DNA from: Mesodorylaimus sp. YZB2_4
Lineage: Eukaryota; Nematoda; Enoplea; Dorylaimida; Dorylaimidae
Assembly (NCBI GenBank): GCA_030248295.1
Contig: JASANH010001508.1
Location: 62,001 to 126,000 of the forward strand
Direction: 5' to 3'
DNA: 64,000 nt
The position numbers were made by a program, and so were the translations under genes. Shown in pieces: positions 1-64,000 of this stretch. A model generated the notes under the pieces. The model was given only the letters and a program-made list of their open reading frames with translations. It was not told the origin of the DNA and ran no database searches. Every line of letters starts with the position of its first letter. Within the stretch, counting starts at the first letter, position 1.

Positions 1-3000
1 ATAATCGAGCGTGTCTGAATTCATGCTTTTCAGTTGTTCACCGCGCACAATGCAGGCCTTGGATGCGCTAAAAGCGACCACAGTTTGCAGAAATAGCTCA
101 CTTTTCATGAACACTACGTACCTGGACGTTGGTACCGGAGATTTGGACTCAATGGGTGACACCGCCCCATCGATTTCGACGTCAGAACTAATGATGCCCA
201 CCGATTTGGCCACAGCTTGGGCAGTAATTGCGTGATCTCCTGTAATACACTGCGATGCTGCCAGCTACCAGATCTGGTCTAGAAGCAAATCTTACCAGTG
301 ATCATAATGACCTGAAATAGAGTAGGCAATCTCTGAATCAGCTCAGGACGACAGCCAGCACAAGCACTCACCTTTATGCCAGCCATCCTACAACGTCGTA
401 CAGCCTCAGGCACAGCCGCACGAGGTGGATCCATCATCGATATTAAGCCGATAAAGCGAAGTCCAGTGGTCGGAAGTGACTGAATCTGGTCGAAATCGTA
501 GCTGGGTGGGTATTGGGTTGGAGGCAAGGCGTAGTCACAGAAAGCTAAAGCAGCGGGTAATCATGATTTATCATAATTTATTCTTCTGAATAATCTGCTT
601 ACCAACGACTCGCTCTCCGAGCGATCCTAATTCGAAACAGGCTTTCTCAAACGAAGCCACAATCTCGTCGGTTAAAGGAATGGTGTTGCCATTCATTAGT
701 ATTCTGTCACAGAATGCTATGACCTTCTCGGGCGCCCCCTTGATCATCAAGGTAAAATAGGAATCGGAGGAGTTCTCGTTTCGATGAACGGACAACTACA
801 ATATGCAATCCTTCCTGTAATGGCGCAGCCTCTAACAAGCCCAGTAAAAGCTAACCTGATATTTCTGCTCGGAATTAAATGGTATTTCTCGCACTTTCCT
901 GTTCCGTATTCGAAATCGTTGAACATCGCCCAGTACCAGCTCACAAAACTTGAGTAGGGCCACATCGGTCGGACCTCCCATAGCTTGCTTGCTCAGCACT
1001 CTAACAGCATCCTAAAACCAAGCAGTTTGGTAGCATCTAACAGCACCTAAGAAAGCCTGCTCTCTCTATATACAGTATACTATAAAATTATATGGCAATC
1101 GATCCTCTGCCCGGAACCGGTAGCTGTTCCAGCCATGGACCCGATCGTGGGCTAGAAGACTTCAAAGTCAGCGATGGGGGTTTTTGTAGTGGTGCAAAAG
1201 CTCTACGTCGGACCTGACCTAGACGTATTACCCTACCTGGCCATATTGAAATTCCGCCCGATTACACAAAGCCGCCACTCGGATTAGTGCCATGATTCCC
1301 ACATTAGTCAAATCCAATGGCAAAGAGCTGCATTCTAGGCTTGGTGGTTCCACAGATGTGACTGTTCCATTGCACCAAATATGGGAAGCTGTCATGCGAT
1401 TCTGAGTCAAAGTTCCCGTTTTGTCGCAGCAGATGGCTGTGGTCGAGCCCAATGTTTCCACTGAATCCAGATTCTTCACAATGCAGTTGTTCTTGGCCAT
1501 CTTTTTGGCTGTCAGTGCCAGAGAGACCTGAGATGACAAAGTATGCCCTGTGCCCTGTTAGCCTCTATCGGGTCAACTTACGATAACCGTTGCCAATATG
1601 CCTTCTGGTGTCATGGCCACAAGGAGACCGATCAAAATGAGAATAGCTTCCACCCAGTCTTGTCCAAAGCTTAGCGCCACGACGAACATGACCGTGGCCA
1701 ATGCAACTGACATGACTGTGGTGATGTGAATGAAGTAGGTGAGCTGTGCAGATATGTGCGTCTCCCTGCGTTCCAACCGTTCGGCCAAGTGACCTATCCT
1801 GGCCATGCAAGTGTTGTCTCCCGTTCGAATGACGATACCTCGCCCAGAACCTGCCACGAATCAAATATAATATGTTTCCGCGATAATAAACAGGGGCAGC
1901 TTACCTTCGGCGGTTATGCCAGGGAAGAAAGCTAGATTAGCAGTTTCCCACGGATCGGGGTGTGTGCATTGCGCATCGCAAATCTGAGGCTCAGATTCTC
2001 CAGTTAATGTTGAATTGTCGAGCTACAAGAGCCCAGAATGATTTTGCATACTCGTATAAGGGCGCTGATATCTACCTTCAACCCATCACTGGTTATGATC
2101 CTCAGATCGGCTGGTACCTTGTCACCTCTTACGAGCTCTACCACGTCCCCAATCACCACGTTCTCCGCTGGAATTTTTACCACATGGCCGTCTCGTCGAA
2201 CACGGGCGTACTGAAAGAAAGATACCACAAACCAATGAGTTCCCTCTCATAGGGCTAGCTTGACTCAAGATGATTTCCCCTCAGATATCCCTGCAGGGTT
2301 TCTTAGGGTAGTTTGGAAAACTCCACCCACAGACGCGCTGCAATTATGTTTTTGATGGAGGCGAGGGCAAAGAAGGAAAAAAAATTTAGTGTGAGCTGAG
2401 TGAATTCAGTCTGTCGCAAGGGCGCCGAGCTGATTTTGTGAATGAAAACACCATTCATACGACCAAACTTTGACACCAAAATGTGTGAAACATTTGAATT
2501 TTTAGAAACCTCCTCCTTTTCCTGTTCCGCCAAATCACCAAACGCTTATGCGCACTTGAGGGTTCAGGGAAACGTTACAAAGGAAGTGATCAACCTGGCC
2601 GCGACTCGAACTCTCGGTGGCTAGCGGCACCCAGCGTAGGCGCTAGCCACTCGGCTGCGAGCGACTGCGGGGTTCGACTCACTTTACAGTACACTCATCT
2701 CAGCTCATTGTTGGACTCATGACACGCTGTTGTCGCTTCGATGGTCATTGCGTCAGGGCAGGGTGGTGGTTATTTGTGCTTTACTTCTCGACGTACCATG
2801 GCGCCCCAATACGACCGATTGGAGCATTCTTCGCAAATGTGGCTGCCGATTGTGATCGGTTCGGTTTGTACTGTTTGTCTGATGGTGATTATCCTCATTT
2901 GCGGCTGCTGGGAGCAGCATGAAGATTTGGAATCGGTCTCGCAGACAGCGATAGCGTTGCCTGAATCAGACACGGTAGCAAATTCTCAGTGACGAGACGA

Positions 3001-4976
3001 TGATCAGTTGTTCTATTGAAATGATGCATCCAATTTACAGAGTCGTTTGAAATCTCGCAAGCGGCGTAAAAAGGAAAAGAAGCGCGACACATTGGGCGAA
3101 GGAGATATCAATAGCGACTCCGGAAAGAAAAAAAGGAAGCATGGCCGAAAGAAGAAATGGAAGAGGTCTGGCGGCGGAGATCCAGGAACTGCCACGGAGT
3201 AAGTTTATATGTTCGCAGTTTCTTTTCCAACTAATAGCCCGTTTTGACCGCAGCCACGAGCATGCTGCGACGCCTCATTATTTCGAGGTTCAGGGCCCGA
3301 AATCGCCTTCGAAGATCCAAAAGAAGCCAATGGAAATGGTCAGTTTCGAAGAGTCTGCTTATCAGACGTTTCACGAAGTGTCGGAAGATTTCCGATCAAC
3401 ACAGTAAGTCGTGTGGTGTATGCGTATAAGCTTAAGCTATTTAGTATGGTAAGCTTTGCAGGAAACGCACATCCGGGGCGCCGACGGTCGAACCCAGTAA
3501 GTGCATTCATTATGTAAAACATCAGAAGAATCCACAAAGTATTTTAGGTAAGACAAGAGCGTACAGTATTCAGATGCCGCTAAAATCCCCAAAGCTTCCA
3601 GTCAAAGCTAAGAAAAAGCGACATCGCCGAGAAAAGAACATCAAATCGACACCCATCGCGTAGACTGACAAAATGAAGCGGAATGATGATTGCGATATCA
3701 GATTCTCGAGTCTTATCGCATCCTCAGGAATGCCTTGCATTGCTCTCATGTGTCCGCGGGTGTGATCAATGAGGTTGTTGGGAACAGTAGAATGCAAGAT
3801 GATGCCATAACCATCCCAGGCTTATACACCAACGAAGGACACAGGTCTTACAGTATACGCGTACAGTGCAAGCTGCGTCTCGCAAGTAATTTTACCTTTC
3901 CGATCTACAGTACCTCTGAATCACTTTTTTCCCACTAGTACCTGTTAGTGCCGAGTAACCCTGTGAGTCGAGCGATTGCACGTAACATCCACTACATGCC
4001 ACGCACCATCAGGAGGGCACAATTTCCGACACCCCGGTCAGTGATTTGTGTCCTCTGACACGGGCCAATCATGTTTGGCGGGTAATTAGAAAACACTTAC
4101 AGCTGGCACTAGCTTTTTGAAACTGTCCAATAATGACTGAATCCGAGTCTCGTGATAAAATTGAAAGGAGCCGCTGACCAAACATACGATGACCATGATA
4201 ATGCCCAGGTACAGCTAAAATGGGTGTTTATGACAAACGTGGAGTCGCGATCATCAACAACTCTAGAACGTACATTGTTATCGGATGGCCTATCGTTTGT
4301 GCACATTTCGATTCCATATGTGAGGAATGAAATCAATGCACCGACCCAAAGTAAAGCCGAAAATTTTCGGAAGATTGCTCTCAAGAATCTGATCCATTTC
4401 GGAATGGACGACTTGGGTCGAATGACGTTTTGACCGTATCTCTTCAGACGACCTTCAGCCTGACATTGGAGCAAGCCCTAAGAACAGACCAAGTGATTAT
4501 CGAGACTGCAGCACGGTGTTGACTCTTACCAGATGTGGACTGGTTTGCAAACGGGCGCACAGGTCGACAATTGGTAAAATATGTTCATCCTGAAAAGCAG
4601 AACACTTAAAGCTACAGTAGTGACTCTACCCGCTTTTAGCGTTATTGTCTCAAAAGCCACAACAGTGCCGGTCTGAAAGTAAGAGTGCCGCCAGACAGCA
4701 GACCTAAGAGAGAAGGACCAGGGTCTCCCATCACGTGCTCACCAAAATTATGTCTCTTTTCAAAAAGTCCAGCTCCTCTTTTGTTTTAGTGCCATTCGAA
4801 CTGATTGGTTTCGGAATCCATTTCAATTTATCACGCCAAGTTTCCGAATTTTGTCTACTGATCGGTTTTGGTATCCAATCAGTCGATGAGACAGTACAAG
4901 TGGGTGTCATGGCCGTACAGACGGGTCGACTCACAGACATTTTTCTTGTCGGCATAGCTTCTCTGTTTAGAGCCAT
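1..4976 (-). CDS. Na+/K+-ATPase alpha-type P-type ATPase, C-terminus beyond the left edge
   Basis: P2C-type cation pump of the plasma membrane, the family that exchanges Na+ and K+ using ATP. Fourteen exons join in frame: 4743-4976, 4530-4589, 4274-4459, 4101-4214, 2076-2210, 1905-2022, 1582-1850, 1237-1527, 856-1011, 603-795, 372-544, 296-311, 122-239 and 1-67 (partial). In order they encode a Ser/Thr-rich N-terminus, M1-M2, the actuator domain with TGESEP, M3-M4 with TPEG, the phosphorylation motif [12 protein letters not shown], the nucleotide-domain motif [14 protein letters not shown] and TGDHAITA. These catalytic motifs are intact, so an active pump is likely. The M4 site reads VAMTPEG where Na,K-ATPases usually read VANVPEG. 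M5-M10, with most cation ligands, lie outside the window. The start at 4976 is the only ATG in that open stretch. The 1.9-kb intron 2211-4100 holds another gene on the plus strand. Confidence 0.93.
2585..2672 (-). repeat. tRNA-like (SINE-type) sequence in the ATPase intron
   Basis: The minus strand carries a box-A-like stretch (GCCGAGTGGCTAGCG) and, further on, a box-B-like stretch (GAGTTCGAGTCGC) at tRNA-like spacing. I could not fold it into a complete cloverleaf, so it looks like a tRNA-derived remnant rather than a working tRNA. It lies just upstream of the nested plus-strand gene. Confidence 0.4.
2741..3663 (+). CDS. Nested single-pass membrane protein with basic cytosolic tail
   Basis: Not recognised as a known family. 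Five exons (2741-2974, 3041-3198, 3254-3403, 3462-3496, 3548-3663) join without a frame break into about 230 residues ending at TAG 3661-3663. A hydrophobic segment around residues 32-56 ([20 protein letters not shown]) should span the membrane. It is followed by a very Lys/Arg-rich tail ([25 protein letters not shown] and a final [11 protein letters not shown]). There is no clear signal peptide. An alternative start is the ATG at about 2798 ([10 protein letters not shown]), just before the membrane segment. The gene lies wholly within one intron of the Na,K-ATPase gene, on the opposite strand. Frame continuity across four introns supports a real gene; its function is unknown. Confidence 0.72.
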
Positions 4977-5036
4977 TTGTTACCAAACCGTTTTACTGCA
5001 CCGACTAGTCGAATATTTCGAGTCCTCCCTTCAATA

Positions 5037-6689
5037 GCTATCTAAATAGGATGCCTAATACGGGCACAAAAACTCGGCGCATTTACTAACAACACCAGTA
5101 CTGCACCTCGTATAACCAGTTTTGATGCTGGTGGCAGCTGGTTTTTGCCTCTGGGCATAATCGAAGTAAACTCCATCTATCACTTGCTATCAGTGCTGCC
5201 AGGTGTAAAGACACTGTTAAGCCCGAAGTACAGCATAGTTCGATGAGATGCGTCAAATAAGCGTGCGATGCGACATTTTGGGGTGACCTGACACAGTAAA
5301 AAGATGCCGAAACCGTTGCATCGCAAGCTTATTTGACTTGACGCATGGCATCGAACTATACTTCCAGCTTTACTGTGGCAAGTGAAATAAGACCTTACGT
5401 TAGAGCCCTACCTAGAATCGTATCAGGTGGTGCCAGCATGAGCCTCAATATCTAGCTGGGATGGGAGATATCATGCTGCTGCTTCCCGTAAGCCCTCGTC
5501 ACCTAGGACACTACAGGGTAGGGTTGTCAGTACACATATGCCGATGAGCCTGACTGGTTCCTGTCAGTTTACGACGATGGCAGAGCCCACGTGTTCTGCG
5601 CGAAAACAGCTGTCTCGAGTTGAGACGCTGCTCCGTTCATCATTCGCCATGTCAATTTCCTTTCGAGGCCAGCCGCTCCGTACACCAGTAGAAGTTATGT
5701 CACTCGCTTTGACTCCATCCAGCTTGGGCGTAGTATCAATTATTATAGCTACTGGCTCAGAGCATCGAAAACTCATTTTACAGGCAAATGAGGCAAATAA
5801 ATGATACGCCCATTTAGGTACAGTTATGACAAGAGAGAAAGCCTTGGTCAGTGGCATAATCACCAAAGTTGAACATGCTTGAAACTGGTTCCGTCATCAC
5901 GGAGAAGAGGGCGCATTCACTTGGCATTCGTCGCCCCGTACGGTACGCGACAATAAGAGAATGATAAATGCCGGTACGATTTATCGTTGACCTGACAGCA
6001 TGCCAAAAATAACGTCACTCTGGTGCATGGTGAATTCTTGCGACAAAGCAGATTTTGATACGCAGATGCATGTAAGAGAGCGTATTGGTTATAGGGTCAG
6101 AGATGCTGTGCTCGCTCTGATAAAGAAGAGAATGGGTATGGACGCGATGTAGCTTCTACCCAGCATGGACACCAGCGCACAATACGGGTAACTGGCACAG
6201 CTGCGCTACAAGTTCGCCTTTAAGATCACCATTCTCATGAGCAGTATGGGACTTCATGTTCATGTTTTCCCACAGCGAAAACAAAGCGATGCCTGCGACC
6301 ACTCGAAGATCGAGCAAAGCACAAAAATTGGCCGAGTCGAACACTCCACAATCTCATCGTTATCTGCACCTACACAGGTGTTGGTTCGGAGAACTGGTAT
6401 GTATGTCTCTCCTAGGCCAAGACCAAGGGCAAGAGCATGTGAACCAGGCAGCGAGATCGAAGTCGAGTGCCTGCGTTTTGCAAGCAAAGTAGTGTGTAGT
6501 ACTGTGCACAGTACCAGTTGCATGTGAGGTGTCACATTTGAGGTTGTACTATGCCCAGTTTGGGGAGCCCATATAGTTCACTCACATGACCACTATACAC
6601 AGTGATGTAGCCTGCATGGGTCCACCAATCACACGCTACTGTACAGTGCGACCTGCGCTGGCCCTTATGTCGACTGCGCTTTACTCGCT
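5037..6689. other. Noncoding stretch upstream of the ATPase
   Basis: No convincing gene was seen. The only clear structure is the long inverted repeat at 5234-5360, listed separately. The 5' flank of the ATPase gene must lie near 4980-5200, but I see no core promoter motif I would defend. Confidence 0.5.
5234..5360. repeat. Long imperfect hairpin (inverted repeat with ~45-nt arms)
   Basis: The left arm starts CATAGTTCGATG at 5234 and ends near 5274. The right arm runs from about 5314 to 5360 and ends CATCGAACTATA. The arms pair over most of about 45 nt, with a 4-nt insertion in the right arm and a few mismatches, around a loop of about 40 nt. It could be a fold-back transposon remnant or a microRNA-like precursor. 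Confidence 0.6.
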
Positions 6690-7173
6690 TTGGCATTCCT
6701 GCAGTGCGGTTGTGCATCAGACGCTGCCAGCTTGTTATCGCAGCGTTCCATCGAAGAATCTCCCAGGCCGAATCCGGTGCGAACGATCGGTTGCAACAGT
6801 TGGATGACCATATCTGGAAAGGTCGAAAAGATCGAAGTGATCCCCTTCAAGAATATGAAAAACAAAATCAAATCTTCGACCACCAAGATCGTCCAACTCT
6901 TGCTGTAAAAGCCGTTCTGCCGCTGTATGCGTTGCGAAAAGTCTGACATACGCAATACCGAAGCCTGCTCCTGTGTGAAGAAGGAGCGCGCCCATGTTCA
7001 GAAAAATGCAAATGCGACGATCGCTGCCGAAACAAGGTCCAGACACGAGGCGGAACCTGTGGCATCGACGTCAAGGAAACGCCCCGGAACGACAAAGAGA
7101 AATCGCACGGAAAAAAGGACATGACGTGTCCTCGAAGTCTGGGGAATCGTCTTCTTCGTCCGATTCGATCTGA
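6690..7173 (+). other. Possible small coding region, unresolved
   Basis: All three plus frames stay open over parts of this stretch, and the composition differs from the flanks. One frame ends in an Arg/Lys-rich piece followed by an acidic Ser-rich end (SGESSSSSDSI) and stops at 7171-7173. Another frame in the same place is Cys-rich (CSEKCKCDDRCRNK). Upstream, 6704-6946 is open and strongly charged. I could not build one spliced model with convincing junctions or recognise a family. It may be a small gene or a decayed one. Confidence 0.25.
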
Positions 7174-7999
7174 TGAAGCTGGTGATCGTGAGAGCGGTGA
7201 TGGAAAGATGCGATCATGAATGTTTGGTACATTCTGCGAGCTCTTCTATAATTTTATATGCCCGACTCATGCTATCGTTACAGCATTTGCTCGTTGACTG
7301 ATGCCTGTAAAGGAGAACGAAGCCTTGTGCAACACAGCTCACAGCGAGGTTTTCTGAGACGTGGCAGCTTCAGGTTCGCTTCATGCGATTAACAGTGCAT
7401 ACAAGATTTCGGGGATCGCTGATGGAACGGTAGGTCGCTCGACGTGCTTCACTGTCATGGTGTTGACTGAGTCTTTACTGCGCCATCGACAGTGGAACTG
7501 TTCGCCAGCGTAGGCATCTTAGGACTGGGTGCATTCGACCAGCAGCCAGGCTAGTGTATCATTGCACAGAGCAGTTGCAGGCACCCTTGGGAGGCGCGGC
7601 AAACACGCCTGAGGGGTTTGTTGAGGAATCGGGGTCGTAGTGATCGATACTCTGCAGGATAAGCCTTTCTACCGGGCTTGGGCTATTGAAGACCTTGGAC
7701 CGCTCGCTTGTAAGATCAGCCCGAACCCGCCTGTACGAGAGCGAAGAAGAGCTGTCGCACACTCGCAAACAACGCTTATAACATTTTTTGGTGACACTGG
7801 CGGGATCCTGCACGGTCACTGGGATTGGTGTGTTCTTCTGAGCGTTTAATTTTTAGGGATAGCTCTTCTCGCGTCCTACTGTAGGATCGCTAGTTAGCTT
7901 CTGAGTTCTGAGTCTGTGAGCCCCTTCTTCTCCGAGTTCAGTTTCGGGGAACTGTCGGATTTGGGAATTGGAAAAGGCATTTTTGTGAAGTTGTAAGTC
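7174..7999. other. Noncoding stretch before the gag remnant
   Basis: No gene was recognised. If the following retroelement had a 5' long terminal repeat it would lie here, but I found no matching copy downstream of the element. Confidence 0.4.
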
Positions 8000-10564
8000 A
8001 TGGCTTCTGGCAGTGGATCATCAAAAACCTTGATCAACAAAGCTGCCGCCACCATTGGGACGTGTCAGAATGTGGGCACCCTGCTCGACACGTGCGAGGT
8101 AGTGGGCATTGTGGTGCCTGACAATCGGAAAGCGGATATAGACTTTTTGCAGAGGAAGTTGACGCGTCGAATCGTGGCAGTTGCCTTGGTGAGGGCGCAT
8201 CCTCTCTCTCCTCGAAAATCGGCTTTATCGAGTGCCACTCTACCATTCTTGGCGGAATACCAACAAATTTTGGGTCCTATTTTGTCAGGGCGGGCAGGCA
8301 GCTGCCCACGTACAGAACTCGTGAACACGTATTTGAAAGCCGAATGGCAAGGAGTGTTCGAAGGTGAACACGAACCTTTTGACATTCAGCTACCACCGGA
8401 TATGGAACCAGATGGAGATCCAGCTGGCGATACGGTCGATCCGTTTGGGAGCGATGCAGCTGGCAGTGGTAAGGATGAGGGCGAGGGTACGTCTCAGCAG
8501 GCGAGCCGCCCAGCTGATGCCCTTGGTCAGAGAGGTCGTGGTCGATCGGGTAAGAGCTTGGGTGTGGAAGGCCCAGGTCGATCATCCTGGCCTAGGAGAG
8601 GACGGTCTGAGGGTTCAGGGTCCCCGAGGCCTCCAACACGGCAGTCCAGAAGGAGCTCCACGTGGGGTCCTCCCCGAGGAGGTCTGGCCGACGTTTCTTC
8701 GCGCATGATACTGATACTCGCCGCTTGTTAGGTCGCATCGAACGTAGGTCGAATTAAGGCAGGATTGAAGGATCGTAAGATGAGATTTCGTCAGATAACC
8801 GGAATGATCGTCAGCCGAATCGCGGTGGTCGCCCTTTGCCTGATGAGGGCGGAGATGCAGACAGCAGCGGGGGGGGGGGGGGGGGGGGAGGGGGGGGGCG
8901 AGATCCGCACCGCGGAGCTCAGGGCCAGGGCTGGGGTCGAGGAAGGGCTCGTGGCCATTGGAATGCTGGCCACCGGCGTCACGGACGAGCACCGCGCGGT
9001 GGTATCATGACGAATAACGATCAAAGGGCCATTTACGGCATACAGCAGATAGTGCCACTTTTTACGGGACAGATGCCGTATGATTTTCGGGGCTGGTTTA
9101 AGAAATTCAAAATGCGGACATCGGGCTGCACTGATGCGCAGCGCGCATTGGCTCTGGCTGTCCTCATGGGTGGCCGTGCGGCTGACTTGTTCTGGGGTTT
9201 GGCCGAGGAGATTTGAGCGGACAACCCTCAGTTTGTAGCCACCCTCTTTCGCTTTCGCGCCCCGAGAAAACACCCAGATTTTGATGTAGAAATTCCGAAA
9301 TCACAAACAGCTACCAGCTACATGCTGATGTGTTTACGTTTGTCAACGAATTGCGCGCGCTATTGGCTCGTGCTAACGCGGACATGGATCCGTTTGAGGC
9401 TGAGGAGATGATCGCGGAGCAGTTTCGCATGGCACTTTTGCCTAAATGGCGCAAGGAAATTCTGCGTTTCTTTGATCCGCGGCCAGCGCCACTGGACGAC
9501 ATGGTCGCGCGTATAGCGGTCTTGGCCGATGATTCTGACATGGATTCGAACAAAGGCGGGGATAAGGTTAGCTCTTTTCCCAAGACAACGAGTTTCACTG
9601 AGGAAATGCGCCGAGCGGACAAGGAAGAACAAGCCGAGGCGCGCAGGAAGGACTTGAAGGAAGTCGAGAGCAATCGTCCTAAGTTCCAGGATTTGAGGTT
9701 GTCCGCAGCCACTGAGGTTGAGGACAGTGAGGCTGAGGAGCTTAGGGAGCTCGAGGGGGGATCTGACAGACTCGGAGGATGGTCTGTTGGGTTGGTCTGA
9801 CTGTCGGCCTTTAGGCAGCCATTCAGCGCTGCCCAGGGGCGTGCTGCATAAACTTTTCACGCCGAAATCACATGGCAAAGGAAAATCGGAATTGGACTCA
9901 CCGAAAACGGGACCTTGTTTCATTTGCGAGTCACCTGCGCATTGGGCAGCAGAGCGCATAAGGAGGCTTGGAAGCAAAAGCAGGAAGAATGCAAGAAACT
10001 CTTTCGAGCTGAGCTGCAGAAGAAATCGCCATCAGTGGCGAAGACCAATGCTGCGCAGTCTGAAGCACAATGACATGACGCGGCGGTTGGCACAGAGGCG
10101 AGTCCTGTTAAAGTGTCGCCGCCAACAATCGAGCCAATGCCACCTGAACTGTTCAGCGCTTTGAGCGAACCGTCGAGCTCTTCATTGAAGCATTTGGCTA
10201 AGGTGTGGTTTCGGTATTTCGGGAAGGAAGCTTTGGAGGTGCAGATCAAGTTTCATTTCGATCAGCATGGTAATGTAAGCGTGCAATATTCTAGACAACC
10301 ACAATATTTTGCCGCTTCTGGACAGGTAAAGCAGGTCTGCGTCACTTGCGACAAGGCGCGGAGCAGTCTTTTGTGGGGTTGGAAACTCTGCCGCGCATTC
10401 AAGATGCCACTGACCTGAAGCACGTGCGTTTGGCCGAGTACAAGCGCGGTCCTGGACGCGTCGGGAAATCGCATGCAGTTGAGGATTGGCATTGTTGGAA
10501 CTGGAATTGCAAGGCGAGATGTGCTCCTTTTCCCGCTTTAGTCGTGCAGCAGGTGTCTTTTTAA
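8000..10564 (+). mobile_element. Decayed gag-like region of an LTR-type retroelement, no pol seen
   Basis: Several open pieces in shifting plus frames (8000-8731, 9007-9216, about 9312-9800, 9718-10164, 10113-10418) read like parts of a retrotransposon gag polyprotein. The first has an Arg/Gly/Ser-rich end. The second has a capsid-like stretch (FTGQMPYDFRGWFKKFKM). The third is a charged helical region. The fourth holds a nucleic-acid-binding zinc knuckle (CFICESPAHWAAER) in which the final Cys of CX2CX4HX4C is replaced by Arg. Frameshifts, a stop at 9214-9216, the broken knuckle and a poly-G tract at 8869-8897 show that it is not functional. No protease, reverse transcriptase, RNase H or integrase motifs follow. 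LTRs were not found by eye. Ty3/gypsy or BEL affinity cannot be decided. Confidence 0.7.
8869..8897. repeat. Poly-G tract
   Basis: A run of 20 G, one A, then eight G, inside the decayed gag region. One of three long G/C homopolymers in the window (others at 43772-43791 and 49244-49259). Confidence 0.95.
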
Positions 10565-10604
10565 CTGTTGATAGGTCAAAACTGGCTGAAGGAAGCTGTG
10601 GCCG

Positions 10605-10885
10605 CAGATATGACTGTGGTTAAACAGGGCTAACCGGTGCTGACCATGGTTAACCAGAGCTTACGGGGGGGGGCTGACCATGGTACCTGGGCTGACCAGG
10701 GCTGACCATGGTTAGCCAGGGCTAACAATGGCCGACCTTTGTTAACGAGCTAATGGGCTGACCATGGTTAAACAGGGCTAACCGGGCTGACCGTGGTTAA
10801 CCAGAGCTAATTGGGCTGACCATGCTACCAGGGCTGACTATGGTTAAACAGGGCTAACCGGGCTGACCGCGGTTGACCAGAGCTT
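10605..10885. repeat. Degenerate minisatellite of GGGCTGACCATGGTTAACCA-like units
   Basis: Repeated units of the type GCTGACCATGGTTAAC and AGGGCTAACCGGGCTGACC recur about a dozen times with variable spacing, directly after the gag remnant. The units are partly palindromic (CCATGG, GGTTAACC). It may mark the decayed 3' part of the retroelement or be an independent tandem array. Confidence 0.85.
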
Positions 10886-12995
10886 GCATTGGGACATGAA
10901 TTTTGGTCGTAGCTGGTCTTCCTGCGTTGCCAGCTAACTAAAAGAGAACTTTAAAAATAATTTTCGGAATGCCGCGTCCAAAAGTATTACTTGATGGACT
11001 GTGCCAAATGTTTACTATTTTATAACCCTCAGCTCGCGAGTGATAGCGCAAATAGAAGACCCAGTCGGAATGTTTGCCCGCGCTCCTTGGGTCTACTTTA
11101 TTCGACTGTAGTATAAAGAAGATTTTGAGAAATTTGAACTGGAATCTGAATCAAAGCGACACCAAAAACCATATTTCATGACATCATAATTCGCGGTTGT
11201 TGCGCTGTCGTCGGGTAGACAGCATCATGGCCCCACTACTACTGTTATACCGACGAGCTGCTAGGCCATATAAAACAGTAGTAGTGGGGCCATGGACAGC
11301 ATCTTATCTTCCCCGTCCCCCTCCTTCCCCAAGTGCATGCATGTAGTTTGCTGATATACGTAATACATAAAATACGCCTGCAAACATGGCGAATAATCTG
11401 TTTGGGCGCAGGGTGGTCTTTCTGATAGAACGTCAAGCCTGCCTTGTGACCGTGAGTCGCACATGCAAGCATGGCATCACCAGCCTGTCGTCACTGCCAA
11501 ATGCCAGGTATATAATAGCAAGTGCAGTTTTACCATCCAAAGTACCGTACAGACGTGGCGCCGTGCTGCGTAAGATCTGCATCTGCAAAATGCGCGCAGT
11601 CACCTGTGATCTCTTGTTAATGCTTTCAGAGTTATGACCTCTGAGCTAACGATAAGTAGCGGCGCCAGTCGGGTAGCGCGGCTTTCACCAAAGAACACTC
11701 ATCCACTCGCCAAAGTAGGCATTTAGTGAAAACATCGAGCATAGCTCAGTGACCCATTGCACTGCACGGACGCCTCCACGTTTGACAAGCAAAGTCAAAT
11801 GAGATAAGCAAAGTCGACAATGCGCTCTTATCTCGAGGTCGGCAAACAAGGACGGTCGGCCAGCTACGAGTCGGCCATCACGCGACGTTGGCCGTTTGTC
11901 TACGATCACGTTCTCGTCTCGATTGTGGGCCAACTATGCACTCGGGTGGACGCCTCTTCATTAGACTTTGACGCATGCTTCATAAGACGCCTAAAGAATT
12001 TTGTTGATGCCAGTACCGCCAGCTCGTCCAATTCGGCCATTCTAATCTTATCACCGAGGAGGACTTTAGTTTCGGATCTTGGTTACTAGACACTGCCACT
12101 TTCTTATTTCGTCAGTTTTCCATCTCTCGCGCGTCGGTCTCGTCTGCTCGTGCCATATTTCTGCCTTGTATATTTTATGACCATATTTGGGCACTTGCCA
12201 TCTCGGTCAGAATGCCGTAGATTCTGGTAAGCCGTGCAGAATATCCTGTCCTCGAGTGATATTATGCACTGTTTGCTGGAATGTAGCGGCCATATGTCGC
12301 CTAATCGTCACTGCTCCAGGACCTGCAGGTTTTGGGATGAAGGTACCAAATGTTTCGGAGAATTTATGGATCATGTTCAGGTGAGTTGAGGTTGACACAC
12401 TGCGGACAGGAAACAACCAGTTCCGATGTGGCTGGCGACACGCTATACAGCATCATGACACTCGGACTCACGATCAGCACTTTGTTAGGTACCAAATGTA
12501 AGACCCTAACTGGCTTGCATGTAACGACGCCTCAAAGCAACCCAAGTGCAAAGTTCGAAGCCCTACCTGAGGCCCAATTTTTACAACCGACTATCTATGC
12601 CTTTAGCAACGAGACGAGCGCCCGCTATGAAATAGGATAACGTGTGCTGATAGCATTCACAACATCGACTTTTGGAAGGAGCTTCGTCACACGTCTTGTT
12701 TCGTACACACGCAATAAAGATCCCTAAGCCAGGTTCGCCAATCTGACGATAATGGTTAGATCTGACATAATTCTTGAAACTGACCATGGCATGCTAGAAT
12801 TATGCATTGACTAGACAAACAGCCAAGTTACTGGGACTGGGATAAGTGATTGGGATGAGATAATACAGATACAAATACAGATACTGTACGATGTTCCTAC
12901 TGTAAACTGGCCTAAAACGCGGTTCAAACCAAATCGGGACATCCATATCGTATATTCTTCAAAAAAGCCTCCACATCAGACCAGATCATAATGGA
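10886..12995. other. Noncoding stretch with a fold-back element
   Basis: Apart from the 69-bp fold-back element at 11227-11295, nothing gene-like was seen on either strand. Short open frames here lack splice support and recognisable motifs. Confidence 0.5.
11227..11295. mobile_element. 69-bp fold-back element with 8-bp flanking direct repeat
   Basis: Perfect 21-nt inverted arms (11226-11246 and 11274-11294, CATGGCCCCACTACTACTG...) enclose a 27-nt loop. The 8-mer ACAGCATC sits directly on both sides (11219-11226 and 11296-11303). That is the arrangement expected from insertion of a very small terminal-inverted-repeat element with an 8-bp target-site duplication, the length typical of hAT transposons. 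A hairpin precursor RNA is an alternative. Confidence 0.6.
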
Positions 12996-14198
12996 TCATT
13001 CGGCATAATCCTGTTTCCATACCCATTCCTTAGCATACCCCTGCTCCGGCACGTCGCAGCTGTCCTTGCATGTGTACACGGCCACCGTCGCCCAATCCAA
13101 ACTGCGCCCGACGCAATCCACTTCCAAATATGAAAGCAGATGGGGCATGATTTGAAATTCGAAAACCCTTGGTCCTCCGCAAAGAAAGCATGGCGCTACA
13201 TCGTTGTCCTTTGGCGTATTGACTCTATCAGCCCATAAGGGCACACCGTTCCGTTGATACCGCAGCACTTGTTCTGGATTCTGTTCCAAACGACGTCGAA
13301 ATAACTTGAAATCCTTATCCGCTGCTTTAGCCATGGCTTCCAGATGCTGCACACTTTCCTCGTTCATTCCACCACTGCCCCCGCCGCTACCTTGTTTCTT
13401 CTGTTCTTGCATGTACTCCTCGTAAGCTTTCAGCCGATCGCTCTCCGACCTTTCTTTCGTCTTTTGCTCCACGTATCTTTCCGTTTCGGTGACTAGTTCG
13501 AATTCCGGGAATGCCAGCGGATTTTTCTTATCTGAATCTGCATTCCCTGAAGCAGTCGTTTTACCACATATCTCTTTATGACCGCCCGATTTCCAATCGA
13601 TTTCTTGATGCGATTTGCAACAATAATGAACCCTTTTGCATTGACCGCATTGTTTGTCCGCAGTACAGCCGCAGAGGACGCAAGTTTTGAAATCATTATA
13701 TTCATCTTGACGTTTCACCGATTCCAATACTGACGGATACGACGATTCATTCTCGTTTGATGCGGACTCTGATTGGTCGATGTTCAGAGGTTCTGGCGAA
13801 TAGAAATTATTTTCTCGCGGCAACTGGCATCGTAACGCAACGAAATTATCCGCCTTGTTGACCGACGAGCATTCTGGATTTCTACAAACGAAAATGTACA
13901 GGGTTCGATGAAAAGCTGTCGATCGAACGTTGTCCAAAGGGGCGTAGACTTGCAACAAGAAAACGCAAGGTTCTGAACAAATGCCACACCGAATCGTGTC
14001 AGATGTTGGTAATGGCTTGAAGCTCAGCCACGCTGGCCGCCCACCGACTTTACTCGGAAAGAAATGACTTTCTAATCGCCACGATTCCGATTCCTCCACG
14101 TAACCGAGTTCAACGGACGGAATCCGAGGTGTCGCTGATTTTCGAGATGACGGTTTGGAGGAATTGGGCGAACTGTTGACCACATCCGCGGACGACAT
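12996..14198 (-). CDS. pdcd2: PDCD2 (programmed cell death 2) MYND-finger protein
   Basis: A 400-residue intronless reading frame. PDCD2 proteins (Zfrp8 in flies) are conserved cytosolic/nuclear factors; they act as chaperones for ribosomal protein uS5 in 40S subunit assembly and affect stem-cell maintenance. The N-terminal half has the family start (ELGYVEE, SKVGGRPAWL) and the CGICSEPCVFLLQVYAPL segment. A MYND zinc finger follows at about residues 172-213 (CVLCGC, CGQCKRVHYC, CKSHQEIDW, HKEIC). After an acidic and Gly-rich linker comes the C-terminal PDCD2 domain (EQVLRYQRNG, PCFLCGGPRVFEFQIMP, LDWATVAVYTC). Length and order fit the family. It starts 266 bp from the ClpP start on the other strand, so the two probably share a bidirectional promoter. 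Lack of introns in an intron-rich neighbourhood is unusual. Confidence 0.95.
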   Translation of the reverse strand: MSSADVVNSSPNSSKPSSRKSATPRIPSVELGYVEESESWRLESHFFPSKVGGRPAWLSFKPLPTSDTIRCGICSEPCVFLLQVYAPLDNVRSTAFHRTLYIFVCRNPECSSVNKADNFVALRCQLPRENNFYSPEPLNIDQSESASNENESSYPSVLESVKRQDEYNDFKTCVLCGCTADKQCGQCKRVHYCCKSHQEIDWKSGGHKEICGKTTASGNADSDKKNPLAFPEFELVTETERYVEQKTKERSESDRLKAYEEYMQEQKKQGSGGGSGGMNEESVQHLEAMAKAADKDFKLFRRRLEQNPEQVLRYQRNGVPLWADRVNTPKDNDVAPCFLCGGPRVFEFQIMPHLLSYLEVDCVGRSLDWATVAVYTCKDSCDVPEQGYAKEWVWKQDYAE

Positions 14199-14464
14199 AC
14201 TGAAAATAAATTCTAATATGGAGCTGGCAATCTGTTAAAAATATTTCTCAAATCACAACGAAGAGACCGTAATCGATCTGAAATCGATTGAGCATTACTG
14301 TGAACCGACCAGCCCTTTTAGCAGACAACTTCTGGTACCGCTGCTATAGTGCTATAAGCATTAGCTGAATTGTCTGCTGGAAGCGGGAAGCTAAGTTCAA
14401 CCTATTATGTGGGCAATGCCAATCTCCAATTTCTGATAAAATCTTACAAAAATTTCTTGTTGAC

Positions 14465-15709
14465 ATGATGAAAATATTGTCCCTCGCTGTGAATTCCAGT
14501 CGCAATGGCTCGTTTTCTCTGGTTCGATCATCAGTTTTTTCTGCGAGTTGCCTAAACTCATTAATCAAGGATCCGAATGTTCGAGATTTGCATACGACCG
14601 TTATCACTCCGAATCCACTCATCCCGTATGTAATAGAGCAAACAGGCCGTGGAGAACGTGCGTACGACATTTATTCGCGACTGCTCAAGGATCGGATCAT
14701 ATGTGTTATGGGACCTGTAAGTTACAGTACAGCCTTAAAGGTTGGCCGGGTTGGTGCTTTTGCACTTTGTCCGCCGATAGGCTTAGGGATAGGCTGGATT
14801 TCGACTCAGTCTTAGCCTTAGACTTAGGCTAGGATAGGCTGGATTTAGGCTTAGTCTTAGCCTTCGGATGGATGTCGTACTTCTTGGATGCCTTTTAGGT
14901 TCTTCTTTGAAGTCAACCTCTGCAGTGATTTTTATTTTAGATTCAAGATGAAATGGCGAGTGCCATTATCGCTCAGCTGCTTTTCTTGCAGTCGGAGAGC
15001 AGCAAAAAGCCTGTCCATTTATATATCAATAGCCAGGGTAAGGAACAAGGCGTTCCCGCTAGCAATTTTTCCGTTTCCATGACTTTTCCCGGAGTAACAC
15101 TTTATTTCTGGTTTGCAGGAGGGAGCGTAACGGCCGGGCTGGGTATTTACGACACCATGCAATACATACGACCTCCGATCAGTACCTGGTGCATAGGACA
15201 GGCGGCCAGTATGGCTAGCTTACTACTGGCCGCTGGCAGCCGAGGTTTGCGATATTGCTTACCGAATGCTCGTATTATGATTCATCAGCCTTCTGGTGGA
15301 GCTCATGTAAGTATCGAAAAAGATGCTTTATCGAATCAGGAAGCGAAGAAAAGTATTTTTAGGGACAAGCGACGGATATTATGATACACGCGGAAGAAAT
15401 TTTAAAAATCAAAAATAAGATAAACCGATTGTACACGAAACATACGAGCCAGCCATTGGAAGTCATTGGTAAGAGGTGTCAAAATCTCCTTGAGCACTTT
15501 TCTCTGCCTGTTCAAGATTTGTCTTCAAAGTTGCATCAAGTGAGGATGTTGCGTCCTTTCATACACAATTATTTCTTCCAGAAAACAGTATGGAACGCGA
15601 CAGATTCATGTCCGCCGAGGAGGCGAGAACGTTTGGCATAGTCGACCACGTCTTAGAACATCCGCCCGATCCATCCGAAACAAGCACTGAACCAAAAACA
15701 AGTAGTTAA
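14465..15709 (+). CDS. clpp: Mitochondrial ATP-dependent Clp protease proteolytic subunit
   Basis: ClpP forms the tetradecameric serine protease barrel that works with ClpX in the mitochondrial matrix. Five exons (14465-14716, 14941-15037, 15119-15306, 15363-15468, 15582-15709) splice in frame and end at TAA 15707-15709. The first exon gives a Ser/Arg-rich mitochondrial presequence followed by [27 protein letters not shown], a ClpP signature listed here in two parts: [16 protein letters not shown] and [11 protein letters not shown]. The nucleophile Ser lies in GQAASMAS and the catalytic His in MIHQPSGG. The catalytic Asp falls in the expected FGIVDHV context near the C-terminus ([15 protein letters not shown]). 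All catalytic positions are present. Intron 1 carries a truncated MITE copy. The first in-frame ATG pair (MMKIL) was taken as the start. Confidence 0.95.
14753..14875. mobile_element. Truncated MITE copy in ClpP intron 1
   Basis: Begins GGTGCTTTTGCACTTTGTCC, like the left end of the complete copies at 28737 and 56187. It continues with the same internal repeats (GGCTTAG, CTTAGCCT, TAGGCTGG). The right terminal repeat is missing. Confidence 0.5.
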
Positions 15710-15990
15710 TCAGATCCGTACTTCGAAGCATAAGTTATAGTTTATTCACGCTCACTGTTTTCCATTTGTTTGATTCAAACCGGTTTATCTGGTAGTAATG
15801 AATTTTTCTTCAAGATGTTTGCTGTCCGCAACTTGACTACTGTAGAAAGACCCTTTAGGTTAGCACAAGACTTCAGCCCCTTGGCACAACATGATTTCGT
15901 TTTCGTGTCGGCAACCTGTGTCATAATAGCATACACGCAACACAGGGCGCCCAACAGCATCTCCTTTGGATCACGATCAACGTCATCCGA

Positions 15991-17772
15991 TCACCTGGGC
16001 GGGTTCTTCAAGGCGTCAATGGCCAGCTTGGCCTCTCCGGCAGCAGCCATGAGTTCGTTCACCAAATGCTTGGCGTACTTTCCGTACATTTGCCAGATGG
16101 AGGCCGTGAACATGATCCAGGACAGACGGCGGTTCCAGGCGTCGGCGCACTCCTCGCTCGAACTAGCACTGGCGGCGGCGACCATGTACAACTGAGCCAA
16201 CTCGTAGGCCGTGGCCACCACGATCGAGTCGCACGTGGGGTCGCCTTCCCTGGCGTACCATCCCAAGCTCGCCTCGGCCATCTCCATCGCCATGTCCAGG
16301 GAGCGCCGATCCACTTTGCCTGAAAGGAGCTCTGATTCGAGAAGGCCTGTTTGGACTGTTGGCCTGCTCACCGTGCTTGTTCCAGTCGCTCATGACGATG
16401 GCGTCGTAGGCGATGAACAGACGCTCGTGCAGATGATTCATGCGCAGATTGGCCGTCCGATGCCACAACGATCGCGCCTTCTGCCACACTGGCTCGCACC
16501 ATCCGATCATCTGAGTGGCGTAGGTGTCTTTGAGGCGGAAGTCAGTTGCCTCCAGCCACTAAAAGGGCAACACCTGCTTTGTCAGTTGCAGAGACACACA
16601 AGCGCTCACCTCCTTCTCCAGCACTTTCAGCTCCTGGTCGGGATTGACGCCTTTGACAAAGTCCTTCACAGCCTCCAGCTCTGCCTGGTCCGAGCCGCAC
16701 GAGCAGCTCTTCTTGCACTGGATCCTGGAGTTCTTGGCCGAAGATGCCCAGCAGACGAGGGAGGCGCGGCGACCGCTTTCCTTCCACACGTACGGCTCGC
16801 CGCATTTGGCGCACTCGATGGGAGCAGCTCGTTCCTCCAAGTCGGCCTTTCGCTTGTCGGAGCAGAGGACGCACTGGCACTTGAAGTAGTAGCCGAACGA
16901 GAGCGACTGGCGCCTCTGACTGCGCAGAGGGAAGTAGCTGTCGTTGGAGAAACAGCCCGAGTAGCCGTAGCTGATCTTCAGGTCGTTGAACTTCTTAGCC
17001 GACTTGGTCAAACCCGATCGCTCCTTGGCCACTGCCCTCTCGTCGAACACACTGGACGGGTACTGCAGGACCAGCCGGGCCCCGTCGAAGAGCACTTGCA
17101 GGTCGGGGCGGCAGCTGTGATTGAACCGCGACACGTTCAGGTAGAAGCCGAGGCCGGGCGACGAATCGTGACCGTACGTCAGGCTGATGGGCCCCGAGAC
17201 GGAGAAGCAGTTGATCCACATGACGCAGTACAAGCGCCTGACCAGTTTCTGGTCCTCAACCAGGGGCGTGCCCGAGAAGACGTCGAGGAACTCGTTGATG
17301 GCCCTGTTCATTTCCTCCGAGCGGCACTCGTTCTCCTCGATTTCGTCTTGATGAGAAATCAGATCGGCCAGGCATCGATCCTAGAAACGCAGAAATTGAT
17401 TGAATATCTGTGGATCGGAAGAAACTGAGAAGAGCGACTCGCCTTCACGTTTTCTGGAAAGTTCTCGGATAAGTGCACGATTCCACCATCGACCAGTCGG
17501 CGGGTCATGATGCGGCCCAGGAGACGGACAAAGGAATTGATGCTTCCAGCTCCGACTTTCTTGAAGGCGAGGCATTCGTTCGTGTGGTTCGGTCCATCGA
17601 CATCGCGGCACTGTTGACAGCAGTAGAAGATCCTACCGCAACCGTCCTCGCTGCACGGAACGGTGGCCTCGTCGGCGAAGCAATGCGAGCATCGGGTGCT
17701 GACGTACTCGGGACTCAACGCAGCCGCGTAAGGCATTTCAGAGAACAGTTCGCGATAGACCATGGACGCCAT
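15991..17772 (-). CDS. SET and MYND domain (SMYD-type) protein
   Basis: Likely SMYD-family lysine methyltransferase, probably acting on histones or cytosolic proteins. Exons 17443-17772, 16610-17380, 16372-16558 and 15991-16319 give 538 residues in frame. A MYND zinc finger (CSHCFADEATVPC, CGRIFYCCQQC, HTNEC) sits near residues 27-65. The SET core follows, with YLNVSRFNHSCRPD (the NHSC substrate/cofactor motif) and ISYGYSG, then the post-SET cysteines (FKCQCVLC). The C-terminal helical region completes the usual SMYD layout. The first intron is ambiguous: AAG|GCGAGT would be a GC-AG intron, while AAC|GTGAAG is a weaker GT-AG choice. Both keep the frame and differ by two residues (VK). An upstream ATG at 17808 would add 12 residues. 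Confidence 0.9.
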
Positions 17773-18491
17773 TGTTGCTGATCGCCGACCAGATGAAAGG
17801 AACACCAACCATACGCTGACCCTTCAAGAGACAGGGCCGCGTTGCACAGGTCCAAGGGCAGTGTAAAGAGCCAAGTGGCTAGTACCTGGTCAGAATCTGT
17901 TGTACCTAACTAATTTATATGACAAGCGACTGTCCTTGCCCTTCGGATCAAAAAAGCTTCGCTGGTTTTCTCAATATTTCCAGTCATGACCACCATCTGC
18001 CCCGCCATTATAGCCGCAGAGAATTTCGCGCCCTACAAAATCACATAAATGTTGCCTTTGATTTTCAATCAGGTCGTAAAATAATCGATATAAAAGAATC
18101 GTCTAAAATTGTTTCTGATCATGGCTCACGAGTTGGCTCGACCTTATGACTTATACGAGTGCCAGCAGAAGATGCATGTGTTTGCTTCTTGTACCTCACC
18201 TCACCCATATTGGCCCCAACAATCTTTGTGGTGGACGTCCACCTGAGATGCCTGCTGTCTAACGGAGCAATGGGATGTTAGCGAGACTAATTAGGTACAA
18301 TTTATTGTACTGATTTTGAAGCAGTTTCCCTTAGAATGCTTAGAAGTTAGAGACGAGCTTGGTAGGAATCATGAAATAAGCTTTTTCGCCTTGTATTCTT
18401 CACTTATCGTTAGGGCATATCAGTCACGTACTCATACATTTCGAAAAAACCAGCGACAGAAAGATGAAAGAGAGCATCAGAGATCACAGCT
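17773..18491. other. Noncoding gap between SMYD-type and mucin-like genes
   Basis: Short AT-rich stretch, the 5' flank of the SMYD-type gene and the 3' flank of the mucin-like gene. No gene or repeat was recognised. Confidence 0.5.
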
Positions 18492-19679
18492 TCAATTGCG
18501 GCGCGTGACCGACATTTCTTGAGCGGTGAGCATTGAACTCATTGCCTGCGCCGAGTAGGATGGCTGCTTCGCGTCCAATTTTCGAGAGGCGGACAACATT
18601 TGCTTCTTTTCGTCTGGCGATTCTGGGTAGCCTCTCAACGTATCCGACGATCCCGACCTTGCCGAACCTGTTGATCCTGACCTGCCGGACGCTGCAGTTT
18701 TCTTTCCTGGACCTTGCGCTTTCATTGAAGATTTATCTTTCTTCTTGAGCTGTGCATCTTTTTGCGAGACAGATCTGGCTGTAAGCAGGTCAGCCGCTTT
18801 CTCTCCGCCAGGTTCAGATTCCTTAGCTGTCGTGCTTAACTTCGAAGATCCTTTCGACACTTTCTCAGCTTCCTTTTTCACTGCGCTTTCCCGCAAAGAG
18901 CCCGCTTTGGCCGTTTGAACCTTCTTGACAGGCTGCTTACTTTGTTCGACTTTTTTCGATTTGTGACCGTGCTTCTCCTTGCCGGATAAATAAGACGTGG
19001 AAACGCGACCGCTTTTTGCTGATTGCGGCGAGATCGGTGCAGAATTTTTGGACTTGACGCTGACGTCGCTTTTAGCTTGCTTTTCTAAATGGGATTGATT
19101 CTTCTTCCGTCGGCGAGACACGATACACGCAGCGATGATGAGGATCAGTAACAGCAGGATCGTCGCAGTGCCACAGACTGCCGCGAATATGGTCCATTTT
19201 TTAGCGTCGGATCGAGCGGTCATTTTTCCCATTAAGTCTGTCGAGGACAGTTTGGTCTTCGTAGACGCTTGATCCTTTTTCCCAGACGAACTTCGCGTTG
19301 ATGTCGTAACCGTCGTCGCAGACGATCCATCAACTTTTTCTGATGCTTCCTTAGCTGGCGTCGTATTCTTCGTAGGCCTAGTAGCCGTAGATGACTTTCC
19401 CATTATCTCTGACGTCCCTTGCATAGAACTTTTGGCCGTCGTGCGAGTTGATCCTGTGGTAGACGTCGCAGTCGTTTTAGCAGTGAGTGATTGACTCGCT
19501 GAGAGTGAAGTAGTCGTCGTCGTAGGCGATCCATTCGCATCTACAGTGCCAAATTGATTTGAGACGTTTGACGAGACCAACAGTGACGAGAACGAAGGGC
19601 GTGCCTGAATACAGTCGAGACGCCAGACCAAAATAACGAAAATAAGCGGTGCGATCAGAAGGATCGTGAACGCTTTCAT
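18492..19679 (-). CDS. Secreted-end mucin-like single-pass membrane protein
   Basis: Not recognised as a named family. It is a 395-residue intronless frame. The N-terminus (MKAFTILLIAPLIFVILVW) is a signal peptide or anchor. It is followed by about 130 residues dominated by Ser, Thr, Ala and Lys (runs such as TTTTTSLSASQSL, SSATTVTTSTRSSS), a likely O-glycosylated stalk. A strong membrane helix (AAVCGTATILLLLILIIAACI) lies near residues 167-187. After it come the stop-transfer RRRKK and about 200 residues of Lys/Ser-rich disordered cytosolic tail. The extracellular stalk, single helix and long basic tail resemble the tail layout of the nested gene at 2741-3663. It probably works at the cell surface; nothing indicates a ligand. 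Confidence 0.8.
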   Translation of the reverse strand: MKAFTILLIAPLIFVILVWRLDCIQARPSFSSLLVSSNVSNQFGTVDANGSPTTTTTSLSASQSLTAKTTATSTTGSTRTTAKSSMQGTSEIMGKSSTATRPTKNTTPAKEASEKVDGSSATTVTTSTRSSSGKKDQASTKTKLSSTDLMGKMTARSDAKKWTIFAAVCGTATILLLLILIIAACIVSRRRKKNQSHLEKQAKSDVSVKSKNSAPISPQSAKSGRVSTSYLSGKEKHGHKSKKVEQSKQPVKKVQTAKAGSLRESAVKKEAEKVSKGSSKLSTTAKESEPGGEKAADLLTARSVSQKDAQLKKKDKSSMKAQGPGKKTAASGRSGSTGSARSGSSDTLRGYPESPDEKKQMLSASRKLDAKQPSYSAQAMSSMLTAQEMSVTRRN

Positions 19680-20202
19680 GATTTATCAGAAGGTCCGATC
19701 GACGGTTCAAGACTCGAGCACAGTTCGCACCGGGCCGCACAGAGATGAAGAACAAAGGACCTAACGAAAGCTTTCAGCCATTTCCATACTTTACATTCCC
19801 GCTGTCTTCATGATTGATTGTCAGTTTGAGTGTTTCGAGCGTGATAAGATCTCAAGAACATGCTATATCATCAGAAAGAAGCAGCGAAATAAATTCGGCA
19901 AGTCACTGTGGGCATCAAAACATGTTTATGATGTGGTGGTTGTTTCCCTAATGACTCTTGGCCGTCCTAGAGTTTTGCTTGTAACGTCGATTTTTCACAG
20001 ATGTGATGCCCAAACGGTCCTATGTACAAAAAGCTACTCCTGGTGGATTACTGATGAACCAGATTGCCAACAAGAGGATGCAGGTGCATCAATAAACTAT
20101 TTGAGCAATCCTGGTCATCATACATTTCTACAAATACGTGGAATAGCAGCTCTGTACAGAAGACATGGTCGGCAGGATAATAAGCAGACTCCTTTGTGCT
20201 TT
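19680..20202. other. Noncoding gap
   Basis: The 5' flank of the mucin-like gene and the 3' flank of the first DEG/ENaC gene. The plus-strand open stretch in 19810-20367 overlaps the last exon of the minus-strand channel gene and shows no independent coding signs. Confidence 0.5.
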
Positions 20203-23200
20203 CTAAATGTCAATCGTAATGGATCTTCTTGCCCATGGCCTTTCAGTGACAATGACCATGGGCTGGCGACGTCCGACCAAGGCGAATGCTGTGGTGCCAT
20301 TCACTACGGCTGGTTGATAAATGGCATGCCTGTTTTGTTCCAGCCAGATTTCACTCGTGTTATTTAAGCGCATTCCACTGGTATCGTTCGAGTATGTCCG
20401 CAGTAGCAGATTTGATTCTGGCCCAATTCCCGATTCTGCACTTCGCCTTCGATTCTTACGTCGCGATTTTGGGTTTGTACAGTCCCCATTCTCTCCTTGA
20501 TGTTGGCTTTTGGAGTGAGAACGACCATATTTCTGGAGTGAAGGGAAATTAGAGAAGATAGGGAAGGAAGATGAAACTGGTGGAGGCATACCGCTTGAAA
20601 AATGTGTGCACATTGGCAGAAGATATACTCAATGATTTCTCCAACAGTTAGTATACTCGCTCCAAGAAACAAGCCTAATGTTCCGCCGATGTCACCTAAA
20701 ATGCCAAGCAGTTGATATGGGTCAAAGTTATACTTACCAATATGCTTACTGACAAGACTCCAAAAGTCAGATGTCTCTTTCTGTTTCAATGTCTCCACAC
20801 TTTTGTCTCTCAAATATATGTTTAGTGCCAGGAGATTGTTCTGGTAGAAATATTCGTCCAGTTTGAGGCTGGTATTGTACTTTTGCAGGTGGTCACGTAG
20901 TGGGTGAAAATGCTGCATATAACTATGCGCACTTTGATCTCCAACATTTAGGACAGTACTAGTCAGGTCTTCTATCTCGGGCAAGCAGGCATTGGCTGAT
21001 AGGAGGCGCGCGAGGGGTGAATTATCGACGAATTGGTACACGCTCTGAAAAAATGGGCACAGAAAAGTTCATAGATGTGGTCTTCAAAATGGCAAAAGAT
21101 CCAAGTTTGATCCAGTGCAGACTAATCTCTACTTACATCAGCGAAAGCTACGTCCAATATTTCAGCGTGTCCATTCGAATCATAATACCTGATCAAAGCT
21201 CCGATCGCAGTTTGTGCGTCGGAGAACTGCCTTCGTAAATGTTTCACGTGATCCCGCAAGTCATCAAAGAAATTCTAAAATAGTTCATTATTATGCTGCC
21301 TCTCTACGTAGTCCTTGCCCCTGCAAGTCCCAAACACTCACTTTGACGGTTTCAAACAAGTGAATTCTGTCAGCCAGTTCAAGAAAATTTTTTGTAAAAT
21401 CGGCTTTTGTCTCTCTTCGTTCACTGAATGCTAACATATGCTCTCGTAATTGTTCGTATTCAGCGACGCCAGGTTTTCGAATGGGCGGTGCTTTTTCGTT
21501 GATTCGTCTAATCCCATCTAACTTTTTGCACGTGGCTCGTATCTCATCAACGATGACCGTATGATTGGTTTTGTAACTGTCTACTAATTCTTGATATTCG
21601 GTGAATAGTTTTGTGAAATTGCCAGCCAGTCGCATACACTCTTGAGCGGCTTCGCTACAGTTGAGTAATTTCTTTTTCAGGCTGGTCTGTTTCATATTAT
21701 AATAAGTCATATCTGAGGCCAGCGGCACGAATTTCGTCAAGTTTGTCAAACAGACGCTAGTGTTCGCCAAAAATTCACGCACAAGCTGTGTTTGATTGAA
21801 TTCATTCAAGGATGTGATATTTTCCGTATAAGCCATATGACCATTCACGAAAGACGTGGCAAGAGTAAAATCGCGAATGGAAGAATCCAAATTCATGGAC
21901 AGCTGTTTGACTGCTGTCTTTGACGTTTCAACGAGCAATTGTTGTCTCACTACAGCCGCTATCTGATCAGCTGATGGAAACCCAATCGGACTAGCTGTCG
22001 ATGTGAAAGAGTTAATAAAGGTGGTGAAAAAGTGATAAGCTATGTCTTCAGCTAATGATCGACAGACTGTGCGAGAATGATTCAATTGTTTGACCAGCAT
22101 GTGGCCGTGTTCGACAACATGGGGTAGCTGAAATGTCGTGGGAAATTTCGTAAGGCTTTCTAAGCTGGGTTTATGCAAGTCTTACAAGAAGCTTTGTCAG
22201 AGGTTTCATGACAATGGAATCGAGTGCTTCCTCTGAGCAGAATCCATTAGCCTCCATCAAAGGTTGCAGGTAATCGATGAAACAGCTAATGTTCCGCATT
22301 CGGGCCATTAGACTCTCGTACACACTGCCACCTGGGACAAAGGATCGGTTCTCGAATTCTTGATACACGTTTAGTAATCGTTCGACCAAGCGTTGATCGA
22401 GATCGACTTCGCTGACGTCGCTGCGGCTACGCGCTTCCTGCAAGTGCGAGACGGGTGACCCAATATGGAACATGGGTCTGAGTCTCTTACTCTGGCCGCT
22501 AGATAGTGAACTTGCATGTCACGGCGTTGTTTTTCAGTCAACAGCGAATCGATGTTGATTGGGGATAACTTAGAGAAAGATACATACTGCTGATATTCAG
22601 TGACATTACAATCTTGGGGACATTCGTCCTCGGCAATATCGGGCGCCCGCTCTAGAAAGGCATGGCGCTTATCACTTAATCTTTCGCCTGTCCCTTGCCA
22701 GTGTTACTTACGCATGGCTTTCACCATACACGTGAAATACTGACTGGCGTTGCAAACCGGCCACAAGGAAGACTTTTCGGACATGTTGTAAGAATATGAC
22801 AAACAAGAACACACGTTCGAAGCTGTCCAGTATTTTTTGTCCAGAGCGCACAGTCGTCTGCTGTAACTATGACTCCCTTTAAATAGTCGTAGAGACGCTA
22901 CGCCACACTGGCCACCCGCATCTTTCTTGAGTCGTATGGTCTGAAAAAAGCAACCATCAAAATCCAAAATATTTCTCCCAGTGCTTGTACCGTTTTCTCT
23001 TTCAGACCAACCGAAATCTGAAATCCAGGCGCCACATCAAATCCTTGTTCAGAAACGGCTGGCGTAGAACCTTGTTCATAGATCAGGACCTGAAATTTAA
23101 ATTGGCATTCGAAGCTACAGCAGGGCGTGGCATAATTTGACATACTTTAACTCCGACGGTTTTTTGAGGGCCAGCCATAGCCTCATAATCCTCAACATTC

Positions 23201-24332
23201 AAAAGTAAGTACAAACCATATCCAGAACCAGTATTTGTTGCCACGAAAGGAGAGCTGGTATTCTTCTCAGACGCATTGCGTGCGACACTGTCAGAGATAT
23301 CATTGATTGCGTAACATACGCCGTAATCAGTGATCACTGTTCGAAAATTCTCACTCGTGCATTCTTGACCATCGGGCCATGAGCAGCTAAATCGATAGAA
23401 TCAAAGACAGGTTTATGACTGCTAGAATTCGACCTTACTGCAAGACCATGTTTTCTTTCTGATGAGCAGCAGCTTTCAAAAACTTGGCGCCATCTATGCG
23501 TCTCAGTTGTGGGAATCGTTGAACATTGACTGCACCAGAGGCAGTCTCGTTGTAGAGCGTTCGTAGAACGAGCGACATGTTCCATTTGGGTTTCGTTGCT
23601 TCAGAGATCCTGCAAAGAAGAACGATTATACGAGTATACAAGAGAACTGAAAGCACCATTGTCGCACCTGAATAGATTCGCGTTGCATAACATGACGGCT
23701 GGAAATGTCATTTTGCTCAGATACTGGACCTCCATATCCAAAGCCACTGGAGTGCCAAAATATGATCGAAGCTTGTTGGTTAATTGATAGATCAACGCAA
23801 TAAATGATAAGAACATGAGTAGCACCCATAGACACCTACAAGACAGTGCCGGTACTTTTAATCGCCGCGGCGTCATACCTGTCAGCTTACTTCTTCCATA
23901 GAGCCGTAGCCAATGTAATACGTTTCACTCCGTGCAATGTGGTCTCGCGGCTGAACTGGGCCAGGGATGCCCACAAATCCCGTAGTATGGTTTTGAAATT
24001 CGGCCCACCATTGTCCAGTGATCTGTACAGAGAGGCCCGATTACAGTATATCAGAGGGTCAATCAACACCGCGCAAATTGTGATGACATGGGTTACACGA
24101 AAGCGCACGGGAGTACTGCATGAGTCTATTAAATCACTTACTTCCGACGCTTCGAATCGATTGACCCATTCTCACAGGCGGCTTCATTGGGTACGGCCGA
24201 GGCGCAATAAGGTGCCGAATACGTGTAAGAACCAGGCGGGTACATTTTCTTCTTCGGCACCTGAAATTTCTTTGCGCACTCTTCACCTTGCATATTTGAC
24301 TTCTTCGATTCCTCCTGCTCCTTTTCAGACAT
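20203..24332 (-). CDS. DEG/ENaC channel subunit with ~480-residue extracellular insertion
   Basis: Amiloride-sensitive Na+ channel family; subunits trimerise in the plasma membrane. Fourteen exons join in frame to 1102 residues: 24142-24332, 23891-24022, 23668-23835, 23439-23609, 23146-23386, 22991-23089, 22712-22940, 22491-22651, 22186-22437, 21342-22127, 21137-21274, 20738-21044, 20592-20695, 20203-20532. Landmarks in order are the gating motif FSRETTLHG, TM1 (LWVLLMFLSFIALIYQL), FPAVMLCNANLFR, DYGVCYAIN, Cys-rich finger (CSCLSYSYNMS) and CPQDCNVTEYQQY. TM2 holds the pore motif in DIGGTLGLFLGASILT (GAS filter). Between CPQDC and TM2 the family normally has a few dozen residues. Here about 480 residues of helical, heavily N-glycosylatable sequence (NHS, NIT, NQT, NTS, NLT, NCS, NFT, NHT) intervene, mostly from the 786-nt exon. 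A start at 24359 would add nine residues. Confidence 0.93.
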
Positions 24333-24359
24333 GACTCTCAATTGGAGCACTAATCGCAA

Positions 24360-25795
24360 CCACCTTCTTGACCGAGGGCCAAACGCGACTGAGGGTTGAA
24401 CAATGATAATTGTGATCCACTGTCACAAGAACGCGCTCAACCTAAGCTAAACGAATCTAGGCCATATCCCCCCTCCACGCTCCACAAACCAATTCAGGCC
24501 AGACATGCATCATGCTGCTTAGATCACGTCAAAGAAATCAAGCTCGCGTCGATAGCGCCAACTGCATCCGTCAAAGAAGTTCTCCCAGGATATCGCCATG
24601 CGTCATGTCAGTTGCGGGCACGGGCTTTGTCCATCAAGGCGCGCCTGACCGTCTCCTTTTCGTATGTCGATGCACATTACTTCGCTTGTTTGCTTATTAG
24701 CTCTTTTTTCTGAAAAGCTTCAATGTCAAGAAAGTGCTCGCATGGCGCAGCAAAAACAAGCCCTTTCCGATTACGTCTCGCCAGCCTCTTGCACATGGTT
24801 TCGTAAAAGCTGTATAAGACCCGTCGTAAATCAAGATCAAACTCGTGTGTTCCACCAGCCAATGGCCACAAGGACAGTATTTCATTTCAGCAACGGTCCA
24901 GCCGACCTAATCTAAATAGTAGGTAATGGAAATCTGGCCGGTTTCGTATTCCCAGTCTTGCGCCCATCCTCGGCTTAATTTCCAGAAAACTGGTAACACA
25001 GAGAAACGGCTAATTCAATTTCCCTCCCCCTTTAATATATGGACTGGACAAGGCTGAGAGAAGGATGAACCGAGTGTTTTTCTACGCTTTACTCGCCTTA
25101 ATCAATGGATAAGTCCGCAAAGCTTAAACAAGCGTGAAATGATAGCCGCATTTGGAAAAACCATGGAAATCGTTTCCTAATTGGCTAAAGTGCATTCTAG
25201 GCTTGAAAAGTTTGCACAAAAAAGAAACGTGCATTTTGGCTACTCATGTCCGAGTGAAAGATAATGCATGGTCTCTCTGGGAAGAGGAAATTGGTTGTCA
25301 AGAGATGACAGACTTGAGGGTGGTTGAACGGGTTAAGAAGAAAAGACAGGACCGATAGATCCAAAAGGTAGGTCACGTAAGCATACCCAAGCATAGACAA
25401 AATCTTTCTGCATCTGGATTACACACTATTGTGATCAGTAGCCACTTGATCGCTGTCACAGCTGCTCAACCACATCTCTGGTGCTTTTCCATGCGTAGGT
25501 TTTTGTGCATGCATTGCTGTCGACTAGACCAGTCCATGCCTTCTGATTATGCGGCCGCGTGTCTCGGAAACTGAGAATAAAATGCAAGGAGGTGTGTTTG
25601 CTTCAGGTAAAGTTACTGATACTACTGCGGGACACTCTATGCTAATGCACGGACATTTTGACAGCGGCATTAGGTTTCAACAAAAAGATAGCGTGGCGGG
25701 TCCTTTCGTTACCTTTCTCTCTACCTGTCGCACCAATTGTGAGCTGGTGAGCGGTTTGCTAGACCCTTCGTGCTTGGTCTGTACATGGTATCAGA
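24360..25795. other. Shared upstream region of two divergent DEG/ENaC genes
   Basis: About 1.4 kb between the starts of the minus-strand and plus-strand channel genes. No gene was seen. The arrangement allows shared control, but no specific site stands out. Confidence 0.5.
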
Positions 25796-27356
25796 ATGGC
25801 ATCATTGTCTCGGACGAGCTCCACTGCAGGTCGAACATCGTCAAACGTTCTTTCCGCCAAACCATCAACTATGAGCGGAAAGTTAGAGCCCAGGACAAAA
25901 GTTGGTCAATTCGCTGAAGACACGACCATACACGGGCTGAAAGACTTGTACCGAGTGTGGAATGAGAATGGGACTCTAAAGTGGGCCTGGGTTCTTTTGT
26001 TAGTAGCATCGACTGGATCCATGGTCTACGAGATGGTACAAGTTATACTTAATTATTTGGCACGACCTACGGCGACCCAAATTGCGCAGATGTACCTGGA
26101 ATCGTATAAATATCCTCGTATGTTATTCTGTCCAAGGTTTTGGATCAATGCCACGCGAGTGAAAGCACTCGGCTTACCGAAATCTTCTTTGGCTTATGCA
26201 CTCTCTTTCCTTCATCTTATAAAAGTACAACCAGATCCACCCATCGTAGACTTCGAGTTAACAGCTTCGGAGCTGCATCAAGCTATGGCCAAGTACAATT
26301 TTAGCACTTACTTCGATCTATATTTGAACATAAGCGACGACAGTGAGCGCACGATGACTTGTCCCTCCTGCGCTGTATGGCCATTACCTAAACGAGTGAC
26401 CGAAGATGGGGTATGTTATTTGATCGACTTGAAACCCGCCCGTGTTTCTTTCCTTATCGAGCATCCACCCCAAATCACTTACACTCCAGTCCTACCTTCC
26501 CAACTGGATGCGGAAAACTGGCTACCGGCTTACAATAGTACTCACAACACTGAACAGTTCTATGTCGGCTATTATCCCAATGACTTCTTCAATTCTGATC
26601 CAATAAAGTTATCACACAACAAATCCTATATAATTAAAGTTACACCGACCTTACAACGTCGATTTAGTGGCTATCAATTGAAAACGGGTCGCGGGTGCTA
26701 CGATAACGAGACTATGGCCAAGCTGAACCACTCGCAACGGATGTGTTACTCAGATTGCGAGGAGTGGACATATGGCACTGCCTGCTGGAAAGTGCAATAT
26801 ATCGGGTACAGTTTCGACAAGCCAGGCAGAGTTAGACCGCCCTTCTTTTCCTCGTTGACTTACGTAGACCAGCCCAAAGCTGAGGCTGAGGCATGTCAGA
26901 AGCGAGAAAAAGTAAATTACGATCTCTGCGTCACCAAGTGCCTGCCACCGTGCGAGGAATGGATTTACGACACTACTGTCATAGCTGTTAACAGTCCGAG
27001 AATGTGGATCGATCAGCAGGATGCAGCAGTGACTATCGTGATCAGCTATCAAGTCAAGGCTGGTACTTTATCAGTTGAAGAGATATCTACTTACACCTAC
27101 CACACCTTTCTCAGTAACATTGGTGGACAGTTGGGTCTTTGGTAAGGTAGTTGAGTCCACTGTGCCAGCCACCTTCAGCCCATTTTGTTTCAGGTTGGGA
27201 GCCAGTGTTTTGTCTGTTTTTCAACTCGTTTTTTTCCTGGTGCGGTTAGCATATGATCGTTGGATTGACGAGCACAGGCAAAAACAGAGTGTGTCGCCAC
27301 GAAATGAGACACCTGCAACTGCTGAAAATGGGCACCATTGGACTGCACGCTTATGA
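25796..27356 (+). CDS. DEG/ENaC channel subunit, nearly intronless
   Basis: A second amiloride-sensitive Na+ channel subunit, of conventional length: 502 residues in two exons (25796-27141, 27194-27356). Landmarks are the gating motif FAEDTTIHG, TM1 (WAWVLLLVASTGSMVYEMV), the extracellular Cys-rich region (CPSCAVWP, EDGVCYLID, CYSDCEEW, CVTKCLPPCEEW) and TM2 with the pore motif split by the only intron (NIGGQLGLW|LGASVLS, GAS filter). A short cytosolic tail ends at TGA 27354-27356. An internal start at 25871 (MSGKLEP) would still keep the gating motif; the 25796 ATG was kept because it has G at +4. It is divergently transcribed from the large DEG/ENaC gene but is too different to be a recent duplicate. 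Confidence 0.94.
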
Positions 27357-29961
27357 ATGACCTATAACAGGCTAAAGGCGCTCATGACGACCTTAAAAAG
27401 GCGAATATGTCAGCTAATTCTGCAACAGGACAATGCACTGATTGTGAGTGTTTTTAGGAACAGTAAACTTGTAAGTGCGCGTGCCGAGGCTGTAAATCAT
27501 GGTTGTTGATGTGTGAAAACTTGTGTAATAAGCCTACCACTTATCCTCATTACTTGACATCATAGCGATATCGGTCCTCGCCAACCAAGGCATGGGGTGC
27601 TTTTTTTTCAAAAAAAAGCAGCTTTATTCGTATTTTTTTAAGGGTGACAACTTCCACAGGTAATATTGTCTGCTCGTCATTAGTGATAGGAGATGACGAG
27701 AATATCGAGTGATCCTTCAAAAAGAGTGTCCTTGTTGACGCATGACCTTGGACTTTTTTCTGCGGCTGGAAGAGGTAATGACTATGAAGTTACATGTGTA
27801 ATATTTTGGCTGTTACTATGCTGATGAGTGAGTAGAGTGCTCAGGTGATGATAAGTCGAGGTCACTCTCAAGAAATCCGACAGCTGTACAAGAAAATGGC
27901 TTCAGAAGGTGACCCCTTCATGCGATGACACTGGGATCGTAATTAGACATGCTAGTTTTTTTGCTTTGCTGTAACAGGATAAAAAGAGCACACAATACAG
28001 TACAGTACTGTATATCAGAGACTAGGGAAAACGAGCAAACGGATTTTCTTCGTATGGGGGAGGACACGTAGGTTTAGCGCGCTATCTCGGTAATGCAACA
28101 CGGCCCCGCCTCCTCGCGCCGTTGCCGCCAGAAGCAGACAGCATTTTGATGAGGTTTTACGTTCAAATCAAGCGCGAACTGCGACTGCTTATTGCAAACA
28201 GTCTGCTCGCGTCTGTAGCAACGCGTTGCTAGAGGAGGGAAAAAGGGGAGGAGTTAAAAAAAAGAGGGGGCACCTCGCGAGGGCAGTTTAAAGCAAAAAA
28301 TCGAACTACAGTTTGTGGGCGGGTCGTCGCCTAGCAGCTTGTAGTTCGCCGTTTTGCGATTGACCAAGAAATGCGTATGCCCCGATGTTTTGAAAATGAG
28401 TCACCAGCTGTGTCAACATTGTAGGCCTACGTTTTATAAGGGGGTGGGCCTTAGGTGGGGCCTTGATGTATATAATTGAAGAATCTTGTGTGATCATGCG
28501 ATCAGCAATCATCGAAACATATCATTCCTAATTTCATTGGCTGATTGATGGACCAAAAGAAAAATTTTCGATCAGTGCACCTACTGCAAGAATAGTCAGC
28601 AATTATGCTTGACAATGGAATTAAAAAGTTCTTTTTAATCTCTTTCGATTTCAAAGACAGCGCTTTTCCAAAAGAAGGATATTGTGGAGCTATTAGGCTC
28701 CTGGCTGGTTCATTTGCAATAATACTATCTGCTTTCAGCGCTTTTGCCGTTTGATCCCCAGGCGAAGGCTGTTATAAGGCCGGCTGAAGCCGAATGTCAC
28801 CTCAAGCTTAAGTCTTGTGTGTACCAGACTAAGCCTAAGCCTGGTGTCATATGCCAGCCTAAGCTTTAGCCAAAGCCTAGTACCAGCCTAAGCTAATCGG
28901 GCCAGCTAACCTATTGTATGTTGGGGGCCAAACAGCAAAAGTGCCTTGCTTTCTAGTGCAGGGCCATTAGTAACCTCGTGCGGTCAGCTTTCCAGCAATC
29001 ACACTTTTTGATTTTTGAGGAGATTCCAGACCTTTCTTGTAATTTGAGTGGGTTTTTAGGATTTTGAGCGGCACCTTGAAATTTGAGGAGTTTTCTGAGG
29101 TTTTTGAGGGTGCTGGGAACCATGTGTAATTTCGTAGTTGCGTGTTTGCAGCAGGGTATCCTATTGTTTTCGCCGCCTACCCAATTCTTTTCAAATAGAA
29201 TTTTCAGCGACGCATGCGTTGTCTAGAAATTTCAGCAAAAACTTTTTGTTGCAACCGCTATTTATCATTTCTTAAAAATTTCAATCAACAAACCAACGAA
29301 AACTTGAAATTTCAGACGAGAAATAGGAGGGTTTTCCAGAATTTTCTTTCGTACGCACAGGTACATCCATGTCGCAGAGCATGTGATGCTCAGGTACATC
29401 GTGGAGGCGGCCATTGTTGTGGAAAATTTGCATACGCGCTAGCCCTGTGCTTTACGTTAGTGCGCACCCGAAATCTACGTGAGGAGGCGATCGACCGCAG
29501 GCGGTGGCACGAAAAGTCCGTCCGACTGGAGCAAGGCGATTCTTACTCACGACTATTTGTCACGAATCAATTCAAGAGGTTGACATCTCCCAGCCATAAT
29601 AAATCAATAATACTAATCATCAGTTTAGCTGTCGGTGCTTGATGTGCTGGTCAGCCGTCGATGTTTACATGGACTGCTTCAATGCATATCAGCGCCCCAG
29701 AAACAGTGCACAACGTTACCAACAAATCAACATAGCTGACCCTCGCTGTAAAGTACCACACAGAATAAAAAATGTGCATGACGCAGCGCACCCAGCGCTC
29801 ATTTTATCAAAATTATCTTGCAAACAAGCAGACGCGCTTATCTTCTCGCATTGCCTTCCTTACGACTTTTTAGAGCTCTCGTAGCAAAAAATTTTCTTGT
29901 AAGTGAAATTTATTTTTGTGCATCATATCGCATTCTTTTTCATCGTTTTAGTCGTGGCGAC
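27357..29961. other. Noncoding stretch with a MITE
   Basis: No gene was seen. It contains the complete MITE copy at 28737-28946. GC-rich and purine-rich patches at 28080-28290 show no reading frame of note. The sequence TTTTAG just before 29953 could be the cis or trans splice acceptor in front of the PTP-like start. Confidence 0.5.
28737..28946. mobile_element. MITE-like element with ~24-bp terminal inverted repeats, copy A
   Basis: Left end GCGCTTTTGCCGTTTGATCC and right end GGGGGCCAAACAGCAAAAGTG are imperfect inverted repeats. The interior is packed with CTTAAG/CCTAAGCC-type repeats that can fold back. The same ends and interior recur at 56187-56337. There is no coding capacity, so it would be non-autonomous. 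Confidence 0.7.
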
Positions 29962-31986
29962 ATGTCGACTCCTCTGCGTGATATGGAGGCAATCAACAAA
30001 CTTATCGCGGCAAATGCGACCACAGAAACCATACCTACCATTCCACTCCACCTTAGTGAGCACACTTTGGTTTATTGTTGACTTTGATAGAAATTTGTTG
30101 CTTTGTAGCCAAAGAATTCGGTTGGGGTCTCAGCGGTAGTCTTATAGTCCTCTGGATCCCATGTTTCGTAATCATCTTTATGAGCATTAGAAAGCTGTGG
30201 CAAATCCGTAAGTTGTCTTGCGTCATGATTTATTCGGGAAAGGGCGTCAATAGTTGCGAAATATTTTTTCCAGGGAATCTTAGGACGGAGGGAACTGATG
30301 AGAAAAAGGGACTGTTCGCACTGTCAAGGCAACGACTCTCAAGGCCAAGGAGGCTGCGCCTGAACTGGACCATCTATTATCGTAATCTGGAGCAATACCG
30401 AATCAGCACTGAATGTTGGGCGTACGAGCCTCTGGTCTATCTGTCATTGGAAGACCGCGGAGCCATAGGTTTTGAGAAGCTAAAACGCGAAACCGCTCGC
30501 ATTATGGCCGTCGATGCTAAACATGGGAAAGGAGCCAGCGAAATCGAGCGAGTCGTCATCTCTGACTACATCAGAGATATCGCTGATGAGAAAGAGGAGA
30601 TGCACGCCGAAAAACTAGGAATTCTTCGTGTGGTACCTGGAGCCAGAAATGATAGAGTCAAAGTACGACGCGACTCGCAAGTCTTCCTCTGTAACAAAGA
30701 GAATCAAAAAAAAGATGCGAAAAAGACAAAGGTGTCTGAAGAGGACCTGATGGACTGTCTGCACATGAATGAATTGTATGATTTCTACGGTTATTCGATC
30801 TACTTGGCCCAAGCACCGCTGCCGAAATACTACGTTCCTCATTGGCGAGCCATCTGGAAAGAAAAGGTAAGAACCTTGTCTCATAAATTTACTCCCTAAC
30901 TTAAAATGCAGTGCAGTGCTATTCTAAACTTTAGATCGGTGTGATTGTGATAATTGGAGCAATGGTCGAACTGGGCCGTCGCAAGATAGATCCATACATT
31001 GAAATGAAAAAGAATGGCAAAATGATTTGCGGTGACTTAGAAATCAAAACTACATCCGTCGAGAAAGTTGGGGACGAATATGATGTATACACGTTGAATG
31101 TCAAAGATATAGAGTATATTATGAAAGAGAGGGAGAAACTCAAAGTGCATCAAGGCTCTCCGCATCATTCTCCAGAATCCGACCAATGGCCGGGGAGAAA
31201 ACAGCGAACGGTATGTTGGTAATTTGGGAGACCTCATTCACAAACACTTCTTTTTAGATAACCGTCTTCCACGTGCATTCTTGGCCAGATCACAAGAAGC
31301 CGCACGATCCAGCTGGTTTGGCCGATCTGATAGTTCAGGTTCAAGGGCATCAGTTGGTGCGCTCAAAAGAGTTGGGTTTGCCAGGTTTGCTCGCCCACTG
31401 CTCTCTCGGTGTTCAGCGTTCACCAGCATTTGTGGCGGCTTATATCGGACGTCAAATGTGGATGGCAACGAGGCGTGTTAATCTGATGGGTATTTTCAAA
31501 TATGTCCGTCGGCATCGCTACAAGGCGTTCTCGATGGGCAATCCGTTTTCTCAAGTCCAAGTCGTTTTCGGTGTCTTGCAAGTGATCGCCACTCGAACTG
31601 AGCAGGACGAAGGTAGGCTTCTCGCAAAACATGCTCTCACGCGCTTGAGCTTATTTCCAATTTTAGTGTTTCAAAATCCGGACATGACTGAAGAAGAGCG
31701 GGCAGTTTTCGATAGGCAAGAACGGTTAGCTGAAATGAGGGATATGTTGGAGGGAAAAAGTACTTCCATGACTGAATTGTCCGAAATGAAGTCAAACAGC
31801 GTAGCACTGCCACCCAGGAAAAAGTCAGCGCCAAAAGTTGGAACGGCAGGATCGCCGATGAAAGGCGCCAAGAAAAATGCGACGGCAGCGAAAACTGAAT
31901 CCACGAAAAGCGGATCCGACTCGAAGAGTAAATCTGATGCGAAGGGTGCGTCGGAAAAGAAAAGCGACTCTATTAGCAAGAAATGA
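29962..31986 (+). CDS. Membrane-anchored protein-tyrosine-phosphatase-like protein
   Basis: Six exons (29962-30055, 30109-30207, 30274-30866, 30935-31210, 31258-31612, 31667-31986) splice in frame to 578 residues. A membrane helix (LIVLWIPCFVIIFMSI) lies near residues 41-56. A PTP fold follows, with the core strand motif IGVIVIIGAMVELGRRKIDPY, given here as IGVIVIIGAMVELG and RRKIDPY, then the WPD loop (HSWPDH). The P-loop reads HCSLGVQRSP. Cys and Arg of the CX5R signature are kept, but the usual HCSAGxGR(S/T)G is changed at three places, and the pTyr-recognition loop is not evident. It may therefore be a weak phosphatase or a pseudophosphatase that binds phosphotyrosine. The last 80 residues are Lys/Ser-rich and disordered. 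Divergent PTPs with basic tails are expanded in nematodes. Confidence 0.88.
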
Positions 31987-34900
31987 CCAAGCAGGTTTGG
32001 TGATCGTGTTGCACTAGCTGTGCGTTTCAGTTTTTGCACACTGACTAGTCTCGATATGGTTCTTGTTTTGCACGCGCTCGATTGTCTCATCTCTCACGTC
32101 AGATCTCGGTTTGTGCGCTTACTCGTCGATGAATGCGCAGTAAACACTATGGTTTGATCAGGTGCGTGGCTACTTGTTGATTGAACAGCTTATCCGGTTG
32201 TGCGAAAACGGTAGTCTGTTCTTGGGGTCTGGGACGTAGAAGGCGTTACTCATGTTTGTACGCCCGGCGGAAATGCTCCTTATTGACTCATTATTTGATC
32301 ATAAAGGCCCTGTGACCCGTGCTGTTTCAGACCAGCAGATCGACTCGGTGATGGTTACTCGAAGTACCGGTCGTTCAGTCGTGCTATTTCTGCCCCGAAG
32401 ACCTGGTTGAGAGTGAAGCAGTTTTTAGTCGAACAATGTCTGAAGCGTCGAAAACCGAAAAACGTTGTGTTTCGATTGTGTGTAAGCTATTATTTGAACA
32501 TAACGAGCCACAAAAGTTACAGTAAGAGCGTAGCCGAAATCTCGGGGCCGGAGTAAGAATGTCTTGGGTGAGTGCTATTTTTGTCTAGGTTTCGAGAACT
32601 GGCTGGTCGGCGCCACTCCCCCGTGTTGGCGCAAGGCAAAACGGTAAGCATGGTGGTCCCGGCTTCGCCGAGGCTCAACGAGCGTCGCCAGAACGGTGTG
32701 CCGTGGGTGCAGATAAGTAAATATTTGCCCCTTTGTATGTATGTACAATAAACTTTAGAAAGCCTGCACCGAAGCGCTGACGGACGGTTGAAACTGGATG
32801 CCGAGCTCGGCGAACGTCGACGAGAGAGAAAGAAAGAAGGGGAAGGTACACTCGGCCAAAACGCCCTCCATTCGTGGAACGCCAAACCCATGTGAGCCAA
32901 CAGGCGGCGACGGCGGCGTTGGCCAAGCGGAGCGTGTTCGTCTTCGTCGATTTGCTTTTTCGCGTCTCCGTTTTCCTTTCGTCTCCGTTAGTCCTTTCAA
33001 TGTTTGTGCGTGTCGTAGGCCAACACCGATCTATGTCCGTCTAGGGTCTTACCTTTCGAACTGTGCCTCGGAATCGAGCTAGCTGCTAGCTCTCCTACCG
33101 TACTCGCTGGTGTCTTTTCGCTGTCCCTAGTCTGGTCGTCAATCGTTGCCATTTCCACGCCCTGTATCGCTTTACTCCCATTACCCGTTGAAGCCGATCG
33201 GCCGCGTCCGAATGGCCCCGAGAACAGGAACCTCAGCCATTATCGATCGTTCTCTAGAATTTCAAGCTCTCCCACTTTCGGACTCTGCACACTCGCCAAT
33301 GCTTGCCATACGAGCCGACCGATCCAGTTCTCCACCCCAGTCCTTATGCTCCCTCGCCAAGGATTCGGACTCCAACCTCGCCGCCTCCAATAAAACGATT
33401 AGGCTTGGACGTGCTCCCTTGGGAACAAGTACAGATTTGATTTGAGCTGGTAGATATGCGGCAGGTAAGGCAAAGATTGAGCCCCCGATGTTAGCGGACG
33501 CTCCTTCTATGCACATACTGACCAAGAAGTTGGTTTTCCAGAACTTCAAGAGCCTTCTCCAAAATAAAAATCAATTCGAGGTCACCAGCATAACTATCGA
33601 CCAGGAAAAGCCAAAATCGGAGTTGGCAAGATGTTGGCATAGCTGAGATGTTATTTGATACTCAGCTGCGCTGCATCATGCCGCCTGCGAAATGGCTCCC
33701 AACCTCTGATCAGCCGTATCATTACTGTAAGTCGTGATAAATAATGTGGTATTCTAATATCGAGGGATAACAAGTCTCAGTTACATTTCTGTTTCGTCAG
33801 AGTTACGCAGGGCGTTTTCCGCGTATGGTTTTCTGCTTTGATTTTTCGCTCCTATTATTCAGTTAAGTCTGCATGCTGTGATTTCTAGATTTCAGCTCGC
33901 GTTTCAGTTACAGTAGAAACCCAGAACTGTTATTTTGCTTACAGTCATCTAGATTCAAAGTAGGTCGGAAGACAGGAAAGTTCTTGAGTGAACATTAGCA
34001 TTACAGGTGATTGAAAATCGGGTTGTGGAGTTGGGTGTATAAGACGACTTTGTCTTGTCATAATCTGCGGATCTTGCGTGGTTTGTCGAGTGATTGAATA
34101 TATATTAAGGATGATGCGATAATTTGTTCTAAAGCGAGGAAAGATGACAGGACCATTATGCTCTGATTGGTGAGTCGTGTGTGATCTGATGTGGCAATGT
34201 AGCTCTTAGCAAGGCCAATACGACTATTTTGATGAAAGTAAAAAGTTGAAAAAAGGCCAACGACTACGGGACTCTCAAAATCAGCGCTTCTGACCATTCC
34301 TGAAGCCAACACAGACTTCAGCATGACACTGGCCCCTAGCCATATCGATGTACAATCACGTTTTACCTAGCACACACACAATCTAGGCTTCTAGCTCGTG
34401 TATGACGCAGTCTGGACAAGAAAGTATCAGTCAAACGGCAACGGGACCAAATATAAGAACAATGTGTTTTGAGGGGGATAGCATGGGACAGTCTCAAGTA
34501 CTGTACAGTATAACATAGCATACGCAGCATTTTTTCACCTTGGGCGTTCTGGTACGGATCTTGCTCTCATTACGCGGACTGTATATGTATATCTGAAGAA
34601 AGCCAGAGAAAATTTCAGGCAATACCTGATGAGGGATAAGATACATGGCGATAAGGTAAAGCTAAATTATAGGGGGTGCATAGGATAGGATTAGGGTGTG
34701 GATGTTCAACGTAGCCAAGAAATGCAAGCCAGACCGGACTGGAAGCTGGAGCCGGAGCCGGATCATGATGTGAAAGATTTTTGAACATGCATATACCTGG
34801 AACGTATGCCATACACTGTCAGCTATTGCTCTTGGGAGTCATCACACAGTACATTTCTCAGTCATCTGCCCCCTTTGTGTGTATTGGCAGAGGACAGACA

Positions 34901-35802
34901 GCATGACGTGAGCACACATCACTTATGTAGATTACTTCTGTTGAAACTGTCTACCGTTAGTAAAAATTTACAAGTGGCTACTGTGGTCTCGGTACTGGGC
35001 ATCTCGGTGCCTGCGCCTGTTTCATGGACAAAGATTGCACTGTATCGAGGGGTCTGTCCAATGATTTGCATATGTTTCGCGCTATCGACATCTACTCGTA
35101 CGAGTAAGCAAGCCAGAGATAAAAACCAAATGAGGGTCAAAGCTCACACACCATTGACTGACTTGTGAGTGAAACTGGCATCCTGTTTGATTCTCTCATG
35201 CGCAAATGGTGAAGAAAGCTGCTTTGTGGCTGCGAAAAAGCCCTGAAAAATACCAAACAACTTCCTAGTACAAGCCTGAAGAAAATTATACTGTGCGTGG
35301 ACGTGAAACCCAGAATGCAAAGAATAGCACCTAAAAGCGCTTGTCCCAAATCCAAAATCTGCTCTCTATCTTGCATTCAAGGTGGAGGCACCGCGCTGCA
35401 GTATTCTGTGATGTGTCGATCTGCGTGCAGGCAGTTCTCTCCCTGCTGTCACAGAGGTCCGTACAGCCAGGCTTCACAGGTTTGAGAGGAAGCTAGCACG
35501 GATGATGGCCAGATGAATGCTGTCGATACATTCGAATAATTATGTACATAAATGTGTCCGTGATTTAGTGTACTGTGATATATACATAATATAAGACCCC
35601 TTCATAATAAAAGTAAAAATGGCCTGCTCATACAGAAATTCAAGACGACTCCGTCGATTCGATCTTGTCAGGACTGCTCGTCGAGTGCAAGCGCTTCCTG
35701 AAAATTCTAAAATCAGCCCAAATCTCTTGCAACTGGATGAGACGCTAGAAGCTTTCTTCTAAAATTTTCAAAACCTGTCATGTCATGCCATCTATTATCC
35801 AT

Positions 35803-35960
35803 AGCCAAGCCCTATACAGCGAACTTTAGGGCTAGGGAACACATCATTGACAATCATTTTGTACCGAGGCGGGAGTCGAACACTCCCCTGTAAGTGCGCA
35901 CCCAGCGAGAGAGGCAGACGCCTTAACCTGCAAGGTCACGACCCCGGTCCCGCTAGGCCC
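35803..35960 (-). repeat. tRNA-derived SINE copy
   Basis: The minus strand reads as a tRNA-Ser/Leu-like head: box A region GTTAAGGCGTCTGCCTC and box B GTGTTCGACTCCCGCC. A short body follows (AAAATGATTGTCAATGATG, GTTCCCTAGCCCT). The body matches the copies at 44949 and 45801. Confidence 0.75.
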
Positions 35961-36527
35961 GACCTGTCAAAAAGAGTGGCCATTTCTGGTGTTGTGAAAA
36001 GTGCAGTGGCTTGGTCTGACAGTTTACATTGAACCAACAGATTGAGGTTCAGACGCACAGTATGGCCATAGAGTAGAGGGGAATTCGAGTAAGTCATGTA
36101 GGCAGGAAAAGAACATTACTTTTGAGTCGTGACAAAAGTTGAATGCGCCTGCGCTGAGTAAAGCAGCGTTCAGTCACGATTAGGCAGGGCACAGTATACT
36201 GTAGTGCCTGCAGAGTTACTTGCGCGATCCTGAAAGAAAGACACAATTATGCGTGCAGCTATGGTTACGCAAAAGGAACGTGCATGGAACCCTGATCTTC
36301 TGAGGCCGGTCTTCAAGGCAGTCGGGCTGCTGTGGTTGCTCCGGGAAATAAATCAGTGGTTTGCGGAACCGTGCCAAACAAGTACTCGTGTTTTATGCCC
36401 GTGCATTCTCGCTGGTCGAGCTACCAGCTTTACTATCGAAGTCCACACATGCCATGCTGTCCATCAATGTATTATCTCATGCCGCTGGCAACACTGACAT
36501 GCGTTTCTCGTAATACTTCGTAATTAC

Positions 36528-36625
36528 CAGGCTCGTGGCCTGGTCTGGTTTAAGCATCTGCCTCTCGCGCCACAGGTTCGCAGTTACGGGCGAGTGTTCG
36601 ACTCACGGCATGGTAAAATCATTCC
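36528..36625 (+). repeat. Diverged tRNA-derived SINE copy
   Basis: Plus-strand head with CGTGGCCTGGTCTGGTTTAA, CATCTGCCTCTCGCG and box B GTGTTCGACTCACGGC, followed by GGTAAAATCATT. Same family as the other copies but more diverged. Confidence 0.6.
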
Positions 36626-36918
36626 ATGTATAATCTTCCCCTTAACCCCAGTGCGCATACCTGCGTTTGGTGGTGTGGTAAAACATGAACATGGACATGA
36701 TGATGAACATGCTCACTATCAGCAGGAGGTACGTCCATAACTATTGCGTTTCGGATGCTTATTGGCACCAGTCGCTTAACACATCAGTGTGACGATGACG
36801 TACCCTACCAGTGGGACATAAGAAGAACCGAAGTCTCTAGATCAAAAAAACCCCAAACCAATTTGCGAGTACTTGCTTCCTGGCGAGCTGGAAAAACGTC
36901 TGAAACATCAAACCTCCC

Positions 36919-37170
36919 GATACCAATCCTCTGATGCCCCCTTCAGGGAGAACTACAGTATTCATCTCCCCACCCACGCAGGAATGTGGTTACATACCAC
37001 GCATGCCTTCTTGTGTAAGCCTCACTCGTGTGTTGTGTCATGAAGCCTCTTGATACCAATCCCCTGATGCCTCCCTGCAGGGAAGCTATAGTATTCATCT
37101 CCACTCGCGCAGGAATGTGGTTACATACCGTAGGCATGCCTTTTTGTGTAGCGTCACATGCGTTCCGTGT
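36919..37170. repeat. Tandem duplication of a ~130-bp unit
   Basis: Two adjacent copies share CCTGATGCC, CAGGGA, ACTACAGTATTCATCTCC or a close variant, GCAGGAATGTGGTTACATAC, GGCATGCC or GCATGCC, and TTGTGT, in the same order, with scattered differences. No coding sense was recognised. Confidence 0.8.
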
Positions 37171-37604
37171 CATGTCATGTGTTCATTTTTGACCATCTTA
37201 CGAGAAAGTGTTCTCATGCATGTGCACCTCGACGGCTAAACCTTTGAACCAAGCATGGGTACTGTACGAGTTTTAGATTCAAGGTATAACGTTATGTATG
37301 CAATATGTGTAAGGGTATGCCCAATTTTCTGACACGCGATTTTATTTGAATGCGGAACATAAACTGAGGAATCTGCTCTAGAATCTGGCTGAACCAGACA
37401 GCGTGAAAGGTGCAAGTAATTGTAGGAAATTATGGCAATATTACAATGGATGCGTACCCTAATCATTGCTGTGGTGCGAGTCGTACTAGTTGTCGTACCA
37501 ATCGACTCCTTGTACAGCATTCATCACGCCCTTTGAACAGTCCTCGTGGTATGGCTAGCGTACCGTATCGTCACATCGGATGTCGCTCCCGGAATATCAC
37601 CCTG

Positions 37605-37708
37605 TCACCCTGATAATATGTGTGGGACACGGGTGCGCAACACATGCATTATTATTAGGGTGACATAAACACGCTTATTGTACTGTGAAGTATTATTATC
37701 AGGGTGTC
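37605..37708. mobile_element. Small inverted-repeat element ending CACCCTGATAATA
   Basis: The left end TCACCCTGATAATA and right end TATTATTATCAGGGTGTCA are inverted repeats about 100 bp apart. A third related motif (ATTATTATTAGGGTGACA) lies inside at about 37645-37663. There is no coding capacity; it may be a MITE. Confidence 0.55.
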
Positions 37709-39839
37709 AACATAAACTGTCGTGGTAGAGGATACCGTACGAAGGTGTATTTGACAATGCTTATAGTGCTGGCATAACCGCCATTAGAACGAGTAACACT
37801 TTGTTGGGTACAGTTGTTAGGTGTGGTACTATCCCCAACCAAATTTTTTCCCCAGATGTGTCCTCTCCAAGATAGCAATCTGCGCAATAAACATATTTGC
37901 GGAATAGACCGACTCGACTGAAGCTACTATTTTACACAAGATAAGAGTAAATCGTTTCTATCACCTACCTGGCGGAGTAGGAAAGTCGACGGGCAAGTGT
38001 CAGAAAGGGTTAATCGGAAGAAATGGTTTAGACAGAGAGAGACTAAACAAAACAAAGAATACAAAATATTCTGGAAAGGTTGGGTTACAGTAACCTGAGT
38101 ACAGCATTTGGAGCAGTGCCTGGCGCTGCTTTGAGTCCAGTGAATTCCGTGCTTTTTATGTCTCATATCTTGTGCGTGATCTGCTTCTAAATATGTACTG
38201 TGCACGATCTCGCTTGCGATGTGTCTTCCACGATCGAGTGAGGTAACTGACGATGAGCCCAAGTCACGAACTTACGAACTTACGAACTACTAACTCACTT
38301 CTGAACTGAAAAACTGAATTAAGCGAATCTTAGGCCGCAGCATTTGTCAGAGAGGACAACACGTTTGGAGCATGGAACTCAGGGAAAGCCCGAGATCTGA
38401 CCTTGAGTTCGAATTGACGAGGACATGTATCCATATCCGAGAAACATACTGTAACCAGATTTGGTTACAGCAAATCGCTGCAGACACCCAGCCCTCCAAA
38501 ACAGTCTCCCTCGGTCCCTGACGGCTTTGTGCTGCTGTCATGAGGTTAGGTACAACTAATTTCACCAGAGCACAGTCGAACTGTTTCGCCGCACAGTGTA
38601 TCGGAAACAGTGCACATGTCCCTTCGTACATGGACCATAATAAACCCAAGAATTTTCTCAATCATTCGCTTATTTTCCTTTCTAACTCGAGACCGTGTTC
38701 CAGTTTTAGAAGAGCCGATCCATAAATTTCTTGCTCGACAATAGACCGTGGACAACGCGCCTGCCCAAAATGGATACTATATCATTTCACGGTGGGAAAA
38801 ACCTAGGACACCCTCTGGCCAAGGCATGTTTCCGTATCCCTCCCGCATACGACCTGTTCATATGGCAACAATAGACCGGTCGCGAAATCGGGGAATCGTC
38901 GAGGAGAGTGGCAACGCCCACTAAAATAGGCAAGACATGGTCAAAAGATGACCCAGAACGAGCCCCTTACTCACACTTGCGCCATACTCTTCCTGTGGAC
39001 CTTGACGTCTGCTAGTGGCAGGGCAGATTGCACCGCCTCCAAAATGCCATATCTTTATGGTTGTTTATGAGTATCAGCTGACGTAAGTGGAGCCACAGCC
39101 ATCGCGGGGACTTGAGGACTCATCCTAGTGAGGTCCAAGAATAGGCCTAGGCATCAAACCCACGTTTATCTGCCATTACACAAGCCCTCTTCCTGTCACT
39201 CGGACTGCAAATAGTGTGTTTACCGGTACCAGCAAAAATACATGTCGGAGCGACCTTATTTCGAGGCCAACCAGCCATCGCCTAAAACGGAATGATACGG
39301 GCCCTTGATGGAAGACGCGACGTGCCGTCCTCCCACGATCGTCAGTCAAGCGACCTCAGGTCGTCGCACGTATTTGCCCATGGCCATGAGTACAGTAGTT
39401 TGAATGACAATAACTCCGATTCACTCTTACTGCCTCCCATCCACCCCGCGTAGATCGAGTGCAAGTCCCGAGTCCTTTGTATGTTCTAGGCCATTACAAA
39501 CAGTTGCTCCTATTCTGCATTCTTTCGCCGTGACTCCTATCCTAAACTTTTTCGAAGCCAATTTGCTTTCATCGCATTCACACGAGGTCTCATAAAAGCA
39601 CGTGGGCGGAAAGTATTGGCGTTATCTACGCCAAGCTAATCCCAACAGTAAACAACGCTGGCAGTAAAATTCATTCAAAACTGGCCTCAAACTCAAACAA
39701 AAACCTTGTCTGAAACTGGCAATCATGATACGAATACGTAATAAGAATTGGTCTTTGTGGAGAGCATATGGAAAACGGTCAATGTACAAGAATACCATCA
39801 ATGTAAGATATGATAATAGGCACCAATGCGTGTCACAAC

Positions 39840-41897
39840 TTACACCAATAAACTCGAATTACTTATCCTTGGCACGGCCAATCCAGTGACACTACTACTC
39901 TCGCTTCCACTATCCACATGGTCGGTTTGCCCCGGACGAGCGCGTCCATTGTATCCATTAGTCCTCTCACTTCCATTCACAGCTCGATAATTCTCCTCGC
40001 GCCCCATCACAGAATTAGGCTGCACATAATCGCTCTCTTTCGTTCTCATTCCCGGCGCAGGAACTTTCGGATTTCCGTTTTCCAGATGATAACGAAATTT
40101 GACGGGTGACTGACCAGATGCACCAGATTTTAGAAAGCTAGGCCTATAAATCGGCTCGTCCTGAGAATTGGCTGGTTCGTAACTCATCAAGAAAGCGGGC
40201 TCGTAGCCGATCGGTTGCCGTTGTTGTTGTTGAGGCTGTCGGACGAATGAAGTAGATAAATTTTGAGAATCTCGCGAGAGTCGTGGATCATCGTCCGAGC
40301 CGCCGCCCCGCGACGGCGGTAAGCCACTATCGAAACTGACCACATCTGGTGCCGTTAAAAGCTTCCGCTGATGAGGCGGTTGTTGTTGAGTAGTTGAAGT
40401 ACTAGCGCGAGATAAAATCGTCTCTTGACTACGCGCCAGATGATCGTGGAATCTCAGCAATGTGTCCCCATCGCTTTTCGGATCGAAACTAATGACTGAT
40501 CGACGCACAGGATTCATCGGTCGAAACGGGTCGATCGACGCTTGTTGCTGTCGAGCACCAACTCCGTTCGAATTGACACCAATTCTTCTCGGTTCCATGT
40601 TATAGTCGACGACTTCACTCGACTGATCGTCCGGAGTAGGATCCCTTTTTGGATAGGTGCGAACAATTGGCTGTCGACGAGACATCTCCTCTTTTGGCGA
40701 TGAGGATTTCGAATCCGAGGACTCAGATGCCGTCACTGGAGCCGTAGGTGCCATATCATTGGCCAACAGGTCTCCCAGATCTTGTACAGGTCGAGCCAAG
40801 CGTTGAGACTGGCGCGAAGAGGACGTTCGAATCGAGTCTGCCAGCTGTACAGGGCCAGATATATCACGATTGCGACCATTGGCGCTGCTCGATCGACCTC
40901 GAGGAGTCAATGGAGGCAAATCATCGGCCGATGTCGATCGAGGTGGTCGAAGTTGATCAACCGAAGGCATTTCGTTCGTTTGATTGCTCTGACTTCGTTC
41001 TCGAGATTTGTCCCGTGTTTTCCTTCGAGCGCTTCCTGTGCCGCCACCTCCGCCATTGCTTCGTCGCTTATTCGAATTTCTTCGATAATTTTGAAGTGGT
41101 TGAGGCGGGGGTGGTCGATTATTAGAACTACCATTGGCGAGAATCGGACCACTTATTTTTCGAGCAGCGGGGCTCGCATCGTACGAAACGTTCAAATATC
41201 CACTCGATAAGTCGGATGATCGCGCAAAACTGGTATCAGCTGCATTGGTCTGAGGCAATTGAGCATCGCTGACTTCGTTGGTGTTGATAACTGGTGGCGT
41301 AGGACCAATTTCCACAGTCACGTGGGGACGGTTTGCAGTTGATCGGCGTCTCGGCAGGGAACTATACGGTTCACTGATCAATTTGCGAGGAGCGTTGACG
41401 AGGAATATGACCGTCACAATTAGAATAATAAAAGTCAAAAGAACATGGACGGAAGCCTCGATAATTTCAACAATAAATGGTTGCAGAAATTTACATTCGC
41501 CAATTTCTACAGTAGCGCTTGTAGCGTTATAATTACGTTGACAACCGGGCGTATGCCGAGCCCACCACGATCGGCCACCAGTGCCCCAACTCAAAGGACG
41601 AGCGTCGTCACGATCTAACACGCCGATGTTCAAATAATAACAAATTAAGAAAGTGTTCCAAGCTAACCAAAATGGTATCCAACATATGTAAACAATGAAA
41701 AAGCGGAATCGTAATTGCGCAGCCGCAAATATGGCGAAAATTGTAAAAATGACATTAAAAAAATTAGCAGCGATAGGAGACCAGGCGTAACCCATCAAAT
41801 CGAAGACTTGTCTTACGCCGGTCAAAAGTAGATTCAAAGATAGCAGAATAAGTAATACGCATCGAAGACGGGTTTGATAAAACGGAACCGCAGCCAT
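39840..41897 (-). CDS. nkain: NKAIN family protein with long cytosolic tail
   Basis: Na+/K+-transporting ATPase interacting protein: a four-pass membrane protein whose vertebrate and fly members bind the Na,K-ATPase beta subunit and affect neuronal function. The 685-residue intronless frame begins with the family hallmarks. These are TM1 (CVLLILLSLNLLLTG), QVFDLMGYAWSPI, ANFFNVIFTIF, TM2-TM3 around RFRFFIVYICWIPFWLAWN, the extracellular loop ending CKFLQPFIVEI, and TM4 (SVHVLLTFIILIVTVIFLV). Known NKAINs are about 200 residues long. Here about 480 extra residues follow TM4, low in complexity and rich in Ser, Arg, Asn, Pro and Gln (poly-Q-like QQQQRQPI), probably disordered. The same window carries an Na,K-ATPase alpha-type gene, but 35 kb away. 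Confidence 0.92.
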   Translation of the reverse strand: MAAVPFYQTRLRCVLLILLSLNLLLTGVRQVFDLMGYAWSPIAANFFNVIFTIFAIFAAAQLRFRFFIVYICWIPFWLAWNTFLICYYLNIGVLDRDDARPLSWGTGGRSWWARHTPGCQRNYNATSATVEIGECKFLQPFIVEIIEASVHVLLTFIILIVTVIFLVNAPRKLISEPYSSLPRRRSTANRPHVTVEIGPTPPVINTNEVSDAQLPQTNAADTSFARSSDLSSGYLNVSYDASPAARKISGPILANGSSNNRPPPPQPLQNYRRNSNKRRSNGGGGGTGSARRKTRDKSRERSQSNQTNEMPSVDQLRPPRSTSADDLPPLTPRGRSSSANGRNRDISGPVQLADSIRTSSSRQSQRLARPVQDLGDLLANDMAPTAPVTASESSDSKSSSPKEEMSRRQPIVRTYPKRDPTPDDQSSEVVDYNMEPRRIGVNSNGVGARQQQASIDPFRPMNPVRRSVISFDPKSDGDTLLRFHDHLARSQETILSRASTSTTQQQPPHQRKLLTAPDVVSFDSGLPPSRGGGSDDDPRLSRDSQNLSTSFVRQPQQQQRQPIGYEPAFLMSYEPANSQDEPIYRPSFLKSGASGQSPVKFRYHLENGNPKVPAPGMRTKESDYVQPNSVMGREENYRAVNGSERTNGYNGRARPGQTDHVDSGSESSSVTGLAVPRISNSSLLV

Positions 41898-44188
41898 GAT
41901 TAAACAGATGAGGAACCAGACAGTGTTGCTGGACGATAAAATTCAAAAACAACGGTACCAAATATCTGGCTAGGCTATATGACCTGGTTCAGCCTCGGCG
42001 GTAGTCGTTCAAATAGGCAATGACGCAATGGCGCTGTCCGTACCAAGCATGGCAAATATATGGGCAACTATGCACACACACGGTGTCCGAAAACGGCGAC
42101 CAAGTCGTAAAGCAAACAGCAAGGCGGTGCGGCACCTAAATAAGGAAATCGCAAATGATGACAAGATTGACCCAGAAAAGCAAGTTAAGTAGGCTGAGAG
42201 TAAGCCCCCAACTTTTTGAAAGCAACTAAAAGCATTGCCGCTTTCGTTTATGCATTGCTCTCGTAAATGTCGCTATGTATCAGTTAGAAAGCGAGAAAGG
42301 ACGAAGTAGGGCGGAACGCAGCAGAGCCGGAGCAGTGAGAGGAGAAAAAATTTCTGTGTTTTTGCGGAGTAGTTGCCCTTCCAACAGAACGTATTAGGCT
42401 ACGCTGAAGGGGAAGAGAACTTCCACACTTACCCTCAAAAATGTAGGTAAATCCTTGCCGTAAATTACACTCACCCTGCATCAATTGAAGACAGGCAACG
42501 AGAAGGCCCGTCGGATAAGCAATAGCACTTTAATGCTTCGGAGGCAGCACTTTTACTTTCGAATCGTCGAAATTCGAGAAACCACGGTGGTGTTCATGAC
42601 CAATATCCTGTTGCGCTTGAACACCTGTTCCGCCGGGTGGCGAGGCCCAAAATTTTTTGAGGCGATCCAGTGAATGCTCATCGGGCAATCATCCGAAAAA
42701 TGCTGGGATAGAAAACAAACACGGCCGTTAGTTTTGAGCAGGGGCAGGTTATGAGCAACAATAGTCAGTCGAAGAACAGAAAAGACGGTGGCTTCCTTCG
42801 AGGTCAAGCAACATCGATCGATAATAACCGCCGACAGACGGCGAGACGAAAAAGGCCTTGTCGCCTTGTCTGTCTGTTCGCCCCCCTCCCGGCTACGCAC
42901 TTTTCCTTCACGACGTGAATGTCCGCTTACCCATTTAGGCGCTAAATTCAAAATACTGATGTGGGCAACACCATGAGTTTGCTCGATTGTGTTCATCGCC
43001 AGTTTCTGAGGCTGAGGCCAGAAGCTGGAATATGTACGAAAAAATAACTATCCCCCTTTGCTGCTCTAAAATTTCCTAGAAATCGCATGAACAACAAGAA
43101 GGCCCTCGTCAAAATAGGCTCTTTATAAAAGAAGCAAGCCTGCTTTGTAGCCTACAGTCTCGTTCGGTATGCACACAGAGGAGAGCCGTCGGTGACAGCT
43201 AATCTGCCCCTGAGAGAACAGCGTGTCGGCTGATCCCAGCTTGTCACCATACTTCCGCATCAGCTAATCCTAGGACATCTAAGTGTACTAGGTACTATGC
43301 CAAAAGAAAGAGCAGAGACACTTTGCTCGTCCCTGCATAACCGAAGATATTTCACCAGCAGTGCGGGAATGCTTTTCGCAGGATCTTCATTACACTTGGT
43401 TTCGTTCAGTGAACAAGTTTTAGGTCAATTGGTAGTTCCTCGAATACGGTACAGTATGGTGCTTGTCCATATCGCCCTGATAAAATCCATTCGCCGTGCA
43501 TACTCATAAAATTTCGATTGGTGTCCAGCCAAATGAGGACAGATTCGAAGAACTTAAATTTTCAAGCCCTGTATGTACATTTACTGAATGAGCAGGTTTT
43601 TCAGCAGTAAAGTCATGATGATACTCGATTTACTCCCAAAAAGGTCTTCTGAGATTTCCCAGACCGAAATCAACAAATTTTCGCAAGTTTTCGGACGACT
43701 CCCACGCAAGGGATTCCAATCTGGTGATCGGAGCCCGCTTCGGAACCCCTGACAAGACGTACTCGACGGATGGGGGGGGGGGGGGGGGGGGAATTGTCGA
43801 GTAAGCCCAGGTTTATTACCCTCTTCCACCTCGAAGACATTCCCTGGGTTGGCACGAACAGGACGCCAAAGCACAGCAGTTCCTGTACACAGTTATACAG
43901 AGCTGTAGCCTAATAATTTCGTATATTGTGCTGTGGAGCGTGCGTACTGTACTTGTAAACTGGGGCGGCAGTGATACGGCTGAGGTCTACTGTATTGCAT
44001 GGTAACAAGCAGCAGTAAGCGTGGCCCACCTTCAGCAGTGTTTCGTACAGCAATGTAAGGAGCCAGTGTAAAGTCAGCGCACCCGGCTTGAACTCCTCAT
44101 CGTCAGAAGAGTGTTGGGAACAGTCGGGTCAGGTGGTCGGTCGGAAGCTCTCTTGCAACTCTCCTCATCTCGATCGTCGTCGTCGAGC
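41898..44188. other. Noncoding stretch
   Basis: No gene with support. It holds the 20-nt poly-G tract at 43772-43791. The 5' flank of the UBE2L3-like gene lies at its right edge. Confidence 0.5.
43772..43791. repeat. Poly-G tract
   Basis: Twenty consecutive G residues in noncoding DNA. Confidence 0.95.
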
Positions 44189-44712
44189 ATGGCCGCCCCA
44201 ATAGCTCCGAATCGTGTCCGCAAAGAGCTGGCCAACTTGACGAAGGATCCGCCGCCGATGGTGCGAGAAGTGAAGACAATGGGTGACAATGAACGAGACT
44301 GGGCCGTGACGTTGGCTCCCGATCGAGGACCGTTCAACGGCGGCACACTCAAGGTGCGATTCGTGTTCGGTGATCGATACCCGTTCCAGCCGCCCATCCT
44401 CACTTTCGAAACCAAGGTAAGAGTGCATCTTTCGTTCAAGGGTCTCCCATAAACTCAGGCCTGCTCGCATTCCAGGTGTACCACCCGAACGTGGAGCCGA
44501 ACACGGGCAAAGTGTGCTTCTCGAAAATCAACCCCGAAGGCTGGCGAGCCGGTGTCAGCGTCCGCGAGGTGATCCAAGCCTTGAACACTGTGCTGGCCGA
44601 GCCCGAACTCGATCGTCCGTCGAACGCGCAAGCCACGCAGACCTTCCAACGCGACAAGAACGAATACGCGCGCTTGGCGAAAGAAAGTGTGCAGCAGGGA
44701 TCCAATTCGTAG
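44189..44712 (+). CDS. ube2l3: UBE2L3-type ubiquitin-conjugating enzyme E2
   Basis: E2 of the UBE2L3 (UbcH7) type, which carries ubiquitin on Cys and hands it to HECT and RBR E3 ligases. Two exons (44189-44416, 44476-44712) give 154 residues, the same length as human UBE2L3. The N-terminal helix RVRKELANLTKDPP leads into the UBC fold, with GGTLKVRFVFGDRYPFQPP and TFETK. VYHPNV (the HPN motif) and GKVC (active-site Cys near residue 90) follow. The C-terminal part (EGWRAGVSVREVIQAL, PELDRPSNAQATQTFQRDK) aligns with the UBE2L3 pattern. All active-site elements are present. The start at 44189 gives the family N-terminus MAAP; an upstream in-frame ATG at 44111 would add a Ser-rich extension. Confidence 0.93.
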
Positions 44713-44948
44713 TCGTCCCAATGATCGCCCTGACACCGCGATGACGTGATGAGAAACGGTGCTCTGTATGGTGTTCAGTGCTGTGTCTCTGTCATTGATG
44801 TGTGCTCGCAGTGAAATGGCCGTTGGAGTGAATGCCCGCAAAAGATCCGCAGTCAGTCCAATCGTCGAGCAATCGCAACCGAAACTTGTGCTCTGTCAGC
44901 AGCAGCCAATGTCATGTCATGTCATACTTAATCCCTCGCCAAGCACTT

Positions 44949-45465
44949 TACAGCGCACTCGAAGGCTAAGGAGCACATATTTGACAATCATTTTGTACCG
45001 AGGCGGGAGTCGAACCCTCCCTTGTAAGTGCGCACCCAGCGTGAGATGCAGACGCCTTGTAGGAAGCTAGCTGTGGCTTCCTTAGAGCTATTGCGAAATA
45101 CGAAGCAACCCACGCTAGAGAGCAGTCTTTTACTAGCCACCTAGCGGGATCACGCACGAAACAAGCACACACTAGCACACACAAAGCAATAACTGACCGA
45201 GTCACTCATGAGACGGCACGGCGCCGAGCTGACAGGAAACAGGAAACAGGCTAGACAGGCAGACTAGGGTGCGGCCACGGGGCGGCAGGCAAGACACTTG
45301 GTCACGTCACTGGCATACGTACATCCAAGAAAGATGGGGGTGTCTTCCTGACATAGAAAAGAGTACTCAAAGGCATAAGCTATGGCACTCATTGACATGG
45401 AATGATGCATTTCACAACAGTACACCCATCACAGCCTGAACCCGCTAGGCCACGACCCCGGCCCA
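44949..45465 (-). repeat. tRNA-derived SINE split by a ~380-bp insertion
   Basis: 44949-45058 carries the SINE body and most of the tRNA-like head (box B region GGAGGGTTCGACTCCCGCC on the minus strand). It stops at GACGCCTT. The rest of the head (AACC, then GCTAGGCCACGACCCC) resumes at about 45439. Compared with the uninterrupted copy at 45801-45936, the sequence 45059-45438 is extra and looks like a later insertion of unknown type. Confidence 0.7.
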
Positions 45466-45467
45466 GA

Positions 45468-45515
45468 GTATAGGGCTTGGCATCCCCCATGCATGGTGGA
45501 TGCCAATCCCTATAC
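45468..45515. repeat. 48-nt near-perfect palindrome
   Basis: GTATAGGGCTTGGCATCC starts the left arm and GGATGCCAATCCCTATAC ends the right arm. The 23-nt arms differ at only two positions, with a 2-nt centre. It adjoins the end of the split SINE and overlaps the end of the exon-like fragment. It could form a cruciform. Confidence 0.85.
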
Positions 45516-45790
45516 GTACTCTTGCACGGGGCGATCGATAGGCATGCGCGGCCGCAGTGGTGCAGCGGGTTCGGCCTTAATGTACCCGCACTGCTTGGAA
45601 GCGAACAGCTGTGCTCGTCCCAGGTTCACCTGTGGGTGACAATAGTCAGTTTGAGAACCACAAACCCTCGCTGACCTCGTGCGCCAGGCCGTGCGTGACT
45701 CGCCCGTCGAGGTGCTCCTAGTGGAGAGAGGGAAGCAAAATAATTGAAGATAGTCACGGCTATCGCTATCGAACACCGACAGTTCACGGA
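45510..45790 (-). pseudogene. Exon-like gene fragment, copy 1
   Basis: On the minus strand, an acceptor-like CTCTCCACTAG is followed by a frame reading EHLDGRVTHGLAHE. A 51-nt GT-AG intron candidate follows, then VNLGRAQLFASKQCGYIKAE, then a Pro/Arg-rich end (PRMPIDRPVQEYV) and TAG. A related sequence, including the intron, lies at 62500-62765 on the plus strand. The protein family was not recognised. With no upstream exons visible it is probably a duplicated fragment, though a terminal exon of a real gene cannot be excluded. Confidence 0.4.
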
Positions 45791-45800
45791 CCACCCGCTA

Positions 45801-45936
45801 TTGTAAGACGCACTCGAGGGCTAAGGAACACATACAGTACTTAACAATCATTTTTTTACCCAGGCGGGAGTCGAACCCTCCCCTGGAAGTGCTTACCCGG
45901 CGTGAAGCCTTAACCTCTAGGCCACGACCCGGGCCT
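45801..45936 (-). repeat. tRNA-derived SINE copy, uninterrupted
   Basis: Minus-strand tRNA-like head (GTGGCCTAGAGGTTAAGGC, box B GAGGGTTCGACTCCCGCC) with the same body as the other copies (ATGATTGTTAAGTACTGTATG, shown here as ATGATTGTTAAG and TACTGTATG). It serves as the reference for the split copy. Confidence 0.75.
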
Positions 45937-46560
45937 AGCGGTCAAGTAGACATAAAATGAGCCGTCCCTACTCGGCAGAGTTTGGAAGGTCTGAATTTGG
46001 GTCAGCTACAAGCAAGCCAGACTTCGTTAAACAGGGCACACAAAAATGTTCTGCAGTGGTCATAGAAAGAAGTGCAGTTATCATATACCGTTGCGTGCCC
46101 TCAAATCTATCTTTGAGACGCGTTTCGTTGATGTCTTGTGCATACCAGCACCAGATATGATGGTGCCACACCGCCCATGCGAAACGCCTACTGTACCCAA
46201 ACCAACGCAAGCGCATTGCAGGACCATGATAGGACACAGGATTCACTATTTCTCCTTCAGATCACGAGTTACGCCATGCTGGGAGTGAGCAGTAGAATGG
46301 ACTCTGAAGAATGGCTGCTCTAAATGACGTATTGGCCTAAGGCGGGAAAGAAAATCATGTTTCTCCAAGTATCTTCCACTTTCCACACTCGCATCGGCCT
46401 ACTCGTAAGACTAGGCGTAGGCCATAGAGACGCCCAACCTCTATGCTCTCCTTTTTCGCCAACCTTGCTCATCCAAATGTGAATAATAAAAAGCATTTTC
46501 TAAGCCGTTTTGACGTTCTCCGTTTTCTGAGCTCGTCGCGTTGTTTGACACTTGTACGAC

Positions 46561-49500
46561 ATGTGTGGCAAAGGCGCTGCCTTTTCTACGCTTTGGCTAC
46601 TTCTCCTTTTGTCAGTCTTTATCAGCGATTGTTTTGCTGGATCCCAAATAGGCGGTGGTGGCTATTACTGCCATGTGCTGTGTCTGTCCAATCAGCTTGG
46701 AAGTAAAGTGGGTCCGCTTAGCCTATCATCAGAGCTACCACTAATCACGTTCCAATTTAGGGTCCCACTCTGTCATCTGTGAGAGACAGCTGCAAGAAGT
46801 ATGACCGAAATGATTCTTGCGTAAGTGAGTGACTCTGAGGTGGCTTATCAAACGGTCCTCAAAGGTGCACTTGTCTGTGAGGCGGTGCTGATGCGTTTGC
46901 ATTGTAGAATGTAGATTGGGCTAACCATAGTGGATGCTCGATCCCTTCAAAGTCAGGTAATCCACTCCACAAACCTTGCATTTTTAGAATACTGGCACCC
47001 CTAACTGCAGGAAAGACTGTGTCGATTTGAAGACAGGAACTGGTAAATTTAGAATACTCAAGCCCTCTTTTCACCCTGGCATTTACTTTATCAATACAGG
47101 CTCAGCTCCATCTGCAGCGCCATCTGGTGTCCAAGCTAATTATTCCAGTAACCCAGAGCCCAATCCGTACATGGTGAATGTACAATGGGACAAAGTAGAC
47201 GGTGCGAATTTGTATGTTATCGAATATTTTCAATTCGAAGAAAAGAAGGAGAACGACAGTGGCAAGATTTTAGGTCATGAGGTAATCTGATAGCGTGAAG
47301 TGTCTGGTTGTGAAAATGCAAGAATGAAGTTGGTCGTTTCAGGAATCGACGGACACAAAATTATCCATCAATCGAGATAAAAAGTCACTCTGCGTTAGAT
47401 ATGGATTCCGTGTGGCGGCTGTCAACAAAAATGGAATAGGACCTTTTAGTGAAGACATCATCTTGGACAGTAAGAAATCTGTTTAATCTAAACCTCCTTC
47501 ACCACAAAACCGTCTTTTAGAGCCCACACCAATCTATATGACCAAGCCCACTTACAAATTGAAGTCTCTAGTTTATACGGATAAGATATACGAGATCAAT
47601 GTACTCGGCCAAGTCACAACTGATCCGAACACAGTAGAGGCAACTATCGAGTACACACTACCTCCCAACTGGCATCCCAGCGATTTTCTCCCCCCGCCTG
47701 ACGAGTATATTCACAATCTGATGTGCAAACGGGCCAGCGCTGGACCATTTACCACGAGATCAGTAAGGAAAGAAAGACAATTATGGACTGGCCTATACAC
47801 TGACATTCTTTAGAACATGTCAGCTGAAAAGCCAGAACTGATTGTGCCTTTCCCAGGCAAAAATGTTCAAGCAGACTGCACTTACTTGTATACTGTAAGT
47901 GATATGATCACAGCAGTATATGATTGGGTTGCATATCAAAGTGTTTCAGCTCCTTGGTTTGAACACGGTTTGTGGAACTACGGCTGAATTCCCTGATCCG
48001 TCTGAGAACACTAGTCCCAACAGCGGTCCATCAGATTTCGGAGTTTTCATTAATATCAGTAAGTGACTGGGTGTCCCCCACCCCTCGGTCTTGTGAGCTA
48101 AGTGTCTTCCACGTTGGGTGTGGTGCAGATCACCTTGTATGACAATAGATTCAGGTTGCCAATTTAACTATCATCTCTGGCATGGGGCGTGGTACCATTT
48201 GCCAAGACGCTATGCTATATGACCAACTTTCAGCTCTCTTGATTCACACTAATGCCCCGCCAAGTCCATGGATCGAGCCACAGGTCAAAGGGCTTCTGGG
48301 GCCAGTGCTGACAAGTTTGTAACCATACCACCAAGTACACTCTAGGGTGAAGAGCCACGAACCCGTGTTCGTGCATTGATGAGCATGTGGGTATGAGGCT
48401 GTCTCACATGTATTTCCTGACATGAATAGGCAGCAGAGGAATGTGCAGTAGGTAAACCTGTAGGTATGCAAGTATGGAAGGAGGGCAGGTATGACTTGTC
48501 TGGAGACCTCTGCCTTACTGTGCTGCACACTAGGCTGAACAAGCAAGCCGCCTGGCCGCCTGTGGCTGGCTCCCCAGCGATTATTCTTGTCATGATCACG
48601 GGTTCTGCTCCTTCGCCCTCGAATGCATTTTGCTGGTATGGCGACATGAACTTGGCAGCACCGGCCCTAAAAGCCCTTTGACCGGTGGCTCCCTACTAGT
48701 CTGGCGGAACATGTGTGAGTCACCCCAGCTAAAAATTGGTGCAGCCATAAAAATCTGGTGCAGAAAGGCAATGATAAGCATTTTTCCATACTTTTTGTGT
48801 GGGCTTTACTGGTAAGATCCTCTACTTCGTATGTTCATATCAGGAAGATCCACTCTTATGTGATAGGGTCACGTAGCTCTATCCATGGACGGCATGAGTA
48901 TCCTTGGCATCTGACAGTCCCGGGATCAAAAAGAATAAATGTCACTGAACGTGTCCTCCTGAGATGCCTCAATATGATCGATGATGGCCGATGTTCATGA
49001 ATTTGATTATCACCTTTTAGGTTGTACGGCCGTCGTTAATTCACCGTGCAAAGCTGTGAACGAAAGTAAGCGAGCCTTTCTCTTTTAGCATGTCGCACCC
49101 TTTGAATAAAGAGATGCCCATGATGAAAATCAGCATCAGAAGTACATACAAAAAATTGAGCCTTGAGTGGGATTCGAACCCGTGATGTGCACCATAGAAA
49201 GAGGGTGGGTATACCGCAGTAAAGATAGGTCCCAATTGTTACACCCCCCCCCCCCCCCCTATGTTTTCTGTTACCCCTCGAAACGTAATGATGGCGACGG
49301 GCGATTCTAGGTAAACAACCATCGTGCGCTGTCAAAAACTTCGAATACGAAGTTGCATCGAGCTCTGGCCAAAGTGCTTCAGTTACCTTAACTTGGGGCG
49401 ATTTACTGAATCCAAAAAGTTGGCCCATTCAATATTACGTTATCAAATGCAGCCTGAGCGAAAAACCAAACACGAATCTCGTACTGGTGCTACCCATTGT

Positions 49501-50020
49501 CAAAAGCGTTGGCATGACAAAAACCTGCTCTTCATCCGGATCATGTGATGTGAGTGCTTAGCAAAACGCCCAATGAAAGCTGTGTGAGACCAGCTACACA
49601 TAATTTCTCTTTAAGGGGAAGTCACGGTCAGCTACGATTGGCAACTTGGACGTGGGCAAATATTTTGTAGCGCAAATATGTGCAGTGTATGACCCTTCTT
49701 TGGAAGAGGCCATACAGTGGGATATGGTGCCACGATATCCAATCGATCTCACCTCTAATCAGTCAGCCACCTTCAGTCCCAATCTGGGCACTCAGCCTTT
49801 ACCTTCATCCACTGCTCAAATATTGTCAGCTACGCCATTATTTAATCAAACAACGACTCCAACCTCAACCGGCACGCCTTCAGTGGCATCTACGGCCTCA
49901 GCAACTGTTACAAAAACCACAACACAAGCAGAAAGTGGTGCAACAAGTGATCGCAATGCGGTTCATACTGGTCTAATCTCGCTTTTAGTCGTGCTGGTTA
50001 TGTGTTATCTGACAAAGTAG
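46561..50020 (+). CDS. Anosmin/KAL-1-like surface protein with FN3 domains
   Basis: Eleven exons join in frame to 563 residues: 46561-46707, 46761-46820, 46988-47042, 47100-47281, 47343-47469, 47521-47762, 47814-47894, 47950-48058, 49021-49065, 49311-49549, 49616-50020. Order: signal peptide (LWLLLLLSVFISDCFA); a short Cys-rich region (CHVLCLSNQ, CKKYDRNDSC, CRKDCVD); a fibronectin type III domain (NVQWDKVDGANLYVIEYF, YGFRVAAVNKNGIGPFSE); a second, weaker FN3-like region; a third segment (ASVTLTWGDL, IQYYVIKCSL); a Thr/Ser-rich stalk; and a short C-terminal hydrophobic end (HTGLISLLVVLVMCYLTK) typical of a GPI-anchor signal. The Cys-rich start followed by an FN3 with YVIEY and FRVAAVN resembles anosmin-1/KAL-1, an extracellular neural-guidance protein. 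That assignment is tentative. Intron 8 holds a transposon-like element and a poly-C tract. Confidence 0.82.
48270..48696. mobile_element. ~425-bp element with ~100-bp imperfect inverted repeats
   Basis: The left arm (GAGCCACAGGTCAAAGGGCT, GGCCAGTGCTGAC, ACCATACCA, AACCCGTG) recurs inverted at the right end (AGCCCTTTGACCGGTGGCTC, CAGCACCGGCC). The match continues about 100 nt into each arm with scattered differences. A further single arm lies at 50421-50525. There is no coding capacity. It lies in intron 8 of the FN3 gene. Confidence 0.7.
49244..49259. repeat. Poly-C tract
   Basis: Sixteen consecutive C residues in intron 9 of the FN3 gene. Confidence 0.95.
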
Positions 50021-50420
50021 GAATGGCTAGTTTTCGGGTTCTAAGTGCTGAATTTTTTTACAGCATAATATGCTTGTTTGTATGAAGTGTTGCTCAACTG
50101 TATTCACAAAAGGACTGTGGAGAGCGGACTGCTATGTAAGGGACTGTCAGATAAGACTTCTTGCTCGCGGGTTTACCGAAAGCAGGGATGCTAAGGAAGG
50201 ATTTAACCTGTCTCAGGAGGGACTAGTCCTGAGCAAGCACAGCTAGTTGCAATGACACTGTCAGTCAGTTTACAAGCCACGTTTAGGGTCACCCGGTGCA
50301 GACATACTGTACATGTACCGTCATCCGACGATCGCCGAAACATTGCTTGGAAACTCCAATCCAGTTAGAAATGCTGTTCTTTTTCAGGCCCTATTAAACC
50401 TATTACACCAGCCGTCTAGA

Positions 50421-50525
50421 TAGAATCACAGGTCAAAGGAGTTCTGGGGCAAGCGCTAACAATTTTATGTTTCACTGCACTGGCAAATGCACTAAAGGGT
50501 GCTAGAGGCCCGAATCCGCAAATAT
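50421..50525 (+). repeat. Single arm of the 48270-48696 element
   Basis: Shares AATCACAGGTCAAAGG, GTTCTGGGGCAAGCGCTAAC and the following CACT...AGGGTG order with the left arm at 48270. No second arm was found. Confidence 0.6.
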
Positions 50526-50835
50526 GGTGCGAAATCAGTGCCTGGCCGACCAGGGTCGACTGTACCGACCGAAGAAAGCAGCATTTTCAGCAGCACTTGG
50601 TAGAATTCATAAGTATCACAGACCTAAAGTCAGCCTAGCATCCGGACTATAAGATAAGATGCTCCGCGAGTAAATTCTTGAAATTTTGGTCACTTTTTGA
50701 GATCGGTTATCTAACAATAGTTTGGAATTATAAACCAACAGCTGCTAGATTCATTTTCTCTTCATGAAAATTGACCGCTTTGAAGCGACTGAATGTACGC
50801 GAGCGTTAAATTACGCACAAAATATTATAAAACTC

Positions 50836-50935
50836 GGTACGGCCGTACCGGCCTATTTTCAGTGCCGTACCCGTACCGTACCACCCACCGGTACGGCGGT
50901 ACGGTACGGCCGGCACGGTGGTACGGTCGACCCTG
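50836..50935. repeat. GTAC-rich palindromic stretch
   Basis: About 100 bp dominated by GGTACGGC, GTACCGTACC and their complements, giving many nested short palindromes. Confidence 0.9.
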
Positions 50936-51440
50936 GCTGGCCAAAAACATTCTGTATTTTGCAGCTGCAGCACCATTTTACCATTTTTTGTGCGCTGGTC
51001 ATCACGAGTTTATTCTTTCAGGATGCGCGACTGGATATTGGCGAGGAACTTTAGCTGTGCATTTTTTCTTGCTTGACCCTTTTGTATGATGACTCATGAC
51101 CAGCGATTAGATAGCGCAATCTTGGCCCCTTTTTCAATTGCTTGCATTGTAAATGCGCCCCCATTAAAACTAGTGTCACATGCAGTTCTCAGAAAAGTTT
51201 CACGAACGCACATTTGTAGGCTGACAGTGACACAATTAGTGAGTCTGGTATGTAAGAATGAGTGCTTTGGAGAGGCGTCTACTACTTGTTGCTCAATAAA
51301 ATATTGCATACACACACACACCGTCCGTTCAGCAAGGGCACTTTGTATCTCCTGACTGAATCTACTAGATCCATGGAATCGTATACCTAACCAATGCGCT
51401 ATCTACCTCGAAGCTATAAAACGATAATCGTATTGGAAAA

Positions 51441-52847
51441 TCACTTGTAAGCAACCAGTATGATGGCTGGCACGAATGAGATAAGGTGCAGAACGTGGCA
51501 CGCGGCTGAGTTGCCACCACCTGGTTTTTTCGTCTGGGCTGTCGTCGTCTCATTGTGGTGGAGGTCAGCCGTAGCTCCACTTGCAGTTGTTCCTCCGACA
51601 GTTCCGTTTGTGTCGTGATGATGATGCTCAGTGACTGCAGTAGCCTCAGTTGCATTTTCAGCAGATTCCATAGTCTCGTTAATCTCTATCATTGCTTCTT
51701 CGGTCGTCATTGGCATCTCAGTGGCGTTTGTGGCTGTTTCGACCATAGTTTCATTGATGTCCACATGGTGATCATGCTCCTCAGTTGTTGTAAGCGGAGT
51801 TTCTGTGAAGTTAAGCAAAGTTTGGTTGAGTTCGACTCTATGGTGATGGGTCACGGGTTCTGTGGGTGGTACAGTTTGACCCTCAACGGTTTCGTTCACG
51901 TGGACGTGATGATGATGTCCCTCCTCGACCACACCCACCAATGAGACGTCAACGCCGGGCAAACACTCGTTTAGTATGGTCTCGTAAGATTGGCGCTCAT
52001 TGCACATATCCCATCGGCATTCAAATATGAAACTATAGCGATCCGAGACATTCATCCCGACTCGAACATCGTAGGCTCCTGCGATCGGATTGGTCGGGAA
52101 GGATGACTGTAGACGGCGAACTGAATTCTTTTGAGCAATGGTTCGTGGGGCAAACGTACAACCGCGGACAGTCTTGCCAGTATCCACACGATGGAAGTTG
52201 GCGCAGACGGGAAATGTATCGGCCGGTATGGTTATACCAGAGGCCGCCATGGCATTAGCACTGCACATGCCATCCGTGCAGAACTCTGCCATTCTTAAAC
52301 GAAGCCTAGTGGCATCCTGGTAGAAATTGCTAGCATTCGAAGCCCGACCATTGCCTACGGCTGTCGATAGCCATTGGACTCCTCTCTCGACGGACAGATC
52401 GAACAATGTAACCATGTCGTTCGGATCACAGTTACATGAAAACGCGTCGGTGCTCATGTTGTTCATAGACAACGTATCGCATGTGGCATTCCTAACCTGA
52501 TTCAGTTGATTTTCCACTTCCGTATTGCAATTATCTTCGCCGCAGCATCCGCCAAAGCTGCTCAATTTGCCATTGGTAAATGTGACATCAAGTGATCGAC
52601 TCTCGGCAACGATGTCGCAGTTCGAATTGGCTAAGTTGCATCCTTTCCAGGGCCGTTCTCCGTTGATGGTTGGATCATAGAGTAATTGACAGTGCTCGGG
52701 TCCATACCAATTCTTTGGTGGCTGGCAAGAACCCGATTTACATTGAGAGTCCTCATCACAATGGCAAGTCAATGCCGAGATATGTTCGGGCAGATAAGTG
52801 GCGATGAAGAGTGATAAGAAAATGCAGCCATTCGAAAATGATGCCAT
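51441..52847 (-). CDS. Cys-rich, His-repeat, GPI-type surface protein
   Basis: Not recognised as a named family. It is a 468-residue intronless frame. It begins with a signal peptide (MASFSNGCIFLSLFIATYL). The next 280 or so residues are Cys-rich and arranged as spaced pairs: CHCDEDSQCKSGSCQPP, CCGEDNCNTE, FSCNCDPND, CTDGMCSANAM, CRWDMCNE. The CC-DNCN and MCN endings recall three-finger (Ly6-like) or activin-receptor-like ectodomains. A Thr/Glu-rich stalk follows, in which His clusters alternate with N-glycosylation sites (EEGHHHHVHVNET, THHHRVELNQT, EHDHHVDINET, EHHHHDTNGT, DLHHNET). The C-terminal hydrophobic end (HLISFVPAIILVAYK) after Gly/Asn/Ser looks like a GPI-anchor signal. The His clusters could bind zinc or copper outside the cell; that is inference. 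Confidence 0.82.
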   Translation of the reverse strand: MASFSNGCIFLSLFIATYLPEHISALTCHCDEDSQCKSGSCQPPKNWYGPEHCQLLYDPTINGERPWKGCNLANSNCDIVAESRSLDVTFTNGKLSSFGGCCGEDNCNTEVENQLNQVRNATCDTLSMNNMSTDAFSCNCDPNDMVTLFDLSVERGVQWLSTAVGNGRASNASNFYQDATRLRLRMAEFCTDGMCSANAMAASGITIPADTFPVCANFHRVDTGKTVRGCTFAPRTIAQKNSVRRLQSSFPTNPIAGAYDVRVGMNVSDRYSFIFECRWDMCNERQSYETILNECLPGVDVSLVGVVEEGHHHHVHVNETVEGQTVPPTEPVTHHHRVELNQTLLNFTETPLTTTEEHDHHVDINETMVETATNATEMPMTTEEAMIEINETMESAENATEATAVTEHHHHDTNGTVGGTTASGATADLHHNETTTAQTKKPGGGNSAACHVLHLISFVPAIILVAYK

Positions 52848-54504
52848 TATCGACGTGACGTTTTTAGAGTCTATTCACAACCAAACAGCCTGTACGCAAC
52901 GCTGGGAATTTATAAGGGAACAGGACTGGGCTATTGTTAATCAGCAATGTTAGGCGCGAATCCTCCTTCACGCGCACACCCTACGTCAAAATTGAGAATC
53001 GCTCTTTGGTCCCAACTTCTCCCTCCAACACGACTCCCAGTCTAGTCTTATTCGTTTACCATCGTTGCGTGGACCGGAATTGCTCGCTTTTTCCACTCCC
53101 TATTCACTTCGAAATACAGTGTTCCACGTTGGTTGCTCATCATGGCCTCCGGGTAAAGCATATTTCGAGCCTTCAACAGGCATGAAGCACACGAAGTACA
53201 CGCGCCGATCTGCCCTCCACGCCTATGAATATGATCCGAAATACGCTTTGACATAGGACATTGGTATTGTTTAATGGAATTTTGTGTACTTTTTCAGGCA
53301 GCCAACAACATCTTCGCTACATCCTCGCGAACTCCCGACTTTGGTACTTTGTTGGGTGGTAAACCAGTTTCTGCATCGTTTTATGTTTCGATATGGAAAG
53401 TTGGCAGATTCAGAAAGGTAATTTTTCGTCCAATGAGATGCACATTGTGGTGTCTAATATCTCACTACCATGTTTAACACTTTATAGGCGTGCGCGAGAC
53501 CAGTATCGCTGTCGTGCTATTTTTAAGTCAATAAGTAGTTCAGTCGGTTGAAAATTGACCAAATGGAGCACTCGTGCAGCAGCAAAGTACTAATTTGAAG
53601 ATCTGAATCACCAATTCGAGTCCAGGAGGAATGCAGAACGACAGGAAGATTTATGGCTAGCTGCACCAGTTGCACATTGCTGATGTAGCTGAAAGAAGGG
53701 GACGCCTTTTTGTTTCGAGCAAACGACAACTGACGAAAATGGAGCCAGCACTTTTTAAAAGAACTCCTCAATGAGGGGCCGAAAGAGCATACCTTACCCC
53801 GCAACATTGCTGTTCAGTTCTTGAAAACCCAAGCACCAAGTGCTTGGTCAACAGTCCTTTGTACAGTGCCTTGTTGGCAAGTCGTCAGCTCCGTTTGACA
53901 TCTAAAAGTAGCTAAGGCCACTCGAGTCCTATGCGTTGCAGTCGAAACGTGCATCTATGCCCAGCAGCATTGTTGTCAGGCTGGTCGAAGTAAAATCTGC
54001 GCGAGGAATCACAAGTCACTCAGTTATGTCATTCCTAGTCAGCGCAGCTGAAACAATAGCTCCACTTAGGCACAACTCGTTATCTGGCATTAGTCATCTG
54101 CGATCTTCGCTAAGACCCCCTGTGCAGTGAATTGCTACACTCATACAAAACATAGCGATCTCAATTAGCGCATACAATCATCGGAACACATCAAAGACAT
54201 GTGGGAAGAACATGAAGAGGAACAGAAAGGCACCACGCCACTGCGATAAACGGTTGTCATCTCGCTCAGGTTTCACTCTTGGCGCTTGAGCTGCTCGAAG
54301 CTACTCACAGCCATGAAACATTCACAAGCGATTTTGGCTAGCTTATTGATACATTTGCACACTCCCATGACCCACTTTACGCTTTGTAAATCCATTCAGT
54401 ACCGCCAAGGTGCTAAGCGAGTCTTTCCCGTGGATCAACGTTAGACGCGAGCGGTAGGACCCTTGGTCTGGTCTAGTGGTTAACGGTGCGAACAGTTCGA
54501 GACC
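52848..54504. other. Noncoding stretch upstream of the PP1-like gene
   Basis: Short open stretches near 53065-53255 and 53299-53418 have splice-like edges (TTTTTCAG before 53299, GTAATT after AGAAAG) but no recognisable protein. A tRNA-like D-arm/T-arm fusion (TGGTCTAGTGGTTAACGG then GTTCGAGACC) lies at about 54463-54504, immediately before the PP1-like start. Confidence 0.45.
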
Positions 54505-55789
54505 ATGACTTCACGCAAGCAACAAGATGCAGCAAGACTTCAGAATATCGCCAACCGTCTCTTGAAAAAGGTGCGAGTTTTCAATCTTGTCTTGATTAAC
54601 TCTTGCAGTTCCTTTTTAGAAAGTCTTGGGCAAGGAGCCGTTGCAAGTGAGCGAAATTAAGTTCTTGATCCAGAAAGCCAAAATTTCGCTGCGCGTGAAT
54701 CCGAGTGCGTTGCTGGAAATCAACGCACCAGTCGTCATTTGCGGAGACACCCACGGCCAGTTCCGAGACCTCCTCCGGCTGTTCAAGCTGAATGGGTTCC
54801 CACCAGCGACACGGTATCTGTTCCTGGGTAAGTCTGGGTTGCCTGCTAGGGGTGTTGTGGGCGAGGAGGAGCGGGATCCCAACAGTGGCTGGTCCTGATG
54901 GGATAAAAATCGAACTTATTCTGTCGTAGGGGACTACGTCGATCGAGGCGAGCACAGCATCGAGGTCATCTGCACAATGTTCGCCTTGAAGGTGTGTTTT
55001 CCGAACGACTTCTTCTTTCTTCGTGGCAACCACGAGACGAGGGAGATCAATCGCGCCTACGGCTTCTATGAAGAGTGCGAACGCCGATTTCCCGATGCCA
55101 GCCTGTGGCAGGAGTTCAACGTAAGTGAGTCTCAGGCCCCAGGTCTGGTCTACAATCTGCTTCGTTTCAGGACGTCTTCGATTGGTTGCCTCTGGCAGCT
55201 CTGGTCAGCACGAGGCTGTTCTGCATGCATGGTGGCATACCGAACGGGCTGGAGAATTTTGAGCAGATTCGACGGATCCCGATGCCGACCGAGTGTCCCC
55301 GCGAAGGAATCGTGCCCGACCTTCTGTGGTCCGACCCGTGTGACTGGGTTCTGGGTAAGTCTGCCCTGCATGAACTTCTCCGATGCATATTATAACCATG
55401 TTCTCGTTGAGGATTCGTCCCAAGTACGCGTGGCCTGGGTCACCTGTTCGGCGCCGACGAGCTGGAAGCGTGCTGTCAGAGGTTGGGGATCGATTTGGTT
55501 GTCCGCGCTCATCAGGTATGCCCACTTAACTGCGATCTTTCGGTCATCAAATGAAGCAGACTTGGATTTCAGGTCTTCATCGAAGGCTATCAGTTCTTTG
55601 GCAATCAACGCCTGGTCACCATCTTCAGCGCGCCCAACTACGGCGGCGTGTTCAACAACGACGCATCCACCTTGGTGGTCGACGACAAAATGTTATGTAT
55701 TGTTCGGGTAAGCCTTCTCGGTGTTTTCCCCTGCACTGGCCCAGAAAGTATGGTTCTTTCAGATCCTCCATCCGTCGTCAAAAACATGA
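54505..55789 (+). CDS. PP1-like Ser/Thr protein phosphatase catalytic subunit
   Basis: PPP-family metallophosphatase closest to PP1. Seven exons (54505-54570, 54620-54827, 54930-55120, 55171-55354, 55412-55515, 55573-55707, 55763-55789) splice in frame to 304 residues. All metal-binding and catalytic blocks are present: [32 protein letters not shown] and [24 protein letters not shown] follows near the end. It differs from standard PP1 in GDTHGQ (PP1 has GDIHGQ), GEHSIE for GKQSLE, SAPNYGG for SAPNYCG and a very short C-terminus (ILHPSSKT). Nematodes carry many such PP1-like genes, often germline- or sperm-expressed. The start ATG has no in-frame alternative upstream in the exon. Intron 4 ends in the unusual TTGAG acceptor. 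Confidence 0.93.
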
Positions 55790-56036
55790 CGAAAACACAG
55801 AAGCGAGGAGTCGCCTGTTCCGTGATAAGCGATCAAGTTTGGTCTGAAGCCTATCGTGTTGTGCCTGCGTCGTTTGCGAGGTGCCAAAGCAGTGAGACAG
55901 CAATGGAAGTGTGCGGTAGTGTTCCATCATCCATAAGCCATTGCACACCTACTCGTAATATTAAGAGGATTCTGCTACAGCACAAAACGTGAATCAGGCG
56001 GCAGTCGGAATCGAGATATGTCAACTAAACGACGCA

Positions 56037-56155
56037 CGACAAAAGACCGCCAACAAAAGACCGCGCGACAAATGACCGCGGTCAAACGACCGCGTGCAAT
56101 AAGACCGCAGACACAGATGACCGCGGCGACAAAAGACCGCAATGAAATAAGACCA
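56037..56155. repeat. Degenerate AAAAGACCGC minisatellite
   Basis: About eight units of the type ACAAAAGACCGC, with variants AAATGACCGC and AATAAGACCGC, spaced 12-18 nt apart. Confidence 0.85.
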
Positions 56156-56186
56156 CGTTTTCATACTTTGTCACATAAGAATAGCT

Positions 56187-56337
56187 GACAATTTTGCTGT
56201 TTAGTCCCGAACATAGGTTAGCTTAGGCTGGTTTCAGGCTTAGGCTTAGTCTGGTATAAGACTTAAGCTTAGGCTGATATCAGGCTTCAGCCAGCCTTAT
56301 ACCAGCCTTTGCCTGGGGACCAAACAGCAAAAGCGCC
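56187..56337. mobile_element. MITE-like element, copy B
   Basis: Left end ATTTTGCTGTTTAGTCCC and right end GGGGACCAAACAGCAAAAGC are inverted repeats. The interior carries GGCTTAGGCT/AGCTTAGGCTG repeats as in copy A. Confidence 0.7.
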
Positions 56338-57504
56338 TGGCCAGGTTCAGTCAGCTGGTACTCATTAGGAATGATTTGTTCCCCCAGCGACCGCGGATTT
56401 GGCAAACTTCCCCAATGCCTCGTTCTTTGTACAATACTGCACACTTCTGCGACGGCACTTACGGCATTGCACCTTTCACTGTGTCTCATAATCCAGCAGT
56501 TACCACTGCAACATGTTTATGCTTTTCTTCTTGAAAAGCAGAAGCTTATTCTTCCTTTTCCAACACGACACTTTTCATCTGATTTAGCTGTATCAGGAGC
56601 TGTGTGCGAATAACGACTCCTTTGTGACTGCGTCGTGCCCTCTGCATCCCAGCGGGACACTTCGCCTTCTTATAAAATATGCATTTCCAGAAAATTTTTC
56701 CCTCTTTCCTTCATCTTGACCAATCATTAAGGTATCCGTGATGAAGGAACAAATCGCAGTCTTTCTGACTCAACTAAAGGCGTGTGACTCCCGATCTTTC
56801 GAACAGAGAAAACCCTCTTTCTGATTTGTTAATCTGCCAGGCTTTGAATTTCACACCACAAGACTCCGCATCATTCAGCACACAGTTTAAAAAGTGCACT
56901 TTAGGCCAACTGCCTCACTCACTCACTCACTCACACGCAGCGCCACCATCAGATCGATGTCTTCACGTCAGGCTCATCCCGAAGTGGTAGTTTCTGGGGG
57001 CGACGGCCATCTTGCCCTCGGTCAAACGTTTAGGGGGCTTTTAGCAAGCGTCGTGTGGCCGACTGCCCGTTGTCCTGCTAATAGGAACAAGCGGAGGCAC
57101 TTACATTGAGCTCCAAGCGCAGCTGCTCGCTGAAGCCAGCCGAGCTTGTTGAAGATTCGCAACAGGTCTTTGTGTTTACCATCCAAGGCAGCAGAGGCCA
57201 AGGTGGTTGATAAGGTTAGCTTCTCAGCGAGAGCTGTGGCGGTGAAGTGTGTGACGGGGGCCGTGATGGCTTGCGTGTTGCAGACTGACTCCTAGGAGGC
57301 TAGAAAACTGGCCGCCCAGGTGTCGTCGAAAAGGTTGAAGCCGTCACACACGTATTCTGATGCGATATGTCTGATTAGCTATGTGACCTACTTCCGAGAT
57401 CATTTTCGCAGTTCGTCATCGACGCACCAGGCACATTGGCAAACACGAACACGAACTGGCATCAAACACACTGCGGTCACGAAGCGATCAAGGATCACGA
57501 TCAT

Positions 57505-58139
57505 TCAGGCTTCGCTCTCGGTGCCGGAGCCGCTGCTGGATTCGGTCTCGGTGCCGGACGATTCAGTTTCGGCCTCGCTCTCTTCGCTCTTCACTTGCGC
57601 ATCTTCCTTCTCCGTCTGCTCTTTCGTCTTCTTCGGCCTCTCCTTCTTCGACTCGCCCGCTTTCTCCAGCCTGATCACTTGGCGAACAGCACTCGACGCG
57701 CCCGGCGACTTCCAGAACTGCTCTGGCTTCTGAAACGGAAGACCCGGGGTGAGCGTGAGGCCATCGGAGCTACCCAAGATTGACCCCAAGATCAAATCGG
57801 AATGCGGGGAGGGCAGAGACCCAGTCTGTCCTTAGCCCTGCGAGCAAAGCGACTCACCATGGAGCTGTCTGGCATGGGGGCGACCAGCACGGTGATTCGG
57901 TCAGCATCGACGAACGGCTTTTCGGACGACGACGGTTTGTAGTTGATCTTGAACCTGTCGTTGCTGCCCGCCGTGATCACGCCGAAGGCCTTGTTCGGTT
58001 TCACGCTGGCTGGACGAGTCGTCTTCAGCTTGTAGGCCAGAGTGCGCGAGCCCGTGTTCTGCACCGTCACCTCGACGCCCTGGCCCTCTTTCATGGCCAA
58101 TGATTCTGGAGCGATCTTGACTTCGTTGGCAACGCTCAT
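57505..58139 (-). CDS. Small major-sperm-protein (MSP) domain protein
   Basis: Two exons (57858-58139 and 57505-57729) give 168 residues. Residues 1-94 and a little beyond form an MSP-type immunoglobulin-like fold: VANEVKIAPESLAMKEGQ, TVQNTGSRTLAYKLKTTRP, VKPNKAFGVITAGSNDR and FVDADRITVLVAPMP. The spacing resembles nematode MSP and VAP/VAMP-associated proteins. The C-terminal third is Lys/Glu/Ser-rich and acidic (KKERPKKTKEQTEKED, SSGTETESSSGSG) with no membrane anchor, so it is not a VAP proper. It resembles the nematode MSP-domain small proteins. It lies 1.7 kb from the PP1-like gene, converging on it. Confidence 0.88.
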
Positions 58140-58942
58140 TTTCACCAACCGATCGATGGGTGCAGGACCAACCGAATGAACACGACTGCTCTCGACCACG
58201 GACGAGTGAGAAATGACGATTATTGCAAGCGGGCTCGCGACTAGCAGAACTTACTGTACAGTGCTCTGGGACACTTTAGAAAACCGAACCCGTTGCACCT
58301 TGTCGAAGAGGCTTGCTTTGAAGGAAGGAAAGCTCGAACTTATGGGCATTAACAATGTTGGGCGATTTTTTTTACAAGTCCTTACATTAAGAAGTGTATG
58401 ATCAAAGTATCTTTCCATTCATGCCACACCATGATGTTGCGTATGACTAATTTCATTGCACTCTTATATGTATGCTCTCAACTACTCGTATATGCCAGGA
58501 ATATTATCCTATCAGAACGCCTAAGCAAGATCGAATCGCAGGAGTCAAGAAAAGGCCCTGACCTGAAAGACCTGACGCTAGTCTGCCAACTTACAAGGTG
58601 CTTTCTGTCTGCGGATATATTCCCAGTTTCGTTTCACCAAAATTTGAGCCACCTTCGAAGATAGCCGCTCCAGAAATGTTCCTGCTTGCTGACGCTCCTG
58701 AAGCCATTAAGTCAGCTCAACGTTAGCTTATGCCATATGCTCATATGATGATGAATCTGTTCTCCTTACTTTAAACGTAGCGACAAAATCTGGCCTGGCC
58801 AGGCAATGCAATGCCTGCCTATGCTCGAACAAGACCCTTCGGCATGGTTACACACACGCGGGTGAAATTATTATTTCTTATTACATGTATGAGAAAAGAT
58901 TTTGTACAAAAGCTCGGGAAAGCTCATTTATTTGGTTTATAG
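58140..58942. other. Upstream region of the chitinase gene
   Basis: A signal-peptide-like open piece (MLRMTNFIALLYVCSQLLVYA) lies at about 58431-58493 on the plus strand and could be the chitinase first exon. I could not find a junction that joins it in frame to the next exon. Confidence 0.35.
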
Positions 58943-61750
58943 ATTTTCCGCTAACTTGTGGCTACGTCGATAAAAGCAGAATCTTGAAGGAGTCAGGAGC
59001 GGAAAATGGTATTGTAAGTGCACTCCAGGTTACCACTCATTCATCTATACCTTTTCAGAGACCATAGTGTCCTGTTACTATAACCTGGGCGATGCCCTGG
59101 ACCCAACTGTGTGCACCCATCTAATGGTGTTTGGAGCCACGGTCAATGTCAATGGATCAGCTACTTTTTTGAATTCGACAGCGTACAAAATTATTTTAGG
59201 CTTTAAAATTAGGAATCCCAATCTGAAAATATTAGTGACAGCTGGTGGGGATATGAGCGATGTCATGAAGGACCCAGTGAAAGTAAACAGGTGGTAGCAG
59301 TGTGTCAGTACTTATCGACCCTGAGTGTAAGATCACTGCGCCTGCAGATTGACTGGTCAGATAGTAGAATTTATTCGGAAATCAAAATTCGATGGATTCG
59401 ATTTGGATTGGGAAATGAATAGCTTATTTCCAATCAAGCCCGCTTATAAGGGCATGGATGAGTTTTTTCGAGTAAGTACGTTAGACTGATAGTTATCGCC
59501 TAATCACATCCTGGCTCATAGATCCTGAGGCAGAAGTTTCAAAAGGAGCCACGAAAGCTGTACTTAACGGCAGCAGTATTTGCAGTGCCATTGGATATCA
59601 TACGGCCCAGCTACAATGTGACAGCACTGAATGAGTAAGGAAGTCTTGTTTAGACGAGGTGGTGACGGACAAAATATCGTATTTTAGGTATCTGGATTTT
59701 ATCAATTTAATGACGTACGATTTCTATCAGTATTTGCCAACGCAGCCATACACTGGTCACAATGCCCCACTGTTCAAGAGACCAGAAGAATTTTGGATAT
59801 TTGGGCATTTGAATACGGTGAGTAGCAAGACTGGGAGAGCGGAGGCTTCATGCTAGCCAAGCTTCTTACATGGATTGGAGTGACCCTTGTGATATGTTTG
59901 AGTGGGATGTGAGTATGCAGATTATCCAAACCGCCAGCTTCGAGTGAGGCAGTCAGGGAGTTTCCACTCATCGCAATATTCGCTAGAAGAGTGCATTTGC
60001 CGAGATTGCGCTTGCTCTAATTGTAAGTCGACAACGGCCGCGCTTTCCCCGGGCGGCGCCGGGTCGTGGCCTAGGTTAAGGCGTCTGCCTCTCACGGTGG
60101 GTGCGCGCTTACAGGCGAGGGTTCGACTCCCACCTGGTAAAAAAGGATTGATTGGCAAATAAATTTTACTTAGAGATCAAAAAACGGGAATCAGCCTCTA
60201 AACTTACTTGACATCAGCGAACGAATGCCGATGCCATTGTGAGAATACCTCTAGATAACAAGCGAGAGTAAAATAGACTTCACATTCCACCGCTTTTTTT
60301 GTATGCGTTTTGAGCTCCTCGTCCACTGGCGATCCATTAGGTTTTCAGAAGCAGAGAGTGTGTCAGAGTGCCACTGACAAAAAAGAGCCGTTCTTGTCAA
60401 GCCTAGGTGTCATATGGTCCTTGCAAGGGCCACTAAACGTCGTTCGACTATTAAACAATCGAAAAATTTCATGATGATCGCCATCATACCTACAAAGGCC
60501 CTCGGCTAGACAGTGTCCACCTTGTACAGTCCAACCTGGCTAGTGCGCTTGGACTAGGCACAGCCAAGCTCTGCAACTCTAACGCGTCCACGTCCGCCTC
60601 TGTATAACTAGAGGGAGTGATGAGAGACCTTCGAACTACGTCAGCTAACCGTCTTCCGACCTGGTCCATGGCTGAAAAAGCTGCCTGCTCCGTGCATAGG
60701 ACGGACTGCCAGACGAGTCTTATGCACAGAACCTATCTCACGGCCAGGATGATTGTACCACGCATGGCGCATGGCCCTCTGTCTTGTTTTTAGGCGTGGT
60801 CTGCATTCCACTGGTACAAGAATGGCATGCATCATAAGAAAATCGCTGTGGGCATACCGACCTACGGGCACACGTACACATTGCTGTTTCGGTTCTGGCA
60901 TACACTCCGCGCCCCAGCCACTGGCCTTGGTCCACTCGGACGATACGTCACCTACCAGCAAGTACAGTAAAATCCCTTTCAGGGCGGGAAATATCTTGAT
61001 TATGGTCCAAAATTAATAAATGCGTATTTACAGCCTACCATGAATCCTTATTCATTACCTTGGTGCTACAGATTTTGAGTTCTGACCTTGGGATAAAGCT
61101 TAAAAATTGAGGGACTCAAAAGGATTTCAAACAGGTCTGGCGTCTACTTTCTTGCACAAAAGCACCGATTATTTTAGTCTCTGTACTGGAATGCAGGCCT
61201 AACATGAGGCATTTCTGCTAGTGATAACAATAAAGATGATAACAAAGTAAGCAGAGATTCTATGACCTCAAACCTACTGCACCTTTCAGTGTGAGGTACA
61301 GTAAATACCCGAACTTTCGCCCATCAGATTTACCCCTGCACGGGTGATACAAGGGCTGTAGGATGTCAAAGGGGTCTGACTCGGAGGGTGGGCACAAGCG
61401 AGGATTTACGGCATCAACGCAAATTTTAGGTGTGCCATTTATTAGCCCACGAGACTTACACCCGAGTTTGGGACAGTTACGCCAAAGTGCCTCACTGTTA
61501 CAAAGATCGACAATGGATTAGCTACGATGATGTGGAGAGTGTATCTGCAAAAGTGAGTGGCTCTGCTCTCGAAAGACTACTGACAGTGTCTCTACTACTG
61601 CTAACATATATTTAGGCCGAATGGATAAAACACGAAGGATTCGGTGGCGCCATGATCTATGATTTCCACAGTGACGATCCGCTTGGTCAATGCGATGGCA
61701 GAACTACTTTTCCCTTACACCGAAAAATATGGTCTATTATGAAAGGATGA
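58943..61750 (+). CDS. Family 18 glycoside hydrolase (chitinase-like)
   Basis: GH18 chitinase-like protein, expected to be secreted and to cleave chitin. Exons: about 58943-59008, 59059-59290, 59348-59471, 59522-59634, 59688-59817, about 59840-59908, 60794-60961, 61430-61552, 61616-61750. Landmarks in order are IVSCYYNLGDALDPTVCTHL (first barrel strand), KILVTAGG, the catalytic motif FDGFDLDWEM with the acid Glu present, NLMTYDFYQY, KIAVGIPTYGHTYTL, QWISYDDVESV and GFGGAMIYDFHSDD. The Trp usual in GAMIW is Tyr here. Two weak points remain. The N-terminal signal-peptide exon is not secured. Around 59818-59846 the frame can only be restored by a gap too short for an intron, so a frameshift, sequence error or missed exon is possible. 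The long intron 59909-60793 holds a SINE copy. Confidence 0.85.
60048..60160 (+). repeat. tRNA-derived SINE copy in chitinase intron
   Basis: Plus-strand head with GTGGCCTAGGTTAAGGCGTC, CTGCCTCTCACGG and box B GAGGGTTCGACTCCCACC, followed by an A-rich stretch. CCGGGT and ACCTGG can pair as an acceptor stem, but the anticodon arm does not close. It is therefore read as a SINE or pseudo-tRNA, not a working tRNA-Ser/Leu. Confidence 0.7.
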
Positions 61751-64000
61751 CCACCTTAAGTTTGTTCTTGCCCAAATGATATCTTTAGACTTGGTCATCT
61801 GTAATCAGGAATTTGACTATGGGTGCTAGCTACCTGTTGCTATCGAGTAAAGACGTGCGCTCTAGGATAGCATCGTTTTTTTAAATGCGCATGAAGACGC
61901 TCGTGAGAAGATACTAAAGACACCTACTCTTCTAGATTAAAATGTTTGACTACTGTCCCTCCTGTCAACAGAACGAACGCATTGTTCAAAAGCATGAATC
62001 TGTATTTTGTCAGCTCTACTAGGTGGGCCCACAAAGTGACCAAAGTTATTGCGATGAGCATCAAGAAATTATGAGAAACAAAAGATGTGGATGTGCGACA
62101 GCTAAGTGGACTCGTGAGCATCCCCTATGGAAAGCACTGTCAGATCACAAGCGATCTTGACAGCCCATTCAAACGACTGATCGTGAGCCAGATTGATGCA
62201 ATCAGAGGGTTCATCAAGTCAGCACTGCCAAGTTGTGTGATGCCGTCGGATCCGATTGGCTGCCTGCACGTCCAAGCAATCCGTCTCATTGTCACCACAC
62301 GATCTGCCTCCTACTTTGCCCCTGGCCCTGCTGTATTCAATAATGGAAATCTTCCGTTTGATTTTTAAAATTTTTTGTGGGTTGGGGCCCATGCCGTCTT
62401 ACCATTAGTCCCACTCCGAACCCCTTTTTCCTAGCTGTTTAGCAGTTATGATATGTTAAGCAGGGCCGTGAGGCGACCAGCTGTCACAGCAGCATCCCTC
62501 TGCGTGTCCTCTACTAGGAGCACATCCACGCGAGGGCATCCTGGACAGGACACCGACTTCCTCGGACGATGGTGGGCGGGTTGTGAACCATGTCAATGTT
62601 CGACAGCCGTGACTGTCTACTCGTGTGGCTTCCGTCTCTCCACTCGGAGCACGTCGACGGTACCAGGTGCGTCACCCACGGCCTGGCGTGCAAGGTCAGC
62701 GGGGATTTATGGTTCGCAAACTGACCTCCATCACCGCTGCTCGTGGCTGGGACAAGCCTAGCCACTCGCTATCAAGCAAAATTCGGATAGACGAATGCTG
62801 AACCGCCAGCCAGCAAAATTTAGTAGCCGACGTTAGTTTCTTCCACTCCCCACGAAAGCCTTGCTCTTGTTAGCAGTGCATCAGTATATCCGCTCTAAAC
62901 TAGGGCCTGAACATAAACCTGGGTTTCTCCATAACTATTCACAAGACGCGACAAAATCGTCGAAGGAACAAATCAAATCCGATGATAAGGAGTAGAAAGA
63001 GGAGGCCGTCGGCCGGGAGCCGAGTAAAGGAAAAGGCGTCGCATCAGCATCTCCGTACGGATATTTGGGACAAAAAGACAGCATGGCTTCCATGGGTTGG
63101 TAGTCTGTGTTCCCGAGCCCTCAAATAAAAATCTAGCTCGAACGAGATGACGTGGTAGGCCACTGGTAAGGTAAGGGCTACTTGTTTTTGGCCTAAAATG
63201 GTCTTCGCTTGTGTCCATTTTATCCAGACAAGGTACCTGTGAAACACAGGGTGATTGCCAAATCTTTTTTGACTTCCGAGTGTGTCACTGATGACGAACG
63301 AACGAAATAAGGCCATCTGGAAAAGGCGAGCAAAGCGAGCTTTTTCTAGATTCCCTAGATATCGCGTTTTTACCTGATAATCGCTTAATAAATTATCAAT
63401 ATTCCATATTCCAATTCTATATCCAATATTTACTGTTGATAATGCTGATATTATTGGCGCTGATTATTGCTGATATTATCGGCGCACTAATTAGAAGCTA
63501 TTGCGAGGAAAGCGAGCAACTAGAAAATTGCGGAAAATGTCATTCTTTGCATAATGGTTTTACTTGAAATCTCGCTTATGAGAAAGTTTGGAGGTTACTG
63601 GGAGAGTTTCCCCAGGGCTCTAGCTAGCACTTTTTTACACTCGCATGTTTTATCTATCTTGAGAAAGATCTCCAGAGATTCCAGAAACAAGTCTAGCAGG
63701 CGATTGAAACTAGCATGGTCTAATCTGACTGCACTTTCAAATTTAGTTTTTTTAAAAAAAACAGATCTCCACCCTGAGAACTATCACATCAACGACCATT
63801 CAAGCTGCAAGGTTCAAATAGTATGATCCCAGCTGAGGGACCATTTTCACCAACACACTGAAATCTTGCGAGCCCTGTTTCTCGAAGAAAGAGATGCTCA
63901 TCATATTCACTTGGAAAAGAACAGTAAGGCAGAAGTTCCATTTAAAAAAAGCTAAGCCCATGAAAAGGGCCAGGCAAGGCCTAAGACCATCCTTATGAAT
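61751..64000. other. Noncoding right end
   Basis: No intact gene. It holds the exon-like fragments at 62450-62765. An AT-rich stretch at 63300-63540 has direct repeats (GCTGATATTATTGGCGC, GCGAGCAAAGCGAGC and GCGAGGAAAGCGAGC). Confidence 0.5.
62450..62765 (+). pseudogene. Exon-like gene fragments, copies 2 and 3
   Basis: 62580-62765 matches the minus-strand fragment at 45510-45790. It has the same upstream stretch (GTTCGACAGCCGTGACT), a CTCTCCACTCG site where the acceptor should be (the AG is lost), a frame reading EHVDGT...VTHGLACK and the same intron start (GTCAGCG). A third, shorter relative at about 62500-62580 begins with an acceptor-like CTCTACTAG followed by GAGCACATCCACG. The broken acceptor marks it as decayed. 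The parent gene is not in the window. Confidence 0.45.

Follow-up and report, generated by a model that had tools for sequence, protein, structure and literature searches.

A DEG/ENaC channel gene of Mesodorylaimus with a large helical, sequon-rich insert predicted at the knuckle

In a 64,000-nucleotide stretch of the Mesodorylaimus sp. YZB2_4 genome (hereafter the window), we identified a gene for a predicted DEG/ENaC channel subunit whose knuckle appears to have gained ~460 residues that form a helical, disulfide-capable module bearing N-glycans, with the role of an extracellular tether or ligand arm as the likeliest. This reading is tentative, and we give it as a whole a probability of about 0.45. 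It starts from what was established directly, namely the gene model, the site of the insert (by sequence alignment), its size, its open frame, its helical periodicity, its excess of sequons and the lack of a significant second copy in the genome.

The channel gene lies on the minus strand at 24332..20592 of the window, where 13 GT-AG exons join into 2979 nt with one reading frame and a product of 993 aa. A preliminary description of this DNA had the sequence and coordinates correct and counted 14 exons in one frame; the single frame stood, but the count came to 13 GT-AG exons followed by a C-terminal tail with two options, 75 additional aa by retention of the next intron or one more splice. 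Introns of the gene range from 42 to 119 nt, and those around the insert measure 53, 58, 67 and 92 nt. In line with the earlier statement that the channel landmarks are present, the model contains several of them (TTLHGVKRI, TM1, FPAVMLCNAN, CPQDC, NLLALNIYLRD...ETLKQKE and GDIGGTLGLFLGAS). The model consists of these features:

Exon 1, 24142..24332, minus strand: N-terminus, residues 1-64; start codon putative.
Exon 2, 23891..24022, minus strand: HG motif TTLHGVKRI (gene model and ASIC1 alignment).
Exon 3, 23668..23835, minus strand: TM1 and FPAVMLCNAN (gene model, hydropathy windows starting at 99-112, ASIC1 alignment).
Exon 4, 23439..23609, minus strand: extracellular domain (gene model and ASIC1 alignment).
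Exon 5, 23146..23386, minus strand: extracellular domain (gene model and ASIC1 alignment).
Exon 6, 22991..23089, minus strand: extracellular domain (gene model and ASIC1 alignment).
Exon 7, 22712..22940, minus strand: extracellular, cysteine-rich (gene model and ASIC1 alignment).
Exon 8, 22491..22651, minus strand: CPQDC...VSFSKL of the channel, then insert residues 440-464 (ASIC1 alignment).
Exon 9, 22186..22437, minus strand: 252 nt, phase 0-0, insert residues 465-548.
Exon 10, 21342..22127, minus strand: 786 nt, phase 0-0, insert residues 549-810.
Exon 11, 21137..21274, minus strand: 138 nt, phase 0-0, insert residues 811-856.
Exon 12, 20738..21044, minus strand: insert residues 857-910, then KYNTS...NLLALNIYLRD...ETLKQKE toward TM2.
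Exon 13, 20592..20695, minus strand: GDIGGTLGLFLGAS, TM2 (gene model and ASIC1 alignment).
C-terminal tail, 20367..20591, minus strand: uncertain, an open frame or one further short intron.

At and opposite the 3' end of the channel gene, the plus strand of the window holds a 200-aa open frame with several cysteines (19765-20364; no Pfam match at 0.001). Elsewhere in the window, a 700-aa single open frame on the minus strand (39843-41942) matches NKAIN (Na,K-ATPase interacting) only at its residues 26-181.

Against Pfam, the whole channel protein matched ASC (PF00858) with 246.1 bits (cut-off 23.6, E=1e-72) in two stretches, the best of which covers residues 87-446. Hydropathy marks two membrane helices on either side of a large cysteine-rich ectodomain: 19-residue windows exceeding 1.6 begin at 99-112 and at 965-967 and nowhere else. 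TTLHGV and FLGASILT of the channel align with TLHG and FIGAS of ASIC1; we take TTLHGV to be the HG motif and the GAS of FLGASILT to be the GxS motif in TM2. Twelve of the 14 ectodomain cysteines of ASIC1 are kept in an alignment read by eye. When the protein was searched against PDB sequences, which cover solved structures only, ASIC1 or ASIC2 made up the first 13 of the 31 listed (best 5.8e-38), and FMRFamide-gated channels, ASIC5 and ENaC ranked below them among those 31. Compared with ASIC1 (PDB 4nyk, 2qts and 3ij4, the last under an older ASIC1 name, 'amiloride-sensitive cation channel 2, neuronal'), the channel shares the overall framework between HG motif and TM2, the GAS motif and the pre-TM2 strand, but lacks two of the cysteines. 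The gene is predicted to encode an ASIC-like DEG/ENaC subunit.

In a HMMER alignment with ASIC1 (3ij4 chain), ASIC1 residue 379 pairs with VSFSKL (model residue 439) and residue 391 with KYNTS (911); the second aligned stretch, beyond the insert, has an i-Evalue of 2.7e-7. The insert comprises residues 440-910, which is 471 residues against 11 in ASIC1 (380-390) and a net gain of ~460. The earlier estimate was about 480 residues, and most of the insert does come from the 786-nt exon, as had been proposed (262 of the 471 residues). The insert has a mass of ~53 kDa and is spread over five exons with four phase-0 introns within, and 501 residues separate the second Cys of CxxxC from the N before the TM2-leading strand. 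We take ASIC1 380-390, the segment that links the CxxxC strand to the TM2-leading strand, to be knuckle helix alpha6, which fits the order of the elements. The insert would thus sit at the knuckle, on the upper outer rim of the extracellular side. The preliminary description had rightly placed an extra extracellular module within a DEG/ENaC channel, but its position right above the pore gives way to the knuckle under the ASIC1 alignment and the knuckle assignment above; this placement comes from sequence alignment with ASIC1, not from structure.

Exons 9, 10 and 11 have no stops in the true frame, and each of the other five frames holds 3 to 5 stops in exon 9, 12 to 20 in exon 10 and 1 to 5 in exon 11. 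When the six frames were scored for codon use, after training on 5192 codons from DEG/ENaC open frames of the same genome, the true frame came top in exons 8 to 12, although the margin in exon 11 was tiny (0.118 against 0.110 for the reverse strand). Because the true frame did not come top in five of the eight channel-only exons (1, 2, 3, 7 and 13), we give this score little weight and rely more on the stop-free 786-nt exon. The splice sites of the insert exons resemble those of the channel exons, with consensus-like donors and acceptors when read by eye. On sequence grounds, the insert is confirmed as a genuine coding part of the channel gene model.

The hydrophobic periodicity of an alpha-helix seen across residues 440-910 was reached by none of 500 shuffles. 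By part, it was reached by 1 of 500 shuffles for exon 10, 16 of 500 for exon 9 and 38 of 500 for exon 11 plus the first part of exon 12, and that of the channel ectodomain (130-439) by 157 of 500. Proline and glycine together make up 5.5% of the insert. It carries eight cysteines and ten N-glycosylation sequons, against a shuffle mean of 3.3 (2 of 5000 shuffles reached this count), and periodicity and sequon counts both uphold the earlier view of a helical, N-glycosylatable stretch. No membrane helix was found in the insert, in which no 19-residue window has a mean hydropathy above 1.1, and BLASTP of the insert against itself found no internal repeats. AlphaFold single-sequence models of exons 10 and 9 alone were almost wholly helical, with low mean pLDDT (53 and 59).

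A profile search of the insert alone agreed with the previous statement that no described domain matches it, as none did in Pfam or PDB. At E up to 10, Pfam returned only FH2, DUF4298 and Occludin_ELL, each below cut-off; the match to formin FH2 (PF02181; 17.0 bits against a cut-off of 34.8, E=0.0035) was read as chance helix similarity. A PDB sequence search with the insert gave three matches (E 0.56 to 1.4), none of which was accepted as a homologue, and no ENaC chain was among the matches listed. With the exon-10 model, Foldseek listed 227 matches (E up to 10), none of which reached 0.001; the best, to designed helical proteins (0.05), came from a model of too low quality to be relied on and were not accepted as homologues. 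An IMG/VR scan with exon 10 found no relative. Against the 145-Mb assembly, exon 10 matched itself and, at E 0.125, one other site, where 56 residues were 30% identical and interrupted by a stop, and the remaining parts of the insert gave four matches, all within the channel gene itself. When the whole protein was compared with the collected genome loci, nothing fell within residues 441-914 beyond the gene's own loci. The genome has no significant second copy of the insert. We found no large DEG/ENaC knuckle insert of such kind described in the accessible portions of the open-licence PMC literature, and the part of PMC10424705 available to us has nothing on such an insert.

Apart from the gene itself, the three relatives that scored best in the genome were C18 (30% identity), C5 (27%) and C108 (30%), as measured over matched pieces. 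Their spacers from CxxxC to the TM2 strand are 59 (C18, L054), 56 (C5, L002) and 49 residues (C108, L055) against 501 in the window gene, that of C5 lying within one open frame and those of C18 and C108 depending on splice junctions read by eye. A phase-1 intron before GDI is common to C18, C108 and the window gene, and C18 and C108 have a phase-2 intron directly before EN of the TM2-leading strand that the window gene lacks. Head to head with the channel gene stands a second DEG/ENaC gene (window 25763-27142, plus strand), whose 460-aa open frame matches ASC at E=1e-26 over profile positions 1-441 and is without such an insert.

Across the genome there are at least 114 ASC matches, with exon pieces counted and 93 of 1085 first-look candidates scored. 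Half of these (57 of 114) run unbroken across profile positions 370 to 426; by a split counted by eye, 41 of the 57 have zero stops and at most 45 residues beyond the profile, and the other 16 have 1 to 10 stops and an excess worth at most 233 residues, which we read as introns. Eight ASC matches stop at 370-385. In C18, C102, C11 and C1 a TM2-region stretch lies within ~450 nt, and C117:81780 has only a weak one (E 0.085); in C88 and C814 a repeat comes after the truncated match, and the sole hit further down C88 (E 0.006) was unconvincing. No comparable insert was found among the judgeable ASC matches of these at least 114, with C88, C814 and C117:89961 falling outside that group. Large 'open frames' in C215 and C617 were dismissed as inserts, as neither has a single open frame of such size. 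Its short exons kept the window gene itself out of the 114, and similar genes can have been overlooked for that reason. The DEG/ENaC set is seemingly large for a nematode; the abstract of PMC10424705 speaks of 'all 30' in C. elegans. Several ASC matches are clustered on C26, C64 and C149.

Closely similar DEG/ENaC copies in C88 and C814 carry a high-copy 157-nt repeat (G000:C88:420700-420856, L046; G000:C814:14940-15096, L047) inside the stretch that codes for the knuckle or directly behind it, and stops follow in C88. The repeat has 2411 first-look candidates, with 40 of the 41 matches listed 98-100% alike; it recurs in the window at 36538-36700 (81%) and in C108, where it sits within the knuckle intron. 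It has a tRNA-like look by one motif; ARAGORN found no tRNA in L046. The N-terminal domain of nematode cuticle collagens is matched 133 times in the genome, which marks the source as a nematode, as the preliminary description had supposed; Chitin_bind_4 gave no match, in the controls either. COX1-like stretches lie on both strands of a 488-kb contig (G000:C73:251445-254668; L031 and L033), with internal TGA codons read as tryptophan in L031, and we regard them as mitochondrial pieces, either real insertions or assembly joins.

Several known systems have elements comparable to the insert. As in a TadNaC-type knuckle insertion, the channel has additional residues that follow the CxxxC strand and precede the strand leading to TM2 (471 against 11 in the ASIC1 alignment). 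The knuckle insertions of Trichoplax TadNaC channels are predicted loops in the accessible part of PMC6827283, whereas the present insert is ~460 residues long, helical and encoded by five exons. For alphaENaC, PMC7958617 reports that asparagines in N-glycosylation motifs of the palm and knuckle play an important part in the shear-force response and that, for the knuckle-like N487, hyaluronidase abolishes this response; in deltaENaC, added palm/knuckle motifs led to a higher response. The present channel has in common with these glycan tethers, for which a matrix link is proposed, the N-glycosylation motifs at the knuckle, but alphaENaC has single sites on an ordinary knuckle where the present channel has a ten-sequon module. 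The GRIP domain of ENaC is likewise an extracellular element added to the DEG/ENaC fold and regulates gating; unlike the insert, it contacts finger and thumb and carries inhibitory protease-sensitive tracts (PMC6197857). A tether model for C. elegans has DEG/ENaC channels linked to the matrix (PMC10148893).

From its place and make-up, and given the Trichoplax knuckle insertions and the ENaC knuckle-glycan tethers, a tether or ligand arm would be the likeliest role of the insert. A trimer would bear up to three modules on its upper outer rim, and their glycans and helices may attach to matrix, cuticle or a partner protein. Force or binding could then be relayed via the knuckle to the finger of the neighbouring subunit and also via the TM2-leading palm strand to the pore. 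We infer in this that the insert folds as one domain and is exposed, that it is actually glycosylated, and that it acts as a tether and affects gating. It is conceivable, though rather unlikely, that this is a new kind of DEG/ENaC channel whose glycosylated helical domain, grown from the knuckle, is the sensor itself: an extracellular tether or receptor built into the subunit that gates the pore via the collar of knuckle and finger and needs no separate linker proteins to the matrix.

Amphipathic helices fit a structural or assembly role equally well, and the main rival, though rather unlikely, is that the insert is an assembly or trafficking module that packs on the neighbour's finger and knuckle, fixes co-assembly partners and senses nothing. 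In ENaC, helices of the knuckle and finger of neighbouring subunits together make up a collar, and their contacts differ from interface to interface (PMC6197857); with a DEG/ENaC set as large as that of this genome, partner choice may matter. However, ~53 kDa is far beyond the need of a contact helix, and from the excess of sequons, a large part of the insert surface would be solvent-facing. The insert could also be an optional cassette, the main product skipping exons 9-11 for a smaller knuckle and the long form being a minor isoform, which we consider improbable. Each junction from exon 8 to exon 12 is in phase 0, and as exons 9-11 are all phase 0-0, any one of them could be skipped with the frame kept; runs of phase-0 introns are not rare by chance. 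Even without these exons, 79 residues (440-464 and 857-910) would stay at the knuckle against the 11 of ASIC1, and the consensus-like splice sites, the unbroken frame and the excess of sequons point to an insert that is in use.

Neutral drift, in which an intron-derived or otherwise new coding stretch arose at a permissive surface loop and has no specific function, would account for an insert without a homologue in Pfam, PDB or its own genome; C18 and C108 have an intron near the insert site, and the copies C88 and C108 have a repeat in or beside the knuckle stretch. Helical periodicity across 471 residues together with the sequon excess argues against this origin, which we judge quite improbable. 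A gene-model artefact, with exons 9-11 taken from another gene or from a mis-assembled stretch, is least credible of all, even though the model rests on genomic DNA from a single assembly. Phases match at all junctions on one strand, the insert sequence runs on into exons 8 and 12, both of which have channel motifs, and the repeats found in the region are all short, at 16 to 22 nt and 77 to 88% alike.

Our preferred reading, that of an extracellular tether or ligand arm, bears on the open question of what connects DEG/ENaC channels with their surroundings when touch or shear is sensed. In a subunit that carries a large and separable module rich in sequons where ENaC glycan tethers are proposed to act, the tether hypothesis may become testable via one cassette.
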